Origin: a virus
Length of the DNA stretch: 34,937 nt
Reading direction: 5' to 3' (one strand)
IMG/VR virus record: IMGVR_UViG_3300011114_000162
Location: 1 to 34,937 of that record
A program made the translations under genes and the position numbers. Shown piece by piece: positions 1-34,937 of the stretch; positions within the stretch are counted from its first letter, which is position 1, and the number at the start of each line of letters is the position of its first letter. The notes below the pieces were generated by a model. That model worked only from the letters and a program-made list of their open reading frames with translations. It was not told the DNA's origin and made no database searches.

Positions 1-127
1 CGGCAACCAGCATCAACAAAGTTGCATTCACAGCGCCTGCAACGGCTGCAACGCTGACCATTGCGGACGGCGCAACCCTTGCCACATCGGGCGCGTATTC
101 GTTGACTTTGACCGCTACAGCGGCAAC
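1..127 (+). repeat. 127-bp exact repeat of 33504-33630
   Basis: Bases 1-127 match 33504-33630 without a mismatch. The first difference is at base 128 (C here, T at 33631), after which substitutions become frequent. The repeat lies inside the fibre gene. An exact 127-base match starting at base 1 is what a short-read assembler using k=127 leaves at a branching node, so this is probably an assembly-graph junction and not a biological direct repeat. Confidence 0.9.
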
Positions 128-539
128 CAATGTCACATTCCCAACTACCGGCACATTGGCAACCTTGGCGGGTTCTGAGGCGTTTACCAACAAAACGCTG
201 ACTAATCCCACGGTTACCAACTACGTTGAGACCGTCCAGGCAGTTGGCACAGTAGGCGCATCCAGCACCTTGGCGCTGACAAACGGCACAGTTCTGACTG
301 CGACCCTCACGGCATCTACGCCTTGCACGTTCACCATGCCTACGGCAACTGCTGGCAAATCGTTCATCTTGATTCTGACTCAAGCATCATCCGGCATGAC
401 CACGGCAACATTTACCGGCGTGAAATGGCCTGGCGGCACAGCACCTACCATTACGGCAACCGCATCGGCTGTGGACATCATCAGCTTTGTGGCTAATGGC
501 TCTGTTTGGTACGGCAATGCAGCACAGGCGTTTGCATAA
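1..539 (+). CDS. Tail fibre protein, C-terminal part (allele A, 5' end cut by window)
   Basis: The open frame runs from base 3 with no start in the window, so this is the 3' part of a gene. Its product is almost identical to the C-terminal half of the complete fibre protein at 33116-34042. It is rich in Thr, Ala, Ser and Gly with beta-type repeats, including [11 protein letters not shown], a motif common in phage fibre and tail-spike shafts. An internal ATG at 102 is not the start, because the frame and the similarity continue upstream of it. Most differences from the 33116 copy are synonymous, with a few substitutions near the end (for example ETVQ versus ETLQ). The stop overlaps the start of the glycine-rich adhesin (TAATG), so fibre and tip are probably made together. 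Role as virion fibre is inferred from composition and context. Confidence 0.85.
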   Translation, partial: ATSINKVAFTAPATAATLTIADGATLATSGAYSLTLTATAATNVTFPTTGTLATLAGSEAFTNKTLTNPTVTNYVETVQAVGTVGASSTLALTNGTVLTATLTASTPCTFTMPTATAGKSFILILTQASSGMTTATFTGVKWPGGTAPTITATASAVDIISFVANGSVWYGNAAQAFA

Positions 540-2140
540 TGTTTGCGTCTAAAAACTTCTTCATCACCCGCAGCGCGGGAGGCTACCTAGTCATTGAGCA
601 GTTTCTTGCGTCTGGCTCATGGAAAGCGCCCGCTGGTGTTACTGCTGTTGACTATCTTGTTATAGCTGGCGGTGGTGGAGGTGGTACATCAGTCGGCGGT
701 GGCGGTGGCGCTGGTGGATTTCGTACGGGAACTGGTTTATCTGTAACTGCTGGAACAACTTACGCAATCACCGTTGGCGCTGGCGGCATTGGTTCAACAA
801 GTTATACCGCAGCAGGAAGTTCTGGTAACAATTCTGTATTTTCTTCAATTACCTCTACAGGTGGTGGTGGCGGTGGTTCTGAACCCAACAGTAATACAGG
901 CGCTCAAAACGGTGTAACTGGCGGTTCCGGCGGTGGTGGTGGTTCAACTACAGGAGGGGTTAATGGAACTGGCGGCGTAGCTACATCAGGACAAGGAAAC
1001 GCAGGCGCAGCAGGAAGCACAGACAACGCCACTTATCGCGTAGGCGGTGGCGGTGGCGGTGCAGGGTCTGCTGGCTCAACTGGAACTACGTCTGCAAATG
1101 GTGCTGGCGGCGCTGGTGGTTCTGGAACTGCTTCCAGCATTTCTGGCGCTAGTGTCACTTACGCTGGAGGCGGTGGCGGTTCACCACACAGCGCAGGAAC
1201 GGCTGGCGCAGGCGGGTCAGGTGGTGGCGGCAATAGTGGAACACTTGTAAGCGCAACTGGTGTATCGGGAACTGCAAATCGTGGTGGCGGTGGCGGCGCT
1301 GGTGGCAATGAGCAAGTTGGTGCTGGCGGCGCTGGCGGTTCCGGCATTGTCATCTTGTCCTACACCTTGCCAAAAGGCACAGTCATTGAATTCCTGTCTA
1401 CTGCGACATGGAAAGCACCAGCAGGCATTACTACCGTTGATTACTTGGTGGTAGCGGGTGGCGGTGGCGGTGCTGGTGGTACTGCTGGCGGCGGCGGTGG
1501 TGGCGCTGGTGGACTCTTAACTGGCACAGCTTTATCAGTAACTGCTGGTACAACTTACACCGTTACAGTTGGTGCGGCTGGTTCTGGTGGAGCAGTAAAT
1601 ACTATTGGCGCTCAAGGTTCCAGTTCAACATTTAGCTCAATTTCACCAACTGGTGGTGGTTATGGTGGTTATTCAAACACGGCAGCAGGCTCAGGTGGGT
1701 CAGGCGGCGGTGCTGGTGGTAAGTCAACAACTAATTTAAGTGGTGGTGCTGCAACCTCAGGACAAGGTAATGCTGGTGGTAGCGCAGTAAATGATGCGCT
1801 TAATCAAGCGGGCGGTGGCGGTGGCGGCGCTGGAGCAGTTGGTGGCAATGCTGCTGGAGCATCTACTGGCGGCGCTGGTGGTAACGGTACAGCATCATCA
1901 ATTACTGGCTCATCAGTAACTTATGCTGGTGGCGGCGGTGGCGCAGGTTTTTACAACACATCTTATGGAACAACTTCAAATGGAGGTTTGGGTGGTTCTG
2001 GTGGTGGAGGTACGGCTAATTCTGCTGGAACTGCAAACTTAGGCGGCGGTGGCGGCGGCGGTGGCGGTTCTGTTGGTGGAGGAGGAGCAGGAGCCGGTCA
2101 AAATGGCGGGTCTGGAATTGTTATCCTCAAGTTGAATTGA
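539..2140 (+). CDS. Glycine-rich tail-tip adhesin (allele A)
   Basis: A 533-residue protein, probably the receptor-binding tip of the fibre. It has two tandem modules of about 265 residues. Each opens with a short beta segment (WKAPAGVTAVDYLV near residue 29, WKAPAGITTVDYLVV near residue 291), followed by long glycine tracts broken by variable Ser/Thr/Asn loops, and the first closes with SGIVILSYTLPKGTVIEF. This resembles the polyglycine-sandwich adhesins of phages such as S16 (gp38 type), where glycine helices form a scaffold and the loops between them bind receptor; this is known for that family and inferred here. The start at 539 overlaps the fibre stop (TAATG). A longer in-frame start at 506 lies inside the fibre gene and is unlikely. 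A divergent counterpart begins at 34042. Confidence 0.85.
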   Translation: MFASKNFFITRSAGGYLVIEQFLASGSWKAPAGVTAVDYLVIAGGGGGGTSVGGGGGAGGFRTGTGLSVTAGTTYAITVGAGGIGSTSYTAAGSSGNNSVFSSITSTGGGGGGSEPNSNTGAQNGVTGGSGGGGGSTTGGVNGTGGVATSGQGNAGAAGSTDNATYRVGGGGGGAGSAGSTGTTSANGAGGAGGSGTASSISGASVTYAGGGGGSPHSAGTAGAGGSGGGGNSGTLVSATGVSGTANRGGGGGAGGNEQVGAGGAGGSGIVILSYTLPKGTVIEFLSTATWKAPAGITTVDYLVVAGGGGGAGGTAGGGGGGAGGLLTGTALSVTAGTTYTVTVGAAGSGGAVNTIGAQGSSSTFSSISPTGGGYGGYSNTAAGSGGSGGGAGGKSTTNLSGGAATSGQGNAGGSAVNDALNQAGGGGGGAGAVGGNAAGASTGGAGGNGTASSITGSSVTYAGGGGGAGFYNTSYGTTSNGGLGGSGGGGTANSAGTANLGGGGGGGGGSVGGGGAGAGQNGGSGIVILKLN

Positions 2141-2151
2141 TTGGAGATGTA

Positions 2152-2508
2152 ATGGCACACTTTGCAAAGATTGAAAACGGCATCGTCACGCAAGTGATTG
2201 TGGTTGGCAATGAGGACACCTCATCTGCTGATGGCACAGAAAAAGAATACATTGGTGCAGCTTTTTGTGAACGCCTGTTTGGTGGTGATTGGAAGCAGAC
2301 TAGCTACAACGGGCGCATCCGCAAGAACTACGCTGGCATCGGCTACACCTACGATGAAAGCCGTAATGCTTTTATCCCTCCACAGCCATTTCCAAGCTGG
2401 ACGCTGATGGAAGACACTTGCCAATGGACAGCGCCGACTGCAATGCCTACTGATAACAAGCTGTACGCATGGGATGAGGCCACACTATCTTGGATTGAGG
2501 CAACATAA
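2152..2508 (+). CDS. Conserved phage protein of unknown function, downstream of adhesin
   Basis: 118 residues beginning MAHFAKIENGIVTQVIVV. The middle has the aromatic motif TSYNGRIRKNYAGIGYTYD, and the C-terminal half alternates Pro and Trp (PFPSWTLMEDTCQW). I recognise this as a small protein often found beside fibre genes in environmental tailed phages, but I know no proven function; a fibre assembly or tip role is only suggested by position. The start is the ATG at 2152 with GGAG just upstream; a TTG at 2137 overlapping the previous stop is a less likely start. It joins the next gene by TAATG. Confidence 0.75.
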   Translation: MAHFAKIENGIVTQVIVVGNEDTSSADGTEKEYIGAAFCERLFGGDWKQTSYNGRIRKNYAGIGYTYDESRNAFIPPQPFPSWTLMEDTCQWTAPTAMPTDNKLYAWDEATLSWIEAT

Positions 2509-2741
2509 TGGAATATCAAGCAATGTTCAACTTTGTTGCAGGCATATTGCTTGTTGCTATTGGTTGGTGGTGTAAGGAAATATGGGATTCGGTGAAAGCC
2601 CTTAAAGCTGACATTAAATCCATTGAGATTGATTTGCCCAAAAACTATGTCAGCAAAAAAGACATTGAAAGTCGGTTTGACAAGATTGATGCAACCCTAG
2701 AGCGCATTTTTGACAAGCTAGAAGCAAAAGCCGACAAATGA
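2508..2741 (+). CDS. Small membrane-anchored coiled-coil protein
   Basis: 77 residues. An N-terminal hydrophobic segment (about residues 7-23) is followed by a charged helical region with heptad-like spacing (KALKADIKSIEIDL, DKIDATLERIFDKLEAKA). The layout, one N-terminal transmembrane helix and a soluble coiled coil, recalls XhlA-type or Rz-like lysis accessory proteins. Its place directly before the holin and endolysin genes supports an accessory role in lysis, but no family is certain. It starts in overlap with the preceding stop. Confidence 0.7.
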   Translation: MEYQAMFNFVAGILLVAIGWWCKEIWDSVKALKADIKSIEIDLPKNYVSKKDIESRFDKIDATLERIFDKLEAKADK

Positions 2742-3020
2742 ATGCGCGGCCTTGTCATCTTTCTAATTGCCGCCTTTGTGTACGGCGCAACGATTAAACG
2801 TGAATGCAGCGTTTCTGAGTTTGTAAACCTTATGTACTCAAACAACAACCCAAAGGATCGCGCAGATAAAGCATGGGATTGGTTGGAAGAATCAGGGCCG
2901 ATTTGCAACAAACAACAATTGACGTTGATCTATGCAAATTTGCCAACCCTTATGGGGTCATCTGACAGCATGAAAATTCGGGCAAAAATTGAGCAATTGC
3001 ATGAAAGGGCATCAAAATGA
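2742..3020 (+). CDS. Small exported or membrane-anchored protein in lysis cassette
   Basis: 92 residues with a hydrophobic N-terminus (LVIFLIAAFVYGATI), either a signal peptide or an anchor. The remainder is polar and helical with two cysteines (about residues 22 and 55) that could form a disulphide in the periplasm. I do not recognise the family. It begins at the base after the preceding TGA and overlaps the next gene by ATGA. It sits between a coiled-coil membrane protein and two holin-type genes, so it may be a lysis regulator or spanin-like protein; this is inference from position. Confidence 0.65.
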   Translation: MRGLVIFLIAAFVYGATIKRECSVSEFVNLMYSNNNPKDRADKAWDWLEESGPICNKQQLTLIYANLPTLMGSSDSMKIRAKIEQLHERASK

Positions 3021-3247
3021 ATGAATCGTGGTTAGCGCGGAACATCCAGCCCGTAACGGTTGCGTTCTTGTTGTTCTCCTATTTCTTTTTTGCGTTGCTG
3101 TCGGTTTTCAATTTGGAAACACGGGGCGCTTACGTTGATCTGCTTGGTCAGGCCATGATCATTGTGATTACCGCTATTTTTGCGGGCAAGACCGCTGAGA
3201 AAATTGTAGACATCCGCACCAATAAAGGAACATCAAATGGCACTTGA
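3017..3247 (+). CDS. Putative holin-like or antiholin-like protein
   Basis: 76 residues with two predicted transmembrane segments (about residues 13-32 and 41-58) and a short charged tail. It overlaps the upstream stop (ATGA) and runs 11 bases into the 3TM holin gene. Two small membrane proteins in overlapping frames just before an endolysin is the usual arrangement of a holin with a partner or inhibitor. Which of the two forms the lytic hole cannot be read from sequence alone. Confidence 0.65.
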   Translation: MNESWLARNIQPVTVAFLLFSYFFFALLSVFNLETRGAYVDLLGQAMIIVITAIFAGKTAEKIVDIRTNKGTSNGT

Positions 3248-3644
3248 TCCCGTTTCCGCACTCCTAGACATTGGCGGCAAGGTTATGGATCGGTTGTGGC
3301 CTGATCCAGCGCAAGCTGCTGCTGCAAAATTGGAATTGTTCAAGCTACAGCAAAGCGGTGAATTGGCAATGATTGCGGGTCAGCTTGACATCAACAAAGC
3401 AGAGGCTGCAAATCCATCGGTGTTTGTCAGCGGTTGGCGACCAGGTATTGGTTGGGTATGCGGCGCAGGCTTTGCCGTCCAGTTTGTTGTTGGCCCGCTG
3501 GCTGAATGGGGTAGTGCAATTTATGGTCACCCTATCAAATTTCCAAGCATGGACATGGGCACAATGATGCCTTTGCTTTTGGGAATGCTTGGCCTTGGCG
3601 GTATGCGTACTGCCGAAAAAATAAACGGCGTGGCTGCCAAATGA
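3237..3644 (+). CDS. Holin of the three-transmembrane (GTA) type
   Basis: 135 residues. The N-terminal half is amphipathic (KVMDRLWPDPAQAAAAKLEL), followed by the hallmark VSGWRPGIGWVCG near residues 63-75 and hydrophobic segments running to the C-terminus (FAVQFVVGPLAEW; MMPLLLGMLGLGGMRTAEKI). This matches the GTA_holin_3TM family, which permeabilises the inner membrane to release endolysin. It lies immediately upstream of, and overlaps by four bases, the endolysin gene. The family call rests on the GWRP..GW motif and on position. Confidence 0.85.
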   Translation: MALDPVSALLDIGGKVMDRLWPDPAQAAAAKLELFKLQQSGELAMIAGQLDINKAEAANPSVFVSGWRPGIGWVCGAGFAVQFVVGPLAEWGSAIYGHPIKFPSMDMGTMMPLLLGMLGLGGMRTAEKINGVAAK

Positions 3645-4057
3645 TCAATTCCCGCAGCTTGGATGACTTAGCCCCGCCCGTTAAACAGCGGGCACAGGCG
3701 TTTGTAGACGCTGCCAAAGCCAAAGGCATTGACTTGCTGGTGACTTCTACCTACCGCGACAGCGAAAGCCAAGACGCGCTTTATGCCCAAGGCCGCACAA
3801 CGCCTGGCAACATAGTGACAAGAGCCAAAGCAGGGCAATCTTGGCACAACCACCGCTGCGCCCTAGATGTTGTGCCGCTGGTCAATGGAAAAGCAATATG
3901 GGACGATCAAGCTATGTGGAAACAAGTAGGCGAGATTGGCAAGGCTTGCGGCCTAGAATGGGCTGGCGATTGGAAAACTTTTAAAGAATACCCGCATTTT
4001 CAATATACGGGTGGAATGACCCTTGCCCAACTTCAGCAGGGCGCAAAAATCACTTAA
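3641..4057 (+). CDS. Endolysin, M15-family peptidoglycan peptidase
   Basis: 138 residues. The zinc-site pattern is clear: SWHNHRCALD at residues 67-76 gives His69 and Asp76, and the YPHF segment gives His119. STYRD near residue 36 is the usual first motif of the M15 fold. The Gly of the consensus SxHxxGxAxD is replaced by Arg72. Phage members such as the T5 endolysin cut L-Ala-D-Glu (or related) cross-peptide bonds in peptidoglycan. There is no signal peptide or SAR segment, so release should depend on the holin just upstream. It ends tail-to-tail with the leftward operon, overlapping its last gene by 8 bases. Confidence 0.9.
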   Translation: MINSRSLDDLAPPVKQRAQAFVDAAKAKGIDLLVTSTYRDSESQDALYAQGRTTPGNIVTRAKAGQSWHNHRCALDVVPLVNGKAIWDDQAMWKQVGEIGKACGLEWAGDWKTFKEYPHFQYTGGMTLAQLQQGAKIT

Positions 4058-4223
4058 CTTGTGTTTCAACTTGATGCACCAATGCGGCGTGCATCTTAGA
4101 AACCTCGACAAGCGCCTCTAGGGTCAATTTGATAGCCAAATCAGGTTTGTTGTCTAACACGGCCCAATGCGCATCTTTAAGCGCCTTTTCAGCGTTCATG
4201 CAGGGTCTTGCATAGTCAATCAT
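4050..4223 (-). CDS. Small helical protein, last gene of leftward operon
   Basis: 57 residues starting MIDYARPCMNAEKALKDAHW and ending VETQVK, almost entirely helix-forming, no recognised family. Its ATG (4223-4221) overlaps the TGA of the upstream gene as ATGA, which is the main reason to believe it. An internal Met at 4199 is an alternative start. The last 8 bases overlap the 3' end of the endolysin gene on the other strand, so the two operons converge with no intergenic space and no visible terminator. Confidence 0.6.
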   Translation of the reverse strand: MIDYARPCMNAEKALKDAHWAVLDNKPDLAIKLTLEALVEVSKMHAALVHQVETQVK

Positions 4224-4444
4224 TTGTTTCCTTGTGGTGCAGAATAAAGCGCCATGCCAACCGGCAAAACCATTGCGGGGTTTAACGGCTCAACAATAAA
4301 CCTACCAAAAGACATTCCAGTTACATACGCCACAGGCTCCTGCGCTGGCTCTTGCAACTTGTCCGCAGCCATAGCACGCTTGGCTTGAAAGCCGCCTTGT
4401 CTGCGCTCAATGTCTTCAAACGCCTCATCTTCTTCAGTTTTCAT
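4220..4444 (-). CDS. Small conserved phage protein with PVAYV..PVGMALY pattern
   Basis: 74 residues. The first part is charged (MKTEEDEAFEDIERRQGGF), and the second has QEPVAYVTG followed about 30 residues later by LPVGMALYSAP. The pair QEPVAxx and P(V/L)G..LY recurs in many small phage early proteins of unknown function. The start at 4444 is chosen because it forms ATGA with the upstream stop; a start 27 bases further up (4471) would overlap the upstream gene more deeply. No function assigned. Confidence 0.65.
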   Translation of the reverse strand: MKTEEDEAFEDIERRQGGFQAKRAMAADKLQEPAQEPVAYVTGMSFGRFIVEPLNPAMVLPVGMALYSAPQGNK

Positions 4445-4653
4445 AGCATTCCATTTCGTAGTGTGATGCAAGTGCCCTCAATCAGCGTGACCATCTGATT
4501 GCCTTTAAGCGCCATCTTTTGCAAATTTTCTTTTTGCAAATCCACCGCAGCACGGCATTGTTGTTCAGTCTTGTACCAAGTTTGCGCTTGCATAAATTCG
4601 CAATTGTTATTCATGCACACAAACAAAACGGGGATGTAAAGAATGTGGATCAT
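4441..4653 (-). CDS. Small protein with N-terminal hydrophobic segment
   Basis: 70 residues. MIHILYIPVLFVCM is hydrophobic, followed by a short Asn/Cys stretch and then a polar helical region with two more cysteines (EQQCRAAVDLQ, EGTCITLRN). It is probably exported or anchored in the inner membrane. The start at 4653 overlaps the upstream stop (ATGA). No recognised family. Confidence 0.6.
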   Translation of the reverse strand: MIHILYIPVLFVCMNNNCEFMQAQTWYKTEQQCRAAVDLQKENLQKMALKGNQMVTLIEGTCITLRNGML

Positions 4654-4775
4654 GCTATCAATTCCCACACAATGCTTGCAATCACAGACATAAACAACAC
4701 AAAGAAAAATATGGCAATGACGGTTTTTGCCATGTCAATGAAAAACCCGCCGCCGGAATCGTCTTCATCGTTCAT
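4650..4775 (-). CDS. 41-residue single-pass membrane protein
   Basis: An acidic N-terminus (MNDEDDSGGG) is followed by one long hydrophobic helix (KTVIAIFFFVLFMSVIASIV). Its start at 4775 overlaps the TGA of the upstream gene as ATGA, and its own stop overlaps the next start the same way, which argues it is real despite its size. Longer starts in the same frame (4844, 4814) would run through the upstream small gene. Function unknown; possibly an early membrane-acting protein. Confidence 0.55.
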   Translation of the reverse strand: MNDEDDSGGGFFIDMAKTVIAIFFFVLFMSVIASIVWELIA

Positions 4776-4909
4776 TTGCAATGCTCTGTAAAAATTGCCA
4801 TTGCGTTCTTGCATGGCGGGCAATAAGTTGCGTAACCAATCCAAAAAAACAGCACGGTTACGGTGCAGCTAAAGCCAATCAAGGCCAATGTGGTTTCAAT
4901 CAGTCTCAT
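4772..4909 (-). CDS. 45-residue membrane protein
   Basis: MRLIETTLALIGFSCTVTVL begins one transmembrane helix of about 25 residues, followed by a Cys-containing tail (YCPPCKNAMAIFTEHCK). The CPPC pair could bind a metal or form a disulphide. Both ends are ATGA overlaps with neighbours in the operon (stop of the winged-helix gene at 4906-4908; start of the next gene at 4775). No known family. Confidence 0.55.
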   Translation of the reverse strand: MRLIETTLALIGFSCTVTVLFFWIGYATYCPPCKNAMAIFTEHCK

Positions 4910-5199
4910 ATCAATGACCTTTGTTGTGGTTGAAATGCCCATTCACGTTCCAAACGGTTTGACAATGATTTGACCAACTGGCCCGTTTGCTTGATCAGCC
5001 CCTGGCGCTCCAATTCGGGCAACCGGCGGCTGATCTGATTTTTGTCCAATTTGGACAGCAACATAATGCCGTCTTTGCCTAGCGCCCCATGACGCTGTAA
5101 ACAATCAACAATGACAATGGCGTGATCTTTAGCTAGGCCATCGGCCTGCGCTGCCGCCATCCAGCTTGTGACCGGATCGGTGTTTCGTGCTAAATGCAT
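4906..5199 (-). CDS. Winged helix-turn-helix phage protein
   Basis: 97 residues starting MHLARNTDPVTSWMAAAQA. The motif (A)R.TDP.TS..AA near the N-terminus, followed by a helical segment, LSKLDKNQISRRLPELERQG (recognition-type helix) and a beta-wing (LIKQTGQLVKSLSNRLEREW), marks a small winged-helix family common in phage early operons. It probably binds DNA or a host protein; the target is not visible. The start at 5199 has AAGGAAAA upstream and is preferred to an in-frame ATG at 5271 inside the endonuclease gene. Confidence 0.75.
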   Translation of the reverse strand: MHLARNTDPVTSWMAAAQADGLAKDHAIVIVDCLQRHGALGKDGIMLLSKLDKNQISRRLPELERQGLIKQTGQLVKSLSNRLEREWAFQPQQRSLI

Positions 5200-5642
5200 A
5201 ATTTTTTCCTTAAAATTTTGGCTTTCTTGCCTTTTGTTGCTGGATTGTTTTCTCCTGTTCGTGATTTGCAATATTCAATAAATTTAGGCATATTTAAATT
5301 TTCTTTTTGAGTGCCCCACCGCAAATTTTCAGGTTTGTTGTTGCAAGCGTTTTCATCTATATGAATAACAATTGCACGTTCAAATGGAGCCAATCCATGA
5401 AAAGCCTCACATACAAGACGATGAATTTTCATGTTCCCCAACTTATGATTGGATATTCTCATGTATTCATATCTTGCTGTTTTTGAGGCTTTTGTTTTTA
5501 TTCCATAAGTTGGTTTTGGTTGATATTTTCGAATACCACCATAAGGCATTGCTGCGGTTGATGAAGGCAGGCAAACCCTGCCCCAGCTACTAGCTGTCAT
5601 ACCTGGTTTGCTTGGAACAGGTTTCCATATTTCGTTTTGCAT
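5190..5642 (-). CDS. HNH homing endonuclease (NUMOD4-HNH type)
   Basis: 150 residues. The N-terminus (EIWKPVPSKPGMTASSWGRV) is a NUMOD4-like DNA-recognition segment. The nuclease core is IHRLVCEAFHG followed by VIHIDENACNNKPENLRWGT, giving the His, Asn and Asn/His-type positions of HNH_3 enzymes. These are selfish free-standing genes that cut allelic sites lacking them. It separates the SSB-like gene from the winged-helix gene in an otherwise tightly coupled operon, with a 23-base gap upstream and a 10-base overlap downstream, consistent with a late insertion. Confidence 0.85.
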   Translation of the reverse strand: MQNEIWKPVPSKPGMTASSWGRVCLPSSTAAMPYGGIRKYQPKPTYGIKTKASKTARYEYMRISNHKLGNMKIHRLVCEAFHGLAPFERAIVIHIDENACNNKPENLRWGTQKENLNMPKFIEYCKSRTGENNPATKGKKAKILRKKLCI

Positions 5643-5665
5643 TTAGGCATGATAGCATATCATTT

Positions 5666-5914
5666 CTAAAATGGCACATCATCTTCGTTGTCCTTTGGCA
5701 AACCTTGAAACTTGTCCTCGCGTGGGCGCGGCTCATTCAAAAATGCCCAGCCGTCCCAGCCGCCTTCTTTCAGCGGAATCACATCTAATTTGAGCATTTC
5801 GCCTTTTTGCGTTTGAATAATTGACCCAATGCGCTGGTAGCGATTCTTTTGCTGACCATCGGCATTGGTGTAGCTACCCACAATGCAACTGATTTCCATT
5901 TTGATTTTTGACAT
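5666..5914 (-). CDS. SSB-like single-stranded DNA-binding protein
   Basis: 82 residues with a compact beta-rich body (ISCIVGSYTNADGQQKNRYQ; WDGWAFLNEPRP) and an acidic C-terminal tip ending DNEDDVPF. That tip resembles the DDDIPF tail with which bacterial SSB recruits partner proteins. It lies two bases downstream of the ERF annealing gene, the usual pairing of a phage annealase with an SSB. It is shorter than classical SSB, so the OB-fold call is an inference. RBS-like AAAGGG precedes the start. It ends with TAG, so amber is an ordinary stop in this genome. Confidence 0.7.
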   Translation of the reverse strand: MSKIKMEISCIVGSYTNADGQQKNRYQRIGSIIQTQKGEMLKLDVIPLKEGGWDGWAFLNEPRPREDKFQGLPKDNEDDVPF

Positions 5915-5916
5915 AG

Positions 5917-6516
5917 TTACCCTTTAAGTGATTCGGCGTGTTTCTTAATGCTGCTGCGGGTTTTGCTGTCAAGCATTCCCCACAAAGCAGTCTTTTCTTC
6001 CACATCGGTGATGCCCGAATATTCTTCAAACGCACCAATTAGGTCATTGGCGCTCATGCGCTCATCAATGGCTGCTGCAACGTCTGCAACAATTGCCATG
6101 CGGGTGGGCGGCACAAGGTCAGTCTTGGTTGCTGAAACTTTGACCTTACTGGCTGCATTGCCGTCATCATCTTCCGGCGCTATGCCAGCCGCCGCCATCA
6201 GGCTGTACCGCCTGGCGTAAGTCAATGCCGACCCATAGCCTTGCGGGTCTTGTTTGCTGGCAGGAACGTGCAGCTTTCCGCATTCCATCATTTCGCCCGA
6301 TTCATGGACAAACACCGTTTCCACAGTCACGCCGGTGTTGTCCTCAGATGTTCGCTGAATTAAGGCTATTCCTGCGGCGTTTAAGGCATCCACAACGGCC
6401 TCAATGCACCCCGCAAGGTCAACGTACTTAGACCGGAAATGCGGGTTTGTGGACGTTTTTAACGCCGGTGCAAATCCGCGCTGGGCGCGTACCAAAGCTG
6501 ATGCAATATTTTTCAT
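5917..6516 (-). CDS. erf: ERF-family single-strand annealing protein
   Basis: 199 residues with the ERF pattern: NPHFRSKYVDLAGCIEAV near residue 24, the central VETVFVHESGEMM, and QGYGSALTYARRYSLMAAAG near residue 92. ERF proteins form rings that anneal complementary single strands and let phages circularise or recombine terminally redundant genomes (P22 Erf). The C-terminal 70 residues form a separate helical domain that may bind partners. It overlaps the upstream zinc-ribbon gene by ATGA and precedes the SSB-like gene by two bases. Confident by motif. Confidence 0.93.
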   Translation of the reverse strand: MKNIASALVRAQRGFAPALKTSTNPHFRSKYVDLAGCIEAVVDALNAAGIALIQRTSEDNTGVTVETVFVHESGEMMECGKLHVPASKQDPQGYGSALTYARRYSLMAAAGIAPEDDDGNAASKVKVSATKTDLVPPTRMAIVADVAAAIDERMSANDLIGAFEEYSGITDVEEKTALWGMLDSKTRSSIKKHAESLKG

Positions 6517-6674
6517 AAATCACCTCCAAAATCTTCACCACATTTTTCACAAGTAAAATACCAAATGACGGTCACATCGTCAAAAGCGTGTCGCGTCATT
6601 TCGCCGCAGTCATTGCCACAGATTGGGCATTCGTGATCTTCACGGGGTCTGTCAAAAGTAGCGTCTGTTTGCAT
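6513..6674 (-). CDS. Small zinc-ribbon protein
   Basis: 53 residues with two CxxC knuckles: CPICGNDCG and CEKCGEDF, spaced about 25 residues apart, a typical zinc ribbon. The start at 6674 overlaps the stop of the lipoprotein gene (TAATG); an in-frame start 21 bases upstream is less likely. It could bind nucleic acid or protein; no named family is certain. Confidence 0.65.
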   Translation of the reverse strand: MQTDATFDRPREDHECPICGNDCGEMTRHAFDDVTVIWYFTCEKCGEDFGGDL

Positions 6675-6910
6675 TAGTAGTACCTCGGGCCGCAAGTTAC
6701 ATCGACAATGGTTTCAGCGGTGTAGCCATTGATTTTTCGTTTGCCAAACACCGTGATTGCCCGCAAGCTGGACTTCTCACATTGCTTGATTGCGTCAATT
6801 ACTTCGTTGCGGCCCATCGGTTGGATTTGCTTGTCCATCACTAGGTGCTGTTCGGTCATTGCCGGTTCGCTGGCGCAACCTACCAGCGCAAGGCATAGTA
6901 GGTATTTCAT
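6674..6910 (-). CDS. Small predicted lipoprotein
   Basis: 78 residues. MKYLLCLALVGCASEPAM is a lipoprotein signal with lipobox LVGC, so Cys12 should be lipidated and the protein held in the inner or outer membrane. The mature part has two cysteines (QCEKSSLRA, VDVTCGPRY) that could pair. An early lipoprotein in a phage may act in superinfection exclusion or be an outer-membrane spanin, but it is far from the lysis cassette and no family is recognised. Its start forms an ATGA overlap with the upstream stop. Confidence 0.65.
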   Translation of the reverse strand: MKYLLCLALVGCASEPAMTEQHLVMDKQIQPMGRNEVIDAIKQCEKSSLRAITVFGKRKINGYTAETIVDVTCGPRYY

Positions 6911-7095
6911 GCGCGTTCTCCCATCAGCATCTTTTCAATGTTGCCGATTTCTTCCACAGCGTATTCCATTTCCTGGCATAGATGCCGCACTTGCGCCCGC
7001 AAGCAACCAACTTCGTAAGCCAGCCGGTCAGCGGTGTTGGTGCTGTAAGCCTGAGCGCGGTCTTCACAGTCTTTGATGATTTCCATTGCGTTCAT
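6907..7095 (-). CDS. Small helical hypothetical protein
   Basis: 62 residues starting MNAMEIIKDCEDRAQAYS, mostly helix with a possible coiled coil (LRAQVRHLCQEMEYAVEEIG). No recognised family. Both ends overlap neighbours by ATGA, so it belongs to the operon. It has no hydrophobic segment and is presumably cytoplasmic. Confidence 0.6.
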   Translation of the reverse strand: MNAMEIIKDCEDRAQAYSTNTADRLAYEVGCLRAQVRHLCQEMEYAVEEIGNIEKMLMGERA

Positions 7096-7301
7096 TTTTC
7101 AATCCTTTCGTTAATGTATTTGCACAAGTACTGACGGGTTGCGGTGTTAAGGTAGTCCACCCATTCCAACCCGTCCTGCATGACAGAAAAAACGGTCAAG
7201 CTGTCATCTTTCATGTCGTATTCGTAACCGACCAACAAACTGGCATATTCGCCGTTGTCTTTTAAATCCCATTCAATTTCCATGTATGTGTAAATAGCCA
7301 T
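7092..7301 (-). CDS. Small acidic phage protein, paralogue of the next gene upstream
   Basis: 69 residues beginning MAIYTYMEIEWDLKDNGEYA. The second half (LTVFSVMQDGLEWVDYLN) lines up with WSITHKGVEFFDILS of the adjacent 7302-7499 product, and both end in a helical charged tail, so the pair looks like an old tandem duplication. The start is preceded by GGGGGA within the end of the upstream gene. Function unknown; small acidic early proteins are often host-interaction factors, but nothing here proves it. Confidence 0.65.
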   Translation of the reverse strand: MAIYTYMEIEWDLKDNGEYASLLVGYEYDMKDDSLTVFSVMQDGLEWVDYLNTATRQYLCKYINERIEK

Positions 7302-7499
7302 TTAGTCCCCCAACAATGTTTTGTCGAGTTGTTCTTCCAAGTATTTGATCAAGTCTTTGCTCAAGATGTCAAAGAACTCAACGCCTTTGTGTGTGATTGA
7401 CCAAATGCTGACCCATTCTTTTCTAGGGTCATCACACTTGATAACGTCATAGGCGATTTCAAACTCTGCGCCCTCATATGTGTATTTGGTCAGGGTCAT
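7302..7499 (-). CDS. Small acidic phage protein, paralogue of the 7092-7301 product
   Basis: 65 residues beginning MTLTKYTYEGAEFEIAYDV. It shares a beta-rich first half and the (W/F)S(I/V)xxxG(V/L)E(F/W) motif with the next gene. The start at 7499 forms ATGA with the stop of the 30-residue membrane peptide gene; a start 75 bases further upstream would swallow that gene and gives an atypical His-rich N-terminus, so I reject it. Confidence 0.65.
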   Translation of the reverse strand: MTLTKYTYEGAEFEIAYDVIKCDDPRKEWVSIWSITHKGVEFFDILSKDLIKYLEEQLDKTLLGD

Positions 7500-7588
7500 A
7501 CGCCACCTCCGACAAAGTAGCCAATGGTGTAGGCAAGAATGGCAATGGCTGCCGTTGTAATGATGGTGTCCCAAGTTTCTTTAGTCAT
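7496..7588 (-). CDS. 30-residue membrane peptide
   Basis: MTKETWDTIITTAAIAILAY begins a single hydrophobic helix ending TIGYFVGGGV. The ATG at 7588 is preceded by AAAGGA at good spacing, and the stop overlaps the next start (ATGA). These signals and the clear transmembrane segment support a real gene despite the length. Function unknown. Confidence 0.55.
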   Translation of the reverse strand: MTKETWDTIITTAAIAILAYTIGYFVGGGV

Positions 7589-7601
7589 GTTGATCCTTTA
7601 A

Positions 7602-7615
7602 AGGGCTTGCGCCCT
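7602..7615 (-). other. RNA hairpin with GCAA tetraloop between operon genes
   Basis: Read leftward, AGGGC-GCAA-GCCCT forms a 5-bp stem with a GNRA-class tetraloop, located between the stop of 7621-7809 and the ribosome site of 7588. Only a short TTT follows, so it is a weak terminator at best; it may mark mRNA processing or partial attenuation. Confidence 0.4.
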
Positions 7616-7620
7616 GTTAA

Positions 7621-7809
7621 TTATTGGTAAGACAAACCTTGAAACTCAAACGAATCTGCCAATTCCGACGCAGCAGACTTGCGAATGTTGATGGAAACGC
7701 AAGCAAAGCCATAACGCTCTGCAAGGTATTGCTTTGCGTCCGGAGTGTTAGCCACAACGGTGATTTGGGTAGCAGAAAAATCTGTAGGGGAGAAAGTGAA
7801 ATCGGTCAT
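7621..7809 (-). CDS. First gene of the leftward operon, small conserved phage protein
   Basis: 62 residues starting MTDFTFSPTDFSATQITVVA, continuing with YLAERYGFACVSINIRKSAA. I recognise it as a small protein found near the start of early operons of environmental phages; no function is known to me. The start at 7809 has the strongest Shine-Dalgarno in the window (AGGAGGT, 4 bases upstream). An in-frame ATG at 7875 lies upstream of the likely promoter and inside the operators, so it is rejected. Confidence 0.75.
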   Translation of the reverse strand: MTDFTFSPTDFSATQITVVANTPDAKQYLAERYGFACVSINIRKSAASELADSFEFQGLSYQ

Positions 7810-7854
7810 AAGACCTCCTAAAAAGACCGCTACGAAGTGTTGCGGGTTGGATGT

Positions 7855-7860
7855 ATTGTA
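7855..7860 (-). promoter_or_regulatory. Leftward early promoter, -10 box
   Basis: Read leftward, TACAAT (one mismatch to TATAAT) abuts operator O1. A TTGGCT at 7880-7885 could serve as -35 but with a long 19-base spacer. Transcription would begin near 7848, leaving about 40 bases of leader with the strong Shine-Dalgarno before 7809. Confidence 0.5.
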
Positions 7861-7871
7861 AGCCAGCTTAC
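7858..7871. promoter_or_regulatory. Operator O1
   Basis: GTAAGCCAGCTTAC, an inverted repeat with 6-base arms (GTAAGC/GCTTAC). It overlaps the leftward -10 box. It is one of three related sites in the divergent control region and is the likely binding site of the small HTH protein encoded at 7954. Confidence 0.7.
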
Positions 7872-7876
7872 ACACA

Positions 7877-7890
7877 TTAAGCCAACTTAC
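7877..7890. promoter_or_regulatory. Operator O2 (imperfect)
   Basis: TTAAGCCAACTTAC, which matches O1 at 12 of 14 positions but has a degraded left arm. Its right half is followed by ATT, as O3 is followed by AAT. O1 and O2 are 19 bases apart centre to centre, roughly two helical turns, which suits cooperative dimers. Confidence 0.6.
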
Positions 7891-7930
7891 ATTGCGAATT
7901 GCATTAGGGCAAACCCTATGTTTGATGCCC

Positions 7931-7944
7931 GTAAGTTAGCTTAC
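7931..7944. promoter_or_regulatory. Operator O3
   Basis: GTAAGTTAGCTTAC, with 5-base arms (GTAAG/CTTAC). It lies 9 bases upstream of the ATG of the HTH gene and overlaps that gene's own candidate -10, implying autoregulation. Confidence 0.7.
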
Positions 7945-7947
7945 AAT
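7942..7947 (+). promoter_or_regulatory. Rightward early promoter, -10 box
   Basis: TACAAT overlaps the right edge of O3, mirroring the leftward promoter. TTTGAT at 7921-7926 could be a -35 but the spacer is only 15 bases. The start of transcription would fall at or next to the ATG at 7954, giving a leaderless mRNA; no Shine-Dalgarno is visible before that ATG. Confidence 0.45.
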
Positions 7948-7953
7948 CGCAAG

Positions 7954-8109
7954 ATGACCAAACAGGAACTTATCGACAAAGCAGGCTCACGCAAGGCGCT
8001 GGCTGAGTTGCTGGGCATCAGCCTGGCAGCCATCAGCCAATGGACGGTCATTCCAAGGGCGCGGCTGTGGCAGCTTAAAAATTTACGGCCCGAATGGTTT
8101 AATCCTTAA
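7954..8109 (+). CDS. Cro/YdaS-like HTH regulator
   Basis: 51 residues starting MTKQELIDKAGSRKALAELL. A helix-turn-helix occupies about residues 13-33 (RKALAELLGISLAAISQWTV). The size and the short C-terminal strand-helix (IPRARLWQLKNLRPEWF) fit Cro-like or YdaS-like proteins, which bind small palindromic operators as dimers. It faces the three GTAAG-N4-CTTAC sites and probably represses both early promoters. Upstream in-frame codons exist, but the operators and -10 sit there, so 7954 is chosen. No partner CI repressor is found. Confidence 0.85.
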   Translation: MTKQELIDKAGSRKALAELLGISLAAISQWTVIPRARLWQLKNLRPEWFNP

Positions 8110-8146
8110 ATTTCATGCATAATCCAACCCGTCTAGAGTGGCATCT

Positions 8147-8290
8147 AGGCGATGAACTGGTGAGAACCCCGCAGGGTACTGTGTGGTCTTGTCGTACGGC
8201 AAGCGAGTCTTTTGACCAGTTCAATCGCCTTGCTGTTGCTCTCGCCAAGAGCCAAGACCACAGAGCATCTTGCGGGGTTTTTGCTTTTGG
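8147..8290 (+). ncRNA. Highly structured RNA element, candidate ncRNA or attenuator
   Basis: Bases 8166-8191 pair with 8253-8278 as a 26-position helix in which 24 positions pair (two of them G-U). The enclosed loop holds a hairpin of 8238-8242 with 8248-8252 and another of 8199-8206 with 8225-8233 (one bulge). Bases 8147-8161 (AGGCGATGAACTGGT) can also pair with 8215-8230 (one bulged A), which would make an H-type pseudoknot, and that arm competes with the 8199-8233 hairpin. TTTTTGCTTTT follows. The element starts about 40 bases after the Cro-like stop. It could be an attenuator, a put-like antitermination RNA or a stand-alone RNA; I match it to no known family. Confidence 0.6.
8253..8288 (+). 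terminator. Rho-independent terminator at the end of the structured RNA
   Basis: The GC-rich base of the long helix (ACCCCGCA at 8166-8173 with TGCGGGGT at 8271-8278) is followed directly by TTTTTGCTTTT. It should stop rightward transcription after the Cro-like gene unless overcome, like tR1 in lambda. Confidence 0.65.
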
Positions 8291-8520
8291 ACTGCCCAAT
8301 GCGGTGCGTCGATGGTTGGGCAAGAGATACCCCGTTACACGAGCAAGCCAAAACGGGGAGCGTGGGCTAATACCTAGAGCGCGGTGGTTGAAACAGTCTG
8401 GGTTAGTGCGATGCGATGACATGGCTCCGAAAAGCAAGTCACGGCACAGAGCGAACTTTGGTTATGACCACGGTAAGGCTGTGCTTTGCTCCAACATTCA
8501 CCAAAAAGCAAATAAGGAAG
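8291..8520 (+). other. Gene-poor stretch with further hairpins
   Basis: No convincing gene lies between 8291 and 8520. Visible inverted repeats are TGCCCAA (8293-8299) with TTGGGCA (8316-8322), CCCCGTT (8330-8336) with AACGGGG (8352-8358), and GCACAG (8444-8449) with CTGTGC (8479-8484). A long frame crosses 8115-8552, but it has no ribosome site, reads through the structured RNA and looks like no protein I know. This may be a leader for the replication gene. Confidence 0.5.
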
Positions 8521-8523
8521 ATG

Positions 8524-8922
8524 ATGACCTTAGATATGTTTGGCTTACCTGAACAACCTAGAAAGACCGATGAAGGCTTTGATGAGTTTTGGAGTGCTTA
8601 CCCAGCTTGTCCAAGAAAAGGCTCAAAAAAAGTCGTCAAAGAAAAATGGCGCGACATTTATTGTTTTACTCAAAAAGAGACAATTTTGAAGCACGTTTCT
8701 TGGCTAAAAACAACCGAGCCTTGGCTAAAAGCAAACGGCGCATTCATTCCCGCGCCTTTGGTCTACCTTAATCAACAACGCTGGGACGGGGCTGAAGTGC
8801 CTGAGATGCCCGCCAAGGTTGACTCTGCGCTGCAAAAGATTTTTGAGGATGACAAAAAAGCCGCGCCTATGCCTGACCACATTCGGGAACGCTTGAACGA
8901 ATTGCGTGGTCGCCGTGTATGA
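8524..8922 (+). CDS. Phage replication-type protein (FW..YP motif)
   Basis: 132 residues starting MTLDMFGLPEQPRKTDEGFD. FDEFWSAYPACPRKGSKKVV is the hallmark found in the C-terminal part of many phage replisome-organiser or DnaT-like proteins, followed by a conserved WLKANGAFIPAPLVYLNQQRW segment in which the ending F(I/Y)P.P..YLN..RW is typical. Here it stands alone without the usual N-terminal DNA-binding domain. It probably helps load the host replisome. The start at 8524 is preferred because AAGGAA lies five bases upstream; the adjacent ATG at 8521 is possible. Confidence 0.7.
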   Translation: MTLDMFGLPEQPRKTDEGFDEFWSAYPACPRKGSKKVVKEKWRDIYCFTQKETILKHVSWLKTTEPWLKANGAFIPAPLVYLNQQRWDGAEVPEMPAKVDSALQKIFEDDKKAAPMPDHIRERLNELRGRRV

Positions 8923-9094
8923 CCTCAAAACTATCCGCGCCCGTGTGTTTTCTGAAATGGTTCGCTTATGCCGCCTGCCAGCTTGGAAAGAATGGGCCTA
9001 GCGCAAAGTGCAGCACATGGATAAAGATGCCTTGTTTGCGGGCATCAAGGCCCACGTTTTGAAAGAAATGAATGCGACACGCAGCCAGAGTTGA
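8915..9094 (+). pseudogene. Small phage gene interrupted by an in-frame amber codon
   Basis: From GTG at 8915 the frame reads (M)YDLKTIRARVFSEMVRLC and continues LPAWKEWA, then TAG at 8999-9001, then RKVQHMDKDALFAGIKAHVL and on to TGA at 9092. Both halves look like one natural small phage protein of about 59 residues (LCRLPxWKxxAxxRxQ is familiar from phage early regions). Because TAG ends other genes here (for example at 11215 and 5666), recoding of amber is unlikely. It overlaps the genes on both sides. A nonsense mutation, a rare-variant base or an assembly error are the options. Confidence 0.55.
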
Positions 9095-9338
9095 CGCAAA
9101 CCAACAAGCCATAGTTGTTGCGCTGCGGGCGGCTGGCGCTTATGTGTGGATTATTGGCCTGCCGGTTGACCTACTGGTCGGCTACAAAGGACACACTTTT
9201 TTGATGGAAGTCAAAACCACCTCTAAAAAGCGTTTAACGGGGCTACAAGCCGACTTTTTTGAAAAGTGGGCCGGTGGCACGCTATGCAAAGTTGACAGCC
9301 CACAAGCGGCTTTGCAAATGATTAGAGTTGCAAAATGA
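9072..9338 (+). CDS. Resolvase-like PD-(D/E)XK nuclease
   Basis: 88 residues. The catalytic pattern is GLPVDLLVGYKGHTFLMEVK: Asp in VDLLVGY and Glu-x-Lys in MEVKT, preceded by a Gln-containing helix (ANQQAIVVALRAAGA) and followed by LTGLQADFFEKW. This arrangement fits Hjc/VRR-NUC-like endonucleases that cut branched DNA. In a phage with an annealase and NinB, it likely resolves recombination intermediates before packaging. The N-terminus overlaps the broken gene by 23 bases. An ATG four bases upstream is out of frame. Confidence 0.75.
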   Translation: MRHAARVDANQQAIVVALRAAGAYVWIIGLPVDLLVGYKGHTFLMEVKTTSKKRLTGLQADFFEKWAGGTLCKVDSPQAALQMIRVAK

Positions 9339-9463
9339 AAGATCAATTGTTAGAAGCGGAACTTTGTTTTGGGTTAAGCGAAAAATTGCCAAAATACAAA
9401 AAATATTTTTTGCAATGGTCTTGGTATTACCTTTTGATGTGGGCTAAACATGAGAAGCCTTGA
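9335..9463 (+). CDS. 42-residue hypothetical protein
   Basis: MKDQLLEAELCFGLSEKLPK, then a strongly aromatic segment (YKKYFLQWSWYYLLMWAKHE). The start forms ATGA with the preceding stop, and its end overlaps the NinB gene by 14 bases. Locally more AT-rich than neighbours. The hydrophobic-aromatic half may contact a membrane or a partner protein. No family recognised. Confidence 0.5.
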   Translation: MKDQLLEAELCFGLSEKLPKYKKYFLQWSWYYLLMWAKHEKP

Positions 9464-9731
9464 ACAAAACAGGATGATGTGGGCAAACCTTGAAGACATT
9501 GCTCAACAAGTGGTGTGGTACGGTGTGAAGCTGACAAAGGACGAATGGAAAGATGTTTTGACCGCTGCGCTTAAAAAACAAAAGGTTGTGCCTGGCATTG
9601 AAGGTGGTTTTGTCGTGATTGGTGCGCGTACCAGCAAGATGACCGTGCCCGAAATGACCGAACTGATAGAGTTATCCACAGCCTTTGGCACACAACAAGG
9701 CGTGAAATTTCGCGCTTTTGTAGACGAATGA
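9450..9731 (+). CDS. ninB: NinB-family recombination protein
   Basis: 93 residues with the NinB (lambda Orf) signature: RSLEQNRMMWANLEDIAQQV near the start, KLTKDEWKDVLTAAL in the centre, and GFVVIGARTSKMTVPEMTEL towards the end. The family binds single-stranded DNA and SSB and substitutes for host RecFOR in phage recombination. It is somewhat shorter than lambda Orf but holds the whole core. It sits in a nin-like block with a resolvase-like nuclease and a YbcO-like nuclease, and overlaps the next gene by ATGA. Confidence 0.9.
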   Translation: MRSLEQNRMMWANLEDIAQQVVWYGVKLTKDEWKDVLTAALKKQKVVPGIEGGFVVIGARTSKMTVPEMTELIELSTAFGTQQGVKFRAFVDE

Positions 9732-9913
9732 AATGCCCCGAATGTGGCGCATGGACGGTTGTCAAAGAAACCCGTGCTGACCAAAACAACACCCGCCGCC
9801 GCCGGATTGAGTGCGCCAATATGCATCGATTCACCACCTTGGAGACTGTAATTGCTACAAAAACATCAATACGTCAGAAGCAAAAAGCTGCTGAAATTAG
9901 TGGCAAGCCTTGA
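9728..9913 (+). CDS. NrdR-like zinc-ribbon protein
   Basis: 61 residues: MKCPECGAWTVVKETRADQN, a run of arginines (RRRRIEC), then HRFTTLETV. This closely resembles the N-terminal zinc-ribbon DNA-binding domain of the repressor NrdR (CPxCG...R...RRR.C..C..RFTTxE) without the ATP-cone. The second knuckle here is CANMH, so one Cys is replaced by His. It may act on phage or host promoters; the target is unknown. It overlaps NinB by ATGA and its end overlaps the nuclease gene by about 60 bases. Confidence 0.75.
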   Translation: MKCPECGAWTVVKETRADQNNTRRRRIECANMHRFTTLETVIATKTSIRQKQKAAEISGKP

Positions 9914-10190
9914 CTGCCAATGTTGCGGGTCAGGCCAAATGGTGCAGGCGGCACACACAAATTGGGGCGGCGGCAAGGGTCGGGGCATCAAGGCCGACGA
10001 TAATTTGGTGGCTGCGCTGTGCCTACATTGCCATTTTGAGATTGACCAAGGGTCAAATTTGGACAAGAATGAGCGCCAGCAGCTATGGAATCAGGCGCAC
10101 CAAAGAACGGTGGACGCATTAACAAGCACCGGACAATGGCCTAAAAACGTACCATTGCCTTACAATGGGGCTTTAGAGGTGGCACTATGA
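9852..10190 (+). CDS. YbcO-like (DUF1364) HNH nuclease
   Basis: Up to 112 residues. The core has CQCCG near residue 23, AAHTNWGGGKGRGIKADD, and CLHCHFEIDQG, the zinc-binding and ADD..A..C..CH pattern of the Rac-prophage YbcO family (an HNH-type endonuclease often replacing NinG or Rap in phage nin regions). The start is uncertain: TTG at 9852 has GGAG seven bases upstream but lies within the previous gene; a GTG near residue 17 is an alternative. It overlaps the next gene by ATGA. Confidence 0.75.
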   Translation: MLQKHQYVRSKKLLKLVASLDCQCCGSGQMVQAAHTNWGGGKGRGIKADDNLVAALCLHCHFEIDQGSNLDKNERQQLWNQAHQRTVDALTSTGQWPKNVPLPYNGALEVAL

Positions 10191-10543
10191 AAAAAAATGT
10201 TGCGGACTTCATTTCGACCATGCTGCATAGCGGCACGGTCACTCATTTCATGCATTTGGCGACCGACAGCTTTGCCGTACACATGGCATTGGGCGCGTAT
10301 TACGTCGAAATCATTGAACTGACCGACCAGTTTGCCGAGGCATACGCTGGTTGCTACGAAAAAATCAAGGATTTTCCCGAAAACTTCCACAACGCCAAAG
10401 ACCCGCAAAAGTACATGGCAAGCATCAAGGCTTACATCGACAAAAATCGCGTGGCCCTGCCGGAAGAAAGCCAACTTCAGAACATCGTGGACGAAATTTC
10501 CGCGCTAGTGGACTCCACGATTTACAAGCTAACCCTCAAATGA
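10187..10543 (+). CDS. DUF5856-like all-helical phage protein
   Basis: 118 residues with several helices: DFISTMLHSGTVTHFMHLAT, HMALGAYYVEIIELTDQFAE, and a terminal helix VDEISALVDSTIYKL. His and Glu positions in the first helices recall the ferritin/Dps-like four-helix proteins of T4-like and cyanophages (DUF5856). Function in phages is not established. It is coupled by ATGA to genes on both sides. Confidence 0.6.
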   Translation: MKKNVADFISTMLHSGTVTHFMHLATDSFAVHMALGAYYVEIIELTDQFAEAYAGCYEKIKDFPENFHNAKDPQKYMASIKAYIDKNRVALPEESQLQNIVDEISALVDSTIYKLTLK

Positions 10544-11217
10544 TCCGCATATTTGCAGGATACGACCCTCGGGAATCGGTGGGCTATCATGTATTCTGCC
10601 AATCGGTCATAGAGCGCACTAAGGGGTTGGTCAGCATCACGCCCCTATCCGGCAAGCAGCGGGACGGCACAAACGCATTCACCTACCAGCGGTTTTTAGT
10701 CCCATTTCTGTGCGGATTCCAAGGCAAGGCCATATTTTTGGATGGCAGCGATATGCTCATGCTGGCAGACATTGAAGACCTTGAAAGCCTGTTCGATCCG
10801 CGCTATGCCGTCCAGGTGGTTAAACACGACTATCAGACCAAGCACCCAAGGAAGTACATTGGCACACCGATGGAAGCCCGAAACGGCGACTATCCGAGGA
10901 AAAACTGGTCAAGCCTGATGCTGTGGAACTGCGAACACAACCGCAACAGGGTGCTGACACCCGAATTCATTGAAGAATCCAGCGGCGAAGAACTGCACCG
11001 ATTCCAATGGCTGCCCGATTCATTAATTGGCGATTTGCCAAGGGAATGGAACGTGCTGGTGGGCGAACACGACCATTTGCGGACAAAGATTGCACACTAC
11101 ACGCTGGGCATACCGGAATTTGACCACTACGCCAATTGCGACTACAGTAAACCTTGGTTTAATACGAAAAGCCGTATGTTGGACGGCCTAATTAAGATGA
11201 AGGACGCATATGCCTAG
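10540..11217 (+). CDS. Phage glycosyltransferase (GT8-like)
   Basis: 225 residues starting MIRIFAGYDPRESVGYHVFC. The IFLDGSDMLMLADIEDL segment near residues 65-81 carries the acidic DxxD/DxD-type site that binds nucleotide sugar and metal in GT-A enzymes. The rest (KNWSSLMLWNCEHN; EFDHYANCDYSKPW) agrees with a glycosyltransferase family common in environmental phages. It may glucosylate DNA bases, virion proteins or cell-surface sugar. The start at 10540 (ATGA with the upstream stop) is preferred to a far upstream in-frame codon. It ends with TAG and overlaps the next gene by 8 bases. Confidence 0.8.
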   Translation: MIRIFAGYDPRESVGYHVFCQSVIERTKGLVSITPLSGKQRDGTNAFTYQRFLVPFLCGFQGKAIFLDGSDMLMLADIEDLESLFDPRYAVQVVKHDYQTKHPRKYIGTPMEARNGDYPRKNWSSLMLWNCEHNRNRVLTPEFIEESSGEELHRFQWLPDSLIGDLPREWNVLVGEHDHLRTKIAHYTLGIPEFDHYANCDYSKPWFNTKSRMLDGLIKMKDAYA

Positions 11218-11359
11218 CACTAGCGAAAAACAAGCCAAATTTATGGCAGCAGCCGCCCACAACCCAAAATTTGCAAAAATGGCAGGTATTCCTGTTAAGG
11301 TGGCAAAGGAATACAACAAGGCTGACCAAGCCAAAGCACCGCCGCCAAAGAAAAAATGA
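11210..11359 (+). CDS. Small conserved phage protein (KQAKFMAAAAHN motif)
   Basis: 49 residues: MPSTSEKQAKFMAAAAHNPK, then FAKMAGIPVKVAKEYNKADQ and a basic tail of lysines. The pattern SxKQxxFMxAAAHNPxFAKKxGIP.xVAKEF is one I recognise from small proteins in many phages of Gram-negative bacteria. Function unknown, possibly DNA-binding given its charge. It overlaps the glycosyltransferase stop and joins the ParB-like gene by ATGA. Confidence 0.75.
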   Translation: MPSTSEKQAKFMAAAAHNPKFAKMAGIPVKVAKEYNKADQAKAPPPKKK

Positions 11360-11862
11360 AAATCACCCAAAAAAATGTTGACAGCCTTATTCCTTATGTA
11401 AAGAACAGCCGCACGCATTCGGACGCACAAGTAGCGCAGATTGCGGCAAGCATTAAGGAATTTGGTTGGACAAACCCCATTTTGGTGGATGGGGACAACG
11501 GCATCATTGCGGGCCACGGGCGGCTGATGGCGGCGCGTAAGTTGGGTTACAAGGAAGTACCAACCATTGAACTGGCAGACCTTACCGAGACGCAAAAGCG
11601 GGCTTACATCATTGCTGATAACAAACTTGCATTAAATGCTAGTTGGGATGATGAGGTTTTAAAAATTGAAATTTCAGATTTACTTGCAGATGAATTTACA
11701 CTTAGTGTTTTGGGTTTTGATGCCGATGAATTGCAAAAGCTGCTAGATGTGCCAGGCTTTGAGCCAGCAACGCAAGATGATCAAAGCAAATTAGATGAAC
11801 TAGAACCTAAATGGATTGATTGCCCACATTGCGGGAAAGAATTTGATGCAAGACAAGCTTAG
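11356..11862 (+). CDS. ParB/Srx-like protein with C-terminal zinc knuckle
   Basis: 168 residues. The N-terminal ParB-like domain shows LIPYVKNSRTHSDAQVAQIA, SIKEFGWTNPILVD, and IIAGHGRLMAARKLG (residues about 50-64), the CTP/DNA-binding core of the superfamily. AYIIADNKLAL follows as in phage ParB-methylase proteins. The C-terminus ends with IDCPHCGKEFDARQA, half of a zinc ribbon. Such domains are usually joined to a DNA methyltransferase; here the gene instead overlaps a Mom-like gene by 17 bases. It probably helps direct or regulate DNA modification; this is inference. Confidence 0.8.
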   Translation: MKITQKNVDSLIPYVKNSRTHSDAQVAQIAASIKEFGWTNPILVDGDNGIIAGHGRLMAARKLGYKEVPTIELADLTETQKRAYIIADNKLALNASWDDEVLKIEISDLLADEFTLSVLGFDADELQKLLDVPGFEPATQDDQSKLDELEPKWIDCPHCGKEFDARQA

Positions 11863-12553
11863 CCTTAAAATTGATTGGGCAAGCCATGAATCGGCTAAGT
11901 ACGCCTGCACAAAATGGCATTACAGCAAATGTGTGCCTGTGTTTAAGTGTGTTCGCATAGGTGTTTGGGAAAACAATAAATTTATTGGTGTTGTCTTATT
12001 TGGTCAAGGCGCAACACCTGAAATTGGGTCGCCTTACGGATTAAAGCAAGTCGAAATATGTGAACTAACAAGAATTGCCTTAACCAAACACATAACGCCA
12101 GTTTCTAGGATATTGTCTATTGCGTTTAAGTTTTTGCATAAAAGTTCACCAAACCTAAGAATGATTGTTTCATTTGCAGATGAAGGTCAAGGTCATCATG
12201 GTGGAATTTATCAAGCAACAAATTGGATTTACACGGGTGGCGCTGAAACACACGCATATTTAGTAAACGGCATACAATACCATCCAAAATCATTACATTC
12301 AAAATACGGCGTAGGTGGTCAATCTATTCCGTGGTTGCAAAAAAATGTAGACAAAAATGCAAAACGGATTATTTCTGGATTTAAACACAGATACCTAATG
12401 CCGCTTGATTCTAAAATGAGAAATCAAGTGGAAAAATTAGCAAAGCCTTATCCTAAGCGTGTGAAGCAGGCGATGGTCGATTCCCTCGACACAGCGGCGG
12501 TGCATCACCGACCCACACGCTCCAATTTGACATTGGTAGCAGAAACTGCTTAA
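11846..12553 (+). CDS. Mom-like DNA-modification protein (GNAT fold)
   Basis: 235 residues starting MQDKLSLKIDWASHESAKYA. Family segments are WHYSKCVPVFKCVRIGVWEN, GVVLFGQGATPEIGSPYGL, VCELTR-like EICELTRIAL, and FADEGQGHHGGIYQATNW. I recognise these as the Mom family; in phage Mu, Mom converts adenine to a carbamoylmethyl form that blocks restriction. Start 11846 is chosen because GGGAAAG precedes it and the conserved part begins at once; it overlaps the ParB-like gene, as com overlaps mom in Mu. Base composition is more AT-rich than flanking genes, hinting at separate acquisition. Confidence 0.85.
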   Translation: MQDKLSLKIDWASHESAKYACTKWHYSKCVPVFKCVRIGVWENNKFIGVVLFGQGATPEIGSPYGLKQVEICELTRIALTKHITPVSRILSIAFKFLHKSSPNLRMIVSFADEGQGHHGGIYQATNWIYTGGAETHAYLVNGIQYHPKSLHSKYGVGGQSIPWLQKNVDKNAKRIISGFKHRYLMPLDSKMRNQVEKLAKPYPKRVKQAMVDSLDTAAVHHRPTRSNLTLVAETA

Positions 12554-12578
12554 ATGTTGCCGAGTTCCCCTCTAAAAA

Positions 12579-12917
12579 ATGCCAATCATTGCACAAGAGG
12601 CTCACAAGCCAACCGATGAAAGCCGCAGGATGGTCGAAAGCACCAGCGGATTGGGTTTGCCCCATGAGCAAATTGCCATTTTGGTGGGCATAGACGACAA
12701 AACTTTGCGTAAGTATTACCGCGCCGAATTGGACTTGGGCAAGGCCAAAGCTAACGGGCAGATTGCCAAAACGTTGTTTAGCAAGGCCACCAGCGGGGAC
12801 ACCACGGCGCTGATATGGTGGACAAAGACACAAATGCGCTGGGCCGAAACGGTTAAGCAGGAGATCACGGGCGCGGACGGCAATGATTTGGTGATCAAAT
12901 GGGCAGCAGGGAAATAA
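12579..12917 (+). CDS. terS: Terminase small subunit
   Basis: 112 residues. A helix-turn-helix (GLPHEQIAILVGIDDKTLRK, residues about 26-45) is followed by a helical oligomerisation segment (AKANGQIAKTLFSKATSGDT) and WWTKTQMRWAE. This matches a family of small terminase subunits that recognise packaging sites. It lies directly before the large subunit and overlaps it by 19 bases. Start is at the first ATG after the Mom-like gene. Confidence 0.85.
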   Translation: MPIIAQEAHKPTDESRRMVESTSGLGLPHEQIAILVGIDDKTLRKYYRAELDLGKAKANGQIAKTLFSKATSGDTTALIWWTKTQMRWAETVKQEITGADGNDLVIKWAAGK

Positions 12918-14221
12918 TCCTGCCGTATAGCCCTCGGGACGCATTTATGCCGTTCCACAACCGCACGACCCGTTGGTCATGTTTGGTCGCCCACCGAAGG
13001 GCCGGTAAGACTGTGGCGGCAATCAATGATGTGATTAAGCGGGCAATCACTGAAGGCAACCGCAGCGCACAATATGCTTACATTGCCCCGTTCCGCAGCC
13101 AGGCCAAGCGGGTGGCGTGGGATTACCTTAAGCATTACGCTGCCCCAATTACCAAAAACACAAACGAAGCCGATTTGATGGTGGAACTGATCAACGGCGC
13201 AAAGATCATGTTGTTTGGCTCAGACAACGCCGATGCCATGCGTGGCCTTGGCTTTAACGGCGTATACCTTGACGAATATGGTGACTTTAAGCCTAGCGTG
13301 TGGGGCAATGTGATCCGGCCTACGCTGTCCGACCGGCTGGGTTGGGCGGTCTTTGGCGGCACTCCCAAGGGGAAAAACCAGTTTCACGACATTTACAAGG
13401 TCAGCCAATCAACACCGGATTGGTTTCTGCTGCGGTTACCGGCATCTTTAAGCAAAATCCTGCCTGATTCCGAACTGGCGGCAGCACGGGCACAGTTAAG
13501 CCAAGATCAGTTTGATCAAGAATACGAATGTAGCTTTGATGCGGCAATCCTTGGGGCGTTTTATGGGCAAGAGATGCGTTTGGCTCAGGATGAAGGCCGC
13601 ATCAAGGAATTGCCGTTTGACCCTGATGCGCCGGTCTACACCGCCTGGGACTTAGGTTATCGAGACGATACCGCCATTTGGTTCTATCAGGTAATCCGAG
13701 GCGAAATCAGGGTTATGGACTACTACGCCATCAGCGGCGCAGGCATTGAGGAAATAGCCCAGGCGGTCATTGACAAGGGCTACCGGTACACAAAACACTA
13801 CCTACCGCATGACGCACGGGCAAAGACGCTGGCATCGGGCGGCAAATCCATTGTGGAACAGCTTGCGGCCCATCTTGGCGGCATGAGCAAGCTGGCAATC
13901 GTGCCTGAGATTGGCATTCAAGACGGCATCCAAGCGGTCAGGATGGTGTTGCCAAAATGCTATTTCGATCCAAGCTGTAAGGAAGGGCTAGAGGCGTTGC
14001 GCCAATACCAACGGGAATACGACGAAGACAAAAAGGCATTTCGACAAAATCCCCGCCATGATTGGTGTTCACACCCTGCGGATGCCTTTAGAATGTTAGC
14101 AGTCGCCTACCGGCAAGAAGCGCGAGATCAAACGCCGCCCAAAGGCAAGACCATCCGAGACATCACATTGGATGAATTGTGGGAATTTGACACGCAACAA
14201 CATCGTGGAGAACGAATATGA
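12899..14221 (+). CDS. terL: Terminase large subunit
   Basis: 440 residues. ATPase: Walker A as HRRAGKT at residues 32-38 and Walker B as GVYLDEYGD near residue 121. Nuclease: YTAWDLGYRDDTAIWFYQ near residue 245 carries the first catalytic Asp, YLPHDARAK near residue 303 a further acidic site, and HDWCSHPADAFRMLA near residue 388 the final Asp-containing motif. It pumps DNA into the prohead and cuts it. The type (headful or cos) cannot be decided from sequence alone. It ends ATGA into the next gene. Confidence 0.95.
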   Translation: MGSREIILPYSPRDAFMPFHNRTTRWSCLVAHRRAGKTVAAINDVIKRAITEGNRSAQYAYIAPFRSQAKRVAWDYLKHYAAPITKNTNEADLMVELINGAKIMLFGSDNADAMRGLGFNGVYLDEYGDFKPSVWGNVIRPTLSDRLGWAVFGGTPKGKNQFHDIYKVSQSTPDWFLLRLPASLSKILPDSELAAARAQLSQDQFDQEYECSFDAAILGAFYGQEMRLAQDEGRIKELPFDPDAPVYTAWDLGYRDDTAIWFYQVIRGEIRVMDYYAISGAGIEEIAQAVIDKGYRYTKHYLPHDARAKTLASGGKSIVEQLAAHLGGMSKLAIVPEIGIQDGIQAVRMVLPKCYFDPSCKEGLEALRQYQREYDEDKKAFRQNPRHDWCSHPADAFRMLAVAYRQEARDQTPPKGKTIRDITLDELWEFDTQQHRGERI

Positions 14222-14496
14222 GCCAGCCCGTAGCAGAAGTCGGTGGATACAAAAACATCACAGCAACCGGCGCAGTCAGCACCGGCCCTTGCCAATTGAT
14301 TGGCTTTTACGTCAACAACACAACCAGCGGCACTTTGGTGCTACGCAATGGCGGCTCCGGCGGCGAAGTGATGTCGGGCACAATTACTCCCGCCATTGGG
14401 TTTCACCGATTTCCCGCCAATGTGGGCGTAAGCCTGTACGCTACGATTGGTGGCAGCGCATTGGACGTTACATTCTTCTTTGCTGCGGGTAGCTGA
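14218..14496 (+). CDS. Small beta-rich virion-type protein
   Basis: 92 residues starting MSQPVAEVGGYKNITATGAV. Pattern of short beta strands with Gly/Ser/Thr (FYVNNTTSGTLVLRNGGSGG; VGVSLYATIGGSALDVTFFF), no hydrophobic anchor. Position between terminase and portal and the beta content suggest a minor head or decoration protein. The family appears in other environmental podovirus-type phages; its function is not known to me. Confidence 0.6.
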   Translation: MSQPVAEVGGYKNITATGAVSTGPCQLIGFYVNNTTSGTLVLRNGGSGGEVMSGTITPAIGFHRFPANVGVSLYATIGGSALDVTFFFAAGS

Positions 14497-16814
14497 TGGC
14501 TTATCAAGAAATGGGTGCATATGAGGGCGATGACCCTGGCCCGTATTGGCACGACCAAATAGAGGCCGCGCAAAAGGTCTTTGACAAGTGGGAAAAGCGC
14601 GGTCATAAGATCATCAAGCGTTATCGGGATGAACGCGATGCGGTAGAAATGCCCCGTGTGCGTTACAACATTCTGTGGTCAAACATCCAAGTGTTGTTCC
14701 CTGCGCTGTACGGCAGGCAAGCCAAACCCGAAGTCTCCCGTCGATACATGGATCAAGACCCCGTTGGTCGGCTGGCATCCACGATGCTGGAACGGGTCAT
14801 GGAGTATGAAACGACCCAATTTGGCGATTTTGACCAAGCCATGCGCGGCGTGGTGGAAGACCGATTGCTGCCTGGGCGCGGTACGGCATGGATTCGCTAC
14901 GAACCGGTGATTGTCAACGAACAGCCCGAAGTAAGCGAGGCCGCGGGTCAGATGGAGGAGCCAGGCGAGGCTCAGATTTACAACACCCAAGAGGAGCCAA
15001 CCGAGCGCATTGATGCGGCGCACAGCCCCATTGATTACGTTTACTGGACAGATTTTCTGCACAGCCCTGCCCGCACATGGGACGAAGTTTGGTGGGTTTC
15101 CCGCGCCGTCTACATGACCAAGGACGAAGGCATTGAGCGTTTTGGCGATGTCTTTAAGAACGTGGGCTTGGACAGCAGCAACACGGACATGGATGCCAAA
15201 AATCCAATGACCGCCAAGAACACCTATGACAAAAAAGCCAAGGTGTTTGAGATTTGGAACAAGCGCACCGGTAAGGTTTGCTGGATTGCCAAAGGTTATC
15301 CACAGGCTTTAGATGAGCGCGATGACCCGTTGCAATTGGAAGAATTCTTCCCTTGCCCGCGCCCGCTGATGGCAACCACCACCACGGGAACGATGATTCC
15401 TGTGCCGGATTATTGCGAGTACGAAGACCAAGCGCAGGAACTGGACAACCTTACCCAGCGCATTTTCCTGCTGACCAAAGCCTGCAAAGCGGTTGGTGTG
15501 TTCAATGCCGAATTCAAGGAATTGGGCCGTCTGTTTACCGAAGGCGTGGACAACAAGCTGTTCCCTGTGACCGCATGGGCGGCAATGAGCGAAAAGGGCG
15601 GCTTGAAGGGCGCTATCGACATGATGGACACCTCGACCATCATTGTCACTTTGCGCGAACTGTACGCCGCACGGGAACAAGTCAAGCAGGCCATCTACGA
15701 AATCATGGGCATTTCGGACATCCTGCGCGGTGCGTCCAAAGCCCAAGAAACCCTCGGCGCACAGCAGCTAAAGGCCAACTTTGGCAGCTTGCGGATGCGT
15801 AGCAGCCAAGGCGATGTGGCGCGGTTTGCGTCTGACATTTTCAAGCTGAAGGCGCAAGTCATCTGCAAGTTTTACCCGCCTGAGTTGATTGTGCAGATGT
15901 CCGGTGTGATGGACACACCCGATGGGCAAAACCCGCAACTGCTGCAAGCCGCCGTGCAAATGCTGTCCAACAGCACCATCCGCGACTTCCACATTGCGGT
16001 TGAGGCCGACAGCTTGGCGCAGATTGACGAACAAGCAGAGAAACAAGGCGCACAAGAGGCCATCCAAGCGATTGGCTTATTCTTGCGTGAGGCAATCCCC
16101 ATGATTAGTCAAGCGCCCGAAACCCTGCCAATGGCCTCCGAGATGCTGCTGTTCTTGGTGCGCCGGTTCCGCGCCGGTCGCGGGTTGGAAAGCGCAGTCG
16201 AACGCGCCATGAAATCCTTGGAAGAAAAAGCGGCAATGGCTAAACAGCAGCAGCCTGGCCCGTCACCTGAGATGCTGCAACTGCAAGCTGACCAACAAGC
16301 AGAGCAAATGAAAATGCAAGCGCAAGCACAGACCGAGCAAATGAAGATGCAGGCGCAGGCGCAGATTGAGCAAGGCAAGGCACAGCTTGAAATGCAGATT
16401 CAGCAAGCCAAAATGCAGGCAGAAATGCAATTGGCGCAGATGAAAGCCGATTTTGAGACTGCCAAGCAAAATAACGAATTGCAGATAAAGGCCCGTGAAA
16501 TGGCCGGTAAGGAAGAATATGAACGATGGAAAGCCGAACTGGATGCAGCGACCAAAATTATGGTGGCTCGCATTGGTAGCAACCCTGGAATCGACTTACC
16601 GGTCGTTGAAGCAGCGGCTGCACAAATAACCAACGAACTAGGCGGCACAATCGTGCAGGCAATGGACAAAATCACCGCCTTGCACGACAACATGGCAAAT
16701 CTGCACGGCGAATCCATGCAAAACATTGGCGCTGCCATGCAAAAACTGACCGCGCCCAAGCGGGTCATTCGCGGCGCTGATGGAATGGTAGTCGGTGTGG
16801 AGGCTGTCCAATGA
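14496..16814 (+). CDS. Portal protein
   Basis: 772 residues. The N-terminal two-thirds has portal features: VRYNILWSNIQVLFPALYGR near residue 51, IDYVYWTDFLHSPARTWDEV near residue 178, and YEIMGISDILRGASKAQETL near residue 400, typical of podovirus portals of P22 type. Portal dodecamers form the DNA channel at the head vertex. Residues 592-657 are six 11-residue helical repeats rich in Gln and Met, probably a long coiled-coil barrel into the capsid, as in P22. The start overlaps the preceding stop as TGATG. Confidence in the portal role rests on order and motifs. Confidence 0.88.
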   Translation: MAYQEMGAYEGDDPGPYWHDQIEAAQKVFDKWEKRGHKIIKRYRDERDAVEMPRVRYNILWSNIQVLFPALYGRQAKPEVSRRYMDQDPVGRLASTMLERVMEYETTQFGDFDQAMRGVVEDRLLPGRGTAWIRYEPVIVNEQPEVSEAAGQMEEPGEAQIYNTQEEPTERIDAAHSPIDYVYWTDFLHSPARTWDEVWWVSRAVYMTKDEGIERFGDVFKNVGLDSSNTDMDAKNPMTAKNTYDKKAKVFEIWNKRTGKVCWIAKGYPQALDERDDPLQLEEFFPCPRPLMATTTTGTMIPVPDYCEYEDQAQELDNLTQRIFLLTKACKAVGVFNAEFKELGRLFTEGVDNKLFPVTAWAAMSEKGGLKGAIDMMDTSTIIVTLRELYAAREQVKQAIYEIMGISDILRGASKAQETLGAQQLKANFGSLRMRSSQGDVARFASDIFKLKAQVICKFYPPELIVQMSGVMDTPDGQNPQLLQAAVQMLSNSTIRDFHIAVEADSLAQIDEQAEKQGAQEAIQAIGLFLREAIPMISQAPETLPMASEMLLFLVRRFRAGRGLESAVERAMKSLEEKAAMAKQQQPGPSPEMLQLQADQQAEQMKMQAQAQTEQMKMQAQAQIEQGKAQLEMQIQQAKMQAEMQLAQMKADFETAKQNNELQIKAREMAGKEEYERWKAELDAATKIMVARIGSNPGIDLPVVEAAAAQITNELGGTIVQAMDKITALHDNMANLHGESMQNIGAAMQKLTAPKRVIRGADGMVVGVEAVQ
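16269..16466 (+). repeat. Six 33-bp (11-codon) repeats within the portal gene
   Basis: Codons translate as EMLQLQADQQA, EQMKMQAQAQT, EQMKMQAQAQI, EQGKAQLEMQI, QQAKMQAEMQL and AQMKADFETAK. The second and third units are nearly identical in DNA. The 11-residue period is a hendecad, which builds straight or slightly right-handed coiled coils. Unit number could change by slippage. Confidence 0.8.
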
Positions 16815-17629
16815 GCCTTGTCCTCGCGGATCGGGTCAGACAGACATCCACGACAACGGGATTGGGCACATTCACGCTGGACGGGTCGGTCACCGGTTTT
16901 CAGTCATTCAGCGCGGTAGGCGATGGGAACACGACCTATTACACAATCACGCTGGATGCCCAATGGGAAGTAGGCATTGGAACGTACTCAGCGGGCACGT
17001 TAACCCGTGACACGGTAATTTCGTCCAGCACCGGCAGCAAAATTGCATTTGCGGCAGGCACAAAAGATGTGTTTGTGTCTTACCCTGCTGAAAAATCAGT
17101 AAATCAAGACGCAAACAACCGTGTTTTGATACCGTACACATCAGGCGTGACCAATGTTGGTTCTTTGAATGTAGGAAACGCAACAGCGCACACCGATTCC
17201 GGCGTGATTGCAGGGTTTACCGCAAGTGAGCCGCTTTATTTGTACACCAGTTTACAAAACACAAGCAGTGCCAACACATCTTATGCAAGCTATGCGGTCA
17301 ACGATGGCGGTCACACGGCATACGCTGAATTGGGAATAAACAACGCAAACTATAGCTATTCGGCTGCGGGATTTCCCAATAATGGGTTTTCAACACCGTT
17401 GGCAAGTTTTGTGGAATCGTATGGTGGCCCTTTGGTTTTGGGCAGTTGGGACAATCAAAAAATCAGTTTTATCACTTACGGCGCTGTCAACACGACAGAC
17501 GCAATGACCATAAACACCAATGGATCGGTAGCATTTAATGGGCAAGTTGGAACTGCCGGTCAAGTTTTACAAAGCAATGCGACAAGCGCACCGACTTGGG
17601 TCACTCCCGTTGCCAAATGGGGTGATTGA
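16811..17629 (+). CDS. Fibre-like virion protein
   Basis: 272 residues starting MSLVLADRVRQTSTTTGLGT. The N-terminal segment (LADRV.QTSTTTG.GTFTL, then TYSAGTLTRDTVISSS and KDVFVSYPAEKS) is a module I recognise at the front of fibre-like proteins of many environmental phages. The C-terminal part (NGSVAFNGQVGTAGQVLQSN) is the familiar end of a beta-helical or collagen-like fibre shaft. It probably attaches to the virion; target unknown. Its position between portal and scaffold is unusual for a fibre. It overlaps the portal stop by ATGA. Confidence 0.7.
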   Translation: MSLVLADRVRQTSTTTGLGTFTLDGSVTGFQSFSAVGDGNTTYYTITLDAQWEVGIGTYSAGTLTRDTVISSSTGSKIAFAAGTKDVFVSYPAEKSVNQDANNRVLIPYTSGVTNVGSLNVGNATAHTDSGVIAGFTASEPLYLYTSLQNTSSANTSYASYAVNDGGHTAYAELGINNANYSYSAAGFPNNGFSTPLASFVESYGGPLVLGSWDNQKISFITYGAVNTTDAMTINTNGSVAFNGQVGTAGQVLQSNATSAPTWVTPVAKWGD

Positions 17630-17991
17630 TGTTTGGCTTTTCAGCCTTTGCTGCGCTGCCATTTAACACCGCATATGAAGGTGCGCCCGCGCCATCGGCA
17701 GAAATTCTATTAGGCGGGCATTTTGGGTTTGATGAGAAAAAGCGCAACCAACAATGGGACGCTGACCGGCGGGCCGAAGATCAGCGCAAGTTAAAGCTGC
17801 GCGAAGCCTTGTTTGGCCTGCCGCCAGCAGAGCGTGAAGAACTGACCAGCGCCCCGACTCAGGCCATTGAGATTGCCGCCCGTGACCCAATTGATTACGC
17901 CGCCATGATGGAAAAAGTAAGGCAGCTTGAATTTCGGATAAGATTGCGGCGTGATGACGAAGAAATCGCACAACTACTGGAAATGCTATGA
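17629..17991 (+). CDS. Small hypothetical head-region protein
   Basis: 120 residues starting MFGFSAFAALPFNT. A short hydrophobic beginning is followed by a charged helix (KKRNQQWDADRRAEDQRKLK) and a second helix near the end (EKVRQLEFRIRLRRDDEEIA), so mostly coiled coil. The start at 17629 overlaps the previous stop as TGATG; a TTG three bases upstream is possible. It is encoded between fibre-like and scaffold genes; role unknown, perhaps in head assembly. Confidence 0.6.
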   Translation: MFGFSAFAALPFNTAYEGAPAPSAEILLGGHFGFDEKKRNQQWDADRRAEDQRKLKLREALFGLPPAEREELTSAPTQAIEIAARDPIDYAAMMEKVRQLEFRIRLRRDDEEIAQLLEML

Positions 17992-18410
17992 AAGAAACAT
18001 GGGTTTTCCCGTCTGACGGCTCCGAGCCTTATGAGCGAAGCAAAGGGCCAACCGCCGACCGCATGATGATCTTTGGCGACATTGAGCCTTTTCGGTCGCC
18101 GGATGGACAGATGATTATGGGCCGCGCACAATGGCGCGAACATTTGAAGGCCACCGATTCCATTGAGATGGGCCATTCGGATGTCAAATACGCCAAAGAA
18201 CAATGGCAAAAGAAAAAAGAGGCACATACCGCCCGCTTGCGTGGACAAGTGGCACGGGTGCAGGAATTTGACCGCCCAGGCGCACCAATTGCGCCGGTGC
18301 AGCGCAGCAACTTGAACGTGGAGATGGCGAATCGGCTGCACAACCGCCCGCCGCCCGAACGCAAGGAAATGATCAAAATGACCCTCGACCAAATGAAAAG
18401 GATGAAATGA
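17988..18410 (+). CDS. Hypothetical head-assembly protein
   Basis: 140 residues starting MKETWVFPSDGSEPYERSKG. FGDIEPFRSPDGQMIMGRAQ and WREHLKATDSIEMGHSDV are conserved-looking; the C-terminal half is basic and helical (EQWQKKKEAHTARLRGQVAR). Small proteins of this kind commonly precede the scaffold gene in podovirus-type phages; I know no function. It overlaps neighbours by ATGA at both ends. Confidence 0.6.
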   Translation: MKETWVFPSDGSEPYERSKGPTADRMMIFGDIEPFRSPDGQMIMGRAQWREHLKATDSIEMGHSDVKYAKEQWQKKKEAHTARLRGQVARVQEFDRPGAPIAPVQRSNLNVEMANRLHNRPPPERKEMIKMTLDQMKRMK

Positions 18411-19447
18411 TGGAAAACGAAGTTGTCGCACCCGACACGACCGAAGCACCAGCACCCGAAACCCCTGCGGTAGCCGAGCCGCCAAGCCGTGCCGACACAA
18501 TCCGCGAGGCATTGGCAAAAACATCATCTGATTCTGCAAACCAAGGCAAACCAAGCCAGCCCCGTGAAAAAGGCAAATTTGCGCCCAAATTCCCAACTGG
18601 TGAATCCCAAGCGCCCAATACGCCCGAAAAACCTCGGGTGGATATGCCCAAATCCCTACGGTTGGAACTGAAAGACCATTGGGAAAAAGCCCCGCAAGAA
18701 CTTCAGCAAGCCTTTGCCCAGCGCGATGCCGACTACGAAAAAGGCATCAGCCAATACAAAACACGGGATGCCGAGGCACGGGCCATCACCGAGCAATTTG
18801 CCCCTTATGAGTGGATTTTGCGAAATGAGGGCACGACTCCGGCGCAGGCTATTGTTCCCCTTTTGCAGACTGCGGCCCTGTTGCGGACGGGCACACCGGC
18901 GCAAAAGAGCCAAGCCGTGGCCCACATGATTCAGCAGTTTCAGATTCCAATTGACCAAGTTTCTGCCCATTTGGGCGGGACTGCACCGGTTCAGCAAGAT
19001 TCGCATTACAATGATCTAGCGCAACAAGTACAGCAACTGACGCAACACATAACGCAGCAGCAGTACCAAGCGCAGAAATCGAACGAAAACAGGGCACTCT
19101 CTGTTATCCAGCAGTTTGCGAGCGACCCCGCAAATATGCACTTTGAGGCAGTCTCCGACCGGATGTTGCAGCTTCTCCAAGCGCCACAGGTTTTGGGTGA
19201 CACAAGTCAAATGTCCGAACGCGAGAAATTGCAATTGGCGTATGACACAGCAGTTAGGCTTGATCCGCAATTAGCGCAAAGTTTGTATGCTCAACAGCAA
19301 CAGCAGTCGCAAGCGCAGGCCCAAGTGCAGAGAGCAAGAACAGCGGCGGTAAGTGTGCGCGGCGCACCTGGTGGCAGCGCAAACCCCGTCATTAATCAAT
19401 CTGACCGCCGGGCCGTGATAGCCAATGCGCTACGGTCTTTCGGTTAA
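18407..19447 (+). CDS. Scaffolding protein
   Basis: 346 residues. The first 90 are Pro/Ala/Glu-rich and disordered (VAPDTTEAPAPETPAVAEPP). The middle is helical (RLELKDHWEKAPQELQQAFA; YKTRDAEARAITEQFAPYEW), and the C-terminal part is Gln-rich ending in a basic segment (QSDRRAVIANALRSFG), the position where scaffolds usually bind coat. Placement right before the coat gene fits. Two successive ATG codons (18407, 18410) are equally possible starts. Confidence 0.82.
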   Translation: MMENEVVAPDTTEAPAPETPAVAEPPSRADTIREALAKTSSDSANQGKPSQPREKGKFAPKFPTGESQAPNTPEKPRVDMPKSLRLELKDHWEKAPQELQQAFAQRDADYEKGISQYKTRDAEARAITEQFAPYEWILRNEGTTPAQAIVPLLQTAALLRTGTPAQKSQAVAHMIQQFQIPIDQVSAHLGGTAPVQQDSHYNDLAQQVQQLTQHITQQQYQAQKSNENRALSVIQQFASDPANMHFEAVSDRMLQLLQAPQVLGDTSQMSEREKLQLAYDTAVRLDPQLAQSLYAQQQQQSQAQAQVQRARTAAVSVRGAPGGSANPVINQSDRRAVIANALRSFG

Positions 19448-19460
19448 ATAGGAGTTAGTC

Positions 19461-20441
19461 ATGGCATACGCAAATGCAAACTACTCAGACGTTTTGGCAA
19501 CGACCATTGAATCGCGTTCCGGCACAGTCGCCGATAACGTGACCAAAAACAATGCTTTGCTGACCCGTCTGCGTGAAAAAGGACGGTACAAGCCGTTCAC
19601 CGGCGGTTCGACCATTCTTCAAGAATTGTCCTTCCAAGCAAACAGTACCGCAATGTACTACTCAGGCGCTGAAGTTTTGGACATCAGCCCTGCGGACGTT
19701 ATCAGCGCGGCCCAGTTCCCTATCAAGCAGGCTGCTGTTGCAGTGACCATCAATGGCTTGGAAATGCTCCAAAACAGCGGCGAAGAACAGATCATTGATT
19801 TGTTTGACGCACGTTTGGACGTTGCCGAGGCATCGATTGAAAACTTGATCTCGACCGGTATTTATTCGGACGGCACAGCCAACAACGGCAAGCAAATCAC
19901 TGGTTTGCAAGCTATGGTGGTTGCGTCCCCAAGCACTGGCGTGGTCGGCGGTATTGATCGCAGCACATGGTCCTTTTGGCGCAATCAGACGTTTGACTTT
20001 TCAACCGACCTTGGCGCATCCGCATCGTCTTCCAACATTCAGACCGGTTTTAACCGTTTGTATGCCAAGACCTCGCGCGGCAGCGATGTGGTTGACTTGA
20101 TTCTGTTGGATAACAACCTGTGGGGATTCTTCATGTCTTCCCTGCAAAACATCCAGCGTTTCCCTGGCTCTAGCAAGATGGCTGAACTTGGCTTTGTTGC
20201 AAGCAAATACATGAACGCTGATGTGGTGTTGGACGGTGGTATCGGTGGCAATATTCCCACCTCTACTGGCTATTTCTTAAATAGCAAGTACATCTTTTTC
20301 CGACCACACACCAACCGCAACTTCGTCCCAATCGGCGATGAGCGCATGAGTACCAACCAAGACGCCATTGTGCGCTTGATTGGATGGGCCGGTAATATGA
20401 CTGCCTCGGGACTTCAGTTCCAAGGCGTTATGACTGAATAA
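19461..20441 (+). CDS. Major capsid protein
   Basis: 326 residues starting MAYANANYSDVLATTIESRS. Features of the HK97-fold coat family common in environmental podoviruses are visible: TVADNVTKNNALLTRLREKG near the N-terminus, ADVISAAQFPIKQAAVAVTI in the central strand region, and FVPIGDERMSTNQDAIVRLI near the C-terminus. AGGAG lies 8 bases before the ATG, a strong initiation site suiting high expression. It follows the scaffold gene after a 13-base gap, one of the few non-overlapping junctions. Confidence 0.9.
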   Translation: MAYANANYSDVLATTIESRSGTVADNVTKNNALLTRLREKGRYKPFTGGSTILQELSFQANSTAMYYSGAEVLDISPADVISAAQFPIKQAAVAVTINGLEMLQNSGEEQIIDLFDARLDVAEASIENLISTGIYSDGTANNGKQITGLQAMVVASPSTGVVGGIDRSTWSFWRNQTFDFSTDLGASASSSNIQTGFNRLYAKTSRGSDVVDLILLDNNLWGFFMSSLQNIQRFPGSSKMAELGFVASKYMNADVVLDGGIGGNIPTSTGYFLNSKYIFFRPHTNRNFVPIGDERMSTNQDAIVRLIGWAGNMTASGLQFQGVMTE

Positions 20442-20452
20442 GGAGAATCATC

Positions 20453-20986
20453 ATGGCTGATTACGTCACCGATGGAAAAATTGGTATTGACCTAACCGCA
20501 ACCTATGCGTCTACGTCTGCCGGTTCCACTACCCTGTTCCCCGTTACCCCTGGTACGCGGGTCGGCACTTCCAACAATGGCGTGTACATTTTTGTTCGCG
20601 CCGAATCCACCATCAGCGCATACGATGCTGTGATCATGTCTAGTTACGCAGATTCGGCGAGTACAACTCCCGTTATGCGTGCTGTGCCTGTGACCACCAC
20701 CAATGCTGCTGCGCTGGGTTTCAACATGGTTGGCTTTGCACAAACCGCGATTGCCTCTAGCTACTACGGCTGGGTTGGTCTTAACGGTATGCTCAAGGTT
20801 AACTTGCTGGTTGCTTGCCAGCCTAAAGTGCCTTTGTACACCACAGCAACCGCTGGATCGCTGGACGACACTACCGTGTCTGCCGGTTTCATCCAAGGTA
20901 TTGTGGCTAACACCTCGGCAACGTCAGCATCTGCACCATTCTGCATGGTCAACAATGCTGGCTTGATCATGGTCGGAGCAGGCTAA
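20453..20986 (+). CDS. Head decoration or minor capsid protein
   Basis: 177 residues, beta-rich and low in charge, starting MADYVTDGKIGIDLTATYAS. Segments such as GVYIFVRAESTISAYDAVIM and GFAQTAIASSYYGWVGLNGM resemble capsid-stabilising proteins encoded immediately after coat genes. AAGGAG precedes the ATG. A clear terminator follows 10 bases after the stop, so coat and this gene share the end of a transcript, consistent with abundant structural products. Confidence 0.7.
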   Translation: MADYVTDGKIGIDLTATYASTSAGSTTLFPVTPGTRVGTSNNGVYIFVRAESTISAYDAVIMSSYADSASTTPVMRAVPVTTTNAAALGFNMVGFAQTAIASSYYGWVGLNGMLKVNLLVACQPKVPLYTTATAGSLDDTTVSAGFIQGIVANTSATSASAPFCMVNNAGLIMVGAG

Positions 20987-20995
20987 AACCGGATT

Positions 20996-21021
20996 CCCCG
21001 CTAAAGAAGCGGGGTTTTCTT
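20996..21021 (+). terminator. Rho-independent terminator after capsid genes
   Basis: CCCCGC (20996-21001) and GCGGGG (21009-21014) form a 6-bp GC stem with a seven-base loop, then TTTTCTT. It lies 2 bases before the next gene, so partial read-through or a new promoter must feed the downstream block. Confidence 0.88.
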
Positions 21022-21022
21022 A

Positions 21023-22663
21023 ATGAGTTTTTTACCCCTTAAAGTCACCGGTCAATGTGTTGCGGATGACAACACGCTATTCGCGCACATGGATGCTGCG
21101 ATTGCGCGTGGTTATCCACAGATTACAAGTCAGCAAGACATAAAAACTGGCCTGATCCTACTGGTGGCAAGCGCACCAAGTGTTCAAGGGCAAATAGAAC
21201 TCATCAAGAAAATGCAAGCAGCCGGTGCGCCGGTTGTCGCCATCAAGGGCGCACACGATTGGCTAATTGACAACGGCGTGATTCCCGATTACGCCTTAGC
21301 AATTGACCCACAAGAGCACAGAATAGCGTTCTACAAGCCTCACAAGGCTGTGCGGTACATGATTGCCAGCCAATGCCATCCGGCAATGTTTGACAACCTT
21401 GTTGGCTGCGATGTCACCATTTGGCATCCATACATCACCAAGGGCCAAAATCGGCCCACAAACGTCATGCTGATTGGCGGTGGCACTACCTCCGGCCTAC
21501 GCGCCATTTCTTTGTTCTACGTCCTTGGCTACCGCCAGTTTGAATTGTTTGGGTTTGATTCCTGCAATACCGGTGATGCGCTGCGGGTTAACGGCGATGG
21601 CCTCAAGGACGGCGACAAGCTGATTGAAGTCAGGATCGACCCTGATGGCGAGACTTTCTATTGCAACACGGCAATGGCGCTGCAAGCCGAGCATTTCCAA
21701 ACCTACTATGACTACCTACCGGATGCGGTGTTTAATGGTCACGGGCACGGGCTAATCCAAGCCATCATCCGCAAAAGGGAAGAAAACATGATGACATTGG
21801 GCAACATCATCAACACCCAAGCGCAGCAGAATGATCAGGTTTCGTTTATCCATTTTGGTGATCACTGGTCGGCAAGTTGGCGTTACCGCGCAAAGATACC
21901 GGCAGGCACATGGGCAAGCCTTAACGACTTGACCGCAGGCACATTGGTGTTTGCCAAGCCTCAAGCGCATGAACTTATGGAAATGGCGCGGGCCAAGGCG
22001 CGTGGCGCACGGGTAATCGTAGACTTTTGCGATGACCATTTTGATTGGACGCACTACGCCGAGGCGCTGCGGATTGCCGATGTGGTGACTTGCCCGACCC
22101 AAGAGATGGCAAAACGCATCAAGGCATTAGGCAAGGATGCCGTGGTCATTCCCGACCCGTTTGAGTACGATGAGATGCCGCCACATTGCAACGGCGTGAA
22201 TCTGCTGTGGTACGGGCACGCCGTCAACAAACAAAGCCTACAGCGCATCTTGCCGGACATTGAGCGTTACCCGCTGCGGGTGGTGTCCAACTTTGGCGGG
22301 GCAATCCCTTGGTCGCATGAAACCATGTTGGAAGAATTTGCTCGCGCTGACATTGTGGTGATCCCCGCCACCGATACCTACAAAAGCCCAAATCGGGCAA
22401 TTGAGGCAACCCGTCAAGGGTGTTTTGTAGTCGCAGAGCCGCATCCAGCATTGGAGGGTTTCCCTGGCATTTGGATTGGCAACATCAAAGAGGGCATCGA
22501 ATGGACAATACAGAGGAACGTGTCAAGCAATATCTTGGCGGCGCAACAATTCGTGATGGAAAAATACTCGCCGCAAATAGTGATCGATGCATGGAAGACG
22601 ATTACGAAACGGCCTACAACCTCGGATGCGGAAAAAAGCATTGGGACGGCTGGGTCAATGTAG
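21023..22663 (+). CDS. DUF115 (Maf-like) and glycosyltransferase fusion protein
   Basis: 546 residues in two parts. Residues 1-250: LLVASAPSVQGQIELIKKMQ, AIKGAHDWLIDNGVIPDYAL with AIDPQEH, and MLIGGGTTSGLRAISL plus YRQFELFGFDSC, matching DUF115, the fold of Maf flagellin glycosyltransferases and MptE. Residues 270-530: a GT-B-like transferase with FIHFGDHWSASWRYR, VIVDFCDDHFDW, VLPDPF-like VVIPDPFEYDEM, and ADIVVIPATDTYKSPNRAIE with EATRQGCFVVA near its active site. It probably transfers a sugar to a virion or cell-surface target. It starts after the capsid terminator. Its last 73 bases (possibly 163) overlap the methyltransferase gene. It ends with TAG. Confidence 0.78.
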   Translation: MSFLPLKVTGQCVADDNTLFAHMDAAIARGYPQITSQQDIKTGLILLVASAPSVQGQIELIKKMQAAGAPVVAIKGAHDWLIDNGVIPDYALAIDPQEHRIAFYKPHKAVRYMIASQCHPAMFDNLVGCDVTIWHPYITKGQNRPTNVMLIGGGTTSGLRAISLFYVLGYRQFELFGFDSCNTGDALRVNGDGLKDGDKLIEVRIDPDGETFYCNTAMALQAEHFQTYYDYLPDAVFNGHGHGLIQAIIRKREENMMTLGNIINTQAQQNDQVSFIHFGDHWSASWRYRAKIPAGTWASLNDLTAGTLVFAKPQAHELMEMARAKARGARVIVDFCDDHFDWTHYAEALRIADVVTCPTQEMAKRIKALGKDAVVIPDPFEYDEMPPHCNGVNLLWYGHAVNKQSLQRILPDIERYPLRVVSNFGGAIPWSHETMLEEFARADIVVIPATDTYKSPNRAIEATRQGCFVVAEPHPALEGFPGIWIGNIKEGIEWTIQRNVSSNILAAQQFVMEKYSPQIVIDAWKTITKRPTTSDAEKSIGTAGSM

Positions 22664-23103
22664 ACCTGTATTCGGAAACATCGGACATCAAGTGCGACTT
22701 GCGTAAGCTGGAACTTGCCAGCAACTCAGCCGATGCGGTTGCCGCCATTCATGTGTTGGAGCATTTCTACGAATGGGAAGTACACGCCTTGTTGTCAGAG
22801 TGGATGCGCGTTCTCAAGCCAGGCGGCAAGATGATCCTTGAACTGCCGTGTATGGACAAAGTATTTGCCTACATCCACAATTGCGTGGTGCAAAAACAAG
22901 GATTGCAGCCGTTTATGGTCACCTACGCGCTATGGGGCGACCCCAAATACAAAGACCCTGCCATGTGCCACCGGTGGGGCTGGTTTCAAAACCCGCTACG
23001 CGATATGCTGCAATCGGTGGGCATGGAGCGCATCAAATTCTTTGACCCGCGCTATCATTTTCCATTCCGAGACATGAGGGTTGAATGCTACAAGGTGTCC
23101 TAA
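22591..23103 (+). CDS. SAM-dependent methyltransferase
   Basis: 170 residues from MEDDYETAYNLGCGKKHWDG. The SAM-binding motif I is YNLGCGKKHWDGWVNVD at residues 8-24, then an acidic CDLRKLELASNSADAVAAIH and VLEHFYEW (motif II region) and VLKPGGKMILELPC (motif III). Phage copies of this family accompany glycosyltransferases and likely modify sugars or proteins. I chose ATG 22591 because family members begin just before NLGCG, but it lacks a ribosome site; ATG 22501, with GAGGG upstream, would add 30 residues and lengthen the overlap with the previous gene. Confidence 0.78.
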   Translation: MEDDYETAYNLGCGKKHWDGWVNVDLYSETSDIKCDLRKLELASNSADAVAAIHVLEHFYEWEVHALLSEWMRVLKPGGKMILELPCMDKVFAYIHNCVVQKQGLQPFMVTYALWGDPKYKDPAMCHRWGWFQNPLRDMLQSVGMERIKFFDPRYHFPFRDMRVECYKVS

Positions 23104-23819
23104 GTAACGCCGAGCGTCATGCCCAAATGTCGCAGGCACATGGGCAAATGCTCAAGAAAAGGCCCAAATTTAACGACAAATGGGCATCAATCGTCTGTTA
23201 CGGCCCAAGCCTTGCGGACACATGGAAGCTGATAAAGCGGCCCATTGTCACGGTGTCAGGCGCCCATGACTACCTTGTCAGGCGCGGAATCGTGCCTGAT
23301 TTTCATGTGGACTGCGACCCTCGGGAACACAAGGCGCGGATGCTGCAAAACCCGCAGGACAAGACAACTTACCTGATGGCAACCGTTTGCCACCCGAAAT
23401 ATTGGGAAGTGCTGAAAGGCCGCAAGGTGCGGCTGTGGCATCTGATCAACGGTGATGACCTAGAAACCGTGGCCTGGGTGATGCAAAACCACCCCGAAGG
23501 CGCAAACAGCATGATTGGCGGCGGCAGTTCTGTTGGGCAACGGGCGATGAACGTCATGGCGGCGCTTGGCTACCGGCGGTTCAACATCCACGGCATGGAT
23601 TGCTCATTCACGACCGACCGACACGCTGCGGCGCATTTGGGCAAGGAACAAGCTAAAATTATGGTGAAAGCTGGAAACCGAGTATTTCAGACCACTAAAC
23701 AGATGCTACAGGCAGCAATTGAGATGGAACAATTCATCACAACTCAGGATGCGGAGATCGCATTTTTTGGTGACGGGCTTATGCAAGAAACGGCACTTCA
23801 ACTAAAGGAAATGGCATGA
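23085..23819 (+). CDS. DUF115 (Maf-like) protein
   Basis: 244 residues. IVCYGPSLADTWKLIKRPIV, VSGAHDYLVRRGIVPDFHVD with DCDPREHKA, and MIGGGSSVGQRAMNVMAALG with GYRRFNIHGMDCSF give the complete DUF115 pattern, including the GPSL motif that reads SAPS in the fusion protein. It is a paralogue of residues 20-250 of that protein without the transferase half. GAGGG precedes the ATG at 23085, which overlaps the methyltransferase end by 19 bases. A role in modifying nonulosonic-acid-type or other sugars is suggested by the bacterial Maf family, not proven. Confidence 0.75.
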   Translation: MLQGVLSNAERHAQMSQAHGQMLKKRPKFNDKWASIVCYGPSLADTWKLIKRPIVTVSGAHDYLVRRGIVPDFHVDCDPREHKARMLQNPQDKTTYLMATVCHPKYWEVLKGRKVRLWHLINGDDLETVAWVMQNHPEGANSMIGGGSSVGQRAMNVMAALGYRRFNIHGMDCSFTTDRHAAAHLGKEQAKIMVKAGNRVFQTTKQMLQAAIEMEQFITTQDAEIAFFGDGLMQETALQLKEMA

Positions 23820-24403
23820 AGAACGAAACGGCTGGATGGACAAATGAAAGTTTCATGGAGGACAACCGAGGCAAAATGGCGGTGTTTTTTCATGCTGTGC
23901 AGATCAAGAATAACTACAAATCAGAATTGGAAAAGCGCCCGATTTTTGAGGAACGCATTTACTTGAAAAAGCTGGTTCCAGGCGATTCCACGCTGGTGGT
24001 TGACCGCCCCATGCGCGAAACCGACATGGAAGAATTTCCCATTGAGTGGGCGCGGTTTGAGCAAAAGAAAGAACAGAAATCCGATGGCACTCCCATTGAG
24101 GCATGGGCGGCAATCAGCGACACGCAAAAAGCCGAATTTCGGGCGCTCAACATCTTCACGATTGACCAGTTTGCCAAGCTGCCGGATTCCGCAGGCAATA
24201 AAATCATGGGGTTTAACGACCTCCGAGCCAAGGCCCGCGCATTCATTGGTGCGGCGCAAGATAGTCAAATGATGGACAAAATCCGCGCTGAGACTGATGA
24301 AAAATTGAAGGCCCAAGAGGTTGAAATGGCTGAACTTCGTGCCATGATTGCAGAATTGACATCCAAGAAGGCTGGCAGACCTCGAAAAGAATTGGTGGAA
24401 TAA
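23816..24403 (+). CDS. Helical virion-associated protein of unknown function
   Basis: 195 residues starting MKNETAGWTNESFMEDNRGK. The first 90 residues form a compact domain (KMAVFFHAVQIKNNYKSELE; RPIFEERIYLKKLVPGDSTL). Residues about 115-150 (LNIFTIDQFAKLPDSAGNKI) resemble a helix-hairpin-helix or SAP-like repeat, then a coiled coil (AQEVEMAELRAMIAELTSKK) and a basic GRPRK tail that could touch DNA. It lies between the glycan block and connector genes and is often found just before tail genes in related phages. Function not known. Confidence 0.6.
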   Translation: MKNETAGWTNESFMEDNRGKMAVFFHAVQIKNNYKSELEKRPIFEERIYLKKLVPGDSTLVVDRPMRETDMEEFPIEWARFEQKKEQKSDGTPIEAWAAISDTQKAEFRALNIFTIDQFAKLPDSAGNKIMGFNDLRAKARAFIGAAQDSQMMDKIRAETDEKLKAQEVEMAELRAMIAELTSKKAGRPRKELVE

Positions 24404-25321
24404 ATGGCTTACAACTTACTGCAACTGGTTGACCAAGTTTCGGGCGAACTGGGTTTGTCCCAACCGGCGGCAGTAATTGGCTCCACCAACAACCAAACCG
24501 TCCAACTGCTTGCTTTGGCGCAGCGGTTGGGCAAAGATTTGGTGCGCGAATACGAATGGCAGCGGCTGGTCAAGACTTATGTCCTGCAAACAACCGCCGG
24601 AATTAGCACCACCGGCACAATCACGGCAGGCTCAAAGGTCATCACAGCAATTCCGTCTACCGCTGCCTTAGAGGTGGGCAATGTGGTCACCGGCACAGGC
24701 CAAGCCCCATACGCTGAGATTTTGACCATTGACTCAAGTACTCAAGTCACGCTGAACACGCCTGTGGCAACCTCTACGGCGGCGGTGTCCATGACGTTTG
24801 CCAAGCAAGACTATGCAATGCCGACTGACTTTGACCGCATGATCTCGGACACAAATTGGGATCGCACAAACCATTGGCGCAACCTTGGAACAAAAACTTC
24901 CCAAGAATGGCAATGGCTGCAAGGCGGCATCATTTCTGTTGGCCCACGGGAACGCTATCGCATATACAACAACCGCTTGCGAATTTTTCAAGCCTTGACA
25001 AGCATTTACACCTTTGCGTTTGAGTACGTCAGCAATTATTGGGTGATGAGCGCAGCGGCAACAGCAGGCGACAAGGGCGCGTATACCCTTGACACCGACA
25101 CAACAATTTTTCCCGATGACCTTATGCTGGCGGGTCTGAAATTCTATTTTCTCAAGGCTAAAAAGTTGGATTACGCCGTGGAATTGGGCGAATTTATGCG
25201 GGCGTTAAGTTACACCAAAGCGCAAGATGTGCCTGTACCAGCGCAGTCTCTTGCCCCGATTGGCATGAATCCGCTGGTCGGCCCGTGGAGTGTTCAAGAC
25301 GGCAACTGGCCCGCGCAGTAA
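24404..25321 (+). CDS. Head-to-tail connector / tail tubular-type protein
   Basis: 305 residues starting MAYNLLQLVDQVSGELGLSQ. The N-terminal helices followed by a beta-domain (TTGTITAGSKVITAIPSTAA; VGNVVTGTGQAPYAEILTID) and ending with aromatic helical segments (PDDLMLAGLKFYFLKAKKLD) fit proteins that cap the portal, equivalent to T7 gp11 or P22 gp4. MPTDFDRMISDTNWDRT is a conserved part of the family in environmental podoviruses. It begins immediately after the previous stop and precedes the beta-propeller tail protein by TAATG. Confidence 0.75.
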   Translation: MAYNLLQLVDQVSGELGLSQPAAVIGSTNNQTVQLLALAQRLGKDLVREYEWQRLVKTYVLQTTAGISTTGTITAGSKVITAIPSTAALEVGNVVTGTGQAPYAEILTIDSSTQVTLNTPVATSTAAVSMTFAKQDYAMPTDFDRMISDTNWDRTNHWRNLGTKTSQEWQWLQGGIISVGPRERYRIYNNRLRIFQALTSIYTFAFEYVSNYWVMSAAATAGDKGAYTLDTDTTIFPDDLMLAGLKFYFLKAKKLDYAVELGEFMRALSYTKAQDVPVPAQSLAPIGMNPLVGPWSVQDGNWPAQ

Positions 25322-26868
25322 TGCTTGCATCATTTGGCAAAGCCCCACCGACTCAGCGCAGTCAAACGGTATCTGTAGCCGCCCCTATTGGCGGGTGGAA
25401 TGCCCGCGATGCGTTGGGCGCAATGGATCCGCTAGATGCGGTCACGCTGACAAACTTTTGGCCTGGCACAAACTCGGTCATTTTGCGGAACGGGTACACC
25501 AAGTTTGCCACCGGAATTACCGGCACGGTTCAGACCATTTTTGCGTACAGTTCGGGCACATCCAATCAGCTTTTTGCGGCGGCGGTGGATTCAATCTACG
25601 ATGTGACAAATGGCGGCGCGGTAGGCGCTGCGGATGTCACCGGCCTATCTAGCGCCAAATTTCAGTACATCAACATGACCACCACAGGCGGGTCATATTT
25701 GATGTGTGTCAATGGCGTGGACAAGCTGCGAACTTATGATGGTTCGGCGTGGCACAAAGACGGCGATGGGTCGCCTTACAACATCACCGGCGTAGATACC
25801 GCCAATTGCTCCAACATCACGCTGTTTAAGAATCGCGTGTGGTTGGTGGAAAACGGGTCGCTGAAAGCATGGTATTTGCCAATCAACAGCATTGGTGGCG
25901 CTGCGGTGTCGTTAGACATGACCAGCCTTGTCCAATATGGCGGCTACATCATGGCGGGCATGACTTGGACGCTAGATGCCGGTTACGGCATGGACGATTA
26001 CCTTGCGTTCATCACCAGCAATGGTGAAGTGGTGGTTTGGCGGTTAACCGACCCAACAACGCCAAGCGGCATTTCTATGACCGGTTTGTGGAAAGTTGGC
26101 GCACCTATCGGGCGGCGCTGCTGGCTCAAGTACGGCGGTGATTTGTTGATGATTACGCAAGACGGCGTGGTTCCCATGTCCGGCAGCTTGCAATCGTCCC
26201 GCCTTGACCCTCGGGTGTCAATCACCAACAAAATTCAATATGCGGTCAGCCAGGCGGTCAGTTCTTATGGACAAAACTTTGGGTGGAGTTTGCTTTATTA
26301 CCCCAAAGAAAACCAATTGATTATGAATGTCCCAATTGCTACGGGGCAAGAACAGCAGTATGTGATGAACACCATCACAAAAAGCTGGTGTAACTTCACC
26401 GGTTGGTATGCCAATTGTTGGGAAATTTATCAAGATGACCCCTATTTTGGCGGCGATGGCTATGTTGGCAAAGCGTGGAATGGCACGGTAGATGACACAT
26501 CCAACATCAACGGGTTTGCCTTGCAGAGTTTCCAAAACTACGGGTCGGCGACTCAAAAGCAATGCAAGATGATTCGTTATCACTTGTTAAGCAACGGCAC
26601 ACCGGCGATCTTTGGCAATGTAAATGTCGATTACAACCTTGCCGACCAAAGCGCCCAGTTGAGTTTTTCTACTTCGCAATATGGGGTTTGGGACAGCGGC
26701 CTGTGGGATGTCGCCTATTGGGGCGGCGGGCTTAACCCTACCGCTGATTGGCAGGGCACGACCGGCATCGGATATTCTTTTGCGCCCACGTTGAACACCG
26801 CTACGCAGGGTATAGAATTGCAATGGGTCGCAACCGACTTGGTGTTTGAGGCTGGTGGTGTCCTTTGA
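25321..26868 (+). CDS. Tail hub / tail stabilisation protein (P22 gp10-like)
   Basis: 515 residues starting MLASFGKAPPTQRSQTVSVA. GGWNARDALGAMDPLDAVTL and TNFWPGTNSVILRNGYTKFA form the conserved N-terminus of a family of large beta-propeller tail proteins (P22 gp10 / T7 gp12 functional class). The rest alternates Gly-Trp-Tyr rich strands (CVNGVDKLRTYDGSAWHKDG; WNGTVDDTSNINGFALQSFQ). It should close the tail beneath the connector. The start at 25321 shares a base with the preceding stop; the in-frame codon 36 bases upstream is unlikely. Confidence 0.8.
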   Translation: MLASFGKAPPTQRSQTVSVAAPIGGWNARDALGAMDPLDAVTLTNFWPGTNSVILRNGYTKFATGITGTVQTIFAYSSGTSNQLFAAAVDSIYDVTNGGAVGAADVTGLSSAKFQYINMTTTGGSYLMCVNGVDKLRTYDGSAWHKDGDGSPYNITGVDTANCSNITLFKNRVWLVENGSLKAWYLPINSIGGAAVSLDMTSLVQYGGYIMAGMTWTLDAGYGMDDYLAFITSNGEVVVWRLTDPTTPSGISMTGLWKVGAPIGRRCWLKYGGDLLMITQDGVVPMSGSLQSSRLDPRVSITNKIQYAVSQAVSSYGQNFGWSLLYYPKENQLIMNVPIATGQEQQYVMNTITKSWCNFTGWYANCWEIYQDDPYFGGDGYVGKAWNGTVDDTSNINGFALQSFQNYGSATQKQCKMIRYHLLSNGTPAIFGNVNVDYNLADQSAQLSFSTSQYGVWDSGLWDVAYWGGGLNPTADWQGTTGIGYSFAPTLNTATQGIELQWVATDLVFEAGGVL

Positions 26869-27301
26869 GATCACTTCAGACCATTCAGCAGGACATTGGA
26901 CTGCAAAAAAGGTCGATGGTGGCTATTTTCAAGAGCGCAGCCGGTCTATCGGGTTGAAAAAAGACGGCGAATTTGTCGCCGGTGTCATCTACGAGAACTG
27001 GCATGGCAAGTCAATCACTTGCCACATTGCGGTCACCGGCAGAATGACTCCGGTCTATCTGTTTGCCATCTTTGATTACCCGTTTAATGTTTGCAAAGTC
27101 GGCAAAATCATTGTGCCGGTCAGCAGCGCAAATCTTACAAGCATCAAATTTGTTGAAAAAATGGGCTTTCAAGAGGAAGCGCGGATCAAGGATGCGATGG
27201 CAGACGGGGATATGGTAATCCTCACCATGCCAAAGGAACAATGCAAATATTTGGAGAATCGATATGGGAAAAAGTGCACCAACGCCACCGGCAACGCCTG
27301 A
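26858..27301 (+). CDS. GNAT-family acetyltransferase-like protein
   Basis: 147 residues. Start is GTG at 26858 with GAGG six bases upstream. The body shows VAGVIYENWHGKSITCHIAV (central strands), PVYLFAIFDYPFNVCKVGKI, and VSSANLTSIKFVEKMGFQEE, the usual final GNAT motif (N..s....ek.GF). Phages encode this family between tail and ejection genes; it may acetylate a virion or host protein. It overlaps the tail gene by 11 bases and the following gene by 38 bases. The exact start is not certain; GTG 26855 and TTG 26846 are alternatives. Confidence 0.7.
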   Translation: MSFEITSDHSAGHWTAKKVDGGYFQERSRSIGLKKDGEFVAGVIYENWHGKSITCHIAVTGRMTPVYLFAIFDYPFNVCKVGKIIVPVSSANLTSIKFVEKMGFQEEARIKDAMADGDMVILTMPKEQCKYLENRYGKKCTNATGNA

Positions 27302-28169
27302 CTACACCGGCGCAGCAGCCGCACAAGGCGCTGCAAACGTCGAGGCCGCGCGGGTTGGTTCAAAGCTATCCAATCCCAATATGTACACGCCCTATGGCAC
27401 GCAATTGGTGTCATATGAGGGTGACCAACCAACCATTACGCAAACGCTGACCCCACAGGCTCAAAAAACACTAGAGGAACAGCAAAACACGCAATATCAG
27501 CTTGCATCACTAAGCAGCAAAGGCGCTGGTCTTGCAAGCAATGTCCTTGACAAGTCTTTCAATTTTGGCGGCCCTGCTGTTCAAACTTCGCTAGATTTGA
27601 GCAATATCGCCAAGATGCCGGTCAATGCCGGAACGACAGGTCAAGAAGCCATCATGTCGCGTCTAGAGCCATCATTACAAAGACAGCGCACATCCACCGA
27701 AACCCAACTGATTAACCAAGGATTGCGCCCTGGCACAGAAGCTTACGACAACGCTATCCAGCTATTGGGTCAACAAGAGAACGATGCCCGCACACAAGCG
27801 GCGCTGACCGGCATCAACTTGGACACAAGCGCAAATGCACAAGGTTACAACCAAGCCCTGCAAGGTGCACAGTTTGGCAACACCGCCCAGCAGCAGGCGC
27901 TTGCACAGGCCATCCAACAACGTCAAATGCCGCTGAATGAGATTACGGCATTGATGTCCGGAAGTCAGATTCAAAACCCGCAATTTGGCGCTTATCAAGG
28001 CTCCAATGTGGCTGCTGCACCGGTGTTCGCAGCTACTCAAGCGCAAGGACAAGCCGAGCAAAATGCGTACAACCAACAAGTGGCAACGCAAAACGCAAAT
28101 ACCGCAGGGCTTTACAGCTTGGCTGGAACAGTCGGTGGTGCTGGCGCATATGGCTACTTTAAGAGATAA
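27264..28169 (+). CDS. Internal virion / ejection protein, Gln-rich
   Basis: 301 residues starting MGKSAPTPPATPDYTGAAAA. The body is helical and Gln/Ala/Asn-rich (QLINQGLRPGTEAYDNAIQL; QQQALAQAIQQRQMPLNEIT), ending in a hydrophobic glycine-rich segment (LYSLAGTVGGAGAYGYF) that could insert into a membrane. This pattern and position resemble ejection proteins of short-tailed phages (P22 gp7/gp20/gp16, T7 gp14 functional class). Start has TTGGAGAAT upstream. Confidence 0.68.
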   Translation: MGKSAPTPPATPDYTGAAAAQGAANVEAARVGSKLSNPNMYTPYGTQLVSYEGDQPTITQTLTPQAQKTLEEQQNTQYQLASLSSKGAGLASNVLDKSFNFGGPAVQTSLDLSNIAKMPVNAGTTGQEAIMSRLEPSLQRQRTSTETQLINQGLRPGTEAYDNAIQLLGQQENDARTQAALTGINLDTSANAQGYNQALQGAQFGNTAQQQALAQAIQQRQMPLNEITALMSGSQIQNPQFGAYQGSNVAAAPVFAATQAQGQAEQNAYNQQVATQNANTAGLYSLAGTVGGAGAYGYFKR

Positions 28170-28177
28170 GGAAGCAT

Positions 28178-29890
28178 ATGGCAGACATTAGCTTAATTGA
28201 TCCTTACAGCGCACAGCAAGAAAGCATTGCGCGACAACGGCGCATGGCGCAGGCATTACAGCAGCAAGCACAATCCCCAATGGAAATGCCGCAAACGCCT
28301 GGTGTGCTGATTAGCCCTTATGCGGGCTTGGCAAAGGTTTTACAAGGCGTATATGGCGGCTATCAAGAAGCAGAAGCCGACAAAGAATATAGAAACTTGG
28401 TGAACGAAGCGCGGACAAACCAAGCTGAAGATTTTGCCAAAGTCATTGGCGCATTGAGCGCCCCAGGCCGAGAAGGTGTAGCAGGGCAAGCAGAAATTCC
28501 ATATGAACCGGCGCAAATAGAACAAATTTATGGCACTAAACCCGCACCTATTAAGGGTACTGGTTTTGGAAGCGGTATGTTAATGCCTGATCAAGTCATT
28601 GGCGAAAAAGTCATAAAAGCCGAAGTACCGTACCAAGCAGCCATTCCCGAAGTAAAAGATGTGCCTGCTGGCTACATTAGCCCTGAACTAATTGCAAACT
28701 TAAAAGACCCATCAATGCGTCAATTTGCAATGGCGCAAGCAATGGCAAAACTAGAGCCAAAAGCGCCAATCAGCGTTGCGCCTGGTGCATCATTGATTGA
28801 CGCGCGCACATTAAAACCGGTGTTTACTGCCCCAGCAGCGGCACAACGTCCTGTTGCGCTTGGTGAAGGTCAAAATTTATATGATTCAAATGGAAAATTG
28901 TTAGTTACAGGTACACCAAAAACAGCAACAACAACCCCACATTGGGAAGCAACAACCCAAAAAGTTAATGGTAAGGATGTGCCTGGTTGGATCAATTTGA
29001 ACGCCGCAGACAAAGCGGCCTCTTTTGTTGCTGGCGCAAAACCAACTGAAACAAAAGCAACAGAACCAAAATGGGAAAAAGGCGTAAAAATTGTTGATGG
29101 AAAAAATGTTTTTGGTTGGTACGATTTAACTGCACCAAACTATGAAGCGTCATTTAAAGCGGGTGCAATTCCTCCAGCGGGCGACACCAAATTGATTGAA
29201 GTGACCCGAGGCGGCAAGGTGTATTACGAAAATCCTGCTATTGTTGATGTTGCCGCCCGTCAAGCTGCTGCAATTGAAAAAGAAGTTGTACCAGTTAAGA
29301 AAATTCGCATGGATATTACAAATCCAGATGGTTCAACAAAAACAATTTTGACGGATGAAACCGACCCAAGATTTGCAGAAGGATTTGCAACAAAAGGGCC
29401 GGAATATGCAAGCATTACAACAGTAAATTCACAAGGTGAAACTGTTGTACGACAAGTCAAAATAGACGATCCAATTCTTAAAACAGGCTATGTCAAGCCA
29501 TTGGAAGGCTTTTTTGGTCAATTGCAAGCGCTTGGTGTGCCAATTGGCGATTGGAGAAACAATCCGGCACTTTCGGATATGGTTAATCGTTATTTTGTCA
29601 AAGGTGTTGGCGGTTCGGATATTGAAGCTGTGGCTGGTTATGATTTGCAAAAAATGGAAGTACTTGCTAGATTGGCTGAGCAAGGAATTAAAGTGCCGCA
29701 AGCCGTATTGGACAAATTAAACATAAAAGCAACGCCAGGATTGCTTGGAGGCGCACAATCATCAAGTGCAACGTCAGGAATTGCAAAAACCCCACCAAAA
29801 ATTAACGATGTTGTAGTCAATGGCGATAAAAAATTCAAATTTAAAGGTGGTGATCCCAACCAACAATCTAATTGGGTGGAGGTGAAATAA
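28178..29890 (+). CDS. Large internal virion / ejection protein with internal repeats
   Basis: 570 residues starting MADISLIDPYSAQQESIARQ. N-terminal helices are followed by a central region with two similar units: HWEATTQKVNGKDVPGWINL near residue 254 and KWEKGVKIVDGKNVFGWYDL near residue 298, each followed by A.F.AGA(K/I)P. A third, weaker unit may start near VTRGGKVYYENPA. The end is helical and then charged. Such proteins fill the capsid around DNA and enter the host at infection. Its DNA looks more AT-rich than flanking genes. An RBS-like AAGGAAG precedes the start. Confidence 0.68.
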   Translation: MADISLIDPYSAQQESIARQRRMAQALQQQAQSPMEMPQTPGVLISPYAGLAKVLQGVYGGYQEAEADKEYRNLVNEARTNQAEDFAKVIGALSAPGREGVAGQAEIPYEPAQIEQIYGTKPAPIKGTGFGSGMLMPDQVIGEKVIKAEVPYQAAIPEVKDVPAGYISPELIANLKDPSMRQFAMAQAMAKLEPKAPISVAPGASLIDARTLKPVFTAPAAAQRPVALGEGQNLYDSNGKLLVTGTPKTATTTPHWEATTQKVNGKDVPGWINLNAADKAASFVAGAKPTETKATEPKWEKGVKIVDGKNVFGWYDLTAPNYEASFKAGAIPPAGDTKLIEVTRGGKVYYENPAIVDVAARQAAAIEKEVVPVKKIRMDITNPDGSTKTILTDETDPRFAEGFATKGPEYASITTVNSQGETVVRQVKIDDPILKTGYVKPLEGFFGQLQALGVPIGDWRNNPALSDMVNRYFVKGVGGSDIEAVAGYDLQKMEVLARLAEQGIKVPQAVLDKLNIKATPGLLGGAQSSSATSGIAKTPPKINDVVVNGDKKFKFKGGDPNQQSNWVEVK

Positions 29891-30765
29891 TGGCTTTACC
29901 TTGGGAAGAAAATTACCAAACAGAAGCAGCGCCCGCGCCTAAACCGCGTGCTGTTCAGCCGGTTGTTATGTCACCGCCTGCCGTTGCTGCTGCGCCTGAT
30001 CCTTTGGTTGCCGCCATGCAAACAATGCGAAGTGGTGCTGCGCCTGCCGCTGCTGCCGCGCCCGCTGCTGCGCCTGCAATGCCTGCTTTGCCACCACCGC
30101 CAAAACAAGAAGTCAATGAAGCGCCGGTAAATTACAAACGCCGCTTGTCTGAATACTACCAACGCATTGATCAAATGAAAATTGATGCGGTAAAAGAAGC
30201 AGAAAAAGCGGCACGGGAAGCGGCAGCGCCAAAACCTCAAAATGATCCTGCGGCTTTTTCAGCCAAAGAACAAAAGTTAAAAGATTTTGAAGGATACCTA
30301 AAAGACTACAAAGACGAACTGGCAAAAAATCTTATAGTTTTTCCAACCAAAATACCTTTGGTTCCATCTCAAGGAATTGAAATTCCATTGCCGGTCGGTT
30401 CTGATACAGCCCGTATGCAAGCCAAGTACAACGCCCTTTTGATGGGTGTAAAAGACGCATATCAATTAGGTGCATTGACAGGGCCGGACATGGGCATTGT
30501 TGAAGCGCAAATCACAAATCCTGCATCAATCTCAGGATTGATGCATAGCGAAGAAGCGTTTGGCGAACAAGTTAAGGTTTTGGATGGCATTCTTGAAAGA
30601 GCAAAAAACAATCTTGAAACTTCTTATGGGCGAAAAATGAGTTACACCGTGCCTGCTAAACCAGCCGCGCCACCACCAAGTTTGCTCAAAGAAGGCCATG
30701 TCACAACATTTGCCAATGGGCAACAATGGTCAATGCGAAACGGCAAAGCGGAAAGGGTTAAGTAA
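29890..30765 (+). CDS. Internal virion protein, Ala/Pro-rich
   Basis: 291 residues starting MALPWEENYQTEAAPAPKPR. The first 85 residues are low-complexity Ala/Pro (AAAAPAAAPAMPALPPPPKQ). A long charged helix follows (KIDAVKEAEKAAREAAAPKP), then a mixed domain (GPDMGIVEAQITNPASISGL). It is flanked by two large ejection-type proteins and joined to both by TAATG overlaps, so it is probably part of the same ejected assembly. Start 29890 is set by the overlap. Confidence 0.62.
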   Translation: MALPWEENYQTEAAPAPKPRAVQPVVMSPPAVAAAPDPLVAAMQTMRSGAAPAAAAAPAAAPAMPALPPPPKQEVNEAPVNYKRRLSEYYQRIDQMKIDAVKEAEKAAREAAAPKPQNDPAAFSAKEQKLKDFEGYLKDYKDELAKNLIVFPTKIPLVPSQGIEIPLPVGSDTARMQAKYNALLMGVKDAYQLGALTGPDMGIVEAQITNPASISGLMHSEEAFGEQVKVLDGILERAKNNLETSYGRKMSYTVPAKPAAPPPSLLKEGHVTTFANGQQWSMRNGKAERVK

Positions 30766-32507
30766 TGGTTGATCCTTGGCAAGTTGTCTCAGTTACGCCG
30801 CAAGCAACCGATTGGAGTGTTGCATCTGTTGCGCCTGATGTTCGTGACCCTACTGGAATTCCAGGGCAAACATTAAGATTTACAGGCCCAAAGGCTGAGC
30901 CAAGCATCATGGACAGGCTTGGCGCTGTTTTGGAAGTGCCTGCAACAATGGCAACGGGGCTTGTTTCAAGCGCAGCAGCCGTGCCCTATGGTCTATACAA
31001 AGGCATTACTAGCGGCAAGATGGGAACGCCCGAAGGCGTGCAAATAGGTCAACGTGAGGCGGCAGCATTTCAAGAGCGCAACACCTATCAACCGCGCACC
31101 GAAACGGCACAGGACGTTTTAGGCGGCATGGCGCGTGTTCTTAGTGCAGCCCCACCAACCCTTGGGTCAACCGGAAGCACATTTGCCGCGCTTGCACCGG
31201 CGGCGGTAGGTCAAATGCGGACGGCGGTGGCTCCGGCTGCGGCAGCTACTCAGCAACGCATGGCAGCTCTTTTAGCGCCTAAATCCACAATGATGGGCGG
31301 CGGTGCAGCATCCGCTGATGAAGCCTTGGTGCGCCAACAAAGGGCATTGAGTCAAGGCATTCCGCTAACCAAAGGCCAACAACTGCAAGATTTTGCACAA
31401 CAGCAATTTGAATCTGATGTGGTCAAACAAAGCCCCGACCTTGCCAAAAGTTTGTTGGATTTCAAAAGTCAACAAAAGAAAGACATTCAAGGCCGTTTTG
31501 AGCAATTGATTGACCAAACCGGCGCTGATGTCAATGTTTCCGATCCTCGCAAAGTTGGTGCAATTGTGGATTCCGCATTGGTCAAGCAATTTGAGGCAAA
31601 ACAAAAATTGGTGAATGATGCCTATCAAAAAGCTAGAGATGCTGGCGAAACCAAGGCGGTGGTGGACACATCAAGACTAGACCAATGGCTTGCTGACAAT
31701 GCGCCCGAGGCCATTTCTGTGCCTCAAATCAACTCCATCAAGGCCAAATTGGATGCGTTGAAAACAGCCACCGGTGGAAAAGTGACTGTAGATGATTTGG
31801 AAAATCTCTACAAGGCCGCAGGGCAGCTTGGCAAGCCAGGCGACCCGTCAAATGTGTTTATGAGGCAAGTAAAAAGCGTAATCAATGATGTGACTGAAGG
31901 CGCAGGCGGTGATCTTTATCGCGCCGCCCGTGCAGAACGCGCAGGCTTGGGTAGACAATTTGAAGACACCTACAGGGTTGCCAAGCTATTGGGCACAAAG
32001 GGCGGCTACGCTGACCGCGCTGTGGCATTGGATGATGTGTTCTCTCATGTTGTCCTTGATGGCGACTTGGATCAAATGCGGACAGTCACAAAATTGCTTA
32101 AGAATGGCGGCGAAGATGGGCAAAAAGCCTATGCTGCGCTGCAAGGTCAGACCATTCAATACCTTAAAGACCAACTCAATAAAAACACAAGCGGCAAGCT
32201 GTCCTATGACGCATTTGCCAAGACACTTGCGACTTTGGACAAAGAAGGCAAGCTGGACTATATGTTTGGCAAAAAAGGCCGCGAAACCCTTACAGAATTG
32301 CAAGGCACATTGCGCGATGCGCTTGTTGAAATTCCTGGCACAGTCAACTATTCCAACACCGGCAGCGTGGTTGTTCGGGCATTGGACAAATTGGCAGCAT
32401 TGCGGATTCCATTGGCAAAAACAGTCTCTGACATTGCCAAGGAAAGCGAACTGAAGAAAAAAGTTGAACAATCCATCACTTATGATGCAACAAAGGTGAA
32501 ACCATGA
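30765..32507 (+). CDS. Large internal virion / DNA-ejection protein
   Basis: 580 residues starting MVDPWQVVSVTPQATDWSVA. A region rich in small residues (about 55-160) could be membrane-active (MATGLVSSAAAVPYGLYKGI). Residues 185-580 are almost wholly helical (LVNDAYQKARDAGETKAVVD; FGKKGRETLTELQGTLRDAL). Size, order and helicity match the last and largest ejection protein of podoviruses. Its TGA is overlapped by an ATG (32504) beginning ATGAGTTAC, which now leads only to a short frame because an endonuclease gene has been inserted there. Confidence 0.7.
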   Translation: MVDPWQVVSVTPQATDWSVASVAPDVRDPTGIPGQTLRFTGPKAEPSIMDRLGAVLEVPATMATGLVSSAAAVPYGLYKGITSGKMGTPEGVQIGQREAAAFQERNTYQPRTETAQDVLGGMARVLSAAPPTLGSTGSTFAALAPAAVGQMRTAVAPAAAATQQRMAALLAPKSTMMGGGAASADEALVRQQRALSQGIPLTKGQQLQDFAQQQFESDVVKQSPDLAKSLLDFKSQQKKDIQGRFEQLIDQTGADVNVSDPRKVGAIVDSALVKQFEAKQKLVNDAYQKARDAGETKAVVDTSRLDQWLADNAPEAISVPQINSIKAKLDALKTATGGKVTVDDLENLYKAAGQLGKPGDPSNVFMRQVKSVINDVTEGAGGDLYRAARAERAGLGRQFEDTYRVAKLLGTKGGYADRAVALDDVFSHVVLDGDLDQMRTVTKLLKNGGEDGQKAYAALQGQTIQYLKDQLNKNTSGKLSYDAFAKTLATLDKEGKLDYMFGKKGRETLTELQGTLRDALVEIPGTVNYSNTGSVVVRALDKLAALRIPLAKTVSDIAKESELKKKVEQSITYDATKVKP

Positions 32508-32508
32508 G

Positions 32509-33066
32509 TTACTTTCTGTGTAAGTTGTTTTTGATCTTTGAAATATGAGATTGAGTAACGCCATATACAGCGGCAAGAACAGATTGTTTTTCTGTGTTGA
32601 CCCTAATTGCGGCAACATCTTCATTGGTCAACCGACCATTCCAATGATCAGTTCCATAATTGTGGCGGCGTTTTTTGGCTGCATCCGCATTGTTTTCAGC
32701 CTTTGTTCCCAACTGAAGATGATCGGGATTTACACATGGCGGGTTGTCGCATTTGTGCATGATAATTTTGCCATCAGGTATTTTTCCAACGTAAATTTCG
32801 TAAGCGTAGCGATGCGCTCTAACAGTTTTACCTCCGGCAATCATAAAAATCCCGTATTCATTGGCATTTTTCCCGCCAATCCAATGCCAACAATTCTCAG
32901 ATTTTTGGATTTTTGCTTCAAAGGCTTGCTGTTCTGTAATGCCCAAATGCTGATCCAAGGTCTTAGAATACCAGGCTTGTTTGTAATGTTTGCTGCACAA
33001 TTGACGCGCCACGGCTGGCTCAAGACAAAGCGAACATGGAACAATTTTGTTTACTTGATGGCCCAT
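32509..33066 (-). CDS. HNH homing endonuclease, antisense to late genes
   Basis: 185 residues starting [20 protein letters not shown]. An N-terminal zinc knuckle (CSLC...CSKHY) precedes a DNA-binding segment ([20 protein letters not shown]), the nuclease core [20 protein letters not shown] followed by [18 protein letters not shown], and a C-terminal helix-turn-helix ([17 protein letters not shown]). The catalytic His-Asn-His arrangement is intact. The start at 33066 has CGGAGGA at good spacing; an in-frame ATG at 33099 is less likely. It interrupts the junction of ejection and fibre genes on the opposite strand, a sign of a mobile free-standing homing gene. Confidence 0.88.
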
Positions 33067-33115
33067 AAATCCTCCGGTAAAAACCCGATTATATTCCATT
33101 TTGATGGAGGCTACA

Positions 33116-34042
33116 ATGTCTTATAATGGCTCCGGCACATTCCAAATCAACACCTCGGGCCAGCCCGTGGTGACCGGCACGGTTATCAGCAGTTCCGCAT
33201 TCAATGCGCTGACCGCAGACTTAGCTACCGGTTTGTCCACCGCAATCACAAAGGACGGGCAAACGGCGACCACCGTGCGAATCCCGTTTGCACAAGGCAT
33301 CAACTCAAGCCTCACCACAGATACCACAAGCGGCTCTACAGGCTCGATTTACACCGCTGGCGGCATAGGTATTACCAAGGCGCTCTATGTTGGCACAACC
33401 CTTACTTACGGCGGCGTTACCTTGTCGGCATCAGTCACCGGCACGGGCAAAATGGTGCTGGACAACACGCCAACATTGATTACCCCTGTGTTGGGCGTGG
33501 CTACGGCAACCAGCATCAACAAAGTTGCATTCACAGCGCCTGCAACGGCTGCAACGCTGACCATTGCGGACGGCGCAACCCTTGCCACATCGGGCGCGTA
33601 TTCGTTGACTTTGACCGCTACAGCGGCAACTAACGTCACATTCCCAACCACAGGCACATTGGCAACCTTGGCGGGTTCTGAGGCGTTTACCAACAAGACA
33701 CTGACCAACCCAACCGTCACCAACTATGTGGAAACCTTGCAAGCGGTCGGGACTGTAGGCTCCACAAGCACATTGGCGCTGACAAACGGCACAGTGCTAA
33801 CTGCGACCCTCACGGCTTCTACGCCTTGCACGTTCACCATGCCTACGGCAACTGCTGGCAAGTCATTCATCTTGATTCTGACTCAAGCATCTTCCGGCAT
33901 GACCACAGCCACATTCACCGGCGTGAAATGGCCTGGCGGCACAGCACCCACCATCACGGCAACAGCGTCAGCGGTGGACATTCTGAGCTTTGTCTCCAAC
34001 GGCACTAACTGGTACGGCAATGCAGCACAGGCGTTTGCATAA
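33116..34042 (+). CDS. Tail fibre protein (allele B, complete)
   Basis: 308 residues starting [20 protein letters not shown]. The front contains [20 protein letters not shown] and ITKDGQTAT, familiar from the particle-binding end of short phage fibres. The middle and end are Thr/Ala-rich beta repeats ([40 protein letters not shown]). GGAGG lies five bases upstream of the ATG at 33116. The C-terminal 180 residues are nearly identical to the partial protein at 1-539. It overlaps the next gene by TAATG. It likely carries the glycine-rich tip. Confidence 0.85.
33504..33630 (+). repeat. 127-bp exact repeat of 1-127
   Basis: Identical to the first 127 bases of the window; the copies differ from 33631 (T, versus C at 128) onward. 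The two flanks continue as related but clearly different alleles of the fibre end and adhesin. Confidence 0.9.
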
Positions 34043-34937
34043 TGTTTTCGTCTAAAAATTTCTTCATCACCCGCAGCGCGGGGGGCTACTTAGTCATTGA
34101 GCAGTTTCTTGCGTCTGGCTCATGGAAGTGCCCCGCTGGTGTTACCGCTGTTGATTACCTTGTTGTAGCTGGTGGAGGTGGAGGTGGCTCAACAGGTGGT
34201 GGCGGCGGCGCAGGTGGTTATCGTACTGGTACAGGATTAAGCGTTACTGCTGGAAATACTTATACGATTACTGTAGGCGCTGGTGGAACGGCGGCATCTA
34301 CAGGAAATAATGGCGGGAATGGTGCAGATTCCATATTTAGCACCATCACATCAACTGGTGGTGGTGGCGGCGCTGGAAATCCTAATAGCACATCACCTAA
34401 TGGTGGTTCCGGCGGAGGTGGTGCTTATGGTGGCGTAAATGGTACTGGAGGTTCTGGAAATACTCCATCAACTAGCCCCTCTCAGGGAAATAGCGGAGGA
34501 AATGGTTTTCTTGGTTCAACTGGGGGTGGTGGCGGCGGTGGTTCTAGTGCCTCTGGAACAAATGGTTCTGCATCAAGCGGTGGAATTGGCGGCAATGGCG
34601 GGGCAGGAACTGCAAACACCATAAGTGGCTCAAGCGTAACTTACGCTGGCGGTGGCGGCGGTGGTGGTAATACAACTGGCGGCACGGGCGGCGCTGGTGG
34701 AGGTGGTAATGGTGGTGGTGGCACAACTTCTGGAGTTATTGGAATAACTGCTGGAACAGCTAACACGGGCGGTGGTGGTGGGGGTAGTGGATTTAGCCCA
34801 TCAACCTCTGTGGCTGGCGGTTCTGGCATCGTCATTTTGTCCTACACCGTTCCAAAAGGCACAGTCATTCAATTCCTGTCTACTGCGACATGGACAGCAC
34901 CAGCAGGCATCTCTACTGTTGACTACTTGGTGGTGGC
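34042..34937 (+). CDS. Glycine-rich tail-tip adhesin (allele B, 3' end cut by window)
   Basis: At least 298 residues starting [20 protein letters not shown], running off the window. It has the same scaffold as the 539 protein: WKCPAGVTAVDYLVV, then glycine tracts, SGIVILSYTVPKGTVIQF, and the opening of a second module (WTAPAGISTVDYLVV) at the very end. The loops between glycine tracts differ strongly in sequence and length from allele A, whereas framework segments agree. Likely receptor-binding tip. Start overlaps the fibre stop (TAATG). A Cys replaces Ala in the first WKxPAG. Confidence 0.85.
   Translation, partial: MFSSKNFFITRSAGGYLVIEQFLASGSWKCPAGVTAVDYLVVAGGGGGGSTGGGGGAGGYRTGTGLSVTAGNTYTITVGAGGTAASTGNNGGNGADSIFSTITSTGGGGGAGNPNSTSPNGGSGGGGAYGGVNGTGGSGNTPSTSPSQGNSGGNGFLGSTGGGGGGGSSASGTNGSASSGGIGGNGGAGTANTISGSSVTYAGGGGGGGNTTGGTGGAGGGGNGGGGTTSGVIGITAGTANTGGGGGGSGFSPSTSVAGGSGIVILSYTVPKGTVIQFLSTATWTAPAGISTVDYLVV

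Follow-up and report, generated by a model that had tools for sequence, protein, structure and literature searches.

We analyzed a stretch of viral DNA of 34,937 bases (hereafter, the window), which is taken from the IMG/VR virus record IMGVR_UViG_3300011114_000162. On its plus strand, a Cro-like HTH gene (7837–8109; Pfam P22_Cro, E 7e-9; PHROG 409) is followed directly by a folded RNA of ~390 bases, which runs from a promoter at 8118–8123 to ~8512, and then by a replication-initiation-like gene (8524–8922; PHROG 9474, E 1e-12). The coordinates of the Cro-like gene are those of the longest open reading frame, and its true start is probably further in. The RNA has two halves: a 5′ module (8130–8290), made of a hairpin and a U-tract, and a covarying 3′ module (8290–8504). 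A preliminary description had pointed to a pseudoknot-capable structure at 8147–8290. The structure is indeed there, but this span covers only half of the element, which extends to ~8512; the element's own promoter and the open reading frame discussed below had also been missed. In a model scan of the window, the element was matched at one place, on both strands; the covariance-model match on the minus strand (8154–8329, 45.5 bits) arises because the element is nearly palindromic. Further along the window, a Mom-like DNA modification protein is encoded at 11816–12553 (PHROG 1384, E 1.7e-60), just 5′ of the terminase.

An open frame of 145 aa (8115–8552, plus strand) spans the RNA, and conserved protein coding across the region was the outcome that, according to the preliminary description, would speak against an RNA. 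On the face of it there is something to be said for a protein gene: the frame is open in the window, a tblastn search with its translation returns 179 matches, and the copy in the phage MW202484 has been annotated as a hypothetical protein. However, no coding signature was found. The matches jump between frames within single loci, lengths across relatives do not differ in multiples of three, and differences are spread about equally over the codon positions of the frame (0.162, 0.192, and 0.181). Stops occur in all three frames in 67 of the 115 loci fetched by DNA pattern, and neither Pfam nor PHROG gave a match for the 145-aa frame. At the DNA level, identity over 8115–8516 is mostly ~75–94%, higher than that of the flanking genes, which in most loci reach ~70–80% over short stretches or are unmatched. 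Frame jumps, length changes, and even codon-position differences rule out a protein gene here, and we treat the frame as spurious and give the coding interpretation virtually no weight.

Just upstream of the 5′ module lies a promoter-like stretch consisting of TG and the −10 hexamer CATAAT (8116–8123 in all, with the hexamer at 8118–8123). Its position is fixed among relatives: a match to TATAAT at 5–6 of 6 bases occurs at this place in 118 of 139 distinct 5′-module loci versus 7 of 543 random-position controls. In 60 of the 139, four or more of the six −35 bases match as well, compared with about 14% of controls. The window's own −35 is poor, and a consensus scan did not find a full sigma-70 promoter at the window element. 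Judged from the fixed −10 position, the RNA would start at ~8128–8131, which would put the beginning of the first hairpin (H1) approximately at the 5′ end of the transcript.

The 5′ module is far more stable than expected for its composition, with a folding energy of −76.9 kcal/mol for 8140–8300 versus −50.7 (sd 3.8) for shuffles (z = −7.0; 0 of 200 shuffles as good). We examined covariation in an alignment of 63 loci (A1), in which 96.9% of cells in the fold are paired, versus 89.0% in shuffles and at most 47% when partners are slid by 1–3 columns. Twenty-five pairs show double changes, giving 265 double-change cells versus 67 in shuffles. Hairpin H1 (8130–8136/8145–8151) is paired in 99.5% of cells, with three pairs changed on both sides and a nearly invariant loop, AGUGGCAU. 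The main terminator-like helix, of 25 bp (8165–8191/8253–8279, 25 of 27 positions paired), is paired in 98% of cells and has eight pairs with double changes; it encloses two inner hairpins (8196–8203/8229–8236 and 8238–8242/8248–8252) that are 95.6% and 97.8% paired and together contribute eight double-change pairs. An unbiased mutual-information scan placed Watson-Crick pairs of both modules at the top.

The pairing of an upstream strand (8147–8161) with the loop (8215–8230), proposed earlier from the window alone, is borne out as 8148–8160 with 8216–8229, and compensatory changes, the evidence that the preliminary description had asked to be looked for, were found in both helices. This pseudoknot has a core (8154–8160/8216–8222) and an extension (8148–8153/8224–8229), and is supported by covariation, by a strand-shuffle test, and by mutual information. 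The core is 91% paired with double changes in 6 of 7 pairs; in the extension, the pair 8149–8228 is GC in 20 sequences, AU in 18, GU in 11, and unpaired in none. The pseudoknot strand is hypervariable and yet stays complementary to its partner, such that 106 distinct strand pairs have a mean duplex energy of −15.3 kcal/mol versus −6.1 (sd 0.27) for shuffled partners. H1 (8130–8133 with 8148–8151) and the extension have the strand 8148–8151 in common and are mutually exclusive, although both are conserved. The earlier proposal of competing helices was thus right in kind. Their exclusivity suggests, but does not prove, a strand exchange during transcription.

After the main helix comes the expected T-tract, a U-tract at 8278–8290 (UUUUUGCUUUUGG) in which U-richness is retained while G/C positions drift. 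The terminator scan assigned no score to the main helix, whose loop exceeds the size that the scan rule allows. A simple intrinsic terminator is ruled out, since too much conserved structure flanks the U-tract on either side, in agreement with the earlier remark that there is far more structure here than such a terminator needs. In several modules of a second 5′ type (beta, below), the 5′ strand could be seen by eye to pair with sequence beyond the U-tract; the energy test of this pairing was uninformative, and we did not retain it. As for the switchable attenuator proposed earlier, mutually exclusive helices do exist, in H1 and the pseudoknot extension, but neither of them uses the strands of the terminator stem. 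No covarying alternative partner for those strands appeared, so that neither a classical attenuator nor antitermination by disruption of the stem is indicated.

The 3′ half in the window, module A (8290–8504), is defined by covariation over 58 loci and by mutual information. Its hairpins lie at 8294–8300/8315–8321, 8331–8336/8352–8357, 8360–8362/8380–8382, and 8460–8462/8467–8469, with a pseudoknot at 8372–8375/8400–8403 and a stem at 8444–8449/8479–8484, all on the plus strand. In the alignment, 94.4% of cells are paired versus 76.7% in shuffles and at most 47% with slid partners, and there are 254 double-change cells versus 66 in shuffles; one misaligned row (L084) slightly lowers these figures. 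The tetranucleotide GUGC stays alike at 8406–8409 and 8481–8484, and both copies are able to pair with 8444–8447, a strand that may therefore have two alternative partners.

Module A ends a median of 21 nt before a start codon, and a start codon lies within 60 nt of its end in 92% of cases versus 62% at random positions. A Shine-Dalgarno-like sequence precedes the start codon in 78%, and no terminator was seen at the module's end where this was measured. This arrangement makes it conceivable that the RNA acts after transcription, with the 5′ hairpin and pseudoknot protecting the mRNA and the 3′ module controlling ribosome access, so as to boost or time translation of the following gene, whichever that is. 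An H1 that begins at the inferred first nucleotide would suit such a role, as would another 3′ module (B), which in many loci ends at GGAG-AACCT-ATG, and the variety of downstream genes. Nonetheless, we regard this reading as unlikely: it leaves the conserved U-tract in the middle of the element unaccounted for, and the distance between module A and the start codon varies (10th–90th percentile, 10–47 nt).

A further feature of module A is a direct repeat, AAAAGCAA, with an internal copy at 8430–8437 (after GGCTCC) and a 3′ copy at 8504–8511 (after CACCA, just before the ribosome-binding region), both on the plus strand. The repeat is 7–9 nt long, and its sequence varies between phages while the copies stay alike within each phage. 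Over 93 distinct copy pairs, the mean identical run is 7.6 (minimum 5) versus 4.0 (sd 0.13) for shuffled pairs, and the mutual-information analysis shows agreement in 94% of sequences for columns 8432/8506 and 8433/8507. A Shine-Dalgarno-like sequence is in many cases partly shared with the 3′ copy. One locus with a different 3′ module (L191) has the same layout, GGCTCC-GGGGAGTAA followed by CCACCA-GGGGAGTAA, whereas no direct repeat was found in the module B alignment. We found no third element within the RNA that covaries with, or pairs with, both copies; the T-tract and UGCUUU are complementary or similar to some repeats only by sequence, without covariation.

The strand complementary to the 3′ copy would covary with the repeat automatically. 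The internal copy might then pair with the complement of the RNA's own 3′ flank, either on the DNA template, forming an R-loop for priming or origin marking or serving a guide-like recognition of a target, or on an antisense transcript over the ribosome-binding region. The joint drift of the copies, the absence of a third covarying element inside the RNA, and the preservation of the arrangement in L191 would all fit. We nevertheless consider such strand recognition improbable, as the repeat is only 5–11 nt long and does not appear in the module B alignment, the neighbors examined include no nuclease, reverse transcriptase, or IS110-type protein, and the replication-origin skew has no clear minimum at the element. 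A broader version, in which swappable 5′ pseudoknot and 3′ modules form a single unit and the 3′ module copies its own 3′ flank to recognize the complementary DNA or RNA strand, would make this a new class of combinatorial phage RNA; on the present sequences we hold it to be quite unlikely. Were the repeat to reflect strand recognition, it would represent a new mode of RNA action.

Both halves of the element are exchangeable. The window's 5′ module (alpha) precedes about seven unrelated 3′ modules, and module A in turn follows at least three other kinds of 5′ module with this architecture, namely beta and, once each, gamma-like (L232) and delta-like (L216) modules. A promoter-like sequence, a pseudoknot formed with a long hairpin, and a U-tract recur in each of these; beta has covariation of its own, and for gamma and delta the pseudoknot was identified by eye. 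Placement is nearly constant in one setting: a 5′ and 3′ pair lies directly before the replication gene in 64 of the 65 loci with enough upstream sequence (alpha-A in 40, beta-B in 14, and alpha-B in 10). The sole assessable replication-gene locus without an RNA module (L394) has a different gene upstream. An association with a terminase gene was seen in 33 loci, in most of which the element lies 20–210 bases after that gene; since the same 3′ module is found there in other phages, it is not restricted to early regions. A large terminase of 754 aa (L211:7979–10243) has an apparent intein-like insert with a nested HNH-like open reading frame, and similar terminases, some about 472 and some about 750 aa long, adjoin the RNA. 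Common neighbors overall are Cro, Erf, replication, terminase, and small genes.

This distribution bears on whether the RNA acts in trans, as the preliminary description had suggested among its options. The 5′ module could be a separate small RNA of ~160 nt, from promoter to U-tract, acting for example on the host's RNA polymerase or mRNAs or on a ribonuclease, and the 3′ module a leader that belongs to the following gene and has no connection with it. A promoter, a compact fold, and a hairpin with a U-tract together amount to a complete small-RNA gene, and its occurrence with many 3′ modules and in more than one genomic place is what a free-standing gene would show. On the other hand, every class of 5′-module locus that we read has another conserved module close behind, two independent genes need not remain adjacent while each is being exchanged, and the helix was unscored as a terminator. 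A separate trans-acting RNA is further weakened because module A, where measured, showed no terminal terminator and ends so close to a start codon. We view a trans-acting small RNA as unlikely.

The RNA is common in viral metagenomes: at least about 310 loci carry it, some of them on the same contigs, and in one group of phages the replication gene is almost always preceded by it. As loci were partly fetched by the translated open frame or by RNA-derived patterns, the sample is short of very diverged relatives and biased toward the conserved spots. A diverged beta-B version occurs in the uncultured podovirus MW202484 (L400; MW202484.1:33533–33892), where the hypothetical protein annotated over it, UOF77725.1, is probably a mis-annotation; standard pipelines label the RNA in this way. 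Another beta-B version, found by a replication-protein search, is on one Comamonadaceae assembly contig (L316), which hints at the host. The window RNA had no match in 50,697 phage records or in 72,556 plasmid records, and an exact-pattern search for prophage copies in 84,980 species genomes found nothing. In 401 genomes from the family to which L316 belongs, model R1 gave two weak matches of 85 bases, which we disregarded, and module A DNA gave none.

Taken together, the location between cro and the replication genes, the fixed promoter, a hairpin resembling a terminator, and the short distance to the next gene point to a cis-acting leader that alters readthrough by RNA polymerase, at the position of lambda nutR and HK022 putR. 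Also in its favor are the long hairpin with a U-tract that alpha shares with the beta, gamma-like, and delta-like modules, the 5′ and 3′ pair found before nearly every assessable replication gene, and the two exclusive helices with a common strand. We favor this reading tentatively, with a probability of roughly 0.38. Sequence comparison establishes the folds, the promoter position, the modular build, and the linkage to neighboring genes, whereas how the RNA would act is deduced from them. From the sequence we infer a promoter-initiated leader of ~390 nt, with two folded modules, that would be co-transcribed with the downstream operon. The 5′ module would fold while it is being made, H1 first; the 3′ strand of H1 would then be taken into the pseudoknot, clamping the long hairpin before the polymerase reaches the U-tract. 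The clamped hairpin would set whether the polymerase stops or continues there, as a put-like or attenuator element, and the 3′ module may organize the rest of the leader as far as the ribosome-binding region. Against this leader model stand the occurrence of the same 3′ module after terminase in other phages and the direct repeat with its covarying copies, for which the model gives no account.

The RNA appears, from sequence comparison, to belong to an undescribed family of large structured phage RNAs. Rfam 15 gave no match to the window at the gathering score, and a permissive search gave implausible matches only. Among six relatives, the sole Rfam match was int-alpA at 35.5 bits (gathering score 35.8; L059:3427–3500), toward the 3′ end of a 3′ module of another type and ahead of a gene start. 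ARAGORN found no tRNA or tmRNA in eight loci covering the module types, and we found no description of this RNA in the open-access literature. Like GOLLD and ROOL, it is large, ornate, and covarying, and tied to phages and metagenomes; however, it is smaller and linked to a promoter and a downstream start codon, and it has no Rfam match to either family, assuming that both are in release 15. Bridge, omega, and guide RNAs contain an internal stretch identical to the DNA next to their element, and module A likewise holds an internal copy of its 3′ flank. Here, however, the repeat is short and the element is the fixed companion of a phage gene. IS110-type bridge RNAs and omega RNAs are encoded together with their recombinase or nuclease; no IS110 or TnpB protein was obvious among the neighbor sequences inspected, where a minority of the clusters had been annotated.

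The closest parallels in position come from lambdoid early regions. In lambda, nutR and the terminator tR1 lie just after cro and gate the replication genes, the same place as that of the RNA described here, and in the late region the strong promoter pR′ is followed about 170–200 nt on by the terminator tR′, a layout comparable to that of the 5′ module; antitermination in lambda needs N or Q. Neither arrangement is known to have a pseudoknot or covarying modules. Model R1 gave no match to the early region of HK022 (L399), on which the placement of putR is our assumption. The RNA here lies directly after a Cro-like gene and downstream of an early promoter position, and putR is similarly placed, ~270 nt downstream of the PR start and so just after cro (PMC9378689). 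HK022 put is a folded cis RNA, transcribed early by the phage, that lets the host polymerase read on (PMC9378689), antiterminating by direct contact with the β′ zinc-binding domain. Of the three roles proposed in the preliminary description, which sequence alone does not separate, this shared position favors a put-like element or an attenuator, although put is unmatched at the sequence level. HK022 put measures about 70 nt and has two stem-loops, and the descriptions consulted mention no U-tract, whereas the RNA here is ~390 nt with pseudoknots, its own promoter, and two swappable modules; HK022 also has putL and putR, in both early operons, whereas the leftward operon of the window has no second copy. 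As size, fold, and copy number do not fit, we do not class it as a put RNA. Should RNA polymerase be its target, the RNA would amount to a counterpart of put that is large and modular.
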